Shown piece by piece: positions 1 to 64,000 of a DNA stretch of 64,000 nucleotides; the stretch's first letter is position 1, and each line of letters opens with the position of its first letter. The stretch spans positions 33,540,525 to 33,604,524 of the forward strand of contig CM055093.1 in assembly GCA_029204225.1 (NCBI GenBank). Reading direction: 5' to 3'. The notes beneath the pieces are model-generated. The model was given only the letters and a program-made list of their open reading frames with translations. It searched no databases and was not told where the DNA came from. Made by a program: the position numbers and the translations under genes. This stretch comes from Diphasiastrum complanatum (taxonomy: Eukaryota; Streptophyta; Lycopodiopsida; Lycopodiales; Lycopodiaceae).

Positions 1-447
1 GTAGGATCATCGATTGCCTTGAAGGTTCCGCACACCATATACCAGTGACGACGCACCGTAACCGCCCAACTGTTGGGTCACAACCGACCCACCCCATGCC
101 CTAAAGAAATCAACACAATCATGTCCAGTCTCCTACGATAACTAGCGTCCCATACCACCAGCCATCGCACTCGGCTCTACCTAGCACACATCTCCTGGCC
201 TGGAGATACATCCTGGCTAATGCACGTGCCCTCCATCCACCAACTCACGGGTAGACTGAGTGAATGGAAAGAGGAAAACCCCACCACTATATAGGCATAA
301 CACAGTGGGTCCCATCAAGCACAGTCTTTCCGGCGACACGTGACCACCTAGGATGGTGATGTGTGGCATCTAAACATGTCAATAACTCCAGTCCTGCATC
401 ATGCCCTTGTGAGGCTGTCACTGAAGGGCATACCGTTATGGTACATA
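1..447. other. No recognisable gene
   Basis: I see no convincing coding signal or element boundary here. A long minus frame crosses 287-658, but it runs through the LTR-like block at 448-593 and resembles no protein I know. This is probably the remainder of an old LTR or solo repeat. Confidence 0.4.
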
Positions 448-593
448 ACATCTGGGCCCTCATATGATTATTGATTACTTGATACGACCATGTCCGGAAT
501 GACGTAGCATAACTAATAACTACATACAACTGGAGTGACCGGCTATCCACGTCAGGAATTATTCCGATTCCCTTATACAGAACATGGACATAA
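448..593 (-). repeat. Inverted copy of the Gyp-I LTR start
   Basis: Read on the minus strand from 593 downward, this block matches 63,511-63,656 on the plus strand closely for about 146 bp, with scattered substitutions, then similarity ends. In the right-hand copy the match begins just after a purine-rich tract, so it is the first part of a gypsy LTR. The left copy has no such tract in front of it and may be a solo or truncated LTR. Confidence 0.7.
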
Positions 594-603
594 CAACGAG
601 AGA

Positions 604-1455
604 TGTTAATGATAGTTGATAAGGCTTGGGAGAGTCCAGCAGCACCTAGAAAAACCAAGCATGCTCATGACAATGACGGAGCTGTTGGATACGACGGGCC
701 CACCCATCAGTTGGATGGAAGTTTGGGATCAGATGGAAAGGCAACTAAAGCCGCCTCTGAGAGTTTCTCTGCCCCTCCACCTAGCTATAAGATTTTCCAT
801 TTTTTATTTTTATTTTTCTCAAACATGTTTCCCAACCATCACTTGCTCATCCCCATCCGAGTCGACCGTTGAGATCACATTAAGGACCTCCTGAGACATA
901 TAAAGCCCTGATGAGACGAGTTCATAAGGACCTCCTAAGATGTACAAAGCCCGATTAGAGGAGTTCATAAGACAACTTAGCTCTCCCGACGCCGCGTACA
1001 ATCTTGTTGAAAATACCATACCTGGTAGACCCACACATTCATGCCATCCTCACTTGACCACAATTCACTTGACCTACCTAAGATCAACACCGATGTTGGA
1101 GAGTTTGACGATCCCCAAGATGGGCAACCAGACCCACGAAGGTTCTCACCACAACCTGAAGGATTCACCGTTGGTGAAGCTGAGCCCTCAACAAGTGAAA
1201 GGGCTAGAAAAGAAGATAAGGGCGCCAAGGCACTTGATGATAGTTTGGCAAAGCCTCAGCAACAACAAAAGGCAACCCAATTGATCGAGCCATTGGGAGA
1301 TCTCAGTTTTGTGAAACAATTTTGCGAGAAATAAACACTTGATTTTATACAAGCGAATGAAGATCTACGTTTTTCCAAGTGCCAATGTGGAAGCGAAAGC
1401 GATATCATTCGACATGTGTTGCAGTGGGTCCTGCAACAGATTAGGAGAGGATGAT
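604..1455 (+). other. Degenerate retroelement interior ending in a PPT-like tract
   Basis: Short overlapping frames encode an acidic, Q/E/P-rich peptide (about 1,041-1,331) that resembles a decayed gag tail, but no diagnostic motif is present. The purine-rich stretch at about 1,439-1,455 directly precedes a sequence shared with the Gyp-H LTR, so it is probably a polypurine tract. This would be the 3' end of a plus-strand element. Confidence 0.35.
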
Positions 1456-2575
1456 ATTGGCTGATTCTGAGGAATCTCCAAGATGCTGAGCTAAAATAAT
1501 TCCAAGAGCACCTCTCACCTAAGACCGAGGAGGTCTCTGAGGAAGAAGAGAAGGATGAGAATGAGAGTCAAGAAATACTAGCTAGGACAATAGTTAGAAA
1601 TCATGTGAGCCTCACGGTGAATCCCAAGTGATGGAATGACATGTAGGAGCTAGTATGTGTAGACATTTGTAATAAATGTTGTAGACCCCTCTTAAATAAA
1701 GTAGAGTGAGCCACCTTTTTATGGTGACCTCTAGTGGAGGAACTAATTCCACTTGTAATTTGTGGAATTGTGGAACTGTCACTTGGGCTCAACCTCAATT
1801 GCTTATTTAAGAGCCCCCGTCTCTTGTGAGGGAGCTTTACTTGTAATGTCTTTGCTTTTGTATTGAATAAAGAAGATCCTCCATGAGTTTTGGCATTCAT
1901 AGAGCTCCTTGATCATGATGGCTTTCTTGAGTGATTCCCTTTGATCATGCCCTTCCATCCCTTTTGCGTGTGGTTGTGGAATTAGACTAATTTCTTGCTT
2001 GCTTTCATTATGCATTGTGGAGTAGAGTGGATTAGTTTCACTTGTTTATGTTTTAGAGTAGAATCAAGCTTCAAGTAAACTACATAGGCTGAAATAGTGG
2101 TATAGATCTTGCATATTCATCTACATTTTAGTTCTCAATGTTCTTGGGAAGTTCAGGAATCAAGAGATGAGTGTTCCTTGATTCTTGCACTTGTAATGCT
2201 TGCTAATTATTTCTTGTTTCTCTTGTTCTTGTTTTTTTTACATTAAGTAGAAGTAGGATCTGTTGAGTGTTCATCTGAGTTGCTGACCGATTTTTAGATG
2301 AACATCATAACTTGCATGTTTCAATGAATGTGAGTGCTCTCAAGAGTGAACCAAACTGTGCATCCTTTGACAGGCAGGATAAACTCTACTTGCAAATCAA
2401 TCTTACTACCTGGCTAAATGTTTTACCAGGATTCTAATTGCCAAGAACTATCTGAAGAGTCCGGTAACAGACAATGAGAAGCCAAATAACCAAGCACCAA
2501 ACTCTAATGAATCTAAGCAAAGAATCGATATACGGATCGAGGGAATCAGTAAGCAACAATATTGGGCAGGGGCAG
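1456..2575 (+). repeat. LTR related to the Gyp-H LTR at 58,597-59,748
   Basis: The two regions share many blocks in the same order: the GGCTGATT start, the segment GTAGACCCCTCTTAAA..AAAGTAGAGTGAGCCACC, the 'shown by suckers' style repeats of GATTCTTG, and a tail near GACAGGC. The first base pair is TA here rather than TG. The right edge is approximate because the last 150 bp are poorly conserved. As it follows a PPT-like tract, it is probably the 3' LTR of a mostly lost copy of the same family. Confidence 0.65.
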
Positions 2576-2898
2576 GTACTGCCATCTAGTGCTATGGATC
2601 TATTCTAGATTATTCTATCTAGCCTAGGGCTAACTATTTACCTTATTATCCTAACTAAGTTAAGGCTATCTATCATATGTCTAACCTATCAAACCATGAT
2701 TCCTAACAAAGTCAATATAGGCTAGCCCTATCTTGACGTTCATCCATCCTAGATCTAGCTGAGTCACCTAATATCGGGCTTCTAACTACCTAGTCCTGAA
2801 CTACTACTAACGACTAATCTCTCCACACTATCTTTACTGCTAACCTATACTGACCTTCTTAAAAGAAAATAAACTAGTCTACACCTATTTGATCAATA
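2576..2898. other. No recognisable gene
   Basis: This AT-rich stretch is full of short CTA/TAG words and carries no coding signal. It may be the decayed 3' LTR of the minus-strand gypsy that ends at 2,899. Confidence 0.3.
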
Positions 2899-3840
2899 TT
2901 ATTGCGACGCTGATGACTCTTCTCGAGAAGATGAGGACGATGAGGATGGTGCATGGGGCTCATTCCTAAGCTGAACATCGGCTGTGTAGTAGCGAAGCAA
3001 TCTGTTGTCGTTAACTGGTGTACCGAACAATTTGCCTTGCAGGTTAGCGAGAATAACTGCGCCATTAGGTCAAATTTCCACTACCTTATACGATCCTTCT
3101 CCTAGAAACTTGAGCTTGTCTTTGTGTGACATGGCTTTGTACAGAGCCAATTCTCCCGTGACGAGATTCTTGGTTTTAATATTTCGATCATGCCAGACTT
3201 TCCTTCAATGTTTTTCTACAACTAGGATGTGAGTTTCATGGAGTTGGAGAAGATTATGAGGTCTCCTATGAGTACTGTACTTAAACGTTCGGCAATGGCA
3301 ACTCTCAGACTTGGAACGACAAATTCAACATACATTACGTCTTCCTATCCATACACCATTTGGAATGGAGTGGGGTCCAGTGCTCACTTTGAAGGTGGTT
3401 CTGAATGCGCATAGAGCTGCGTGAAATTTGTGTTCCCAATCCGAGTGTGACGCTTCTACCATTTTCATGATAATACCATAGAGAATCTTGTTTCATGACT
3501 CCGCTTGTCCATTGCATCATGGGTAATAAGGCGTACTCTTCTTATGGACAACCAAATACGAGGACAACAAGTGAGTAATAGTTTCATTTAGAAAATGCGT
3601 TCCATGATCACTCACAAGTTCAAGTGGACACCCAAAATTAACTAAGATATTTTCATACAGGAACTTAGGAATGGAGTTGGTGTTAGCCTTCCTTACTGCC
3701 TTGGCTTTGACCCATTTGGTCAGTTAGTTTGTAGCTACGATAATATAGCGAGTTTGGGAGCCACGCGCAGCCAGACGAATAGGGCCGACATAATCTATGC
3801 CTATTGGGGGTATTCCCAACAAAGTGTAAATATATAAAGT
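2899..3840 (-). pseudogene. Gyp-A integrase and pol C-terminus (Ty3/gypsy)
   Basis: The protein would insert retroelement cDNA into the genome. Reading minus in shifting frames, one finds DYVGPIRLAARGSQTRYIIV (first Asp of the DDE core), SDHGTHF (second Asp) and GQAES (Glu), then the C-terminal GEGSYKVVEI..NGAVIL module and a Ser-rich tail ending at 2,899. There are several in-frame stops and at least one frameshift. Protease, RT and RNase H are missing upstream: the sequence is joined near 3,840 to unrelated LTR-like DNA. The same integrase subfamily occurs in Gyp-E and Gyp-F. Confidence 0.8.
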
Positions 3841-3899
3841 CATCCAATAAAATGTGTTGTGAGGGCATGGCATCCTGCGTGTATAAGCCCATGGCCCAA

Positions 3900-4600
3900 T
3901 GAGCATGCAAGTGAAGCTGTAAATAAAATAATAGACTTGGGCCCTTTGTAATTAAAATAAAACTTGAGGCCCAAATTCAATTCTAGACTTAGAGTTTACT
4001 TTTTAGAGTTGGGTCCAATTTTGGACTCACATGAATCTTGTGATTTCCAATATAATTTTTGTGGACCCTTGGATCAAGTTGGGTCCAAGATGAATGGATA
4101 GGATCAATGTGAATATTAGCCAATAGGATTGAGAGGCAAGGGCCTTCCCCATTTTATAAAAAGACACCATTTGTACACTATTTTCATGCTTAATAGAGAG
4201 GAGGGGACTCTACCATTTTGAGAGCTCAAGCATCCTCATTTGCTAATCAATCTTTACGGAATTTCTTTTTGATTTTTTTTTGGAAAAATCAGTGCATGTT
4301 AAGTCTGATACATGCAAGATGTTTAGAAATGAGCTCCATATGGAATGGAAACTGTGAAATTGAATGATCGACGTTTTTATCGATTTTCAAAGTTTGGTCC
4401 ATGTCAAACGAAATTCAGTCCAAGTTCAACATTGTTCTAAATCAGTCTAATATTAATTAAACAAAAAAGGCTTAAAAAAAGTGAATGACCTACTGAGTTG
4501 TATCAGTCGGATAAGGGTCTCTAATAATGTTCACTTCTTAAGTTGAAGATTCGGAATTTGTCAACTGATTAAGCTATTTCTCATTTCAGGGAATCAATAA
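3900..4600 (+). promoter_or_regulatory. Probable LTR/leader of Gyp-B with TATA box
   Basis: There is a TATA-like TTTTATAAAAAG at 4,152-4,163, followed by a leader that ends just before the gag ATG at 4,602. The repeated word GGGTCCAA (about 4,010-4,090) is typical of low-copy LTR promoters. No matching second LTR was found after 16.2 kb, so the LTR assignment is an inference from position. Confidence 0.4.
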
Positions 4601-4601
4601 T

Positions 4602-5277
4602 GGCAGATGATAATGCAGGTCTCGAGGGTACGGTATTTATAGATTTTTCAGCAATTAAGTCAAGCACTTAATGAAATGAACAATTGAAAAAGTTTAAGGG
4701 ATCAACAGATGGAGGTACTGTTAAATCAAGTAAAGACTTTGTCTTCGTCAAATTTGGGCTTTCAGCCATTATTTTTTTCGGGAGAAAAGAAAGAGAATAA
4801 GCCAGAGGTGGTAGACGACTGGTTAACCAAGTGGACCAGTTATTTCAATCTACACACAATTCCAAAAAAGAAAAAGATCGAGATCATGGTTTTGTTGTTC
4901 CGTGGAAAGGCTTCGTCGTGGTGGCATAATATGCAACCCAAACCTACCACATGGGAAGAATTCATGGAAGTATTCAAAAAATCGTTTGTGGTTGCGGACG
5001 ATTCGGAATATTACCAAAGATTTGTCAGTTGCAAAATGGATACTCGGAGCTAAGACTCTTACCTAAAAGAATTTATGGACTTGTGGAACAAAGTTATGGC
5101 GTTCAATGAAAAAGTACTCTAGAAGTTTATCCTAGGTCTACCAGCTGATTACCATAGTGAATGTAATCGAAACGTGCGTAATCGAAACGTGCTTCAAACT
5201 TTCAATGACGTTGTAAGAGTCGCGAAAGCTTATGATTCCACAATGGTGACATCCAAGAAGCAGTTGTATGCTAATCA
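4602..5277 (+). pseudogene. Gyp-B gag, 5' part
   Basis: This is the structural Gag protein of a Ty3/gypsy element, which packages element RNA. The Retrotrans_gag core is clear: VVDDWLTKWTSYFNL, VLLFRGKASSWW, TTWEEFMEVFKKSFV, then GLPADYHSECNRNV. The start at 4,602 (MADDN) needs a frame change near 4,670, and there are stops at about 5,051 and 5,120. The gene is cut at 5,277 by Cop-1 and resumes at 14,040. A relative of this gag core lies in Gyp-D at 18,747. Confidence 0.8.
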
Positions 5278-6218
5278 TGTTTATTCTCCAACTGATCGAC
5301 TGATCGACTAATCGACATTTTAATCTTCGTCCAACTTTTATTTATACCTGCAGTTTTCTCTGTGTTTCTACACAGACTGCAAAACTACTCAGAAATGGCT
5401 CATAGGTGGCTCCGACATATCGAACATCATCGACAATCTTTATCGGGCATGGTCCGAAGAATCTTGTTCCACTCGTCTTGAAGCTAAAGACTTGCCCTAA
5501 TCTTATGGCAAGTAAATTTCCAGGAATTATCAACTGGATGGATGCCAGCTCACTATGGCTCACTGGCCATTATGATCTATGATCTAATTAGTTGTCCTAC
5601 TATTGGACGTTGCCGCATTTGCGTAGTATAAAGAGCTGCTCATATTTCTACATGAATCAATGATCTTAGATCAAGAAGTATTGAGTATTTAGCGTTCTCT
5701 CTCAAGCCTGCAAGCTTGAACACTCTTGAGCATTCTAGCTCAGTTCTTTAGAGTTGATTAGAGATTTTGTGCTTACTACTTATCAATAGTTGCGCTTAAT
5801 TCAGACTTATGTTTTAGTCGCTTAGCGATAGCTTAGAGTACGTAGCTTCGATCCGCAAACTTGTTGCACTCATTTACTTATGTTTCATTTTCATACTGAA
5901 TCAATACTATCTTCTTATTGCATTCAAATTCGTATTATGCGCTTCTGTAGTTCTTCGTGATAGATTATTTGTGTGATGATTCAATGCTTAATGTTTGGAA
6001 TGTAATCATTATAGTATAATGATCTCAAAAGTTAGTTACTATAAGATCAAACTGATTTCTATCAGTATTATTTTGTTCGAAATTGATAGGTGTAGTCATG
6101 CATAGAGAAAGAGAAAGATAGTTTAGTCCACTGCGCACGATAACTTTTAATTCTTGTCGTTTGAAATCTTTTTATTCAATTCTATTTGACCTATCTTTTC
6201 ACACACCTCCTTTCAACA
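5278..6218 (+). repeat. Cop-1 5' LTR
   Basis: It starts TGTTTATTCTCC and ends TTTCAACA, directly followed by a primer site for initiator tRNA-Met. It matches 13,075-14,039 along its whole length with many substitutions and small indels, so this is an old insertion. The target duplication is AATCA (5,273-5,277) against AATCC (14,040-14,044). The first 35 bp contain overlapping GATCGACT words. Confidence 0.9.
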
Positions 6219-6230
6219 TGGTATCAGAGC
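6219..6230 (+). other. Cop-1 primer binding site (tRNA-iMet)
   Basis: TGGTATCAGAGC immediately follows the LTR. It is complementary to the 3' end of plant initiator methionine tRNA, the usual primer of Ty1/copia elements. Confidence 0.9.
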
Positions 6231-6391
6231 ATTGATTCTTCAAGGCCTAATACTATATCAGAGCGCAAGCTCTAATACTTGATATCTTTCGTGATATCAA
6301 ATTCTTCAGTTCAAATCAATTTGTTTCGGTATCAGAGAATTGATTTTCACAACACGGTATCTCTCTTAACGTCAAAAGACTAAAGTTCCAT

Positions 6392-7051
6392 ATGCATTTT
6401 CAAAGTAGATCCAGTCTTATTGCAAACAAGCTGAATGGATCCAATTATCATTTATGAAAATTTAAGATGAAGACCTTGCTAATCGCCAATGAGTTGTGAG
6501 ATGTTGTCACAAGTACAAAAGTAAAGCCTGGAGACGACACAAACGACTCAAAATAGAAATCGAAGGATGGCAAAGCTTTCGCGCTTATTATCCTCAACAT
6601 ATTGGATACTCAAATTGACCACATAGCTGAAGCTAAAACTTCGAAAGAAGTTTGGGACATCCTGAGCTCACTATATGATGTGAGAGACGTAGCTACCAAG
6701 TTACATCTTCGAAGGAGATTCTTCACACTCAAGATGTCGAACAATGATTCTCTTCAGAATCATATTAACCAGTTTAAAAATCTCTTGCAACAGATGGCCG
6801 TTGTCGGATCAGTCATAGATGATCAAGGCGCAATTATGACATTGATTTCAAGCCTGGCCTCTACATATGAGAACTGGGTGATAATCATTACGACACACTC
6901 AAATTTAACTCTTACCATGAGATCCAAGATTGTCGAATTCTCAAAGCGAAGAAAGCAGCCAAGCAGCCTGATGTTACAGCATCTCCTGAAGTCAAAATGG
7001 ACGAAAGCGCTTTTATGGTCAAAGACAAATACGCGAATTCGGATGATTTAG
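6392..7051 (+). pseudogene. Cop-1 gag (UBN2 type)
   Basis: This is copia Gag. Seen are LNGSNYHL near the start, then TSKEVWDILSSLYD, KLHLRRRFFTLKM, HINQFKNLLQQM and LISSLASTYENW, the standard order of the UBN2/retrotran_gag domain. Several in-frame stops (near 6,457, 6,498 and 6,556) break the first third. No CCHC knuckle is visible before the protease, so the end of gag has been lost or frameshifted. Confidence 0.85.
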
Positions 7052-8061
7052 GGTTTCTAGATTCTGGAACTACTCAACATATGACCAATCATCGTGAGAT
7101 TTTTCATTCCTATATGTCTTACAACACAAAGAAGTATGTTCATCTTGGTGATGATAGCACTCACACTATCGAAGGTGAAGGTATTGTAAGATCAAGGTTC
7201 TAGCATGATTAATTCAAACTATTGTCAAAAGTCTTGTATGTTCCTAGACTCTCTACAAATATGTTATCAGTAAGTAGAATTACAGATTTAGGTCATGAGG
7301 TGGAGTTTGAGTCAGATCAATACAGATTTATTGATAGGAGTAATAAGATCCTTGCACTCGGCAAGAGACATGGATACTTATATAGATTGGCACATTGTTA
7401 TTCAGATTCTATTCAAGTCTTAAAATCCTTTGTTCTTGTCAATAAAGCATTACTATGACATCATCGCTTAGGACACTTAACTCATTCGTCTGTTTTGAAC
7501 ATGTCCAGACAATCCCTAGCACATGATCTCGATTATCCTTTGGGCAAAGTCGATCTCCATGTCTGCCATAGCTGCATTCTTGGAAAGCAGACTAAGATTC
7601 TCAATATATCAAGCCATAGGCATGCAGCAAAAAGTCTGTTAGATGTTGTTCAATCAAATATATGTGGACCTATGCAAACTCCTTCATTGCTAGATGCAAA
7701 GTATTTTTTTACTTTTATTGACGAATTCTCTCGAAGAACAGCTGTTTACTTCATTAAGCAAAAATAAGAAGCTTTCATGAAGTTTAGACAATCCAAAAAG
7801 CATGCAAAAAATCAGACTAGTAAACGAATCAAAGCACTGAGGTCTAACAACGGGGGAGAATACATCTCCACCAAATTCAAGGAGTACTGCCTTAACAACG
7901 ACATTGAGCAACAATACACTATCTCCTATTCGCCTCAGTCAAACGGTCTTGCTGAGAGAAAGAACAGAACTTTAGTCGAATCGGCAAAGTGCATGTTATC
8001 ACATGTGACACTTTTGAAGTCCTTCTGGGCTAAAGCTGTTTCAATGATAAAGACAGTGCAA
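6997..8061 (+). pseudogene. Cop-1 protease and integrase
   Basis: The aspartic protease motif FLDSGTTQHM lies at about 7,051. It is followed by the pre-integrase zinc module (LGHLTHSS..., CHSCILGKQ) and the integrase core. In the core the Glu motif GLAERKNRTL is intact, but the two Asp positions read QSNICGP and LRSNNGGEY, both Asn instead of Asp. Stops occur at about 7,201, 7,456 and 7,765. After SFWAKAV (about 8,040) the sequence jumps into the RT, so the integrase C-terminus and RT N-terminus are deleted. Confidence 0.85.
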
Positions 8062-8909
8062 TAGTCTTTTATCATTATACGTGGACGACACATTGCTCTT
8101 TGGCAACAATATCGATCTGATAAAAGAAGTCAAGACTATGCTATCTTTTGAATTCGACTTGACGATATGGATGAAGCTCATTTTTGCCTAGGAATACAAA
8201 TTCATAGAGACAGAAATCAGAAGTTTCTCTACATTACTCAGCAGAGGTACATCTACAATATGTTAGTCGGATATAATCTGGTTAATTGCAATTTACCTCT
8301 CTCACCAATGGAACCAGATTTCAAATTGTCGAAGGACCAATGTCCTTGAACAATCGAAGAGGAACGAATGCATGAGCATCCTTATCATTCAATAATAGGA
8401 TCTCTTATGTACGCAATGATCTGTACGAGGCCAGACATAGCTCTTGCAGTGAGCTCCCTAAGTTAGTTTATGACTAACCTTGGTATAACACATTGGAAGA
8501 CTCTTATCATAGTCATGAGATATCTTCGAGCTACTATGGACTTTTGCATTTGTTATACAGCAGTCGACAATGACAAACTCAATTTACTCATTGGTTACAC
8601 AGATGCAAGTTGGACAGGAGATGTAGACACTCGTAAATCCACTTCTGGATTTACATTCTTCCTCAACAATGGTCTTATTTCCTAAAACAGTCGCAAGCAA
8701 TCTTTGATAGCTCTATCTTCTACAGAATCAGAGTATATCGCATTCTCACAAGCTACAAAGGAAGCAATTTGGTTGAGGAACTTACTTTCAGATATCGGTC
8801 TGAATTAATATGCTTCGACATTATTATTTTGTGATAATCAAAGTGCCATTGCCTTGTCAGCCGACCCTAGATTTCATTCTAGGAGTAAGCACATTGAAAT
8901 TAAGTATCA
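8062..8909 (+). pseudogene. Cop-1 reverse transcriptase (C-terminal) and RNase H
   Basis: The catalytic LYVDDTLLFGNN of copia RT is readable at about 8,083-8,120. Then come the RT thumb (CLGIQIHRDR, IYNMLVGYNL, YHSIIGSLMYA..TRPDIALAV) and RNase H (GYTDASWTGD, STSGFTFFL, ALSSTESEYIA, FCDNQSAIAL, SKHIEIKY). At least four stops or shifts are present. RNase H is cut at 8,909 by Gyp-C and resumes at 12,900. Confidence 0.88.
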
Positions 8910-9281
8910 GTTACAAGCTAAGATTCACTAGCTATGCTAGAAAGCATGACTTAAGCTAGAAAGCAAGAAGAGAATGCTTAAGGAGGCTAAAAGAGGAGCA
9001 ATCATCATAAACTGAATAAAGGAATACAATGTTGCCCTACTTATACTCTCTCCCTGAATCAAATGGAGGATTTGAAAAAGGGAGGAAAAATGATTTGGAG
9101 GGAAAATAGTGCGCCCTCCCAATAGGAGGACCCCCACTCCACATCAATGTGACCAAGTCTTAAAAATATAACCAAATATGGCCCAAGGCCAGTATATGAA
9201 TAAAAAGGGCCCTTAGGCCTGCTTATGCATAATAACAATAAAAGAATGGATGCGGTGAATGCACTGAGCCAAGTCCATAAC
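8910..9281 (-). repeat. Gyp-C 3' LTR
   Basis: It matches 12,528-12,898 along its length with few differences. The element reads on the minus strand, so this is its 3' LTR. The pyrimidine tract CTCTCCCCTGCAG at 9,281-9,293 is the polypurine tract on the minus strand. A duplicated TATCA (8,905-8,909 and 12,900-12,904) flanks the insertion inside Cop-1 RNase H. One extra base at the right edge leaves the LTR terminus uncertain by 1-2 bp. Confidence 0.85.
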
Positions 9282-9282
9282 T

Positions 9283-9766
9283 CTCCCCTGCAGAAAAACA
9301 AAGCCCTCCATCGGCTATAAGCATGCTAAATACTGAAAAATCATGAACTAATGGAAATACTGATGGAGACAACATAAGTCGTCACAACAGATACCCCAAA
9401 AGCATCATAATTACATAAAGCAAGTACTAAGCAAATACGACAATAAAGAATAGTCATAGCTAGCCGAATCATGAAGCAGAGGGGGCATCTGATCAAAAAG
9501 GTCATCCATGTGAGGTATAGGATACTGATTACGGATAGTCAGCTTGTTTAAAACACAATAGTCAATGCAAAGACATTTGGTTCCATTTTTTTTGGCAACA
9601 AGGAGGACAAGAGTACCAAAAGGACTATGGCTAGGAACAATGAGGCCCTGACATAAAAGGGAAGCAATTTGGAGCTGGATCTCATCACGTTCATCTTTAG
9701 ACATACGATATGGAGCACGAGAGGGTGGGATAGCACCAATAATAAGATCAATATGGTGGGTGACAT
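9283..9766 (-). pseudogene. Gyp-C reverse transcriptase, N-terminal fragment
   Basis: Minus-strand frames read [55 protein letters not shown] and [14 protein letters not shown], the start of gypsy RT (fingers, before the YxDD). The sequence stops there and is joined almost directly to the PPT and 3' LTR. RT palm, RNase H and integrase are deleted, making Gyp-C non-autonomous. Confidence 0.85.
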
Positions 9767-9791
9767 CTCGTAATGGTGGCAGAGATGTAGG

Positions 9792-10460
9792 TTATGAAAA
9801 GACCACAGAATACCGATGCAATAAGTCAGGAATCACCTGAGGAATAGGACCCATGGATGGAGCAGGAGGAGCAGCAACTGATGTACTCTGAATGATAAAA
9901 AGAGCTGCACCCTGAGCCTTTGGCAGGCTATGCATAAACTGCTTCCCGGTAACCAACTGATAGTCACCATGAGAATCAATACCAAAAAGTAAATGATGTC
10001 GACCAGCATGTGTAAAAGACAATGTCTACTGAGAAAGATCCACAGCAACAGTACCGAGGGATGAACACCAATCTGCACCAAGAATAATGTCATAGCACTC
10101 CAGAGGAATAATATAGAAATCTACCTGTCAAAAAAAAAGTCACCAATGTTATAGTCCAAGCCCTGAAACATCTTAGAGCTGATAAAAGTATGTGAGCTAG
10201 CAACCTCGACACTGAGAGACTGTGTAGCAGAAATAGGTGTAGCACGAATCCTGGTGGAAATGTAACTGCTAATAAATGAGTGTGTATTGCCCGTATCCAC
10301 CAAAGCAATATACTCTCATCCCAAAATACGAACATGTAACCGAATAGAACGAGGACCAGGATGCCCAGCCCAAGTACATAAGCAAGCTGCGCATGGCAAG
10401 CGACAGAAGCAGGATATGGTAAAAAACAGTGGTAGGAGGACCAGGAGACTGTCGGCAACC
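9792..10460 (-). pseudogene. Gyp-C aspartic protease
   Basis: The retropepsin active site is readable as MVDTGNTHSFIS at about 10,268-10,303 (minus), followed by LDYNIGDFFF and a downstream frame with FTHAGRHHLLFGIDSHGDYQ. It lies between the zinc knuckle and the RT, the normal gag-PR-RT order. The frame changes several times. Confidence 0.7.
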
Positions 10461-11510
10461 ACGGGCGAGATGATCTGGACTCTTACAGTGATAACAGAGG
10501 CGCTTCTGCTGAATCTCAACGAACTCTATGGCTGAATAATGGCGAACAAAGGCAGGGCGAGGTGTAGAAGGACGAGGGAGAACGGTAGTAGAAGAAGCCA
10601 AAGTAGGAGAAGCAGTGGAAAGAGGGCGAGAAAAATGAGAAGAAGTGGACAACTCAAGATACTTATGCTGCGCGGTAGTAGCCAAGGAGATAGCATCTGA
10701 GAGAATAGGAGGCCGAAAAGAGAAAACATTATATCATAAGGAGCCTCTAAGACCAGCAATAAAACGTGAAATAAGCTCTGTAGGATGAAGATCAGTAAAA
10801 AGTAAGAAAGCTCAGTAAACTGATCAATATAATCAGTCAAATGACTAGTATGGCGAAGGCTACGAAACAGTGGGTCAATCATAGCCATACGAAGATCATG
10901 CCGAAAAGTAGGCCATACATGTAATCCTTCACGAGTAGGCTCAGAGCGATAGACACGCCACCAAGTCTAACCTCGACCATCTAAATGTAACGCAGCCAAC
11001 TACATTTCTGGGTTTCAGTCTTGGGATACATAAGAAAATAGGTCTCTAACTTAGAGAACCAATTTTCCAATATATTCCCATCAGATGCAGATGAACCAGA
11101 ATAAGTAGTAAGCTGGATGCGATCATGAAAATCACGAGCAAAATGAGACTCATGATTACCTGAAAAAGTAGAAGAAGAAAATTCTGGTGGTGCGGAAAGA
11201 AATCCAGGTGGTGGTATAGAAGACCCGAAAGGAGACCCATAAGAACTAGCACTATATGAAGGGAGACCAAACGTACTACCAAAAGCACCTCCTGAAGATG
11301 GAGATGGAGCAGGAGCAGGCGTAATAAAGGTGCTTTACTAGGACGATGAAGAATGTCTGGGGGAGTGATATCCCCTCGTGGTAGGATTGTCTCAAGGCTA
11401 GAAAGAATACGATCAATACGACTCTCAAGATGGTCCACGCGGGAATCAATATGTGTAAAACGATCATCTAAAGAGCTCTGCGGAGGGTCTTCTGATGAAG
11501 AATTTGCCAT
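10461..11510 (-). pseudogene. Gyp-C gag with CCHC zinc knuckle
   Basis: ATG at 11,510 starts a peptide with SSSEDPPQSSLDDRFTHIDS and a short coiled coil (HLESRIDRILSSLE). A gag core follows (IDPLFRSLRHTSHLTDYIDQF near 10,870), then the zinc knuckle CYHCKSPDHLARGC near 10,470-10,510. CCHC spacing is 2-4-4. Multiple frameshifts separate these parts. Confidence 0.8.
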
Positions 11511-11879
11511 AGGGTCTAAGGAAGAGACAAAAACCTGAGGGAGAGGACATTTGTCATCACCCCAACTTAGTCTAACTTCCAAAATCACCAAAAATGGCAT
11601 GTAAACAGTCAATCAAGATGCATAATAATTAGAAAATGAGGGGTTGAGAAAGTAGAAGATTTCAAACAAAATGGAAAAATGGAAAGAGGAGGGTGTGAGG
11701 CAACAAATATGAACAAGAATAGGGGGCTGGAAAGAGCAGTATGTGAGCAGAAAAGACAGCAAGTAGGTGCAAAAAGGGCGCAAGCAATACCTGAGTGGGT
11801 GCTGATCCGTCGTTCACTCGGTAGTGCCAACAAAGAGAGGTAAAAGCTGAAGATAATAGGGCATTGGGCATCAACTACC
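11511..11879 (-). other. Gyp-C leader, non-repetitive part
   Basis: This is untranslated leader between the repeat array and the gag ATG. No motif beyond purine-rich tracts is visible. Confidence 0.4.
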
Positions 11880-12513
11880 AAGATCCACAATATGCTGAAG
11901 AATAGGCTGAAAAAAAGGTATTGAAGTAAGGTGCCGAACAACCTCCAATAGCCGAAACGGACAGCAAGTCGGTGAAAAGAACCGCTGAAAATGAGACGGT
12001 AGTAGGCCGCTGGACAGCCTCCAGTCAATATAGAAAATGGATAGCAAATCGGTGACAAAAAGTGTTGAAAATGATGAGGTAGTAGGGTGCTGGGCAATAG
12101 CTACCAAATTTGCAAAAGCAATGAAAATTTGTCGAAAAAATCGATGAAAGTGATGGGTTAAGCTGAAAATGAGATGATAGTAGGGCGCTGGACAGCCTCC
12201 AATCAATATAAAAAATGGACAGCAAATCGGTGATGAAAAGTGTCAAAAATGATGAGGTAGTAGGGCGATGGGCAATAGCTACCAAATCTGTAAAAACAAT
12301 GAAAATCTGCCGAAAAAATCGATGAAAATGATGGGTTAGCAGAACACTGGACAGCCTCCACCAAAATTGCAAAAAATGATGAAGAAATCATCGAAAGTGA
12401 TGGGCAGGAGGGCACTGGACAGCCACCACCAATCTGCAAAAATGACGAAAAAAAATTGATGAAAGTGATGGGTGGTAGGGCGCTGGACAGCCTCCACCAA
12501 TCTGCAGGAAAGT
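11880..12513 (-). repeat. Tandem repeats in the Gyp-C leader
   Basis: Diverged units carry the word GGGCGCTGGACAGCCTCCA followed by A-rich spacer. Anchors lie at about 12,010, 12,090, 12,188, 12,267, 12,347, 12,414 and 12,483, so the period is 67-98 bp, shortest (67-69) next to the primer site. The array fills the space between 5' LTR and gag. It is transcribed but has stops in all frames. Confidence 0.75.
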
Positions 12514-12525
12514 GCTCTGATACCA
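12514..12525 (-). other. Gyp-C primer binding site (tRNA-iMet)
   Basis: On the minus strand this reads TGGTATCAGAGC, next to the end of the 5' LTR at 12,528. It is unusual in that the same primer is used by the copia elements here. Confidence 0.85.
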
Positions 12526-12527
12526 AC

Positions 12528-12898
12528 TTACAAGCTAAGATTCACTAGCTATGCTAGAAAGCAGGACTTAAGCTAGAAAGCAAAAAGAGAATGCTTAAGG
12601 AGACTAAAAGAGGAACAATCATCATAAACTGAATAAAGGAATACAATGCTGCCCTACTTATACCCTCTCCCTGAATCAAATGGAGGATTCAAAAAAGGGA
12701 GGGAAAAGGATTTGGAGGGAAAATAGTGCACCCTCCCAATAGGAGGACCCCCACTCCAAATCAATATGACCAAGTCCTAAAAATATAATCAAATAGGGCC
12801 CAAGGCCAGTATATGAATAAAAAGGGCCCTTAGGCTTGCTTTGCATAATAACAATCAAAGAATGGACGCGACGAATGTAATGAGCCAAGTCCATAACT
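12528..12898 (-). repeat. Gyp-C 5' LTR
   Basis: Partner of 8,910-9,281. At about 370 bp it is short. Similarity is high throughout, including the GC-rich segment with paired GGGCCC motifs, so Gyp-C is younger than its host Cop-1. Confidence 0.85.
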
Positions 12899-12899
12899 A

Positions 12900-13066
12900 T
12901 ATCACTATGTCAGAAGCAAAGTTCTCGACAAGGAGGTCATATTGCAGTATTGTCGAATGCAAGATATGACAGCAGATATTTTTTTCAAAGCATTAAGCTT
13001 GGATACACACAAGAAGTTATGTGTAGAACTAAGTTTAAAGGTCAAGACATTCATGGATTCAGATTA
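12900..13066 (+). pseudogene. Cop-1 RNase H, C-terminal remainder
   Basis: It continues the RNase H interrupted at 8,909: HYVRSKVLDKEVILQYC, then MTADIFFKALSLDTHKKLC, the conserved end of copia pol. Joined across Gyp-C, one copy of TATCA restores the expected reading. Confidence 0.88.
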
Positions 13067-13074
13067 AGGGAGAG

Positions 13075-14039
13075 TGTTGGATTATTCTCCTACTGATCGA
13101 CTAATCGACATTTTAATCTTCGTTATCCAGACTTGTAGTTTTCTTCGTGTTTCTACACAGATTGCAGAATTACTCGAAAATGGCTCACATGTGGCTCCGA
13201 CATATCGGACATCATCAACAATCTTTATCGGGCATGGTCCGACAATCTTGTCGGTTGATTTTGTCAGTTGATGTTCCACTCGTCTTGAAGCTAAAGACTT
13301 GCCCTACTCTTATAGCAAGTAAATTTTCAGGAATTATCAACTGGATGGATGCCAGTTCACTATGGCTCACTGGCCATTCTGATTTACGACCTAATTAGCT
13401 GTCCTACTATTGGACGTTGTTGCATTTGCTTAGTATAAATAACTACTCATATTTCTACATGAATCAATGATCTTAGATCATTAAGTATTGAGTATTTAGC
13501 ATTATCTCTCAAGCTTGCGAACTTGAGCACTCTTGAACATTCTAGCTCAGTTCTTTAGAGTTGATTAGAGATTGTTATTGCGCTTACTACTTATCAATAG
13601 TTGCGCTTAATTCAGACTCATGTTTTAGTCGCTCAGAGATAGCTCAGAGTACGCGGCTTCGATCCGCAAACTTGTTGTACTCATTTACTTCTGTTTCGTT
13701 TTCATACTAAATCAATACTATCTTCTTATTGCATTCAGGTTTGTATTAGAATGTATGCGTTTCTGTAGTTCTTCGCGATAGATTATTTGTCTGATTATTC
13801 AATGCTTAATGTTTGGCTAGGTATTCACTGTAGTGCTAATTATTTCAAAATTTAGTTACTACAAGATCGAACGTGATTTCTATCACTATTGTTTTGTTCA
13901 AAATTGATAGGCGTAGTCATGCATAGAGAAAGAAAAAGATAATTTATTCCGCTGCGCACAATAAGTTTTGATTCTTGTCGTTAGAAATCTTCTTATTCAA
14001 TTCTATTCGACCTATCTTTTTACACACCTCTTTCCAACA
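13075..14039 (+). repeat. Cop-1 3' LTR with PPT
   Basis: A polypurine tract (ATTAAGGGAGAG, ending 13,074) precedes TGTTGGATTATTC. It pairs with 5,278-6,218. It has an extra 25-30 bp near 13,240-13,275 that includes GTTGATTTTGTC/AGTTGATG words absent from the 5' LTR. Confidence 0.9.
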
Positions 14040-16238
14040 AATCCATCTAGATCCAAGTAGAAGAAAGGGAAGAAAGCGAGTTCGTGACAAGAAATCAGTC
14101 AAATAGTTTGATGAACTGGATTAAATGGCATCGGATTTTAAGCAAAAGAAAATGTCCCGGAAGAATATTAGGAAGGCAAATGTGTATTTTTTCTATAATA
14201 AGTTTGGACATGTTATGAAGTTCTGCCTTGAACGAAGAAACCCATAGCTCAAGTGATTGAGATGTCAAGTAAAGAAAATCTAAAATTGAAAATTAACAAG
14301 GTTAATTTTGAGTGTGAATGTTCATACAGTATTGTTTCATTCTTGTCTAATGAATTATTTCATTTGAAAGGCACAATTAAAGGTCATGAAGTTAGTATAT
14401 TGGGGAATAGTGGTTCAACTCATAATTTCATTTATCTGGTCTTGTGCAAAAAATCGGCCTGAAAACTGAAGCCAATGATCATAGATATAAAATATATCTA
14501 GCTTTAGGTGCGGAGTTGGAGACTTTGTCAAAGTTCCAAGCTCCCAGTTTGGATTCAAGATTATAGAGAGTTAATTGATTTTCATATTTTAGATTTAGCA
14601 CGTACGGACATAATCCTAGGGTATGAATGGTTATTTAATAAATCTCATGATATATTTTTTTAAAAGCATGTGCTCTCATTTCAGGAGGGTAATGAAGTAG
14701 TTACTCTGTTTGGAAGCAAATATGTACATCCATCTAGGATGATCTCATTTGCTAATGTAATGAAAATTTTTGATTCATAATATGAAGCTTATTCTTTGTT
14801 TGCCAAACCCATTTTGGATTTCTCTAAAATGCATCTAAGTAGTTGTGAATTGTCAAAAATTCTTAACTCAGTGGACTTAGATAAGGAGCAAATAGAGAAG
14901 AATAAGATTTAGTTGAAACTTAGAGGCATTACCTTTATGGTAGCAAGTTTAAAGAGTATACAGATCACCAGCCTCTAAAGTACTTTTGCAATCAAAACGA
15001 TCTGAGGGTGTAAAGCTCGCTGGGCTGAGCTTATCCAGGAATTTGATCATGAGATCCGATATGTCAAGGGTAGCTCTAACCAAGTTGCGTCAATTAGCCA
15101 AAGAGGAACGCTTAAAGATTGGAGGTTTGTTACATCCTTTAGATATCCCTCATAAACGATGGAAAAACATATCTATGGATTTTGTAGTTGAACTTCCAAA
15201 GACCCAACGTCGTAATGATATAAAGTTAATTGCAAAGGCTTCTGATTTAGCTCGGATCTTCGTGGAAAGATTATTAAAAACACAAATTCAACTATTTTGA
15301 GACTATTCATGTTCTCAAATAGAAAATCTTATAATTCATCTATTGAGTATTAAAAACATATAACTAGTAAGGTCAAAACTAATCTTGTTGTCACATAATG
15401 AGAATATACATTCAATTTGGTTAAAAAGTATCAAGATTTGAATTTACTTAAGAAGTCTCAAAATATGAATATAGTCTCAATTTAGTTGGATTTGCGTTTC
15501 AAGCTTTATGGATTGCCAAGTGATATTGTTAGTTATAGACATCCTAAGTCACTTTTGGTCAGCTGTATTCCATAAGTTAGAAACCTCGCTTAGTTTTAGT
15601 TCTATTGATCATCCTGAATCATATGGCCAGACGGAAAGGACTAATCAGACTATGGAAGATATGTTCAGGACATATGTGTCTCACAAGCAGTCTCAGTGTG
15701 AAAACTACATTCCTTTAGTTGAGTTTGCTTACAATAGTAGAAAACATTCTGCTACAAGTTATAGTCCATTTATGTTGATGTATGGTTTTTTCAACAATGT
15801 CTCTGGTAAACATGGAGACGAAATCTGTTAAGGTCCAAAAAGTTGTGGATTTCTTGCATGATATGCAAGAAATGTTTTAAGTGGCACATGATAGTATCCG
15901 TAGTGCTCAGGATAGAGCTAAGCACTATGCCGGTCTTAAGAGGTCTCCCAGAGATTTTAAAGTTGATGACTGGGTATATCTTAGGATTCCAAAAGATCCT
16001 AAGACTGCGTACGGGAAAGCATTATAAGTTGTCTACCAGATATTGTGGACCGTTTCGAATTATAAGGAAATTTGGTTCTTTAGCTTACGCAATTGATCTT
16101 CAAGATAAGTCGACTACTCATCCAATGTTTCATGTAAGCCAATTAAAATTAAATTTACATGAAGGTGATGTAGTTGGATTTGATGAGGATCTTACCCACT
16201 TGGAGGATTTTATTGCTTCGTGTACCTTTGGAGCCTGA
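14040..16238 (+). pseudogene. Gyp-B gag end, protease, RNase H and integrase
   Basis: This resumes gypsy B after Cop-1. In order it holds: a broken zinc knuckle (VYFFYNKFGHVMKFC, first Cys lost, about 14,187), a protease site ILGNSGSTHNFI (normally DSG; Asp read as Asn, about 14,397), no RT, the RNase H end (TDHQPLKYF, FDHEIRYVKGSSNQVA, about 14,960-15,075), integrase (WKNISMDFVVELPKTQ; KLYGLPSDIVS; SYGQTERTNQTMEDM) and the C-terminal module (KLSTRYCGPFRIIRKFGSLAY..HPMFHVSQLK) ending at 16,238. The RT deletion and many stops make it dead. The C-terminal module recurs in Gyp-I at 63,045. Confidence 0.85.
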
Positions 16239-17510
16239 AAGACCACTTTCTTCCAATCTTGCTATCATTCTATCTATTCTTTGCTTCTCGCTCTCTATAT
16301 CAGTACTATTTGATCTCTTCATATACTCATCAGATGATCGATGATGTACGCTAATTTGCATTAAATAATGTTCAATTGAAACAAAAGTTGGAGCAAAAGC
16401 TTGGGGTTTGGATTCACCACTTTTCTGTTTTTGTGGAATTTCGAGAGGATTCTTGTTGCATGGTAAGTGCACTACCAAGATTTGCAACAAGTTGGATTGA
16501 CTAAGCCTTTGAAAGGTGGAATTTGGAATTTAGATTGCATTCTTGTTATAGCCAAATATTTTGACATGATTCTATGTCAAAACATTTTTGCAACATTAGT
16601 TTGAATGTAAGGTAGGCAATTTCAGCATTAAGGTTGGGACAGATTCCATCTCTTTTGTCAAATATAAGCTTGCATTTAAATTAAGGATTTCCGTATCCCA
16701 AATTCTGCTTTGTGATTGCTTTTAGGAAACCCATAACAAACTTTTTTCTCTTTTTTTTTAGTAGTCTTTCTTGCTAGTTATTTAATGTAGAATTGAGTTT
16801 TTTGTTGTTGATGGAAGGGCTTTATGTTTTCACCAAAAAAACTCAATAATTTGTTGTAAAAATTTTAAACTAGGTTTTAAAAAAAATGCTGCCAATAGTT
16901 CTTTTCTTGGAAAGATTAGCAGATTTTTGCAATTTGTAGTAATAAAATTGGCTACTGTAAAGAAACTACCTTATGCAAAAAGTTATAGCATTCTATAAAG
17001 CTCTTAAAACTTCTGGTTTTGCAAGTTCTTTGATAGCTAAATAGCATCCAAGCATTCTTTGTTTGAAAAGTTAGATAGAGAATAGAACAGAGATGAAAAA
17101 GGGAGAGGTCAGCAAAATGAATCTTTGCCTGTTTGCAAGCCATTCCTTGCTTCAATACCAAGGACTAGGAAGCAAAAAATGTGTTGTTTGCTAAGAAAAA
17201 CAAAGCAAAGCTTCCTGAAAAACAGCAAAGGCAAACATATAAATGCTTTGTTGGAAATCAAAATAAAGAATATCATAAGTAAAAAGATATACATTCAAAC
17301 AGCAGACAGAGGGCCCTGTCCTAGTATATGAAAGTTTCTAACTTTTCCAGAAAATTGTGGCGAACTGCAAAAAACTTTGGACCTGCTTGGAATCCGTATC
17401 AGCAAACTTTGTAGCCCAGGATTTCGTATCAGGCTGTAGGAGGGGATTGGAATGTTGTTGCAAACAGGCTTACTAGGGAGATGCGTGCATCAGCTCACCC
17501 TCCATAGCCA
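16239..17510. other. No recognisable gene
   Basis: This is AT-rich DNA with poly-A/T runs. I see no element boundary; the expected 3' LTR of Gyp-B could not be located. The short frames at 16,952-17,331 look random. Confidence 0.4.
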
Positions 17511-17529
17511 ACTCTCTCTCTCTCTCTCT

Positions 17530-17574
<45 letters not shown>
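17511..17574. repeat. (CT)n microsatellite
   Basis: About 30 CT repeats with one short TTT interruption near 17,532. Confidence 0.95.
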
Positions 17575-17967
17575 CCCTTCGTTGCTTGATGAGTAAAAGT
17601 GAGGAGAGTCGTAGTTTCTAATTTGAAACGAGGGCGGGAGAATATGCTTTTTATGATCGGCTCATGATTTAATTGCCATGTATTTAGTTATTGAGCTTCA
17701 AAGTTTATGTTTTTATGTGATTGCAGCATCTGGTATGGCAATATAGTTGCCGGTTTTTTTTGATCCAGCTGCTTCTAGTAGGGTTGATCTCAAGATATTC
17801 TCAGCCTTCAGGGTTTTTTGATGGATTATGATGTTTTTTTTTTTCCATTGATGAGGTTTAACCGAGGGGGTAGGTGGATGAAGGTTTGAAGAAAACCCCT
17901 TCACGGGAAGATGGATGAAGGTTCGAAGAAAATCCCTTTCGCGGCTAATGTGGTCCCACAGGGACGA

Positions 17968-17969
<2 letters not shown>

Positions 17970-18047
<78 letters not shown>

Positions 18048-18057
18048 ACACACACAA
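17970..18057. repeat. Compound (CT)n(CA)n microsatellite
   Basis: About 20 CT repeats pass directly into about 24 CA repeats with one TA variant. The long poly-Cys/Val and Arg/Glu frames here are artefacts of the dinucleotide repeat. Confidence 0.95.
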
Positions 18058-18204
18058 CAGTTTGGAAGCAGCTTGAAAACAAAAAAATGAACAAAATTTT
18101 GGGACCTTATATTATGCAAAATAATATAGGGCCCAAAAAGACCATAAAATCAATCGAATGTCCCTTATGTATTTTTTTTGGGTCAGTGTTTAATGGCTAT
18201 TAGA

Positions 18205-18460
18205 CTCTTACTAGGTTCTACACATTGAACACGTAAGAAGTTGTTATTGGGTTCTACGCATTGGACACAATTGTACAAGACATGAAAGCTAACTTGTGAA
18301 TGGGTTAAAGTAATGCATTTCTATGTTGCTTCATGAAAATAGAAAGGTTGCAGTTAATTGAGTTCTACACATGGAACACAGTTGTACGAGACATGAAAGC
18401 TAACTTTTGAATGGGTTAAAGTAGCTGCATTTCTATGTTGCTTCATGAACTTAGGAAGAT
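18205..18460 (+). repeat. Approx. 111-bp tandem duplication
   Basis: The block beginning GTTCTACGCATTGGACAC at 18,251 repeats as GTTCTACACATGGAACAC at 18,362, with about 90% identity over roughly 100 bp. A third partial start (GTTCTACACATTGAACAC) is at about 18,214. Each start is a quasi-palindrome (GTTC..GAAC). Confidence 0.8.
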
Positions 18461-18746
18461 TCCATGCACCTGCATCATTTGAGCATGGAAAATCAATAAA
18501 AAAAAATTGGATTATGCTAAAATTCTTATTATGCATTACTCTACACAATCATGCTAGTTAAGGCACAAATCAGATACTCAAGAGACTAAGTAAAGTGGTT
18601 ATGGAACTTCACCAAATTACTAAGCAACACAACAATCATATACAATATTTATTTGATCAGTTATAGTCTATCAACTCCAACAAGTCACGCTACGAGCCTA
18701 ACGCTTTTGTCAACGAAAAAATATGTATATACGTCTTTAAGTCATA

Positions 18747-18938
18747 GAAGATTGGATTACTAGATGGTGTAGCTATTTTAGCTTGCACAATGTCCCCAAA
18801 GATAAATGCATATCATTAGTCCTCCTTTTTTTCAAAGGTAAGGCTTCTTCTTGTTGGAGAGAACTTCCTTCAAAACCCATGACTAGGGCCAAATTCCTAG
18901 AGAAATTTCATAAGGCTTTTGTGGTCATAGATGACTAA
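18747..18938 (+). pseudogene. Gyp-D gag fragment
   Basis: One frame reads EDWITRWCSYFSLHNVPKDK, VLLFFKGKASSCWRELPSKP, MTRAKFLEKFHKAFVVIDD, closely parallel to the Gyp-B gag core at 4,810-5,000. It belongs to the same gag family. The flanks are degraded. Confidence 0.8.
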
Positions 18939-19327
18939 AAAATATATCTACTTTTCATCAATTTGCAATCGTGAGTTGAAAATTTTTTTGGGCTAAGATT
19001 CCGCTTTTTTTTTGTAGAAAATTGGATCGAGAACAATCCATGTTTCCTTGATGACGAATCTGTAAAGATGGTTATTGAATAACCAATTCATGGAAGCTTG
19101 AAAATTCAAGTCATTTTTGGGATTCATTGTTTTTTTTTTTAAATTTATTGAGAAATATTCAAAAATTGTCATGATCCGTCTTAATATAAGGGGGTGAAAA
19201 GTTGGGAAGGTAGACCTAGTCCTTCAATCAAATGGAACGACATGATTACATGAGAATTTTCATAAACTCAAGCTTGTACTTGGCTTGGCTCCTATTTTGT
19301 AAATAGCAAATTCAAGTATCTTTTTTT

Positions 19328-20318
19328 ATCATTAACACTGACGTAAGCGATATGGCTATTGGAGTTGTTCTATTGCAAGAGGGCCAACTTGCTGCTTTTG
19401 AAAGTAAAAAGTTATCTGATGTGCAAGTAAAGTATACTACTAAAAAAAAAAGCTTTGTGTTATGATCCATGCTTTGAAATCATGAATTGTTACCTGCATA
19501 CTAATAAGTTCATGATGAACATAGATCACCAACCTCTAAAATATTTTGCAATCAAAATGATCTGAGAAGTTGTAATGCCCAATGGGTAGAACTCATGCAA
19601 TTGAAATGTAATATATCAAGGGTACAACCATTTATGTGGCTAAAGTGCTTAGTCAAATCAATGAAGTGAACGACCTTTCCTTCACCAAAATCCATGCGAA
19701 CTTTTATCTTTCCATGAGAGGTCTATGTGAAAAAGACTCGCATTATGAACCAATTTGATAGAGGCCTTTGGCATACTTGTCAAGTGAGACTGATGTACAA
19801 TGTGATTGGTCTCTAGAAAAGGGTAAAGGAAGTGTTGATGATTTTTCTATCTTTAATAGACTTTTGTGTAAGAAAGGAAAGATATATATGCATGCCCGAG
19901 GTGGATGCTATTAAGAATTAAATTCTCTACGAATGTCACGACTCACCTTGTGCAAGGCATCCAAGCATACATCATACACTAGATTTAGTACAAAGCGATT
20001 CATATTGGTTGAAATTTAAATCCTTTGTAAAATCTTATGTGGTAAACGTGACCAATGTTAGCATAATATGACTGAACGTCTTAAACTTGGGGTCTATTGT
20101 GACATTCATTGAACATTCCTGATAAAAGAATGGAATATTATTTTAATGGATTCATGGTTGGTTACCGAGAATAGATAAGAAGAGTAAATACAATTGGCTA
20201 CGTTTATTCTAGTAAAGTCCATTAGGAAGGTTGTTGATTGAGTCCAAATATTGTGAAACACATGTTTAGATTTTATGGATTACCAAGTGACATTGTGAGC
20301 AATCATGAAGATAGAGCC
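19328..20318 (+). pseudogene. Gyp-D RNase H and integrase remnants
   Basis: Recognisable pieces are INTDVSDMAIGVVLLQEGQ (RNase H start), AFESKKLSDVQVKYTTKKKS, a HHCC-type zinc segment (YECHDSPCARHPSIHHTLDL, about 19,930) and the integrase piece FRFYGLPSDIVSNHEDR at 20,262-20,312. Stops are frequent. Gyp-D ends where a copia protease fragment begins. Confidence 0.75.
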
Positions 20319-20640
20319 AACAATGACAAGAACCCAACAGCTTACTTGTGTGTTGATGTCTGTGCGACATCAACTTCAAATACACAAGAAATAATCCTTG
20401 ATTCAGGTGCAACGTTGCACTTCGTGGCAACAAGACACATAATCACTGATTATCAAGAATCAGAATATTCCATATATATAATCTTGGGAGATGGTTCCAG
20501 AAACAAAGTCAGCAGAACTGGAGCGCTGTGGTTAAGCACCAAAGGAAGAGGCAAAAGGCTCGATGACACTCTATACATGCCCACTCTAAAGAAGGACCTA
20601 CTATTTGTTGCTAAGATGGTAGATGCGGGACTAACAAAAA
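20319..20640 (+). pseudogene. Copia protease fragment fused in frame to gypsy integrase
   Basis: The frame 20,238-20,648 runs from gypsy integrase (to about 20,312) straight into a Ty1/copia protease: EIILDSGATLHFVATRHI, LGDGSRNKVSRTGALWL and the DDTLYMPTLKKDLLFVAKMV module. The frame is open across the junction. There is no gag before it and no integrase after it; ORF-X copy I begins at once. Confidence 0.75.
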
Positions 20641-20646
20641 CTCAAT

Positions 20647-21130
20647 GAAAGCGAGCACTGGATCAAAAGTCAAAAAATTAAGTTGGTCTTTGTCCTTATA
20701 TGTATTCGTTGATTTCTTTTCAAATGCAAATGTTCGTAAAACACCAACATTATTTGTTTGTAAGGATGTGCCAGATGATACTCTTTCAGATAGATGGATG
20801 TGGTTTGGGATTGCAAGGCAGTTGGAGATATTGAATGTAGGATTAAGAAATCTTCTATGATATTCCGTTATTGTATTGGGAGACAAATGCTTAGCCTTAC
20901 ATTCAGTTACCAAAGATGGAAACGAATAAGTGGGACCTAAGTCCACATTTTCAACAATGAGGATATGCTAACTACAATTGAAGTGGAGGATCATTGGAGC
21001 TTGAGTTATATCAGACAAGAGCTGGTCATAATGCACTCTGAAATTATACCTGAACACTTCAGATTCATTATAAATGGAAACTTGGCAATATTCTCTTGTG
21101 ATTTTCAAATCAGTCAGTCATTGCATATGT
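20647..21130 (+). pseudogene. ORF-X copy I (unknown conserved protein)
   Basis: I do not recognise the family. It is real because it aligns with ORF-X copy II (32,500-33,084). Shared stretches are STGSK..LS, FVDFFSxxNVR+T.T.F(I/V)CKD, a W-rich middle, and near the C-terminus (T/A)(T/M)(I/V)EV..xW(S/C)L(S/N)xIR.EL...(I/L)P..(F/Y).F..NG. The coding frame changes near 20,860 and 20,960, and stops are present. The N-terminal half is missing, replaced by the copia scrap. It faces the protease-like gene at 21,468-22,767, as copy II does with its neighbour. Confidence 0.55.
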
Positions 21131-21467
21131 AACTCTATTCATTATAAGCACCAGATAAACAAGTTGCTTTTCTTTCATACATATACGAAGAAGACAGGAA
21201 AACACAACACTCTGCAAGGATCTTCCTACAGATTTTAACATTGTAGAAGAACAGTGAAAACTCATACAATCAATTATACAGATTAATATTTGTATTCAAT
21301 AAAATATCACCCGAATTTGGAGAGTTAGTACAATTGTGCAAATAATTCTTTTTTCTGTATTCACTATATGTCTGTATTTCACTGTATGTCTATGTTTGTA
21401 TATCTGTATGAAACTATGTATACTATTCAGCATGGGTTTTTACAAATTCCCCAGCCTCATTTAGAAT
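21131..21467. other. Convergent intergenic region
   Basis: Only AT-rich DNA lies between the 3' ends of ORF-X copy I (+) and the protease-like gene (-). No other signal was seen. Confidence 0.4.
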
Positions 21468-22767
21468 CTAAACATCATCTGGCTTAGATGGCCCTGGAAG
21501 AGTCTTTGGTCTAGTTGTTGCCCTGGCCAATATGCTGAAGATGAGCTCATGTCGAAACATGTACACTTCGCCGACTGTATAATCACGGAGGGCAAACTGC
21601 AATAAAATATATCATATATTAGATGAAGATTTATGGTAAACAATTATAATTACTTCAACAGAAAAGAAACTAAATAAGTCACCTTCAAAATATCAACATC
21701 CTCCTGAAGATTGTACCACTAAAAAAATGGCTCTGCATTGTAGAGAGTACACCTTGCACAGCTAAACGGGTCATTTTGCTAGGGAGTCTACAATACGTTC
21801 AACTGTTAAACTGCAAGGGAGGAAGAAACTGACACTAAACAAATATCATAAACAAAAATATGCAAGAAGTGTTCAATAATTAACTCAATGCTGACAATTT
21901 CACAATCCCCTGCCATGGGATTCTCTAATGGAAAGTATTTACAAACTGCCGGCAGTAGGTAGTCAATATCTTTGTGTGTATTACGGGCGAAATTCATTTT
22001 CACACAAAAAAAAATTATTACATTATTTATAGTTATTTTTACAGAGACTATAATCAAGCTCAAGTGATCATTGAAAAAACAAAAAAAGCACTCCATTAGA
22101 TATATGATACAGTGATTAAAATTAAACTTAAACATACAAACAAGTAGAGAAATAGACATACTTGTTGGTATGATATGGCATCACCAAAATCTTCGCAACT
22201 GGTGAGCATCTAGCAAGGAGACATTGTGCCAAAGTGTCGTTGTCATCCTTGATGGCCTGTAGAAAAAAATTGCTGAGAAGACAGACTTGTTTCATTGAAT
22301 CCCTCGCAATATCAAATTGCAGGAGAGGGAGATCAGCCTCTATCACTAGATTGCTGATGGAAGCCCTTATGACTTTCATCTGAATACAGTCAGGGATACT
22401 AAAGTTAAGACTAAAATCAATTTCTTCTATTTTGAAGAGAATTGGCATGCCAATATTTAAATCTATTGCATCCAATAAATCTCTCTCAAATTTTAGATAA
22501 TCTTCAAAATCCAAGAGGGGGAAGAAAAGCAGTGGGAGGAGGGGGGAGATGAGTAGTGAGAGGAGGGGAGAGAGGAGGATTGTCCAAAATTTTTTTGGCT
22601 GAGTCGACCACAATATGTAAGGCATTAGCATTTGCAATGGCATCACCTCCAAAAGAAGAATGTTGAAGGTCCATGCGTCGTACCTTTTTTGGTGCATGAG
22701 CAGAGGTTTTCTTACTCCGTTTAGGGGCAGGTTGCTTGCGAGACCTCTTTGTGGGAAGGTCAGTCAA
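21468..22767 (-). pseudogene. ULP1/C48-protease-like gene, paralogue 1
   Basis: A multi-exon gene. The first exon (22,767 to about 22,166) starts with a Lys/Arg-rich tail (TKRSRKQPAPKRSKK), then a Pro-rich stretch and LDFEDYLKFERDLLDAIDL, with a frame change near 22,520. It ends MPYHTNK at a GTATGT donor. Later exons include QNDPFSCARCTLYNAEPFF (21,810-21,683) and a final exon 21,596-21,468 (LRDYTVGEVYMFRHELIF). Exon borders and phases match paralogue 2. The Q..D..SC segment resembles the catalytic-Cys region of C48 proteases. Stops in exon 3 and loss of the His-Trp exon make it a pseudogene. Family call is inference; homology to paralogue 2 is seen directly. Confidence 0.5.
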
Positions 22768-22851
22768 GTCCTTTTATTGACTTTCTAATTATCAAATAAC
22801 TATGTGATCATCGGGAGGTTGGACTTACACACGCAGGGTGCCAAATCCCTC

Positions 22852-24909
22852 TCACTTATTAAGTAGGGTTAGGGTTGCCTTGGGATCCACAAACCCTCCA
22901 ACAATATCCCCCACCAAAACTGGTGGTGGTCCCACGACACCTGTGTGTTGCTTTGCATCCTGCACGGCCTTGTCCACCTGATCTTGTGCGGTTGTCAGGG
23001 CATTTTTGCAGGGAGCTGACGTATCCTTCGAGGTGATCAGCCTGTTGCAGTGCCGTCTTTCAGCTTCAGATTTTTCTTCGTGCTGCTTGGCGATCTTCAA
23101 TTCTCGATCCAGCTAAACAATCTTCTGGCTGATGAGAGTGTTTTTAGATCCCATATCCGAGATTCTCTGTTCCATTTCTTTTTTCTTGTCAAGCATAGAC
23201 TGAATCACTTGCGCAAGGCTTGAGACCAAACTGAGAGCATCACCAGAATCTACTGTCATGGAGGCGGCAGTAGCAGTAGGACCTGATGGTACCTTCCTTG
23301 GTTGGCGTGAGACAGGTGTCGGTAATTCTTCTGCTTCAAAAACATCTTCCTCTTCAAAGCCCTCATGCACTGTGGCGTCGAACTGCTTCGAGGATTTCAC
23401 AGCTTGGTCGACCCGAAGTGTGGCTGGGGAGTCTTCAGCTTGAAGTTGCTAGCATGAATCTTCAACAGTGACAGTAGTATTATGGATTTGTTTGAATCCT
23501 CTTCCAAGGGATTGGAATTCAAAGGGCACAGGGCTCTGGGGCATCTCAAAAACTTTGGACGCCCCAAGGGGGTCGGAATCATCAAACATATCCATAAAGT
23601 ACTGTGGGTTTGGTGAAACAACTTCGGTATGTGGGCGTGAGGCGGCTTGGGCAGTTGTGATGGGAATGGTAGCCCCAATCGTCACAGATTGTCCTTGAGT
23701 GAAAGCAAAGGCGAGGGAAGCATCAAAGGTGGGGGGAATAGGAAGTCAAGTGCGAGTAGCAGCAGGGGGTGGAAGCGCAGCTGACGATGTATGCCTAGTA
23801 CGACGTCGTGACGCAGAAGGCGAGTTAGGAATGACGATTTCGCTGCATCGATGACGTCGACAATGTGAACTGGAGGCCTAGTGGGATGACTCGACTGGTG
23901 CTTCTTCATAAATCGAAAGTACAGAATCCAGGTGGAAGCCATGGATTTTGTTTTCAAGGTGGGAGGCCGCTAGAAGAGACAACAAGGAGCCAACAATGAA
24001 CTGCTGCTTGGTATTGCTCTTAATAGCTCATTTGAGCTCACCAGAAACAGTCTTGAACCAATTATATGCTTCAAGAGGGGTCTTGGCTAACTTGGCAAAG
24101 GACTCGACTATCCTATGTAGGATCTGAAAAGTGATGAGGTCTTTCCTGAGGTTGCCAACCATCAGAAAGTTATTCAGAAGCTAGGCAACAACGTCGTGTA
24201 TGGCAGGCTCAGTGATGGCATCGAGGAGATAACCATCGTTGGTCCAATGCAAATCATTGGTTAGGTCAATGTAAGGCTTAATTAAGAACCGTCTTGGTCC
24301 TCTAAGACAAATTCTGGGAATAACTTGCGAAGGACGCTATCCTTTTTCCAAGTGGCATTCTTAACGGCTAATCTGTCCACTTGATTAGATATTCTTGGAC
24401 GGGTTTGCGTCTCTCTACTACAAAGGATCTCTTTTGGTTCGTGTGGAAGTTGCTGAGAATCCAATAAGAGAACTAAAATATCCCTCAACCATATTTTCAG
24501 ATATGGTTAAGGCTTTTCGTAATTGACTTAGATGAAAGACTGGAAAAACCTTACTACTGCGTGGGAGTTTGGCCTGTTTATGGTTGGGTGAGGCTTGGGT
24601 ACTAGACGCTATACCTATGGCAACAAGGGTAGCCTCAGTCACGCGCACCTTGTGTGTGGCTTTCTGGAAGGTGATATAAAACTTGGATTTCTCTTCCTTC
24701 CACGTACTAAAGGCAAGAGTGATGAAATCCATGTTGATTCTCCTAGAAAAGGCTCCCTCATGAATAGTCATTGCAGTAAGCAGAGGCTCCGCAAGGGTCA
24801 TCCACTGAGTGACCATGCTTGTGCTAGGAAGTATCATGATATCTGTTGCAGATGGGACATCACGATGGATAGTATAACTAGGAGACTGGGATGTATTTGT
24901 GGAAGACAT
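22852..24909 (-). pseudogene. Gyp-E extra ORF downstream of pol
   Basis: Begins MSSTNTSQ at 24,909. An N-terminal module follows (DVPSATDIMILPSTSMVTQW, INMDFITLAF, EKSKFYITFQKATHKVRV), then WTNDGYLLDAITEP, a Ser/Thr/Pro-rich middle, an acidic segment, and a coiled coil (about 23,230-22,960) ending FVDPKATLTLLNK. It is homologous over its first half to the ORF at 54,628-57,266 and lies in the same place, after the integrase. Such extra ORFs are known from Tat/Ogre-type plant gypsy elements. Several frameshifts are present. Function unknown; it could be a divergent gag. Confidence 0.6.
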
Positions 24910-25717
24910 GATGATCAGAAACAAAAAGTAAGACGCGCGAATGTATATTAAAAAGCAGTTCAAAAAGTTTGGAAGGCTTTGGTCGTGGAAAAATTTTTCA
25001 AGAGCTTCGCTAGCACAAGTAAGGAATGAATCGAAATCAGCCAACTTATAGGTTAATTTGGAGGGTCCATTACACTGAATACTAATTTGGCTGATCAGTT
25101 CTGAACAAAAATGTGCAGGCATGTATAGTACTGTGAAAATAGGCTGTAAAAATCTCGGCGAAGTTTTCTGAGGATCTGAACCTATTCGGCGAACGTTTTC
25201 CAGGGTTGGCGAAGGATGAACCTTCGTCCAGGAGGGTCCTTTGCCCAAGTACTGTCATAAATGCATTTTGTCAAGATTTGAGGATATGGCCAATCTAATT
25301 TTGACATTTTAAGACCATCTAGCATGTCAGCGAAGGTTCATAATGAGAGTAAGGTGCTCGGTGAAGGTTCCCAAAATGGCATATTGCTGATCATTCCCTA
25401 ACTCAAAAAATGTATTGTTTCTGGAAAAGAACCTTCGCCCACCTCACTATAGACATATCTAAAGTGGATGTACAATCTGGAGGCTCAATGAAGGTTTTTG
25501 ATACTGTATAGGCAACATCTGACCGAAATAGTGATTTTATAAGTCATTTTTCATTAAAAATATTGTCCTTCCTTTTTTCCATGATGATGACTTTTCTGAC
25601 TTTTGCTCATCAGTCTTCTCTCAGTTTTTTTTTTTTTACTGTCTTTTCCAAAAAACTTAACAATTAAATATTGAAAACAAAAAATTGAAAAACAAATAAA
25701 CTTAAAAATCATTGAGA
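24910..25717 (-). promoter_or_regulatory. Gyp-E spacer with GAACCTTCGCC repeats
   Basis: This lies between integrase stop and extra ORF. The word GGCGAAGGTT, or its complement, recurs at about 25,156, 25,185, 25,207, 25,217, 25,328, 25,359, 25,428 and 25,483 in both orientations, forming loose inverted repeats. It could be an LTR or an internal promoter for the extra ORF. No clear TG..CA termini were seen. Confidence 0.5.
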
Positions 25718-26290
25718 TCAGAATTGCTGAACTGGCGGAGCAGGCTGCCAAAACTTGCGTAATCGGCTACCAATCACCGGAGTATCAAATCGTTTTCCAT
25801 CTAAGTGCTCAAGAATTATTGCACCATAGTTCAGGATCTCCTTCACTTTATACCGGCCTTCACCGATAAACTTCAATTTTCCCTTGATCAGCCTGGTTTT
25901 GTACATTAGTGGCTTCAGCCCACTTGGTGATATAATCAGTTGTTACGATAATGTATCGGGCCTGAGATCCTCGCGCGGCAGGATGAATAGGACCAACATA
26001 ATCCAGTCCCCATTTTTCAAATGGTGCTTGCGATAGAACTAGATGCAAGGGTTCATAGTTCTGTCTAGTAGGCCATTGTGCTCACTGGCAAACATCACAT
26101 GTCGTGCTCGCTGGCAAACATCACGTGTTCACTGGCAAACATCCTTATGAAGCGTAGGCCACCAACAACGTGATTGCAAAAGTTTGCAAACAGTAATATC
26201 TGTAGAGAAATATTGTCTGATCCACGACGATACAATGGTCCTGCAATCAATTGATATGGTTGAGCCTTATGAATCAATTGCCTCTGTATG
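25718..26290 (-). pseudogene. Gyp-E integrase, internally deleted
   Basis: Minus frames give a zinc-module start (IHKAQPYQLIAGPLYRRGSD), the core start (APFEKWGLDYVGPIHPAARG, ARYIIVTTDYITKWAEAT) and then the C-terminal KGKLKFIGEGRYKVKEIL..NGAIILEHLDG..RLRKFWQPA. Everything between KWAEAT and the C-terminal module, including the second Asp and the Glu, is deleted. At 26,080-26,142 a 22-25 bp segment (CTGGCAAACATCAC) is triplicated within the zinc region. Confidence 0.8.
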
Positions 26291-26500
26291 TCAAAGAGTC
26301 ATTTGGTTGTCCTAGCATCAAGTACTCAACAATATTCGTTGCTCACTCATGTACTGCCTTACTATTCCAAGCAAAAACTATATGAAGATAAAGAAGCTTC
26401 TCTATTATCCTAACTTCTGCATGAAGAGTGCAAACATGCACATTTTTCAAGGGCATAGGCAATACAAGCTTCCAGTTTGGATTTGCATTTTCTCTAGTGA

Positions 26501-27823
26501 TCATGTACTCTTGTTAACATCTTTTGTCATTTTCATGCCATACAAACAAGGATGTTTAGATGTAGAACTGTGAGAGACATTATATATGCATTTCAATGTT
26601 TTCAAATCTCTTACTAAGTGCCATTCAACATTGAAGTCTCCAACTCCTGGAACATTGAGTAATCCTCCATCCACATGGTCCTTGATGATGCTAGGGTAAG
26701 ATGTCCTAGAGAATATCCATGATAATATATCATGATTATTATTTAGTACCTGTCCAAAGAATAGATCAAACTTAGTTAAATAAAAATTATTACTATCCAT
26801 TGTGTCTAATCTAATAATGAGAAAAATTACCTGAAAAGTTGCCAACCACCATATATCATTTTCGAACTGGACACTAAATTTGAGATCTCCTTGGTCCATT
26901 GTTTGTGATAGTGCACCATTCATGAGAATTATACTAATCCTCTCCATCTTCTGCCCTTTCACAATCTCTGACTCATCTAACTTAAGTACTATGATTATTT
27001 TACTATTCACCTTTTCAAAAGTTATATCATAAAATGTGACCATGTATGTTAGCAAGTGATTTAGATCAACAAAGAAGTTGTTTGATGAATTATAAGATAT
27101 TGATCTTCCATCAGTTTCAAACACCTCTTCAATATAAAATGGGGTACCAATGATCTTAAGCATACCTATGTTTAATGTATTCCTCTCTCCTAGCCTTAGA
27201 TATATACCTGCTGACTACAATCCTATCGTGTTCGATGGATGGAGAGAAGGTTAGCATCTCCCTCGATAAGGACGGGAAAAGCCTACGGGCTTTCATTTCA
27301 CCGAGGTTCTCTATCTTCAAGTGATATGACCTTGGGATAGGGACTTTTCTAGTTTGAACTTGCTTAACAACTTCTCTAATAAGTTGAAATATTGTTGCAT
27401 ATGCTTCTCTGCTAATACCTACAAAATCATAGACACCCTGGACTATAGTCCTATCTAAAAAAAATTGAATGTCCACCATCAAAGACTCTACAATTTTTCA
27501 CTTTACATTGGAACTCCTATTGTTCATCATGATACACTCAGTGGATTTGTCTGTCAATATTGAGCACAACGACATTCCAAGTGAAGCATTGTCCATAATA
27601 TTTTGAGGAGCTACTAATGCATATTTGCAAAAAACCAGATAGCTAGCAAAATATAAAACCATATGTAATTGATCAAGTTACAAAAATCAGAATATGCTTA
27701 TTTGAATGCACGAATCCTTCTATTTCGATAACCTCCTTTTGAAAGAGTTTGAATATTCTTGCAACTTTGTCGCTTTTGCTTGTTATTCCTAGCCGCCTTC
27801 TTAGCCACTTCCACATCCTTCAT
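26501..27823 (-). pseudogene. Transposase-like gene with introns (unknown family)
   Basis: Exon 1 (27,823-27,698) is very basic (KKAARNNKQKRQS..SKGGYRNRRIRAF). Exon 2 (about 27,600-27,160) includes DFVGISREAYATIFQLIREV and PSIEHDRIVVSRYISKARRE. Exon 3 ends at 26,831 and exon 4 starts at 26,749, with an 81-bp GT-AG intron. The last exon has FNVEWHLVRDLKTLKCIY and SSTSKHPCLYGMKMTKD. The pattern 'xxD.K.L......HPC(L)YC' recalls an uncharacterised eukaryotic family with a GGDWKFL..CxWC signature that I suspect is RNase H-like; that link is from memory only. Here the second Cys is Gly. A stop near 27,507 and a frameshift near 27,165 break it. Confidence 0.4.
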
Positions 27824-27935
27824 TCATTGTAATTTCTCAAATTGAATAGATTGTAAGATGTATTGGCAGTTAGCTATCTCTTACGAGGAGATAACTGCCC
27901 CCGAAGGGATTCACTAATTGCGGGACGATTGGTGG

Positions 27936-28207
<272 letters not shown>

Positions 28208-28466
28208 GGATGCTTCTTCGTTTATTTTCACCCTGCTTTGCTATCAAACGAGTGGACAACAACAGACGTACCACTTCTTAAAAAACACAAGGTTTTAATT
28301 CAATTAACCCTCTATACTTGCATAAAAGTTTTTTCTTAAGTAAATAAATTTTTCACTTCCAATTTAAAAAGGCTATACAAAACTTTAAAATTTAAAATCT
28401 TAACTAGAGTGATATTAATTGTCCCACCCTCACTCATGACCTTCCGGGAAACACACTACATGACAC

Positions 28467-28474
28467 TATATAAG
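28467..28474 (+). promoter_or_regulatory. TATA box of module unit A
   Basis: TATATAAG. A likely 5' splice site (GCATTCG|GTATGA, about 28,636) follows, so the palindrome array downstream would lie in a 5' intron. The same order (CT)n-TATA-donor-array is seen at 30,771-31,556. Confidence 0.6.
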
Positions 28475-28727
28475 CATGTAGTTTGGACGATTGTTCCTCA
28501 CAACACCGTGAAGAGTTCGCTTGTCTCTCAACAACACCCTACCAGTTCGCTATTTGGCAAAAGATTTCATATGATAAGTACCCTTTGATTCAATGCTTTA
28601 CTATAGCAGCTCTCTCTTCACGCTTGTAGCATTCGGTATGATACTTTCAAGCTAACTCTTAGATATGGCTAGAGCTTACTTATCACATGAAGATTTGTAT
28701 AAAGTTTTTTATGATTGAATGGTAGCT

Positions 28728-29263
28728 GTTTACAATGATGGACATACTAAAAAGCAGTTTTCTTAAAGTAGATACGTATGCATCCTGCCTGATTGACAAT
28801 GATGGACACACTTTGCTTATTTGCATCTCTTCAAAAGTGTTCAGGTGGTAGCGATGAACCACTAGCTACCTCCTCATCTATGAGAATGTCTTTCCATTTT
28901 CAATGGACAGCGATGGAATGGCCCTTTCATTAGTTGTCTTGTGGCTTCGAAATAAGCACAAATGATTGCCTCTGTCTAACAATGGACAACACACTCATTC
29001 TTTTACTTCTAAAAAATGTATCACAAGGTTGATGGACATTCTGTCCAGCGATGGATAGCAAACTCCATCTAACTTTTTTTAAACTTTGCAAACACACCTC
29101 CTATTGTCCAGCGATGGACAGTAGGATCATCTAGTTTTGTTTCTTTGAGGGTTTATGTGATTTATAGGCTTAGTGTCCAACGATGGACAACAAGCCAAAA
29201 CACTCTTTATTGATTGATGTTTCTTATGTATATATTGTCTACTATCCATTGATGGATAGAAGG
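28728..29263 (+). repeat. Palindrome array, TGTCCAGCGATGGACA family, copy A
   Basis: Nine diverged copies of a hairpin-like 16-mer (arms TGTCCA/TGGACA, loop GCGA or similar). Using the GATGGA word as anchor, they start at 28,737, 28,801, 28,853, 28,912, 28,981, 29,050, 29,113, 29,182 and 29,251. Spacing is 52-69 bp and settles on 63-69 in the right half. The arms are conserved while the intervening sequence is not, unlike a simple satellite. Confidence 0.85.
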
Positions 29264-29674
29264 GTACTTTATGGCTCACTTTTAACAATCATAAGAAAAA
29301 GTTTTTTTTTGCTCAAGAGACTGAGCATTGACTTAATCTCTAATCTTGCAATGAATTGATATTCTCATATGTCTCTTCATGCTTTTAGTCTCACTTTACG
29401 ATACTAAACTGTTACCGGTGCATGTGATAATGTAGCATCATTTTGTTACTACGGCCTGTAATCATCTACGTTCTAGTTCATACTCGAACCAAGCATCATC
29501 TTGCTCAAAAAAAAGGTATGTTACCTACTGAAACTTCATAAAGCAAGCAATTTAGCACACTTGGTGTACATTGTCTAAACGTTTTTACATAACTCTTAAA
29601 CATAGCTATGGGATAAAAAGACTATTTTCCTGTTGTTATGATTTAAAGGAAAGAATCCTTTCATGAAAACAACA

Positions 29675-29713
29675 ATGGCAGCCTCTCAAAAAGTCACGTC
29701 TACAAACATTCAG
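29675..29713 (+). CDS. 13-codon first coding exon (MAASQKVTSTNIQ)
   Basis: An ATG-initiated exon of 39 bp ends in CAG at a GTATGA donor. An exon of exactly the same length and plan (MASSQDNTSVIIQ, also followed by GTATGATTTC) lies at 38,243-38,281. I cannot identify the protein or its next exon with confidence. It lies downstream of the unit A promoter and array. Confidence 0.4.
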
Positions 29714-29933
29714 GTATGATTTCTTATTATTGATTTTTATGCAAACCCTACGCAACATTTACAAGCATGGGATGAGTAGTTCCTTATATATTAATATCTA
29801 TTTCTCTTCAACACGCTCAAAAAATGACATAAGTAAAAGAGACTGCATCTAATCTTAAAAGCAGACCGAGTGAACTGTTATTAAAGAAATCATTGTCAAA
29901 AACCTAACAGTAGGGACTCCAAGAAAACGCTCT

Positions 29934-30030
29934 TAGACAACATGGATATGCGTAAGATATGTAGTTTTTATGAAAAGGTTAGAATGGCACGGATCTACCC
30001 TAATACCTTGTAAAAACATTGCAGTTCTCT
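29934..30030 (+). repeat. Block shared with 38,512-38,610
   Basis: The segment from ATATGCGTAAG through AAAGGTTAGAATGGCACG to TTGTAAAAAC matches 38,522-38,594 with moderate divergence. With the matching 13-codon exons upstream, it shows that 29.6-30.2 kb and 38.2-38.7 kb are two copies of one sequence. Confidence 0.65.
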
Positions 30031-30764
30031 CGCTAATACTAATATTGTCTATCCAAAGTAATGTCCCTATATCATGGTTGATATATGGGTTCTGTCTAAC
30101 ATGGATTTGCTCAAAAACAATCGTACAATCAACCATGGCAAAACTTAACCCTACTCCAATAAGTGTTACTTAACACCTTTGGTGAGATACAACTGGAAAG
30201 CATGGATATGCTCAGGAGTATGGACAGTAGTGCGTGACATACCTTGCTCTTCAAGGGTCACTTGGGTGGGTTTGCCCTAATACCAGCACACGTGTCTATA
30301 TCAAGTCTTTTGGTTAAGTAAAATGTAAACGGTTAAAACTATTCATACTTTTTTTTATAGCTAAAATCGAACTGATATGGACCAATTGCCCGTAAACTGA
30401 TCAGCATGGCACTTGCCCTGATACAGTAATAGTAGGGCTTGGCCTATCGCTAAAATGCTTCTTTTTGTTTGGGAAGACTGGATTATGATTTATAATGCTA
30501 TTCAAAGCTGTTAAGTAGTATAACTTCTTTTGGACATGAATAACAACTGACGCTCAGCTATGACACTTGTCTTCCCCACTGTACTAACTCGTGCGATTTT
30601 GTGTAGTGGGATGGTGGTAGGTATCAGCTGGACGTCTTGAAAGTGGTTATGCTTTATGGTGCTTTTCAGTATTGTATTTTACTTTTCAGCTATATTTTAT
30701 CTTGTTGGATTGTGAATAAAGGCTTTAAAAGTTTTAGTCTTGCTTTGTCAAGAGGAACTAAGTG

Positions 30765-30901
<137 letters not shown>

Positions 30902-31069
30902 GGACTCTTCTTTATTTTAAGGCACCTTCCCTGGTCAAATCACAAAAGAAATACTCTTAATTTTAAGGTCCTAAGCCCTTGCCAACTAAAGTTTTTATTG
31001 GCTTAAAAAAAAAAAGCTCCCACCAAAATTGGTCAAAAGGGTTCTTCTACAAGCTTCCTCTTGGACCAC

Positions 31070-31076
31070 TATATAG
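31070..31076 (+). promoter_or_regulatory. TATA box of module unit B
   Basis: TATATAG, about 170 bp after the (CT)n run. A likely splice donor (ATACG|GTATGTG, about 31,189) follows, as in unit A. It would drive ORF-X copy II. Confidence 0.55.
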
Positions 31077-31331
31077 CACCTACTCTCGACGAGGGTTTAT
31101 CTACAATATGGTGTGAGGAGAGATTGGAGTTCTGCCCACTACAGATAGGGCGCCCTATCAAGCTTGAGTTCGTTCGGTTTCTATTATACGGTATGTGACT
31201 TGTGTGATTTCCTTTTGATGCATTCATCTCTTTACGTTAAGAAAGCTTGCTTTGCTGTGAATAGGATATATCCTCACTAAACAATAAGGTTTGTAGCATC
31301 CTCTAAATGGTTATGCATGGATTGGTGATCC

Positions 31332-31556
31332 ACTATCCAGCGATGGACCAGCAATGGATCATATTCCATTCTTATGGCACTTTTGGTGATAAATTAACTT
31401 GTTGTCCCCAATGTTGGATCAGCGATGAAGCATGCTCAAAAAAATGGCTTACATAAAGGATAATATGGTTTGCTATCCAGTGATGCCAACGATGGATCAA
31501 GCAAAGTAATTTGCTCTTTATTTTGGTTGAAATTGTCCACTGTCCAACAATTTATC
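31332..31556 (+). repeat. Palindrome array, TGTCCAGCGATGGACA family, copy B
   Basis: Four units anchored on TCC at 31,336, 31,405, 31,476 and 31,543, so a period of 67-71 bp. Units are more decayed than copy A (for example TATCCAGCGATGGA, then GTCCCCAATGTTGGA). The word GATGGA/AATGGA often occurs twice per unit here. Confidence 0.8.
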
Positions 31557-31945
31557 TCCATACATTTTTATCATTAGGGGATATTAGAACTCAAAATGGG
31601 CCCTTCGTCAAGATGCTATATTTGACTTCGCACGCTTTCAACGCTTATGTGTCCCAATGAATGGTGTCCATCTATGATGAACCGTAACAGTGGTTGACAG
31701 ACGGAAATTGTATTTAACTTTCCCAACCAAATTTTCATGATTTTCAAATATCCTGCTGGGCAGAACAAACAATTGTGATTGGACCACATTTACTGCTTGA
31801 ATACTTTATGATGCCCGTCTTTGTACACTCGAGGTTGATTTGACGTCAATAGTCGTAAATTGTAGTTAATAATCCTTGTAGTTTAGGAACTTCTTGTCAT
31901 TCATAGGTATATCTCTCATTCTTCATTTTTTTCTCTTATTTTGGA

Positions 31946-33084
31946 TTGTCATTAGATTGGATAACATATATAGAAGCTCTTGGAAAGGCAGGATAATGGA
32001 TTTCAAAGTATCACATGCCGGTCAATCTATCATGGAAGTTTTAGTTCAGCATGCTTATCTTCACAATGAGCTAAACATTCTAATTTGAATCCAAATAATA
32101 GAAGAAAATGCAATTGTAAATTTTCAGATTTAATTTTTGTAGAGTTAGAATTTTCTTTAAACTATATTTTTCTTGAGATATTTTTGTTGGTTTGGCAGAT
32201 TTGTATCCATCAAATTTCGTTGAATGGAAAACAGTTCAATCGATTGCAGGAATAATCGATGTCATGCATTTGGTTATTGGTATTTTACAATATAAAGGTC
32301 GTTCTCCCAAATCACTTTTAGAGTCAGGAGTTTTCTTTTATGATCACACCTATTTTCTTGATAAAATTGGTTTGGTTGGTAGATTAGAGCCATATCCTCT
32401 ACTAGATTTTTCAAGTGAGGAATGGATTTCTCCTAATGTAGCAATTTCAGAAAGTTTTCGATCTAGACTATATATTGATATTCAGAGTATATTAAAATGT
32501 AGCACTGGATCAAAGAATAACATATTAAGTTGTATCTACCATTTACTATTTTTGTTGATTTTTTTTCCAAATGCAATGTTCGGAGAACGAAAACAATGTT
32601 TATTTGTAAGGACTTGAGTGTTGAAATAATCGTCGAGTTGTTGGATGATGGTTGGGATACGAAACAAAATCAGCAAGTTGAGTGTAGAGTGTGTTACTCG
32701 TCAATGACATTTAGATATCACATTGAAAAACAAATGCTCACTTTGTTGCTGTATTATAGAAGATGGATTAAATGCAAAAATGTTTGGAAGTCACTTGATC
32801 AAGATTTTGGTGTAAACCCTCAAGAGCAACTTCAACTAATAGTGAAAATAAATGAGAAAATTCTTGCAATGGTTGAGGTCGTGAAAGATTGGTGTCTCAA
32901 TCACATTCGATCAGAACTAGACATGTTGCAATTCGATCTACCTCAGTACTATCAATTTTGGTTGAATGGTGTAAAGGTACGTTATGTCATATGAAAATGT
33001 TCTTTTTTTAGATTTCTAAGTGAATCAGTATCAAAAAATATATTAACTAAAAAAAATTATCTGGTGCAGGTAAGAGTAAGGTAG
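31946..33084 (+). pseudogene. ORF-X copy II (unknown conserved protein)
   Basis: The main exon runs 32,199 (after TTTGGCAG) to 32,976 (GT donor); a last exon at 33,070-33,084 gives VRVR-stop. A possible upstream exon covers 31,946-32,088. The protein has DLYPSNFVEWKTVQSIAGII, a VGRLEPYPLLDF segment, then the region shared with copy I. A one-base indel near 32,530 splits the main exon. I find no catalytic signature; the C-terminus ends in a conserved P..Y.FxLNG. It converges on the H3/protease gene. Not a retroelement protein I know. Confidence 0.55.
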
Positions 33085-33229
33085 GAGGAGCATATAAAAT
33101 GCAAAGAGATTGGAACATCCATTGAAATTGAAGATCCATAGATTATGAACAATGGAATTTTGTATTATGTAATACAATTTTTTGTATACATCATTTTTGA
33201 AAATATATGAACCACTTTTTCTATGAGGC

Positions 33230-33372
33230 TCTTTCATTTCTATGATCCTCATTTCCATGGTGCAGAACACAATGTAATTGCAACTGGATAATATGAGATT
33301 TCGATAACAAGATTCATTGTCTCCCATAGGAAATGCATTATCTCCATTGGAGAGATCTTGTAACAATTGAAC
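33230..33372 (-). pseudogene. Extra copy of the protease-like gene's last exon
   Basis: One minus frame reads CYKISPMEIMHFLWETMNLV..YYPVAITLCSAP, which aligns with the final exon at 33,732-33,917 (CPKVSRMEIMHFRQQTIKLV..YLVAVAECSPP) and with paralogue 1 (YTVGEVYMFRHELIF). This is a tandem exon duplication or the tail of another decayed paralogue. Confidence 0.55.
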
Positions 33373-33731
33373 TCCAGTGACCACTATAATCAGATATATC
33401 GGCTTGCCCTTGTTGATGTCTCGGATATATCGGATATATTTTTGCTCTTCATTGCCTTCGTCTGTATTGTCCTTGTTTTGGCATATTTGGATATGTTCAG
33501 AAGATGATCTGATCGAAGCTTTGCCACAACAAGGCAAGGCAGATCAAGGCTATGAAAAACTTACATGTAGGAACACCATAGAAGATGAATGAATAATAAC
33601 TTGAAATAATAATAGGAAAACAAACATGTGATAACAACCATAGAAAAATGTAAACATATTTGCATAAAATTTTTCTATACATGTGTCTCATCCACATCAA
33701 GGGATGCCAATCTATGACCTCTAAATACATG

Positions 33732-35866
33732 CTAATCTATGACCTCTAAATCCATTTCTCCAATTGGAAGTTGCTTGGGTGGAGAACACTCTGCCACTGC
33801 AACTAGATATGAATTTTTGATCACAAGCTTTATGGTCTGTTGCCTGAAGTGCATTATCTCCATTCGGGAGACCTTCGGACATTTAAACCGAAATAATGGA
33901 AACATAGTTAAATGCATTAATCAAAGATTAGATATTAGGAATATGATTAAGAAAAAAACAAAAACACAATTACATGTTATACTCGAAGATTACCTCTTCT
34001 AGACTGACAAGTCCATCTTGTAGTGCAAGCCAATTGAAAAAGAATTTGGCTTTGCATATCGTATAACAACCACAGCTCACAAAATCAACCTGCTTGGAGG
34101 ACTGCAATATTTTATATAAACGAAAATTAGTAACAAGATTTGAACATTATGTAATATCAGATCAACGTGCAGGAGCTTATAATAAAATCTACAAAGGAAA
34201 CAAGCATGCGTCAAACCGATATCCAAAAAATATTGTTTGAATAGCGGATCAGCGTGCACGATATGAAAAGAAACCAAGCAATGGCCATAAGGGCGCGTCG
34301 AACCGATATTGAAAAGATTTTACCTCTGCATCAACCATTTTCAACTTTGAGTATGCTATTGCATGTGGTACTGGAAAGAGTTCCAGTATTTTCTGTATAT
34401 GGCTCCTGGCAATTTAGTGGGTGTGTGTAATGGAGTTCATCTTTAAACAAACAGCATTACACACACCCTCATCATTGACATGGAAGGACAACACATATAA
34501 GCTCCAATAATCACTGCAATCATAAAACAATAAATTTTATGAGAATGAATGTTCATATAAAAAATTCTACTTAATAAAATCTGATAGCAATACACTTACT
34601 TTGTTATGTATGGGAGAATGAAATTGGAGTCCCCAGTCTAACGTATTAAAGCATATCATCGTGCAGACTTTTGAAGTTAGGGAATCAAAAGCTACCATGA
34701 ATTGAAGAGGAAACAAAACTACATCTATAAATAGTGGGGTCTGGAAATACTCCATCCAGTATTGAATTGCCCCCTGTCCTACATTGTCCCCTAGCATTTT
34801 ATTCCTACTTTCTAATTCACTTGTATTTAGATAGGGGAAGACCAGCATTGGTCTTTGGCATCCTAAAACTGTGGAGAGGACCTAAAGCTTGAAGATAAGT
34901 GTTTAACAATTGTTCATACTGTACATACTGAGGAGTATTTACAAAGGCAAGTGCAGGGGGTGAAGGAAGCAACACTGATAAGCCACAAAAAGAATTGTCA
35001 TTCAAAATTGATTCGACCTTTACATTTACAAAATCATCTAAATCTATTTATGAAACAGGAGGGGGGGAACTAATATTTGTGAGGATAGGAGGAGACCTAG
35101 ATTTTGAAAGAGGAAGATATTTATTAGGAGATGAAGATTTAGGAGGAGAAGATGGAAATTGAGTTCTAGGAGAAGAAGATGGAGATTGAGTTCTAGGAGT
35201 AGAAGATGGAGATTGAGTTCTAGGAGGAAAAGAAAGAGACTTAGGAGGAAATTTGGATGCGGTTAGAATCTCATGCAGAGTAGTTGGCTTGGAAAAATCC
35301 ATCGCTTTATTTGGAGGGTCATGAGACCTCTTCTTCTTTGAAACAATCCCGTTCTGTACTCGAAAAACAAGCCGGAAAGGTTGAGATTGCTTTCGCTTTC
35401 TTTTCTTTGAATCTTGTTTTGGAGGAGAGGAAGGAGCTGGTCTAAAGTACAATGCAAACTTGTCATATGTGTCCCTTAGCCTGAACACAATGTTAAAATC
35501 CTTGGGCATAATGGTCACCCTCTTGGCATGGACAGCTGCAACAACAGTATCTGAAAAAAAATTTACATGAAAATCCTCATATGTTGTGTGCAAGGCCTCA
35601 ATTGTTGTTACAGTCCATCTCACATATTCAGATAGACTTCTTGTAACCTATCTGATTGATCTTTGTATATGAGCTTTCAGAATCATAAGATTATTTGTCT
35701 TTTGTAGCTTCCAAATATCCTTCTGCCAGGCAGGGTCTCTTAGTCTGCCCCTAGGCCTAGGAGGAGGTGGTGGTGGACGAGGTGATGGTGGTGGATTTCT
35801 CTGACCTCCTCCTGAAATTGGGATTCCACCAGGGTGGATTCGTGCTGTTTGCTTTGTCCGCGCCAT
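33732..35866 (-). pseudogene. Histone H3-like domain joined to a ULP1/C48-like protease
   Basis: From ATG 35,866 the tail MARTKQTAR is identical to histone H3 residues 1-9 (K4 kept, K9 replaced by Ile). After a Pro-rich insert the H3 fold is followed closely: QKDIWKLQKTNNLMIL, IQRSIR, TIEALHTTYEDF, then AVHAKRVTIMPKD at codons 111-123, within one residue of its place in real H3. A Lys-rich and SPRTQSP-repeat linker follows. Next comes a protease-like region: LNTSELESRNKMLGDN..IQYWMEYF, SPIHNK | DYWSLYVLSFHV (34,513-34,324) | SKQVDFVSCGCYTI (34,101-33,994), and a last exon to 33,732. GT-AG introns fit. Breaks: TAG at codon 73, TAA near 35,048, a frameshift near 34,830, a stop in exon 2. The usual catalytic His before Trp is Tyr. 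Confidence 0.65.
34153..34311. repeat. Two inverted-repeat units of the GATATCGGTTCAACGCGC family
   Basis: Unit 1: left arm AATATCAGATCAACGTGCA (34,153), right arm GCATGCGTCAAACCGATATC (34,203). Unit 2: left arm GCGGATCAGCGTGCAC (34,244), right arm GGGCGCGTCGAACCGATATT (34,291). Arms are 48-50 bp apart, start to start. They lie in an intron of the H3/protease gene. Confidence 0.8.
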
Positions 35867-35877
35867 TGCTATCCACT

Positions 35878-37605
35878 ATTGGATCAGCACGCGAACAAAG
35901 AGAACTCAAGATCAGAAGTCAGGTTGGGCGCGTTGAACCAATATTTGACCTTCAACCAAACCGATAGTTGAGTGCAGATGGGCACGCGCGAGTAAAAGTG
36001 GAATGTAGGTAGGTAGCTTCGCATGCGCTGAATCGATACTGCATGGAAGTAGAGAATGATAAGAAGTTTACGAAAAAAAAACTAAGCATTGTCCATCTGC
36101 ATATGTGGTGGTATGGAATTACGAGGCAAAGATTACGGCGATGATTACATCAAGATATTCAGATGCTTGTCAATCAAATCCATCGATCATCAATTTGATT
36201 AGTCAATATGGCTAATGAGCACCACTTTAATCTCTACAAACATATCATCACATCTACAATTAATTCTACAAAAGTATGGTCACATCTACAATTAATATTC
36301 GATATTGACAAAATTATGTTATAAATTCAATCATTATAATTTCCAAAAATTTCAATAGCCTTTTTTTTATATCCAATCCTTATAATTCTGAACAACTCTA
36401 ACTGCCAGTATTTCATCCTATAACGAATCGACGTGCATATACTGCATCTGTACACCAGAGAGGCTTTTCTCGTGCATTGAACCAATATTGGAAGATAATA
36501 TGAATGATCAAAGCTTGATTCGATAGATTCTTGTTAGCTTTGGACAGAATGAGGAGTCTATTGAATCAAGCTTTGATCATGCATACTACAGTCCAATAAT
36601 TTCCAAAAGTTTCAAAAATCTTTTTTTTCTTGCAATAGCGATTCGACATGCACAGTCCGAGTGAAAAACCATTGTCTCTTCCAAAGGCACATTGATCCGA
36701 TATCTGAGTTCACTGAACATTTATTGAAATGCATATGAATCATCAAATTTTGATTCAGCAACATATTTTTAGTTTTGAATGTATGAGGAACCTCCCGAAT
36801 CAAGCTTTGATGATTCATAATGGATTCCAATTGTGAATCAACGTGCATAGTCCAAGTTGAAAACACTCTTTTTTGGGACGGGTGCGCTGATTCCGGAGTA
36901 TCTCATCAACGCATGCCTATTTGATATGTTCTTGAGAAGCATTTGTCCTCTCGCATGGAATTGCTAGCGGCTTTTTCAAAATGCTCCGCCTTATGAAAAT
37001 GTTCTGAATGACCAACTATCTAAAAAGAAAAAAAAAAAACTCGTCTTTACGATGCTTAAATAGGGCAAGAGACGTTTTTCAATGACCTCCATTTAATATT
37101 TGTTTAATGATGATTCGGAGAGGCTAGCAATAGACTATTTAATGTACTCAGGCCCAAGTAAAAATTTTAGGGTCAGGGCTAATGATAATTCGTAGAATCT
37201 AGTGAGAGACTATTTGATCTATTCCGGCGGAGGTACAAATTTGTCTCTCTTTGACTAGTAGATAAATATAGGTTGTGCTCCTCAACTCATTATTTGACAG
37301 ATGTATGGTTGTGATCAACACAAATAGGCTATAAATATGGGTGCCACTTTCCTTATTTCGATTCCGTAAACTTTTATTCTGAACTCCCTCGCTATTTTGT
37401 TTTATTTCTTTCTCGTGATATTAAATCGACGCGCGCCTTCACATACTATGCACGGTCGGATTCATTCAGGCGCGCTGAAGCGATGTCACCTCTTCTGACT
37501 TATGCTCTCAGACGATTTCATTCTCGTCAAAACGATATCGATTCAACGCGCGCACTATTGAACATTCCTCCACCGAAATCATTCAGTCGCGTTGAACTGA
37601 TATCA
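35878..37605. repeat. Seven inverted-repeat units of the GATATCGGTTCAACGCGC family
   Basis: Left and right arm starts: 35,878/35,926; 35,959/36,021; 36,424/36,471; 36,637/36,686; 36,831/36,879; 37,417/37,468; 37,534/37,586. Arms are about 18-20 bp, reverse-complementary, and mostly 47-52 bp apart, giving units of 66-72 bp. Between them lie further hairpins of another type (36,504-36,575 and 36,727-36,825; arms ATGATCAAAGCTTGATTC and complement). The array sits between the divergent H3/protease gene (-) and the small ORF at 37,629 (+). Confidence 0.85.
37330..37337 (+). promoter_or_regulatory. TATA box before the 37,629 ORF
   Basis: TATAAATA, followed by two of the best-conserved inverted-repeat units (37,417 and 37,534) and then the ATG at 37,629. 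Confidence 0.5.
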
Positions 37606-37628
37606 GGTTCAATACGGCTAGTTCCTCC

Positions 37629-37955
37629 ATGTCCTCAAATAACAAACTTTTGGATTTTTTGAATGCCAATGACATTCCATCTGAGAAATTAGAGTACTTT
37701 TCCAGTCTTTTTTTTGCTCCCTTCGATATCGATAAGCTAGTTTATGATAATCGTTATAATTTAATTTCTCTTCATGATAATTTTTCTCAAATTATTTGTA
37801 CTCCTATTCAAGATATAGATAGTTTCTGTTTCGTTCATTTTCAGGACCTTGTGCATTTCCAACCATCCTCTAAGCATAAACACAATAAAAAGTACTCTAA
37901 CCTACATGACCATTTCAAAAGAAATATATATTGTGGTATCTATGTCGCCTTCTAA
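37629..37955 (+). CDS. Hypothetical 108-aa protein
   Basis: An intact frame, MSSNNKLLDFLNANDIPSEK onward, rich in Phe, Asp and Asn, ending YCGIYVAF. No domain, signal peptide or membrane segment is seen. It has a TATA box 290 bp upstream and lies inside the inverted-repeat region, which favours a real gene over chance, but I cannot identify it. Confidence 0.4.
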   Translation: MSSNNKLLDFLNANDIPSEKLEYFSSLFFAPFDIDKLVYDNRYNLISLHDNFSQIICTPIQDIDSFCFVHFQDLVHFQPSSKHKHNKKYSNLHDHFKRNIYCGIYVAF

Positions 37956-38242
37956 TAAAAGAAATAGCTTTTGTCTTTTACATATCTGATGTTATTCCAG
38001 ATGATGAGTCTGTTGAATCTTCCAATCACTAACGGAGATAACATTTGGTTTCGGACCATCTATCTATAAGTGTCTACGCAGTTACATACATAAAATTCTT
38101 CCCTCCTAATTAATATAGCAACTGAGGATTAGTTTCTAAAATTTTGATCTCTGCGGTTAAATAAGAATGAAAAGACTTTATTTGGCGATAACATTTCTAA
38201 TGATTAGATTTTAAAGAAAGCAAGAGCACTTGAAGGATTAAT

Positions 38243-38281
38243 ATGGCATCCTCACAAGATAACACATCTGTGATCATCCAA
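38243..38281 (+). CDS. 13-codon first coding exon (MASSQDNTSVIIQ)
   Basis: Counterpart of 29,675-29,713: same length, same MA(A/S)SQ start and IQ end, same GTATGATTTC donor. It comes about 290 bp after the 37,629 ORF. Partner exons were not found. Confidence 0.4.
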
Positions 38282-38511
38282 GTATGATTTCTCGCAACAA
38301 AATTTGGGTTGTGTGCATAAGCAACTTACGCTCAAAGGAAAGAGGTTTTTGGTTCTACGTATATTTTTCTCTATGGTTAGAAAGAAGACATTAGTTGCTT
38401 AAACATGTCTCTTCCTACCCCCTGCCATCTACCATTTCGTAACCAATTTAACACTCTGATAATAATGACTTAAATTATATCCATTGGAAAGGTTGTTCAT
38501 TAAAATTATCT

Positions 38512-38610
38512 TAGACATCACGAATATGCGTAAGTTAAACGGTTCTTACAAAAGGATTAGAATGGCACGAATTTATCCTAATAATTTGTAAAAACCACGA
38601 ACACCACACC
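38512..38610 (+). repeat. Block shared with 29,934-30,030
   Basis: See the partner block. The order exon, about 230 bp, shared block is kept in both copies. Confidence 0.6.
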
Positions 38611-38740
38611 GATAATTTATAACCTATTCTGAACATTATCATATATACCACAAGTTGAATATGTAGTTATTTATAAAAGAGATAGAAATCTTGCTAAAAA
38701 AAATGGCCTCATGAGGGTTAAACTTTGCCAAACTTTTTTT

Positions 38741-39526
38741 AACAGATGATCTTTTACATCCAGTCCTAGCTCAAGCACCATTCGTGAAGTGGGGATTGGA
38801 TTATATCGGTCCAATTTACCCTACTGCAAGAAGTACACAAGCCTAATATATTATCATGGCCACGGAATACCTCACCAAGTGGGTCGAAGCCAAGGCCGAA
38901 GCAAAGGAAGTACGAATAGCTGATGCTAGGACAACTACCGAGTTCCTGTATGAGAATATCATTGTGCACTTGGATGTCCGATGGAAATAGTCAGCAATTG
39001 CAAAAGCCATTCTGTCCATTAGACCATTAAGGTCCTATTGGAGGAATTCTTCATGATCCATAGATTCAACATGCCTCATTATCCTCGCGCAGTAATGGAC
39101 AGGCCGAATTATCCAAATAAGATCATGTGTAGCATACTCACGAAAACAGTTGAAGCTAGCAGATCTGGTTGGGAACAAAAGTTACATGCTGCTCTGTGGT
39201 CATTCAGGACAGCTTACAAAGGAAGCACTGATCGAACGCCATTTCAATTGGTCTAAGATGCAGTAATGCCAGTAGAATTTTTGGTACCATCATTAAGAAT
39301 TGCCACAACGCAACGCCTTGATGAATCCAAATCTCTACAATTACGCCATGAAGCGCTACATAAACTCTGTGAGACGTGCTTACTAACTGTACATGCATTG
39401 GCAGGTAAGAAAGAATGACGCAAGGCTCGCCAGTTGCACAAGAAAGGTCTTTGATCTAGAGATCTGGTCCTCATGTATAAGACCAAGGCGATCAAAAGAA
39501 AGTTGAAGTTCACTGGCGAAGGCCCG
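38741..39526 (+). pseudogene. Gyp-F integrase, first part
   Basis: Integrase of the same subfamily as Gyp-A and Gyp-E: APFVKWGLDYIGPIYPTARS, YIIMATEYLTKWVEAKAEAK, then NCKSHSVH, SGWEQKLHAALWSFRTAYKG and KTKAIKRKLKFTGEGP. The second Asp motif (normally SD.GTHF) reads SNCKSHS, and the Glu region is damaged (VMDRPNYPNKI). Protease-RT-RNase H are absent upstream. The frame is cut at 39,526 by Cop-2 and continues at 53,332. Confidence 0.8.
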
Positions 39527-40484
39527 TGTTGATAATGTGTGAGGTGTGATATGCTTTGCATGCCACTGAAAGAGTGTGAATCAGGATCGCAGTCATGAAG
39601 CTTTTGCAAAGGAACCATGACTCTCTTGCCCTCGGATGGAGTTCAGATGCGATCGCTGGACACTGCTAGCTGAATCACTCCTACAGTCCTCCAGAGTGTA
39701 GTCAGGCACTGCTGATCTACGTTTATAAAATTAGTGCAGCATTCAACATAGTTTCAGCCAAGGTGCAGAATTCAAATGAACAAGAAAACTTAGACACACG
39801 AATAAACAGCAGACGCATTTGCATTCGAGATCAGACACAACAAGAAAAATCATCTATATTGATCTTTCTCTAATTTCTTCAAGCACTGCATGCAAATGCA
39901 CGCAGTGCGTTGGTGTGGGAGAAACACAGTTCTCTCACGAGCAATCGTCTCGCTTTACTAGCGGACAGTTGGATCTATAGATCCTAGACAGAATTGTCTT
40001 CGCACGTAGGCGGACATGTATTCCAGTAAGTATAGTCGCTCTATGTAAATCTAAGATTAGAGTGATTAAGCATCTACAACTAATCAGGAAAATACAAGAG
40101 TGGCAGATTAGCCACGACCTAAAATGTATTTGCTGATGTCATGTCATCAGATCAGATATCTGTACTTTTGGGTACTTGCACGATCTCGCTGGTACTCTCT
40201 GGAGCGTGGAGGGCAGGAGAAGGTTTCGTTTTGGTCGTTTGTCTTCTCTCGTACTGGATCACAAAAGATTCTCATTCGTGAATCTTTTCGAGTTTGCAAA
40301 TCGTTTGTCTTTGTCTGCTTCGACTTTGGAGTTCGCAAACCGTCACCTTCATTTCCATTGACTTTTGAGTTCGCGAACCATTTCGTGCTTCGTGTCTCCT
40401 GACTTTTGTGTTCGCGAACATCTTTGTCAGGTTGAGGGCTAAAAGCTAGCAAGGCTTTGTAGTTAGAAACATTTCGTTTGTTCA
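39527..40484 (-). repeat. Cop-2 3' LTR (LTR-A)
   Basis: TGTTGATAATG to TTTGTTCA. Pairs with 52,259-53,326. It lacks about 85 bp present there and has one fewer 39-bp repeat. The target duplication is GCCCG (39,522-39,526) against GTCCG (53,327-53,331). The minus-strand PPT (TTTGAGAGAGAGC) abuts at 40,485. Confidence 0.9.
40280..40425. repeat. 39-bp repeats in LTR-A (four units)
   Basis: Units begin with a GAGTTCGCGAACC-like word at about 40,289, 40,328, 40,366 and 40,408. The core TTCGCGAA is palindromic. As 39 bp is 13 codons, the minus frame encodes a 13-residue repeat (FANSKVNGNEGD-like). Confidence 0.8.
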
Positions 40485-41707
40485 GCTCTCTCTCAAAGCA
40501 TGATAGCTTTACGATCCCGAGACTGCTCCTCTGTCTCTCAAAGCGTCCTTTGTCCAGGGCTTTAGTGAAGATGTCAGCAACCATGTCTTTTGTTCCGATG
40601 AAGGTGGTCTGCAACATCTTCTTTTCAATTAGATCCCTAATCAAGTGGTACTTGATCGCAATGTGCTTCGTTCCAAAATGGAACACAAGATCTTTCATCA
40701 GGTGGGGTTCTTCCTCATGGACTCCATCTCTTCGTTCATGGCTTGGATCCATGTCCTTCTCTGGACTGTCAATCGCTTCCGCGAAAGTCTGTGGTTTGCC
40801 ACCGAATCCACATAACTCTTTTGATGTGGAAGCTGAGCTGCCTGGCACATATCTTGTTGGCGCTCTTTGTGGTCTTGTCGACCCTCCTGGGACAACTATA
40901 CCTTTGCCTTTGTCTGCTTTGCTTGGTCCGGATTCATCTTGGTTTACAGGAACTACGGTGGTAGGTTGTCTCTCGAATCTTTCTTCATCAGATTCGTCGC
41001 TCGAATGGGAGGCGACTCAAAAATCTTCGTTTTCGTGTTCATCCTCTGCTCCCTTTGTCATTGGCGGCAGGTCATAATGTTGTCTCTCCATAACTCTGTA
41101 GCTGACAAGCTCATCATTGGCCATTGTCCTGCTGTTTCTTAGAGAACATTGTGTCAGCTATTTTTTAGCTGACATAACGTTCTCTGCTCCATAGTTATGT
41201 AGTGACAGAAATAGATCCTTCATATTTCTTACGAAAAAAGTAAGGTCTTTTCCATCCCATTGCAAATTTGTCAGCTAATCTTCCAGCATCATGATTTGAC
41301 TTCTTGATTTCGTCTAAAATCTGGTGAGTAATACATCCCACATCTCCTTAGCTTTGGAGAGTATAGCCAGGTCAAGTGTGAGACTATCTTCGATGGAAGA
41401 TGATAGCAAGGCTACTGCCTTGTCATTTTTCTCCCTCCATTCGTAGCTCCTTGCTTGTTGTTGTAGGCATTTCTTATGTGCCATCCACCAAGGGGAATAG
41501 TCCTTCGCCCTTGAGTATCAGTGATGTCTTAACTTTCTAGGCTATAAAGTTAGATCCTGAAGAATCAAGTATTGTGCAGATCTTGCTCTGCATACTGCTG
41601 ATGGAAGCCATTCCTTCTTGGAGTCTGTTCCCTTGTTGATGGTTGTTTGTTTGAATGCTTGGCCTCCTGGATCTGCTAGCTTCTTGGGTATGTCAGAATA
41701 TGACAAG
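40485..41707 (-). pseudogene. Cop-2 gag and pol remnants
   Basis: Read minus: gag from about 41,665 (MASISSMQSKICTILDSSGS, FIA.KVKTSLILKGEGLFPL, DKAVALLSSSIEDSLTLDLA), then a damaged linker, an RT start (QTFAEAIDSPEKD; WIQAMNEEMESMRKN) and finally the RNase H tail HFGTKHIAIKYHLIRDLIEK..TKDMVADIFTKALDKGRFE. Protease, integrase and most of RT are deleted. The RNase H frame stays open through the PPT into the LTR to 40,147. Confidence 0.8.
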
Positions 41708-41712
41708 ATGAC

Positions 41713-42786
41713 TTGTACAAGTAGAGGTGAGGAAGTCCTCCAAATCTAAGGTAGAGTCTCAAATGTCCTTCAAGCAACCTGGCTTCAAGATGCTCCCCAA
41801 CTCCAAGCTAAGATGCCTCCACCTACAAGTAAGGATCTGCAAGCCTCCAAGGATCTCTCCTCCACCTGTGTCCCTACTCTTTAAACACAAAGATAGATAA
41901 CAAGCTGGCCTCAAGTATTCACCACCCAACCATAGCTAGATCCAAGCTCCAAGCCATACCTATCTAGCACTCCCTTGCTAACCATAAACAAATCACAAGC
42001 ATACCACAACACTCCATAGCATATTCAAGATCCAAACCCTACTTATGTCCCATACCATAAGCAAGATCCAAACCTCAAGCATACTACCACAAGAAAGCAC
42101 TCTACACACTAGTAGCAACACTATAGCATAAGCAAAGCAAACAAGAGAGATCTCTCCCTCCCAATGGGCGCCCTACTACCCTCATATAGATGGCCCATGG
42201 ACCTCGCCAATGCACTATGGAGTTCCATGCACATCCAATGAGAGAGAGAGAAGCCTAGGAGAGTTAAAGAATCTCCAAGAGTCTCCATAGGCTTATGGAA
42301 TGTCAAGAGACTCCTTCCATAACCTATGACTCTTTGAATGCGTTTCTTGTGGGAGTTGAGAACTCAATGGACACTTTAGAAGGGCATCTCCTACTAGGTC
42401 CCATTGCCCAAGTTGTGCAGGTATACTTTGGTCCTAGACCAATAAAGTGATATGGTTCAAGGTTGAGGCCCAAGGTTTAGAAACATAGTCATCCAATGAC
42501 TTTCTAACACCTCTCCAGGTCCCATACCTCCATCCAAAGCATAGACACCTACATGTCCTTAACCAAGGACACTAGTACCTTAATCTAAGACACCTATCCT
42601 TAATACTAAGGGTATCCCTTATCCAAGAGTCACGTGACTCCATACCTCTGACTAAGGTATAGTCACTTGTCTGCTCTTATCCAAGGGCACATACCCTTAA
42701 TCCTAAGGGTACCTTGCCATTTATCCCCCAACACTAAATGGACTATTAGGGGTCTGAAGTACTGCTAGTTACATAGGTATGTAACA
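41713..42786 (-). repeat. Gyp-G 3' LTR
   Basis: About 1,074 bp ending GGTATGTAACA on the plus strand, with the PPT (minus AGGGGGAAGGAA) at 42,787-42,800. The target duplication ATGAC is at 41,708-41,712 and 52,239-52,243. The partner LTR keeps only its last ~106 bp. Confidence 0.8.
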
Positions 42787-42799
42787 TTCCTTCCCCCTA

Positions 42800-43560
42800 A
42801 ACTTAAATTTTCCCTTGGAAAATTCTTCTGGAGATCAGCCTCCTTTTCTTAGGTATCCTCCTCTTCTGATTTGCCCCTCCACCTGACTAAAAATTTCCGA
42901 AGCACTCTACTCCGTAGAGTTCTCTGCTGGCTATTAACAATCGCTTAAGGTGGTCCACTCACGGACTCACCACAAAGAAGTTCCACTAGATCTTCCACAG
43001 GGACTAGGGTCTCTCCAACCCCCAACGAGGGTTTCAACTTACTAACGTGGAAAACAAGATGAATTCCAATGTTAGCTGGAAGGTCTAGTCTGTATGCGAC
43101 CTTGTTTATCACTTGGATAACCTTAAAAGGACCGCAATACCTAGGCGCCAACTTTGCACACTGAATAGTTTTCAAGCCCCTAGAGTGACTAGGGACTCTC
43201 AAAAACACCCAATCGTTGACCATGAATACCTTGTGCATCCGAGATAGATCGGCATAGTGCCATGCCCTGTCTTGGGCACTTCTTATGCTATCTTTAGCTA
43301 GTTGTACCATTTATTGCATATCCGCAAGGAAATTAGCTGCGACTTGCACCCGTAGGTTTTTCATGCCAACACTAATTGGTGATCGAGGTTGAAAACCATA
43401 CATAAGCATGAAAGGGCTGAATCCGGTCACTGAATGTTTTGCACTGTTATATGCAAATTCCACCAGTGGAAGGTATTGTTCCCAATCAGACTACTGATGG
43501 CCCATATATGCTCGAAGCATATCCTCCATCGTCTGATTGGTCCTTTCCCTTTGACCATCT
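42800..43560 (-). pseudogene. Gyp-G integrase C-terminus and chromodomain remnant
   Basis: It continues the integrase interrupted at 49,209: [52 protein letters not shown], then KLAPRYCGPFKVIQVINKVA and HLVFHVSKLKPSLG. After a stop at 42,945 the reading VLRKFLVRWRGKSEEEDT*E resembles a chromodomain with its final Trp codon turned to stop. This places Gyp-G with chromoviruses. Confidence 0.85.
43556..43560. other. Cop-3 target site duplication, left
   Basis: CATCT, repeated at 49,204-49,208. Removing Cop-3 and one copy rejoins the Gyp-G integrase frame (HPKLD to GQRERTNQ). Confidence 0.92.
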
Positions 43561-44422
43561 TGATAAATTTTACAGTTTTTAGGACAATAATGATTGTACT
43601 TTACAATCATAGAGAGTTATTGGTTGCTTAATCAATGAATCTATCAAGTTCTACACATTAGATCTTGATCTAGATTCACTACACTTGGATTTAAGCAAGA
43701 GCAATGGATCAACACATCATTTTTTAGTGAGAGCGGCTTCACACGTGTGGAGTACTGTCCACTGTACGGACTGAACCTGAAACAACAAGTACAATGATAC
43801 TAGATAGCAATCATGCATAAAAATCACAAGACAAATGACTAGAAATCTCACAAAAGTGTAGAGTGCAAAAGTCTCATCCATTTTCTTAGCAAAATGATGA
43901 TCCTTTTATGGATCAAGTACATCCATGAGTCTGGTACAGTCCAGCAGGCCTTCACACGTGTGAAGAGTGCCACATCACTCATATCTATCCATTTGATCCA
44001 TCCTTGATCCTTATCCAATAGTTGACCTTCTAGAATATGACTAAAATCCAAAAAGCTAGTCTCCTAGAATATAGGAATATTCCCTACAAAATAGGATCTA
44101 AGGAAAATGGTCAACTCTTATCTTCTAGTACTCTATACACACATGTGAACATCCACTTGCCATGTGGGAGCATTTACTCATGCACATGCAAGGAAAAGCT
44201 AATTTGTAGGTGACTAGTCAACTTGACTAAAAACTAGTCATTTCATGTTCACACTAACTAGAATGATACAAAATCAATTTGGATATATACAAACATGAAA
44301 AGTACATCCTTTCACACATGGGAACATGCTCCACACGTGTGAAATCATATCATCAACATATTCTAATGTTTGATCAATATTTACATGAACCAATGTCAAG
44401 TGAGAAGTGACAATTTTCAACA
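43561..44422 (-). repeat. Cop-3 3' LTR
   Basis: TGATAAAT to TTTCAACA, 862 bp. Compared line by line with 48,342-49,203 I found no difference. It carries G-box-like palindromes: TTCACACGTGTGG (43,738), TTCACACGTGTGAA (43,951), CACACATGTGAA (44,138), TTCACACATGGGAA (44,311) and CCACACGTGTGAAA (44,331). The minus-strand PPT (GTGAGGAGGAG) adjoins at 44,423-44,433. Confidence 0.95.
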
Positions 44423-44435
44423 CTCCTCCTCACTT

Positions 44436-44888
44436 CTAACTTGGCAAATCTAGTGTACATCTATCTACAATTCCAAGAGCATATCTTAACTTAAAAAATG
44501 GATCTTTGGACAATGGTTTGGTTAAGATATCAGCTATGCATTCGGATGATGGTACATGATGTAGTTGCACTTCCTTGGATTGTACCTTCTCCCTCACAAA
44601 GTGGTGAGCTATCTCAATATGCTTTGTTCTAGCATGGAAGATAGGATTTGAAGCAATTTGTTGAGAAGCTTGATTGTCACAAAATATGTAAGGGATCTCC
44701 TCGGCCTCTAGCACATGTAGTTCCATCAAGAGTCTTCTTAGCCATAAGAGCTCTTTGGTTGTTGAAGTCAATGCCTTGTACTCGGCTTCACAAGAAGATA
44801 GTGAGATTGTATCTTGCTTTTTGGAAAGCCAAGATATCACTCCTCCACAAAGAAATGTTGCAAATGCACTAATGGACTTCCTATCCAT
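44436..44888 (-). CDS. Cop-3 RNase H
   Basis: An intact RNase H reading frame of 150 codons: SAFATFLCGGVISWLSKKQD, SLSSCEAEYKALTSTTKELL, PYIFCDNQASQQIASNPIFH, HIEIAHHFVREKVQSKEV, SECIADILTKPLSKDPFFKL. It overlaps the end of the main frame, shifted by one register because of the RT deletion. The normal start of RNase H (Tyr-Thr-Asp region) is missing. Confidence 0.9.
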   Translation of the reverse strand: MDRKSISAFATFLCGGVISWLSKKQDTISLSSCEAEYKALTSTTKELLWLRRLLMELHVLEAEEIPYIFCDNQASQQIASNPIFHARTKHIEIAHHFVREKVQSKEVQLHHVPSSECIADILTKPLSKDPFFKLRYALGIVDRCTLDLPS

Positions 44889-47746
44889 CTTGTCACCTTT
44901 TGCTCCTCACCAATCTTGATGAAGCCCTCGGGTTGCATCATGTAGATTTCCTCTTCTAAGAAGCCATTCAAGAAGGCATTTGTCACATCCATTTGGTAGA
45001 GATCCCATTTGAACAAAGTAGCAATGCAAATGATTAATCTAATAGTTACAAGCTTAGCTACAGGTGCAAATGTTTCTTCATAATCCAATCCTTTTATTTG
45101 AAGAAATCCCTTAGCAACAAGCCTAGCTTTGTATTTACTAATAGATCCATCTTGATTGTACTTAATTCTATAAATCCACTTACATGCAAGTGGTTTCTTT
45201 CCTCTTGGAAGATTTACAAGATTCCAAGTATGATTTTCTTCTAATGCATCATACTCTACTTGCATTGCATCTCTCCAAACTTTAGATTTACATGCTTCTT
45301 CAAAAGATGATGGTTCTTCAATCAATGTAGCTAAAAAAGAGTAAGAGGTAGAAGATGTAGAGCCTTCCTTTTGCTTTCCCTTGTCCACATAGGTAAGCCT
45401 TGAGGGCTCGGCCTTGCTCCTTGATGATCTTCTTGGCCCCTTTTGACTTGGATCCAAATCTCCATCCTCGGGTTTGTCATGATCCTCCTCGGGTTTGTCA
45501 AGATCCTCCTCGGATTTGTCAAGATCTTCAATGCACAATGGGTTAGATCCATTTGACAAGCTCTTAGCAAATTGTGACTCATCAAAAAGTACATCCTTGC
45601 TTACCTTTACTTTCTTGGATGTAGGATCATATATCCTATATCCCTTGCTATTTTCTCCATAGCCAACAAAGATTCCTTTGAAGGAGGTAGCATCTTCTTT
45701 CCTTCTAGTCTCCAAAGGAATGTGTACATAACAAGTACATCCAAAGATCTTAAAATATTTTACATTGGGTTTCTTATCAAACAAGGCTTGATAAGGTGAG
45801 ATCCCATCTATAGCACTACTAGGAAGTCTATTACATAAATAATTAGCACATGTTATGGCTTCTCCCCAAAATGAGATGGGAAGTGATGCATCAAGCCTCA
45901 AGGACTTTGCACACTCACATAGACTCCTATTTTTCCTCTCGGCCACCCCATTTTGTTGAGGGGTGTAGGAACAAGTGTATTGTAACTTAATACCATTGAT
46001 CTCACAAAAGTCTTTCATTTTATTGGAGGTGTACTCTCCTCCATTATCACATCTTAGTGCTTTGATAGAAGTACTAAGTTGTTTCTCTACTAGAGACTTG
46101 AACTTAATGAAAGCTTCATAAACAAGATTTTTCTTTGATAGTAACTCAATCCATGTGAATCTAGTACAATCATCTATAAAAGTTACATACATCAAGGCAC
46201 CTCCATTACTTGCATGTGAAAAACTATGTACATCAGAATGTATGAGATCCAAGGGAGAGAGAGATCTTGATGAAGATTTCTTGTAAGAAGATTTGTGTGA
46301 CTTTGCAAGGCCACATGCCTCACACATTTTTCCACACTTCTTGAAAGCTCTTGGTAGGCCGAGAGCTAGTTCCTTGCTTGCCATTGACTCCATAGATTGA
46401 AGATTAGGATGGCCTAATCTCTTATGCCAAAGCTCCACTTGAGTTAGCTCCTCCCTAGCCAAGTTCACACTTTCACTTGCAACATTAGCATCCAACTTGA
46501 AAAGTCTACCTTGCTTAATGCCACTAGCTATGCACTTATCATTTTTCAAGATGGAACAAACTCCATTCTTGAAATGTACATCTAGTCCATTGTCCATTAA
46601 TTGTCCTACACTAAGCAAGTTTCTTGAAATGGTAGGAACATACAAAACATTATCTAGATCTATCCTTTTAGATGTGCCTAAACAAAGAGGTATAGATCCT
46701 ATGCCATCTATCTTGCATGCTTGATCACTAGCAGTGTATATTGACTTCTTAGAGTCATTACAAGATAGAAGAGTAGAAAAATAATGCTTGTTAAAGGACA
46801 TGTGGGAACTAGCCCCACTATCTATCCACCATGTGTCTTGACTTGAAGTTGGTGTAGATGCAACCATTAAGGATGTGTTGAATCCATCCTCATATTCTTC
46901 CTCTTGAGCAATGTTCCCTTGATCTCCTTTGGCTTGTTGATTCTTCTTCAAGTAGCATTCTGAGGCAAAGTGTCCTTTCTTTCCACAAAAGAAACACTTT
47001 AGTTTTGCCTTGTTCTTCACTTTGCCTTTGGAGGTAGATCCTCCATTCTTCATCTCGGCCTCCTTGCCTTGATTTTTCTTGAATGGATTTTGCTTTTTCT
47101 TGCCTTTAGATGTAAAGTTAGCTTTCTCCTCTCCTCCATTAAGTGACATGCTATCCATTCTTGTCTTGAGGTGTAGAAGCCTACTCTCCTCGGCCACAAG
47201 AACATTGTGCAACTTTTCAATGGATGGAAGAGAGTCTTGAATGGCAAATGATTGGACTAAGTTGGTAAACTCATCACTTAGACCATTCAAAATGATTTGT
47301 ACTAGTTCTTGATCTTGGATCTTCTCTCCTATTGCACTTAACTCCTTGTTAAGAGATTTGATCCTAAGAACATACTCTTGTCCACTCTCTCCACTTCCTT
47401 TCATGCTTTGGAAAACTTGATTTCTTAGCATGAGGATTCTTGAAGTATTGTTGGATTCATAAATGCTCTTTAATGAATCCCAAGCCTCTTTGGATGAGGT
47501 ACAAGAAGACACCTCTTTCAAGAGGTCATTGCATACATTTAACTTTATGCAATGTAGAGCTAATCTTGCTCTCTTCTTGTATTTGGCTTGTTCTTGGGGA
47601 GTTTGAGGCTCTTCCTCTACTCCTTGAACTATGTCATATAGATCATGGATCACTAGGAGTGATTCCATTCTCACTTTCCAAATGGAATAATTTGTGGAAG
47701 TGAGTCTCTCACTTGATTCCATCAAATATCCACCCATGGATGACAT
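44837..47746 (-). CDS. Cop-3 gag-pol polyprotein, RT deleted
   Basis: An open frame of 969 codons. Gag (1-240, UBN2 type), CCHC knuckle C251-C254-H259-C264, protease IDSGASSH (D309), pre-integrase LWHKRLGHPN (about 439), integrase core D505, D567, E603 (HSD; RCDNGGEY; NGVAERKNRS), then RT from DAMQVEYDALEENHTWNLVN (826) to TNAFLNGFLEEEIYMMQPEG (941). At about residue 950 the sequence jumps to RNase H in another frame, so the RT palm with YVDD is gone. All other domains are intact, with no stop. It can only move using RT from another copy. Confidence 0.95.
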   Translation of the reverse strand: MSSMGGYLMESSERLTSTNYSIWKVRMESLLVIHDLYDIVQGVEEEPQTPQEQAKYKKRARLALHCIKLNVCNDLLKEVSSCTSSKEAWDSLKSIYESNNTSRILMLRNQVFQSMKGSGESGQEYVLRIKSLNKELSAIGEKIQDQELVQIILNGLSDEFTNLVQSFAIQDSLPSIEKLHNVLVAEESRLLHLKTRMDSMSLNGGEEKANFTSKGKKKQNPFKKNQGKEAEMKNGGSTSKGKVKNKAKLKCFFCGKKGHFASECYLKKNQQAKGDQGNIAQEEEYEDGFNTSLMVASTPTSSQDTWWIDSGASSHMSFNKHYFSTLLSCNDSKKSIYTASDQACKIDGIGSIPLCLGTSKRIDLDNVLYVPTISRNLLSVGQLMDNGLDVHFKNGVCSILKNDKCIASGIKQGRLFKLDANVASESVNLAREELTQVELWHKRLGHPNLQSMESMASKELALGLPRAFKKCGKMCEACGLAKSHKSSYKKSSSRSLSPLDLIHSDVHSFSHASNGGALMYVTFIDDCTRFTWIELLSKKNLVYEAFIKFKSLVEKQLSTSIKALRCDNGGEYTSNKMKDFCEINGIKLQYTCSYTPQQNGVAERKNRSLCECAKSLRLDASLPISFWGEAITCANYLCNRLPSSAIDGISPYQALFDKKPNVKYFKIFGCTCYVHIPLETRRKEDATSFKGIFVGYGENSKGYRIYDPTSKKVKVSKDVLFDESQFAKSLSNGSNPLCIEDLDKSEEDLDKPEEDHDKPEDGDLDPSQKGPRRSSRSKAEPSRLTYVDKGKQKEGSTSSTSYSFLATLIEEPSSFEEACKSKVWRDAMQVEYDALEENHTWNLVNLPRGKKPLACKWIYRIKYNQDGSISKYKARLVAKGFLQIKGLDYEETFAPVAKLVTIRLIICIATLFKWDLYQMDVTNAFLNGFLEEEIYMMQPEGFIKIGEEQKVTRWIGSPLVHLQHFFVEE

Positions 47747-48165
47747 TTTAGAATGAATGCTCTTTTAAAAATCACAAAGATTTTTGAATTTTAAAAGATC
47801 TATGAAGTGGCATAAAGCTTACTAGAATGCCTATAGGCTTGTCTCTATCAAACTAACACACAAGCTTGAATGATACTCAAAGATCTTACCAAAAATTTCT
47901 AGCTTTCACTCTCACAAAAAAAATTGCTTTACACTTTTCTTAGAGATTTCACTTCAACTAAGGATCTGAACAAATCAGCCTCTTAGATCTGATCTTAGAC
48001 TCTAAAAAGAAATGCTTCAATGATCCAAAACACTATTTGGTCATAGGCATTAGTTAGAATGAATCTAGATCAATACTATGCTTCAAAAAGCACCAAAAAT
48101 GAACTAGTATTGTGATTTTGGGACCAAAAAACACAAAGTAACTTGAATTGAAAGTTGCTGTACGG

Positions 48166-48181
48166 TTTCACACGTGTGAAA
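48166..48181. promoter_or_regulatory. CACACGTGTG palindrome in Cop-3 leader
   Basis: TTTCACACGTGTGAAA, a perfect 16-bp palindrome in the leader between primer site and gag, of the same family as the LTR copies. The CACGTG core is a typical bHLH/bZIP binding site. Confidence 0.6.
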
Positions 48182-48329
48182 AGTACATACACAGCCTCCA
48201 AGTCGTTTTGATCCAAATGATTACAAGCTATCACTCTAGAAGAACTCGCCCTCACTAGTATTGGCCAAAAAACAAATTTTGCCAATGATCTTTACAAGAT
48301 TTATGATTCAATGATCACTCTCTTACTTA

Positions 48330-48341
48330 GCTCTGATACCA
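48330..48341 (-). other. Cop-3 primer binding site (tRNA-iMet)
   Basis: TGGTATCAGAGC on the minus strand, directly next to the 5' LTR. Confidence 0.95.
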
Positions 48342-49203
48342 TGATAAATTTTACAGTTTTTAGGACAATAATGATTGTACTTTACAATCATAGAGAGTTA
48401 TTGGTTGCTTAATCAATGAATCTATCAAGTTCTACACATTAGATCTTGATCTAGATTCACTACACTTGGATTTAAGCAAGAGCAATGGATCAACACATCA
48501 TTTTTTAGTGAGAGCGGCTTCACACGTGTGGAGTACTGTCCACTGTACGGACTGAACCTGAAACAACAAGTACAATGATACTAGATAGCAATCATGCATA
48601 AAAATCACAAGACAAATGACTAGAAATCTCACAAAAGTGTAGAGTGCAAAAGTCTCATCCATTTTCTTAGCAAAATGATGATCCTTTTATGGATCAAGTA
48701 CATCCATGAGTCTGGTACAGTCCAGCAGGCCTTCACACGTGTGAAGAGTGCCACATCACTCATATCTATCCATTTGATCCATCCTTGATCCTTATCCAAT
48801 AGTTGACCTTCTAGAATATGACTAAAATCCAAAAAGCTAGTCTCCTAGAATATAGGAATATTCCCTACAAAATAGGATCTAAGGAAAATGGTCAACTCTT
48901 ATCTTCTAGTACTCTATACACACATGTGAACATCCACTTGCCATGTGGGAGCATTTACTCATGCACATGCAAGGAAAAGCTAATTTGTAGGTGACTAGTC
49001 AACTTGACTAAAAACTAGTCATTTCATGTTCACACTAACTAGAATGATACAAAATCAATTTGGATATATACAAACATGAAAAGTACATCCTTTCACACAT
49101 GGGAACATGCTCCACACGTGTGAAATCATATCATCAACATATTCTAATGTTTGATCAATATTTACATGAACCAATGTCAAGTGAGAAGTGACAATTTTCA
49201 ACA
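48342..49203 (-). repeat. Cop-3 5' LTR
   Basis: 862 bp; offset 4,781 from the 3' LTR at every point checked, without substitution or indel. Contains the same CACACGTGTG series. Confidence 0.95.
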
Positions 49204-49208
49204 CATCT
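49204..49208. other. Cop-3 target site duplication, right
   Basis: CATCT, matching 43,556-43,560. Confidence 0.92.
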
Positions 49209-49798
49209 AATTTCGGATGATCTGTAGAACTCAAACTTAAGGTTGTTTCCAACTTTTCAAATACTGCTTGCCAAAAATTCCCAGTGAATTTTGGGTCACG
49301 GTCACTGAAAATATCGCAAGGCATCCCATATAGTCGAAAAAGCTTCTCAACAAACAGTTGAGCTAGTTCTAAAGCTTTAACAGTAGTTTTCGTTGGGATA
49401 AATTGAGCAAACTTTGTAAGTCTCTCAGCAATGACCCAAACAGAATCGTGGCCCTTCCTTTTACGTGGAAGCCCGACCACAAAATCCATAGATATACTTT
49501 CCCACTTTTCGGTAGGAATATCTGAAGGACGTAATAGGCCACGAGCTTTTAGCCTCTCTGCTTTATTTAACTGGCACTTAGTACATCTAAGTACATAGGC
49601 CTCTACATGACTTTTCATCTTAGGCCACCAAAATTGTCTTCGAACTAAGTCAAGTGTTCTTTGTATACCCGGATGTCCTGCACATGGACTATCATGACAC
49701 CAAGGAATGAACAATTGCAAACAGTTCTTTCTCGTAGGTACAATACCTAGACTAAGCAGGATTGAGTTTCTTGCTTTCATAAGCCACAAGATGTCCAT
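49209..49798 (-). pseudogene. Gyp-G integrase, N-terminal part
   Basis: HHCC zinc module (CHDSPCAGHPGIQRTLDL..YVLRCTKCQLNKAE), then WESISMDFVVGLPRKRKG (first Asp), FSDRDPKFTGNFWQAVFEKL (second Asp), LSLSSTDHPKLD. The catalytic Glu lies beyond the Cop-3 insertion. Upstream, RNase H is cut short: the reading passes from ELFAIVHSL to HDSPCAGHPG. The first ~25 codons of the open frame are out of register. Confidence 0.88.
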
Positions 49799-50600
49799 CC
49801 TACATCAAAACAACTCCAATAGCATAATCACTGGCATCGGTCCTAACCACAAAAGTCTTATTAGGATCGCCAATGATTAGTATTGGTGCCGAAGTGACAC
49901 TTTTCCTAAGCAACTCAAAACAATTATTCATATCCTCCGTCCACACCATTAGTAGACTCTTAGCCCTTCGGCTTAGCTTCTTATAGCCTTTCAAGGCTTG
50001 GGTAAGGGGAAATGCCAATCGAGCAAATTGGGGATCATGCCGACGGAAAAATCCCACAAACCCCAATAAAGACTTGATTTCCCGAACTGTGGTGAGAATA
50101 GGCCAATCAATAATCCTCTGGATACGATCAGCCTCAATCTCCACTCCCCGTTCGGAAATCTTATTCCCCAAGTAGGACAATTCCTTCGCAAAAAAAAGTC
50201 ATACATAGACTCTTTGCTCTTTGGCAAAGAGCTTTTCCCTTCTTAGGATGTCCCAGACAATCCTAAGATACTCTTTATGTTTCGCCAAAGTCTTACTGAA
50301 CACTAGGATATCATCTAAGAATACCACTATGAATCTCTCCAAATATGGCCTGAACAAATTGTTCATCATCTATTGGAAAGTTGCCGGTGCATTGGTCAAA
50401 CCAAAAGGCAACACCAAAAATTCGTAGTAACCAAAACGAGTTCAAAACCTAGTTTTTGGTATATCTTCTACTTAATGCGTATCTGATGGAATCCCGACAT
50501 TATTTCTATCTTGGTAAAGTACCCAGCACCACCAAGATAATCTATTAGGTCATCCATCCGTGGCAATGGATATCTATTCTTAATGGTTACCTTGTTCAAT
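49799..50600 (-). pseudogene. Gyp-G reverse transcriptase and RNase H start
   Basis: RT begins in the middle ([40 protein letters not shown]), shows the catalytic VVFLDDILV at about 50,306-50,330, the thumb (LLGFVGFFRRHDPQFARLAF) and RNase H (TDASDYAIGVVLM..GHLVAYESKKLNP). Protease and the RT fingers are deleted, since gag is joined to [12 protein letters not shown]. Stops are scattered. Confidence 0.85.
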
Positions 50601-50689
50601 TTCTTTACTTTTAATGCACTTAAGGTCATTAGGTCCAAAGACTAAAGAACTAAGGACAAAATACATCCATCTCATTACTTCGAGATAGA

Positions 50690-51598
50690 TTACCTGAGGT
50701 AGAAGCTGGTTATTTGACGCAATCTCGTGCAAGGTGACCATCGCCATTGCACTTGAAGCACAGGTTCTTCTTACGAGCTTCAGCTTTATCAATGTCACCT
50801 TGATGGTTTTAAAAGTTTTTCTTGGTTTTCTTAAGATTGTTGGAGTTGGGATGCGTTTCACTAATAGCTTCCCTATCCCCTCTCTTAAGTTGAAAACCTT
50901 TTTTTTGCTCATTAGGCTGGTGACCCCTAGGTGGTTGAGGTGTGTCATCAAAGTATTTTGTAGCCCTAATAGCATCTTCTAGGGTTTTTGAATGGTTCCT
51001 ACGAACATCCACTTGATAATCTTTTGGTAACCCATCAATAAACATTAACATTTGTACCTTAGGCGGAATGTCACTATAAAGTGGATTCAGGTACTCATGA
51101 AAATCTTGAATAAATTGTTCCAAACCTTTATTCATTGATAAATGACTCAACTTTTGAAAGTGTTCATAGTCATCTAAAAGTGGTAGAAAATAATCCCTAA
51201 AAAGCTTGCGAAAATCATCCCATGTACAAGGTTGATTGCCCTTCGCAACTAAGTCATCCCACCAAACTAAGGCTCTTCCTTTAAGGAACATGGTGACAGT
51301 GGATAACTTCTTAGATTCAGGGAATTGATTCATGGCAAAGTATATGTTCTAAACATTTAGCCAAGAACTTACCACTTGTAAGTTCCTATCTTTCTTCTCC
51401 CCTTAGACACTTTTACAGGAGGTGGAACTACATGCTTCTTCTAATTGGATAACCTAGACTCTAAGTCTTGGTTTCTTTGATTAGTTCAAGAAGCTGCTTA
51501 TTAGTGGCTTGAATTTGTTGGTATAAAAGTTCAAGAGCTTGTGCCACATTGGATGGGTTTGATAGATCGAATGTTGGGATTTCATTGGTTTGATCCAT
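50690..51598 (-). pseudogene. Gyp-G gag with CCHC knuckle
   Basis: ATG at 51,598 (MDQTNEIPTFDLSNPSN), a broken middle, then an intact stretch: VTMFLKGRALVWWDDLVAKG, WDDFRKLFRDYFLP, LEQFIQDFHEYLNPLYSDIP, and the zinc knuckle CFKCNGDGHLARDC near 50,720. Frameshifts lie near 51,350-51,440 and 50,810. Confidence 0.85.
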
Positions 51599-52132
51599 TG
51601 GGGTTGCTTGTGTGTTTTCCTATTATGCAAATACAACAACAAGTACTCAAATTAGAATGATAGAAATGCTTCAATTGTTACATCCAATGCAAATAAAAAG
51701 CATTTACTTCTATTCATTCAATCTTATCGTTTGTAAGCTCAATCCAAGCCTACTATTTGCAAGCTTAATCCAAGCTTAAGAGGAAAACAACAACAAGCTA
51801 CATTTTCCTTAATCAAAAGCAAAAATGAAAACCAAATCTTTATGTAAACTTCAATTAACTAATCCAAGCTAATATTTACATAAAGTTCCCATTCCCATTC
51901 CAATTCCATTTGTCATTTCAAAAGCAACCAAAGTTTTCACATTTCTCACTATTCTAGATTTCCAAAACCAAAAAACTAGTGTCTAGAAATGGATAACTAA
52001 TGAAGCTTTATGAAAACTTCAATTTGCAAATCTGATTTTCAGATTTACAGGTCTGAAAATCAGAACTTCAAAATGACAAAAAACAAAATTTCAAAACTTG
52101 TTTTATGCACAAAGTTACACTACCATTCCCTT
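51599..52132 (-). other. Gyp-G leader / truncated 5' LTR region
   Basis: AT-rich, no coding. Only the last ~106 bp of the 5' LTR are recognisable (52,133 onward), so the rest of the LTR has been deleted or has diverged. No primer site was found. Confidence 0.4.
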
Positions 52133-52238
52133 CCAAGGGCACGTATCCTTAATCCTAAGGGCTTCTTGCCATTTAGCCCCCAACACTAAATGGACTATTA
52201 GGGGTCTGAAGTACTGCTAGTTACATAGGTATGTAACA
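52133..52238 (-). repeat. Gyp-G 5' LTR, truncated
   Basis: Matches 42,681-42,786 almost perfectly, ending GGTATGTAACA, followed by the ATGAC duplication. Confidence 0.8.
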
Positions 52239-52245
52239 ATGACCG

Positions 52246-52257
52246 GCTCTGATACCA
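52246..52257 (-). other. Cop-2 primer binding site (tRNA-iMet)
   Basis: TGGTATCAGAGC on the minus strand, next to the Cop-2 5' LTR and just outside the Gyp-G insertion. Gyp-G landed a few bases downstream of it. Confidence 0.9.
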
Positions 52258-52258
52258 C

Positions 52259-53326
52259 TGTTGATAATGTGTGAGGTGTGATATGTTTTGCATGCCACTG
52301 AAAGATGTGAATCAGGATCGCAGTCACGAAGCTTTCGCAAAGGAACCACGACTCTCTTGCCCTCGGATGGAGTTCAGATGCGATCACTGGACACTGCCAG
52401 TTGAATCACTCCTACAGTCTTGTAGAGTGTAGTCAGGCACTGCTGATCTACGTTTATAAAATTAGTGCAGCATTCAACATAGTTTCAACCAAGGTGCGGA
52501 ATTCAAATGAATAAGAAAACTTAGACACATGAATAAACAGTAGACGCATTTGTATTCGAGATCAGACGCAACAAGAAAAATCATCTATATTGACCTTTCT
52601 CTGATTTCTTCAAGCACTGCATGCAAATCCAAGCAGTGCGTTGGCGTAGGAGAAACACAAACACTCTCACAAGCAATCTTCTCGCTTTACTAGCGGACAG
52701 TTGGATCTACAAATCCTAGACAAAATTGTCTTCGCATGCAGGCGGACATGTATTCTATATTTTGTCTTGATTGCTTGCTTGCATTAGACTACTACGTGTA
52801 CTCTATTTTTCTATATGTCAAGTAACATCCAATAAGTATAGTCGCTCTATGTAGATCTAAGATTAGAGTGATTTAGCATCTACAACTAATCAGGAAAATA
52901 CAAGAGTGGCAGATTAGTCATGCCATCAGATCATATATCTGTACTTTTGGGTACTTGCATGATCTTGCTGGTACTCTCTAGAGCGTGGAGGGTAGGAGAA
53001 GGTTTTGTTTTGGTCATTTGCCTTCTCTCGTATTGGACCGCAAAAGATTCTCGTGCTAGACCGCAAAAGATTCTCATTTGTGAACCTTTTCGAGTTTGCG
53101 AACCATTCGTCTTCATTTGCTTCAACTTTCGAGTTCGCAAACCGTTCATCTTCGTTTCCTTTGACTTTCGAGTTTGCGAACCGTTCATCTTCGTTTCCTT
53201 TTACTTTCGAGTTCGTGAAACTTTTTGTGCTTCGTGTCTCCTGACTTTCGTGTTCGCGAACATCTTCGTCAGACTGAGGGCTGAAAGCTAGCAAGGCTTT
53301 GTAATTAGAAACATTTCATTTTTTCA
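52259..53326 (-). repeat. Cop-2 5' LTR (LTR-B)
   Basis: 1,068 bp. It contains a segment at about 52,752-52,837 and a 21-bp duplication (GACCGCAAAAGATTCTCRT, 53,037/53,060) absent from LTR-A. Overall identity to LTR-A is high but clearly below that of the Cop-3 pair. Confidence 0.9.
53080..53265. repeat. 39-bp repeats in LTR-B (five units)
   Basis: Anchors CGAGTTTGCG/CGAGTTCGCA at 53,091, 53,130, 53,169 and 53,208, and CGTGTTCGCG at 53,249: exact 39-bp period, then 41. The minus frame gives a 13-residue repeat (FANSKVKGNEDER). Confidence 0.88.
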
Positions 53327-53331
53327 GTCCG

Positions 53332-53448
53332 TTCCGAGTAAAGAAAATCCTCAGCCATGGAGCCGTGAATCTCGAGAAGTTAGATGGAACACCTTTTGAC
53401 ATGCCCATCAATGGTAGCCGGTTACACAAGTATTGGCCACCTCAGTGA
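53332..53448 (+). pseudogene. Gyp-F integrase, C-terminal end
   Basis: It continues GEGP at 39,526 as FRVKKILSHGAVNLEKLDG, TPFDMPINGSRLHKYWPPQ-stop. The reading is restored exactly when Cop-2 and one target copy are removed. Confidence 0.9.
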
Positions 53449-54627
53449 AACAGATCAAGGATGGTGATGGCATGTCACAAAATGTTCTTCTACAAAGCCA
53501 TCACAGCCCAATCTTGGAGAGATCAAGTCAGATCGGACCAAATCCATCAAAATCTGACAAGATCAAATGAGATCCAACAACAACCAGGAAGATCCAAGGA
53601 GGATCCAGAACCAAATAGGATCATCAGGGAAGCTGAACATCAAGTTGTACCAATCAGCCTGCATTTTGCAAATTAGAGACCTCAATCTCAGGAAAACATG
53701 GCAAAATAATGACAAAATTCACTAAAACTGATGAATCAGCTACCAATATTCTATTAGAACTTCCAGAGAATTACCTATAGTTAGATCCAACCTAGATGCA
53801 ATAAAACGCCAGTTTACAGGAGTTAAGGATCAGAGAATCTCGAGATCTCGTCAAAAAACACTCAAAAAGAGCACTTTTTCATGATTTTTTGAAATCTCCT
53901 AGGAGTTAACACTTGAAAATTAAACAATCACCAGATCTGACTCAAATGCATCTATGAAAATCTCTGCAAGAGTTATTGATGGAAAAATCATCAAATTTGA
54001 GTGTTTGCAAGAGTTCATAAGGGCAGAGTCTTCAGAACCTTCACAGAGCATCAAGCTCAACAAACCGACCTTCACAAGGGGCATAAATGAAATCAAAGCA
54101 GTGAAATTAGTCTGCCTACAGGGTCTGATCTTGAAAATCCAACATCTAGAGCAAGTTGTGTGAGATATCACCTCCTGCAAGAGTTGAACCCTTGCAAACA
54201 GCATGAACCCTCGCAGAGCAATCAAATCACCTTCTGAACCGTCGTAGACTTCTTTGAGATCTTAGAATATTGTGAAGAAGGTCCCTGCAAAAATTTGGTT
54301 GGAACTGAACTGGGGAAAGTGAATTTGACCTAATACGCACTCGAATTTTCGCTATATAAGGGTAGAATTTGAGTCATTTGTCACTTTACCTAGCGAAGCT
54401 CTACCAAAATTTCAAGCAAAATTTCCGAGTTCTCCTTTTGCTACCAAACTTCCTACCGGCCATCATTTGCAGTCACCGATCTCAGATCTGCACTCAGATC
54501 CGTCATTGCCACCATCCATCTTCTGATTTTCACAGTTTTTCACTTTTTAACCTTTTTATTGTTTCTAATATTTTTATCACTTTTTTCAACTTTTATCTAT
54601 TAACAGACTTAATTTCACACCACTAAT
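53449..54627 (+). promoter_or_regulatory. Gyp-F spacer with TATA box before the extra ORF
   Basis: No coding. TATATAAG at 54,353-54,360, followed by a leader to the ATG at 54,628. Words GCAAGAGTT and GAACC(T/C)TC(A/G)CAGAG recur at 53,966-54,235. Either an LTR or an internal promoter; the same arrangement occurs in Gyp-E. Confidence 0.5.
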
Positions 54628-57266
54628 ATGGCCTCCACTTACTCTTTTGATGACTCTGGCACCAAGAAGGTGATCCAGCGCAAAGTGCCATCCGCCACTC
54701 AGATTTGGGCTTTGCCTTCTGACGTCTTGATAAAATCTTGGCTTCAAACTGCTGGTCCTCTTCTTGAAGCAATGGATTTTTACCCACCGCTTTCTGTTCT
54801 GACATTAACATGGAACTTGTCCTTCATGCTTACGCTTCTTGGGATGTGCAGAAGTCGCGTTTCTACTTCTTATACCAAGGTACCACATACAAGGTATGGA
54901 TTAACGCAGACTCCATCGTCATCATAGGCATAATGTCCAGTGATCGCCAACCTATCTCCCACCGCTAGGCTAAGAGCATGATCAAGCCCTTTGTAACATA
55001 GATTGCCCCTAAAATCCCAATCTAGACTAACAACGGGTACTTGATAGAGGCTATCACGAACCCAATAATCCAAGCAGCTGCACATTTGATGAACAACTTT
55101 CTGGTTGTTTCAACATTTTGCAAGGACCATATCCAATCCAAGCTGCTCAGTCAAATTGTGGAGTCCTTCCTAGGATTTTCTGGCCCCACAGTAATGCCAT
55201 ATGATTGACATATTGTCCTTCTGCATGAACTAACCATTTCCATAAGATCTAACACAAGTGACCGTATCGCAGCAAGACCCATGTTGTGTAACTTTGCATG
55301 TGCACTACTCGAGGTGAGGGTACGCGGGTTCCACCAAGCCAACATTCTATTTGCCACCATTCCACATATTAACCTTTATCTTTCATCGTATGCATCCACC
55401 TCCACCCAACCTACAATCATTGACATGGTGGCCAACAAGAGAATGTGTGGCATTGCCCCCTCTTCATCTACTCCACCTGCTACCAGACATCGCACCACCT
55501 CCACCACTTCTATTTCTACCACCGTCACTTCTTCTTCTGTTCAGCCCTCCACTGCTGCTTCTGCTTCCATTCCTCTTTCATCTATACAAACTGTGTCTAT
55601 AGTTGTTTCTTCCTCTTTCACCCCATCCATCACTATCGCTTATTCCATATCTCCAATCTCTACATCCATTCCTATTCAGATTGACCCGATTTCCCAGATC
55701 TCTCTCGACACCCTGGCAAAATGAAGCTCATCCATCTTTCACCCCCATGCCAAGGTTCATCTCCCCCTTCCTCTCCTTCCATCCTCCAAACCACCCTCTA
55801 GTTCCCCTATGTTCCTCCCATTCTTCAGTTTGGACAATCTGTCCTTACCCCCGTTGCCGCTACTGCTTTTTTCACACCTCCCACCTCTCCAGTAAGGGTT
55901 GCCGAGGGCAACAAACCGTTGCCCAATGATGCATTTGTAAAGAGGGCAACAAACCGTTGCCCAATGACGCATTTGTAAAGACAATATTTATACCATCGCC
56001 AAATCATGCGAATTTAACCGCACCTGATGGTAGGAAATCTCCGAAGAAATTTGTTGAAGATGACGACGACACAGTACAGATCATCAGGGCCTCCACACAA
56101 CAACCCTGCTAGCACTGGCATACCGGCTGTTTCCACGAATCTCATGTAAGCCTACCAAGCCTTGGAGACTTATATCTAGGATGCGGTAGTAGCCAGAACC
56201 CCATTGGACAGTCGGGTACTACAATTGGCAACCAACAACACCCAGTTGTGAGCGGAAATCATGAAGCTGTAGCAAGAGTTGAGGATAGCTCTCAGCAACA
56301 CGAGCTCGATGGGCACTGGAAGATCACAAAGTTGCAACAAAAGGAAGACGACCTCAATCGTACATCCAAAGCTTCTTCAAAGCGCGTATGGATGCTTCAG
56401 CAAAGGTACAGGAGCTTCAATCTGAAGCATCCCAAAGGCTTGCCCCCCTCCAGGCGCAACTCTAGATATACAAAGCCGAAAATACATGTTTAGGAGCGAA
56501 GGTGCAAGCGCTACAAAGTGAAAATCTCGCCTAGTTAGCTCAACCCGCACCTGATACAAGACCACTATCCCAAGCATAAATGAATCTATTCCAGCATCAG
56601 GTGCAAGTATATAGCCAAACCTTCAACAGCTACCAAGCGAAGTTTGATAAATATAGGGCAAGCGCCAACCAAAAGCTCACTCAGGCAAAGCAAGCCCTCA
56701 AGGCCTGCCAACGTTTTATGGAGCAGAAATCTCAACTAGCCCCGGTGGTAATTCCAGCGCCACTCATCTTCGATGCTGCATAGACAAGCTCCAACTAGGA
56801 CAAGGGAAAACAAGCAGCAGAGGCAACTAGTCCAGATCAAAGATCGGGTGCACAAGATCAAGGCCCCCTTGATACAGGAATGGACAATCAACGTCAAGAT
56901 CAGAGCTAGGACATGGGTCCGAGCCAAAGCCAAGGGGAGGTCCAAGCCTCCAGATCTCGCGGCTCGAGATCCATACCTGCCAGCCATGCTTTTCAATGTC
57001 CAAAATTCGTGGAGGAGAAAATCAACGAGTTCCTAGCCAAGTATCTCCATGACTCCTCAAGAGGCGGCTGGCAACTATCATTTTCCCCCATAAAAGGCAA
57101 CGTGCTGCAAGCACTCCCTGCCCTCCAACCACAACCTGAGTGGCGCCAACAACTATTTGAATGGGATCCTGCGACCATCAGGACCTATGTGACCATTACC
57201 TACAGAGCAAGCAAACACACCTCTAGAGATTATAGGTGCATCGCTCCATTGACTAACTCTAGTTAA
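54628..57266 (+). pseudogene. Gyp-F extra ORF downstream of pol
   Basis: MASTYSFDDSGTKKVIQRKV, then VPSATQIWALPSDVLIKSWL, INMELVLHAYASWDVQKSRF, FLYQGTTYKVWINADS, NNGYLIEAITNPIIQAAAHL and a long Ser/Thr/Pro-rich region (55,400-55,720). A coiled-coil stretch with Gln-rich heptads follows (56,250-56,760), and a C-terminal module PKFVEEKINEFLAKYLHDSS, GWQLSFSPIKGN..PEWRQQLFEWDPATI. It is homologous to the Gyp-E ORF over the first part. Multiple frameshifts and stops are present. It fits a Tat-type extra ORF; a divergent gag is the alternative. Confidence 0.6.
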
Positions 57267-57860
57267 TAGATGAGTTACAAATACATGTAAACTATACCTT
57301 TAAAGTTACATTTTACTACGAGTTTAAACTACTCTAGTTTAAAATGGCAATTTGAATCTAGTCGATTCATGTAGGTGATTGGATTAAGGCTGTTCTAGGC
57401 ATCCTTTCAATTCTGGAGGTCTTGTCCTTTAATACAAGACAAGTCTTTAGAAATCATATCCCAAAAAATGACATAGACCTTTTCATAATATATAATTGTC
57501 CAGTGCATATCTCTATATTCGAGTTTATATTGCCATATTTGAGTAGATATAAATTATTTAGCAAATACATGGCATCACATATCCCCCTTCTCAAATTTGA
57601 AACGTCCTCACGAACATATAATCTTCATCTCGAGAATTGTTCATTCATTAGAAAAGAATACTTTCATATTGTTGAATAATTCTCCTTTTGAATATTCGTT
57701 AAGTCAAATGCAAAGATATTTCTTCCGTTGTTGAATATATGACCGTCATTTCTTATTTCAGAATCAGATGTTGAGTGGGTTGATTCAAAATAAATTTTAG
57801 CAAACATCATTGAATTGGCTTTGAATATCATTCACATGTGAGAGCTTAGCATCACATCAT
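57267..57860. other. No recognisable gene
   Basis: AT-rich DNA. Minus-strand frames are suggestive of continued decay of the neighbouring unknown gene (for instance YSTTEEISLHL against YSTTKEGLLLLE) but are too broken to call. Confidence 0.35.
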
Positions 57861-57878
57861 CAGCAACATATACAAGAA

Positions 57879-58555
57879 GACTTTAAACAAATATTTCATG
57901 TATTCATATCTTCATGCATTTTTTGAGCAATTTTCAAGTCTTTTTGGCACTCGAGCAATAATAAACCTTCTTTTGTTGTTGAGTATTTGCCGATAGGTAA
58001 ATTGTCGTATCATGACAATCTTACATGCAACAAAGTGCCATCAAATAATTCATGTACTAACTGAAAGTCTTCCTTAGAATCCTTGCGCAATGTAATTTGT
58101 TCGAACAAAAGGGATGAAAATTGTACAAATTTACACTTTACAAATAAGTTATGGACAAAAAATAATGTCTTAGCTGCAAAAGTTCCAAAGTGCTAATAGA
58201 TATAAGTATAGTTGGCTTTATATTCGCAATATTTGCCTCTGTCCTGTAAATTGTGCTTGATTTCAGCAAAGTAGTGAGAAATTTGTTGCTCCTAGTCAAT
58301 ACATATGTCATACAGCTCTGGGTATGCCATATTAATATTCAGCAAAAGACCCGCATCGTTGAATTCGTCCATATTCGCACGACCTTCTGGTATGTACAAG
58401 TTGAATTCTGCATGTTGCCTCCAAAATTTTCGATTCATATCGCTATGCTTCAAAAATTGGTACTCCTTTTTGGGTAGGTACCCTAAAGCATACATGCATG
58501 TAGAACCTATGTACAATTCTACTGACCCGAATGGCAAAACTTTGAATTTACCCTA
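57879..58555 (-). pseudogene. Unknown protein-coding remnant
   Basis: One minus frame stays readable for about 225 codons with only three stops. It opens after an ATCTAG acceptor: GKFKVLPFGSVELYIGSTCM, LPKKEYQFLKHSDMNRKFWR, QHAEFNLYIPEGRANMDEFN, then HYFAEIKHNLQDRGKYCEYK, HFGTFAAKTLFFVHNLF, SSLLFEQITLRKDSKEDFQL and YSTTKEGLLLLECQKDLKIA. Composition is that of a soluble globular protein. I do not recognise it; it is not a known retroelement domain. It may be a captured host gene or part of another element, cut on the right by the Gyp-H LTR. Confidence 0.5.
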
Positions 58556-58596
58556 GATTATGGCCCAACATAGACAACTTTTCTGTTCTATGCTAA

Positions 58597-59748
58597 TGTT
58601 GGCTGATTTTGACGAATCCCCAAGATGCTCGGATAGAGCTACCCAAGAGCACCTCTCAGACGAGACGAATGAAAGCTGAGATCCGAGTATGAGAGCCAAG
58701 GAATACTAGTAGTAATGACAAGCAAGAACTGTGTAAGCCTCGTGGTGAATCCTGAAAGATGGAATGGCCTCCAGAAGTATGTTGTTCGGTCTCTTCCCTA
58801 TGTAGGAACTAGTATTTCTAGGCAAATGTAATAAATGCAAGTAGACCCCTCTTAAAGAAAGTAGAGTGAGCCACCTTTTGATGGTGACCTCTAATGGAGA
58901 GCATTATTCCACTTGTAATTTGTGAAATGTGAAAATTCCACTAGGATGTCACTAAGGAGCTCTCTTGCTTATTTAAGAAACTCCCTCTTTTGTGAAGAGG
59001 AGCTTTTTGTGTATTGTATCTACTCCATGCTGAAACGAGAAGAGCCTTCACGAGTTTGGTGCATCCATTGAGCTCCTTGATCATGCTTGATTCTTGAGTG
59101 ATGCATTCATGATCTTGCCCTTCCCTCCTTTGTGTGTGGTTGTGGATTGTAGAGTGGATTAGATTTGTTGCTTTCTTAGAGTGGATTAGTCTTCTTTTCT
59201 TGTTTGTGGATTTATGTAGGAATCAACAATCAAGTAAACTAAATAGGCTAGAAATGTGGTATAAATCTTGCATATCCTCCGACATTCTAGTTCTTGATGT
59301 TCTTGGGATGTCCAAGAATCAAAAGACTGGCTGGTTTCTTGATTCTTGGACCTCTAAAATGTTGTAGATTAGTTCTTGTTTCTTGTTTTGTCAATTTATA
59401 CAAGTATAGTAGTGCTTAGGATCTGATTTAGTTCATTTTGTAGCAAAGTAGAAGTATGAATCCATCGTTGCTCAACCAAGTAGTAACGTAGATCATTTGT
59501 GAAACGCATTGGCTTGCATTTTGGTTGATTATGCATGTTCATTCAGTTCAAGAGAGACCCATCCGGATGTCCTCTAACAGGCTGAACACAATACTACAGA
59601 GATAATCTGTCCCTTCTGCCTGATTTTGGGCTTTAAACAAGAAAGAACATTTGTAAGCAAGAGCCCACCGTTTCTGCTGATAGGCAGAAGAAGAAGCAAG
59701 CAAAAGAACATTAGTAAACAAATTCTAAGGGCAGAGAATCTGTCAACA
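58597..59748 (+). repeat. Gyp-H 5' LTR
   Basis: TGTTGGCTGATT to CTGTCAACA, about 1,152 bp, followed two bases later by a primer site. Shares long blocks with 1,456-2,575. Confidence 0.8.
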
Positions 59749-59750
59749 TT

Positions 59751-59763
59751 TGGCACCGTTGCC
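59751..59763 (+). other. Gyp-H primer binding site (tRNA-Asp type)
   Basis: TGGCACCGTTGCC, one base from the TGGCGCCGTTGCC site used by Tat/Athila-type plant gypsy elements. Confidence 0.75.
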
Positions 59764-59924
59764 ACTTGACCTTAGACATATAATATTCAACCAAGTTCTC
59801 AATGCCCCTTACCTTCATGCTCCAGACTTATCAGAGCCCCATGCTCCCATCTCGACCGACGCACTAACTCCCATCTCAACTGGAGCCCATCGTCAAATCT
59901 CAACCGGAGGTGTGTTTTCTGAAA

Positions 59925-60235
59925 TATCGACCGACGGATTTTGATCAAATCTCGACCAACGGATTTCGATCAAATATTGAACGACGGGTTTCGATCAAAA
60001 TTGACCGACAAATTTCGATCAAATCTCGACCGACAGATTTCGATCAAATCTCGATCGACGGGTTTTGCTTAAATCTCGACCGACGGGTTTTGGCTGAAAT
60101 CTTGACAGATGGGCTTTCGCTGGAATCTCGACCGACGGGTTTTCTCTGGAATCTCGACCGACGTGTTTTCTCTGGAATCTCGACCGACGGGTTTCGATCC
60201 AATCTCAAATGACGGGTTTTGGGTCCAATCTCGAT
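59925..60235 (+). repeat. 25-bp tandem repeats in the Gyp-H leader
   Basis: Twelve units anchored on ACCGACGG at 59,930, 59,955, 59,980, 60,004, 60,029, 60,054, 60,079, 60,104, 60,131, 60,157, 60,183 and 60,208. The period is 24-27 bp. The usual unit is AATCTCGACCGACGGGTTTCGATC, with quasi-palindromic halves (TCGACCGA, TTCGATCAAA). Confidence 0.92.
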
Positions 60236-60699
60236 TGAATGGGTTCCTCACCATCTCAACCGGACCACATACATGCCAGAGCACATAACTTTCAAACAAG
60301 ATCTCTGATTGCCATTTTGACCAAACCATTAGAAAGTCCTTTTTATATTGAATCTCTTCTTCACTTCCTTATAGACCCTAAAAATCCAAAAACACCAAAA
60401 ACCCTAAAAAATCCAAAAACACCAAAAGCACATACCCAACACAAAAAAGACACAACAGTACCCAATGGACCAACATACAGATTCAAAATCCCATAAGACT
60501 ATCCATACAAGATCAGGTCCCCTATAGCTGAACAAATCAGACGTCATAGGTTCTACCGAATGCGGGCCCAAATACACGAGCCATCCACAAACCCATTCGA
60601 CAGACAAGAACCTGGTAGAGCTGAGTCTTCATGAGCACGACCCCATTTTTATGGTGTTGAATCCTCCCAGGTCAGAACCAGCCTTAATGGTACTTCTGC

Positions 60700-61815
60700 C
60701 ACTCACGGAGCTCATCTTGAGAGACGTACACCCAAGCTAGATCTACCAAAGTTTGATGGTACTTCAGACCCTCAAAGATTTTTGGGAATCTTTGAGAATG
60801 CATGTGCTGTGTATGGTGAAACATCTCCCGCTACTATGGTCCAATTGTTTTCGATGACCATGATCTCTAAAGCACGTGACTGGTTTTTTAACCTCGATCG
60901 TGAAGATAAGACAGACTAGTCAATTCTGAAGAGTCCTTTATCAAGCGCTTTAAGCCCTTTCGCTTGATAGAGAGCCCTTTTGTCAAATTGAGTAATATCA
61001 AGATGGCAAAAAATAAACGTGTACGAGACTATATCAAGCATTTCGAATGCCTCAAAAGTCAAGTACAAAAATAGCCCTCCGAATAGATGCTCAACATCTG
61101 GTTTTTAGTCAGCCTTCCAAGATGGATTAGACGCGAGCTTAGATCCAATGATGAATATATGAGCCTAAAATTAGCTATGTCTAATGCCATCAAAGAAGAA
61201 GATGAGGGATCAGATGTTGACGAATCCAGAGAAAAGAGAACACCACGTGCTCCTGTCCATGAGTCAAAGTCGATCGAGGATACCCAAGATCAGCTTTGAA
61301 AATCCCAGTTGGAGTTGCTTAATAGGCAACATCAACTACAAATGGAGAAACTCACCAATGAGTTTCAAACTATCCTGAAGTCTATCCAAAGTAGTATGCT
61401 TGGTCAACCAAACCCTGCAAAGGTACCTTATAGACGAAAACCAATATGGTGCCCACACTGCCGAGCTACGCATCCTGCTGATGCTTGTCCTTCATATCAA
61501 CCTATCCACGCACATATAGTCCAATGATATGAAGAACAACCGTCACCATCTGGACATTCCTTGACTTATCATGAATACTCACCAGAAAGTCCATAACCAT
61601 TTGTCATACAAGATGGCTATGCAGTTATACAAGGGCCATTGAACAACAGATGTTTCATCTGTGGTGAAATCGGCCATTTCATGGGTGATTGCCCAGTCAA
61701 GACCAAGTACCATGCCGAGAGTCCCGACTGTGTCAAAAAACACAGTTTTCAAGACTGTCCAAAACAACCCAACAAGATCCTACCTGCCCAACATGTTAGT
61801 TATGACTCCCAATAG
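60700..61815 (+). pseudogene. Gyp-H gag with zinc knuckle
   Basis: Gag core: PKLDLPKFDGTSDPQRFLGI, YGETSPATMVQLFSMTMISK, ARDWFFNLDRED, RLIESPFVKLSNIKMAKNKR, then LPRWIRRELRSNDEYMSL. A coiled-coil stretch (SQLELLNRQHQLQMEKLTNE) and two zinc modules follow: WCPHCRATHPADACP (about 61,446) and CFICGEIGHFMGDC (about 61,651). Several frameshifts and stops occur, and no protease or RT follows. Confidence 0.85.
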
Positions 61816-62837
61816 GATCCTCACGACAACACAACATGAGCACCATAACACCCAACAGTTAAACCTGCTGCTCACTCGAGAAGTTTCTTGCAAACTTCTA
61901 CATTACCATGCAATTCACTAGCTCCATAACGCAAAAGACATTGATATGACATGAGTACTTGTAGGAGGAAAGCAAAACTGATATTTCGTCATTTGCTACA
62001 ATGTCCAACCAAGAGAAACCTCCATAGCGAATTGACAATTTTTCTCCCCTTCTACAACCTCAAATCTATTTGTCTTTTCCCATGCTAATAAGATTTCCAA
62101 TGTGCCAATATACAATAAATCTAAGATTCAAAAATCCAGATAGAGATTCGATTATGAATCTCTTGCTTAGAGAGGTACTCAAGACATAGTTCCTCACCCA
62201 TACCTGCATCTCACACTATATCTTACAGCTTCTGCTATCAATGATGGTAGATTTTAGTGTCACCAACCCTGTCTTGTTTTGACAAGGGCATGTCAGAGTA
62301 AGTCTCACTACTCTACAAAACCAATGGCATATTGCAATTCTCAAGGTGAATTATACATGTTGATGAATGACTTTTTGTCTGACGAGTGCTCTACGGCTTT
62401 CACTCTCTGTAGCATTGGTATCTTCCTTGTTTATTTTTCATAATTTTGTGATTTGGTAATTTCTTCTAATTACATATCTTTTTCTAAATTTGTTTTTAGT
62501 TCATCAAGGATAGCCATTGAACAAGAGACATCATGTAGCGTATCTCAAGAATAACATGTCATTCCTCTAACAATCTTCAAATCACCTTATACAAAGTTTC
62601 GGATTTTTGAGCATATTCCAAATCTGCGAAGTACAGATCACGTTAGAGTTAATTCTTGCATGTCGTTGCCAAATTCATCTTCGAGTCAACTACAGCAAGA
62701 TCGAAACAAATTTAGGTAAAATCTGTTCAATCTTTAGTCCATTCACATGTTCAACGTGTTTTCAACTACGCGTTCCACACGCCGATCAAATCTTGAGCAT
62801 GAACAGTTACCAGCAACAACATCCCAACCAACAGATT
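61816..62837 (+). other. No recognisable gene
   Basis: Decayed DNA after the Gyp-H gag. No protease active site or RT motif was found. Confidence 0.4.
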
Positions 62838-62880
62838 TTTTTTTTTTTTTTTGTGGGGGGGGGGGGGGGGGGGGGGGGGA
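62838..62880. repeat. Poly-T/poly-G run
   Basis: About 15 T, one G, one T and then some 24 G. The boundary lies within degenerate DNA; such a homopolymer can also be an assembly or sequencing artefact. Confidence 0.85.
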
Positions 62881-63044
62881 GAGAGAGTGGATCTGCTTGG
62901 ATCCACTCGAGCAATTACGCTGTCAGCAACAACGTCAGCAAGATCGACAACCAAGGTCACAAGTCAAATATGAAAACGACAAGTTTAAGAGGATAGATGG
63001 GCAATCCAAAGTGACTCAATCAGAAGAAGTATTCCAATCACGAC

Positions 63045-63330
63045 GACCAGAGATTTTAAAGTTGATGACTGGGTATATCTTAGAATACCTAAGGATTCTA
63101 AGACTATGAGTACATGGAAGCATTATAAATTGTCTACGAGATATTGTGGACTGTTTCAGATTATAAAGAAAATTGGTTCTTTAGCTTACAAACTAGATAT
63201 TCAGAACAAGACTATAGCTCACCCCGTGTTTCATGTAAGTCGTTTAAAATTAAGTTTACATGAAGGTGACGTAGTTGGTTCAAAGGAAGATCTTACCCAT
63301 TTGGAGGACTCATCGCTTAGTGTTCCTTGA
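63045..63330 (+). pseudogene. Gyp-I pol C-terminus
   Basis: KHYKLSTRYCGLFQIIKKIG, SLAYKLDIQNKTIAHPVFHV, SRLKLSLHEGDVVGSKEDLT..LEDS. It is nearly the same as the end of Gyp-B pol (15,950-16,238), so both belong to one family. The sequence is joined at 63,045 to unrelated DNA. Confidence 0.85.
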
Positions 63331-63492
63331 AACTTGAAAAGGTACTTAGAACTAGAGATAACAATTGAGGAATCGTTCTATATCTGAGTGCTTCATCAGG
63401 TGGAAGGGACGGACAGAGGATGATGATTAATGGGAGAGGGTCGAAAGCATAAAGAAGAATTTCCCTGGTTTTCATTCTAGAGATAGAAATGG

Positions 63493-63510
63493 ATTAAGGG
63501 GGGGAGAAGG
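63493..63510 (+). other. Gyp-I polypurine tract
   Basis: ATTAAGGGGGGGAGAAGG, just before the LTR start at 63,511; the primer for plus-strand cDNA synthesis. Confidence 0.8.
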
Positions 63511-64000
63511 TTATGTCCATGTCCTGTACAAGGGAATCGGAATAATTCCTGATGTGGATAGCCGGTCACTCCAGTTGTATGTGATTATTAGTTATGCTAC
63601 GTCATTTTGGACATGGTCGTATTAAATAATTAATAATCATATGAGGGACCAAACCTATAATTGGACATAGGAGCACATGCATGGTGAAGACTGCTTTAAT
63701 GCAAGAATAGGAGGTCAATAGCTCAATTTAGTTTGCATGGGAATCTTAATGAGAATACTCTCTCTCTCTCTCTTGAGGAGAATAAGTCTAGTGGAAACTC
63801 GCCTATCCTCCTATTGTGAATTGTGATTCTTGAGCCAGTTTCTCCTCTCCTCTCTTGTGTTCTTCACTGTGGCTCGGGGGTGGATTGGTTAGGGTAATGA
63901 CTAGCCTCTCCATATTGTGGTTGGGTGGTTCATGCTCCATAAGTGTCCTTTTGGTTTGCGTGTGATTGGAATCTTGAAGATCTTCACTTGGTGGTTCTTA
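63511..64000 (+). repeat. Gyp-I 3' LTR, cut by window end
   Basis: Starts TTATGTCCATG after the PPT. The first 146 bp match 593-448 inverted. A short CT run lies at about 63,758-63,773. The end lies outside the window. Confidence 0.75.

Follow-up and report, generated by a model that had tools for sequence, protein, structure and literature searches.

The locus described here raises the question of whether a core histone and a SUMO protease-like domain are coded by one gene, and of what such a protein would do for the DNA that carries it. The window, the 64 kb stretch that was analysed, was found to hold a broken four-exon gene (gene C) on the minus strand from 35866 to 33732, which codes for an H3 fold followed by a divergent C48/ULP1-like domain. 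An earlier note, made from the letters alone, had proposed one broken gene at 33732..35866. These coordinates are correct, and the stop codon of gene C lies at 33734–33732. Relatives of this gene were searched for in the genome to which the window belongs, which comprises 1.74 Gb in 5176 contigs.

The H3-like Domain

The minus-strand reading frame from 35866 starts with MARTKQTAR, continues through a proline-rich stretch, and then enters a histone fold that ends in HAKRVTIMPKDFNIVFRLRD. The H3-like domain lies within exon 1 at 35866–35471 (minus strand). The frame of 272 residues passes an in-frame TAG at 35650–35648 and is terminated by a TAA at 35050–35048; for comparison with Pfam and the PDB it was read with X at the TAG. 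The profile check that the earlier note proposed for Pfam Histone (PF00125) gave 60.4 bits (E-value of 2.6e-16) over residues 36–131, well above the cut-off of 26.4 bits. The top PDB chain was histone H3, with 64.1 bits over query residues 1–132. These two matches reject a chance likeness to H3, and because of them the two motifs recognized earlier, MARTKQTAR and HAKRVTIMPKD, can be described as the ends of a complete H3 fold, which is more than had been claimed. The HAKRVTIMPKD part of the fold holds residues of the H3–H3′ contact and of the DNA-binding loop.

By its best match, its H3 start, and its HAKRVTIMPKD sequence, the domain of gene C is of the H3 type. It has in common with core H3 and its variants the ARTKQT start, a fold of equal length, and an identical HAKRVTIMPKD. 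It differs from core H3 in the proline-rich tail, which in the window copy is without lysine between K4 and the fold, in a long C-terminal extension, and in being coded by a repeat family. CENH3 has an insertion in loop 1 relative to H3. The window domain is ungapped across loop 1 in the alignment with the PDB H3 chain, and the identification as CENH3 is rejected by the absence of this insertion. Gene C resembles CENH3 in coding for a diverged H3 with an altered tail, whereas it retains the ARTKQT start, is without the loop-1 insertion, and is fused to a protease-like domain.

A search of 5.8 billion proteins with the 272-residue frame, admitting lengths of 0.55–1.75 times the query (about 150–476 residues), returned 77 of 1405 candidates at an E-value of 0.001. 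The best matches were proteins with two ordinary H3 copies. There is no close relative among the matches listed, since none of their identities exceeds 42%. A full-length H3-ULP fusion would escape this search because of its length window. Two unnamed proteins, P0041 (425 residues) and P0044 (381 residues), begin with ARTKQTAR and have their H3 fold at the C-terminal end, after a long inserted region.

Exons of Gene C

Exon 1 (34600..35866, minus strand), as delimited by the reading frame, the Pfam and PDB matches, and the relatives, codes for the H3-like domain, a basic Pro/Ser-rich linker, and the first ULP-like half, and is followed by a donor GT at 34599–34598. It is damaged by the TAG and TAA given above and by one or more frame shifts further on. 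The frame goes on beyond the TAA, and in relatives the sequence there is still part of exon 1. The remaining exons are also on the minus strand. Exon 2 (34324..34513) reads DYWSLYVL...KMNSITHTH, with Tyr in place of the protease His and an in-frame TAA at 34416–34414. Exon 3 (33994..34101) reads SSKQVDFVSCG and contains the protease Gln and Cys. Exon 4 (33735..33872) codes for the C-terminal region and leads to the stop codon. A diverged second copy of exon 4 was observed at 33356–33258 (minus strand), and such a duplicate is also found in copies L036, L037, and L039.

The three introns of gene C are of the GT-AG type, and the same exons were recovered in other copies. In three copies elsewhere in the genome (L010, L022, and L027), one open frame spans the linker into the ULP core, in frame with the preceding H3 part. 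In a fourth, L037, a single open frame of 405 codons covers both the H3 domain and the first half of the ULP-like domain. Because these relatives read through both parts, the fusion of H3 with the ULP-like domain is real; the proposal of one broken gene is upheld, and two neighbouring genes are rejected. The window copy itself cannot act because of its stops, its frame shifts, and the Tyr at the catalytic His place.

The ULP1/C48-like Domain

C48 proteases have the catalytic residues His, Asp, Gln, and Cys in that order. The domain of gene C is like the ULP1/SENP proteases in the order HW ... Q.....CG, and the nearest PDB chain was SENP8, with an E-value of 0.16. It differs from them in scoring under the Pfam cut-off and in having Asn at the usual Asp place. 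The catalytic Cys is kept in all 21 aligned rows, the His in 21 of 24, and the Gln in 14 of 18; Tyr replaces the His in three rows, namely those of the window, of L004, which is the same place, and of L005. At the Asp position, Asn is found in 21 of the 27 aligned rows and Ser in 3, and the 3 rows with Asp are out-of-frame second pieces. Long (Thr-His)n stretches, the length of which varies among copies, were noticed in exon 2 of L018, L019, and L020, beside the Asn at the Asp place.

The earlier note had staked its protease claim on a Peptidase_C48 (PF02902) match to the downstream exons, and in the window pieces neither this family nor any PDB chain was matched. The joined ULP part of the window also gave no match at an E-value of 0.01 (846 candidates, 5.8 billion proteins). 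The window copy thus fails the test that the earlier note had set, and the support for C48 comes from two better-kept copies: the joined exons of L022 and L029 match Peptidase_C48 as their sole Pfam family, with 16.2 bits (E-value of 0.0099) and 13.7 bits (E-value of 0.054), respectively, under the cut-off of 20.7. One motif was misread. The IHN of the earlier pattern comes from a shifted frame and is rejected as a catalytic motif; relatives read ...TPILVLPYIT... ahead of DHWSLYVL. When PF02902 was run against the whole genome (520 candidates, 150 scored), three places were found, which look like ordinary host ULP genes, and no copy of the gene C family was among them. In a profile comparison with a host SENP8-like protein, 30 columns around the Cys were aligned with a probability of 4.5%. 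Judged by its residues and profile scores, the domain is C48-like and short of an established member of C48. The protease may be weak or dead, since its C48 scores are under the cut-off, the PF02902 scan misses the family, and Asn stands at the Asp place.

Copies in the Genome and Ends of the Element

At least 143 matches to the H3 frame were found in the genome, where 142 of 8837 first-look candidates were scored. They are present on all of the contigs C1–C24 as well as on small contigs, and their identities to the frame are 68–100%, except for one fragment at 62%. Stops occur in the aligned part of 126 of the 143 matches, and the fragment is among the 17 without a stop. The nearest other copy among the matches scored, L005, is 96% identical and has the same TAG.

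A mobile element had been guessed from the window, and the copies and paired ends bear this out. The members of the family have lengths of about 9.0–10.2 kb and terminal inverted repeats of about 35 bp. A complete copy of 9244 bp on C10 interrupts an LTR-type element that is found without the insertion on C1; the ends of the 9244-bp copy are inverted repeats (CATTAGGG...) that are 83% alike across 35 bp. Genome searches with the two ends, in which 40 of 1761 and 40 of 1372 candidates were scored, found paired ends on C10 (9244 bp), C13, C4 (9032 bp), and C1 (10240 bp). The pair on C13 is a duplicate of that on C10 because the flanks are the same. None of the three distinct loci that have both ends showed a target-site duplication; a decayed one of 3 bp is possible at C10. 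In 10 further copies examined for ends at the expected distance, the 5′ end was present in 3, the 3′ end in 2, and both in none, which argues that many copies are rearranged or cut. A retro-copied H3 gene is rejected by the introns and by the element ends.

In the window, DNA matches to other copies extend over 31572..37747. The 3′ terminal inverted repeat (CATTAGGGGATATTAG...) was located at 31572..31605 by end comparison with other copies, and no 5′ end of the element was detected in the window. The window element belongs to a DNA-transposon-like family with members of about 9–10 kb, of which it is a dead copy without the 5′ part. Like the DNA transposons with terminal inverted repeats (CACTA, MULE, and others), the family has inverted ends, a high copy number, and several genes; unlike them, it shows no target-site duplication, and its candidate transposase falls in no Pfam family.

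Other repeats were observed in the window. Direct repeats at 39575–39874 and 52306–52605, which are 94% alike, are probably the LTRs of a long element bordering the missing 5′ part of the H3-ULP element. Two identical 300-bp repeats flank a 975-codon open frame at 43561–48641, probably a young Copia-type element. A 94-bp direct repeat at 29924–30017 and 38502–38595 (plus strand), 78% alike, codes for ...RMARIYPN.L, and inverted arms of 142 bp at 453–594 and 63510–63651, 62.9 kb apart, are 92% complementary.

Other Genes of the Element

In the C10 copy, read in the direction of gene C, the open frames suggest the order A (plus), B (minus), a dyad stretch, C (plus, H3-ULP), and D (minus). Gene A has 32 relatives at E-values of 0.01 or lower (3059 candidates), all unnamed and without Pfam domains, from entries with the source tags lgn, ena, and, once, ncbi. 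They share the blocks K-L-D-E, WH.AGDLKTLKC, and PC.YC. Gene A itself falls in no Pfam family, and we infer that it codes for the transposase. Fragments of a gene A relative (...EWHLVRDLKTLKCIYNVSH...) were noticed in the window at 27635–26412 (minus strand), outside the element at 31572–37747. An open frame at 37630..37955 (plus strand), divergent from gene C, is perhaps the start of gene B; the assignment is weak, and the frame has one short antisense match to another copy (22 residues, E-value of 1.8e-5). The gene D region (31954..32994, plus strand) is convergent with gene C, and the DNA on this side of the element is 87–91% identical to other copies. The pieces of genes B and D that were scanned gave no Pfam family above the cut-off, and neither a MULE transposase nor a VANC-like family was above the cut-off among the scanned pieces of genes A, B, and D.

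Paired Inverted Motifs

A 16-bp motif, TATCGRWTCRRCGYGC, forms convergent pairs in the element, with 51 bp from the start of one motif to the start of the other. Each dyad consists of the motif, a 35-bp spacer, and the inverted motif, and the dyads are located in the promoter region and in intron 2 of gene C. The window has nine dyads, which fall within 34155–37602. Dyads 1 and 2 (34155..34221 and 34242..34308) are in intron 2, dyad 3 (35877..35943) is just upstream of the ATG of gene C, and dyad 4 (35972..36038) has one weak half. Dyads 5–9 were found at 36421..36487, 36636..36702, 36831..36897, 37419..37485, and 37536..37602, respectively. The leave-one-out scores of the dyads were 21.6–45.5, compared to 4.9 or less elsewhere in the 64 kb. 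The best pair in 200 dinucleotide shuffles averaged 4.8, and one shuffle reached 23.0, above the two weakest dyads.

With a mean identity of 31%, the spacers are mutually unlike, and a recent origin of the dyads by duplication of one 67-bp sequence is therefore rejected. All 30 related loci, among them the window itself (L004) and several near-identical pairs of loci, have one pair or more at the spacing of 51. Across these loci, 121 scored pairs have the spacing of 51, and any other spacing from 16 to 119 has 17 or fewer.

Outside CpG, the difference between copies (29 loci) was 0.155 for the half-sites, 0.146 for other upstream sequence, 0.182 for the near flanks, and 0.211 for the spacers. 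Conservation between copies is no higher in the half-sites than in other upstream sequence, and 2 of 6 dyads fail to beat their own spacers, one of these not being at the spacing of 51 in the reference copy. It could be imagined that the element makes a sequence-directed nucleosome of its own. Each dyad of 67 bp, with its inverted half-sites about five helical turns apart, would then seat a tetrasome in which two H3-ULP chimeras are combined with two host H4, and each copy of the element would have a promoter particle that could not be methylated on H3K9 or H3K27 and that would carry two SUMO proteases. The lack of extra conservation in the half-sites makes this less likely, and we regard it as very improbable.

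Selection and Tail Residues

Median pairwise dN/dS values for the tail, the H3 fold, the region before the ULP core, and the ULP core were 0.51, 0.37, 0.53, and 0.26, respectively, for loci that were selected by score, that include several near-duplicates, and whose decayed copies mix selection with drift. The loci were the 30 with the highest scores, or 27 in the case of the ULP parts. Of the 435 and 351 possible pairs, 420, 425, 342, and 340 were used for the medians, after those with few sites or little synonymous change had been left out. The corresponding pooled pN/pS values were 0.55, 0.41, 0.57, and 0.43. In the tail, K4 is present in all 28 loci that have this residue. The loss of K9 seen in the window extends to all 30 loci, with Ile in 13, Gly in 9, and Val in 8.

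A Second H3-like Family

A second H3-like domain, with a Pfam score of 81.5 bits, was found in L006 at 582–175 (minus strand; G000:C8:38821609-38821995), about 0.94 kb from the first H3 gene of that locus and divergent to it. The same divergent pairing occurs at C8:39127160, beside L007. This second family has at least 150 matches (150 of 6628 candidates scored). If the query's own locus and one copy identical to it are set aside, the identities are 67–78%. Many of these matches are without stops, and their open frames reach 471 codons. In a tree of H3 folds, the second family falls between the first family and ordinary H3; the placement is weak, and the tree includes a badly cut row (can_P0007).

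Proposed Role and Alternatives

By analogy, the nearest working parallel to H3-ULP is VANC of the VANDAL elements. According to the excerpted text of PMC5735166, VANC of the Arabidopsis VANDAL elements binds to motifs repeated in the non-coding DNA of the element and causes loss of methylation. Forms of VANC that carry ULP1 exist, and the function of the ULP1 domain there is not known, as stated in the excerpt of PMC13317346. The family described here and these Arabidopsis MULEs, including the KIU (Kaonashi) forms, as far as the excerpts describe them, both have short motifs repeated in their own non-coding DNA and code for a protein that, in some forms in the case of VANC, contains a ULP1 domain. 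The two differ in that the descriptions of VANC in the excerpts of PMC5735166 and PMC13317346 contain no histone domain, and in that the VANDAL motifs, in the same partial sources, are of 8–9 bp in tandem repeats, whereas those reported here are inverted pairs of 16 bp with a constant 51-bp offset. Gene A also differs from MULEs, being without a recognized MULE domain.

We propose, with a probability of about one half, that H3-ULP is the element's own anti-silencing factor, that gene A codes for the transposase, and that the dyads serve in recruitment. The H3 part would enter nucleosomes by pairing with host H4, which is conceivable because the H3 N-terminus and HAKRVTIMPKD are kept. Nucleosomes with H3-ULP would carry no methylation of H3K9 or H3K27, which is not possible on this protein because the tail lysines after K4 are lost. 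The attached protease would strip SUMO from nearby silencing factors, and the dyads would recruit H3-ULP, or an element-coded partner, to the promoter of the element.

The gene could instead have been captured by chance and be spread by the transposase as mere cargo that does nothing for the element. According to the excerpt of PMC13317346, genes captured by plant transposons usually decay, and the stops in 126 of the 143 matches fit such a history, as do dyads that are no better conserved than other upstream sequence. However, dN/dS is below 1 on both domains, the fused frame and the exon limits are common to many copies, and a second, diverged H3-like family has a similar copy number, which makes a single accident less likely. 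On balance, we consider this explanation rather unlikely.

That the H3 part acts as a decoy of the free H3 tail, which would bind the readers or writers of unmodified H3 without ever entering nucleosomes, would suit a tail that matches H3 in its first residues only and is otherwise proline-rich, but a full histone fold has been retained that a tail mimic does not need, and we judge the decoy to be improbable. Viral histones and adenain-like proteases are known, and the several genes, the inverted ends, and the lack of a target-site duplication at 3 of 3 loci could be those of an endogenized DNA virus or virus-like element, with the H3 and the C48/adenain-like protease as viral genes. The three GT-AG introns of gene C and a length of only 9–10 kb oppose this origin, and no capsid, polymerase, or packaging family was found among the pieces scanned with Pfam, which cover part of the frames. 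A viral source is thus quite improbable.

Literature searches aimed at a transposon-coded histone, or at a high-copy mobile family with an H3 fold, found neither among the works that they listed. Even without the mechanism, the family described here is mobile, has a high copy number, and codes for an H3 fold, a combination not found in those listings, and a second H3-like family is present in the same genome. If H3-ULP is indeed an anti-silencing factor, then a selfish element would be using a core histone as a weapon, in the form of a histone unable to bear silencing marks that is joined to a SUMO protease. It would allow a direct test of the joint action of H3K9 methylation and SUMO in the control of transposons. 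In the arms race of transposons with their host genomes, it would represent a new route, and it would also be a possible tool for the targeted loss of silencing.
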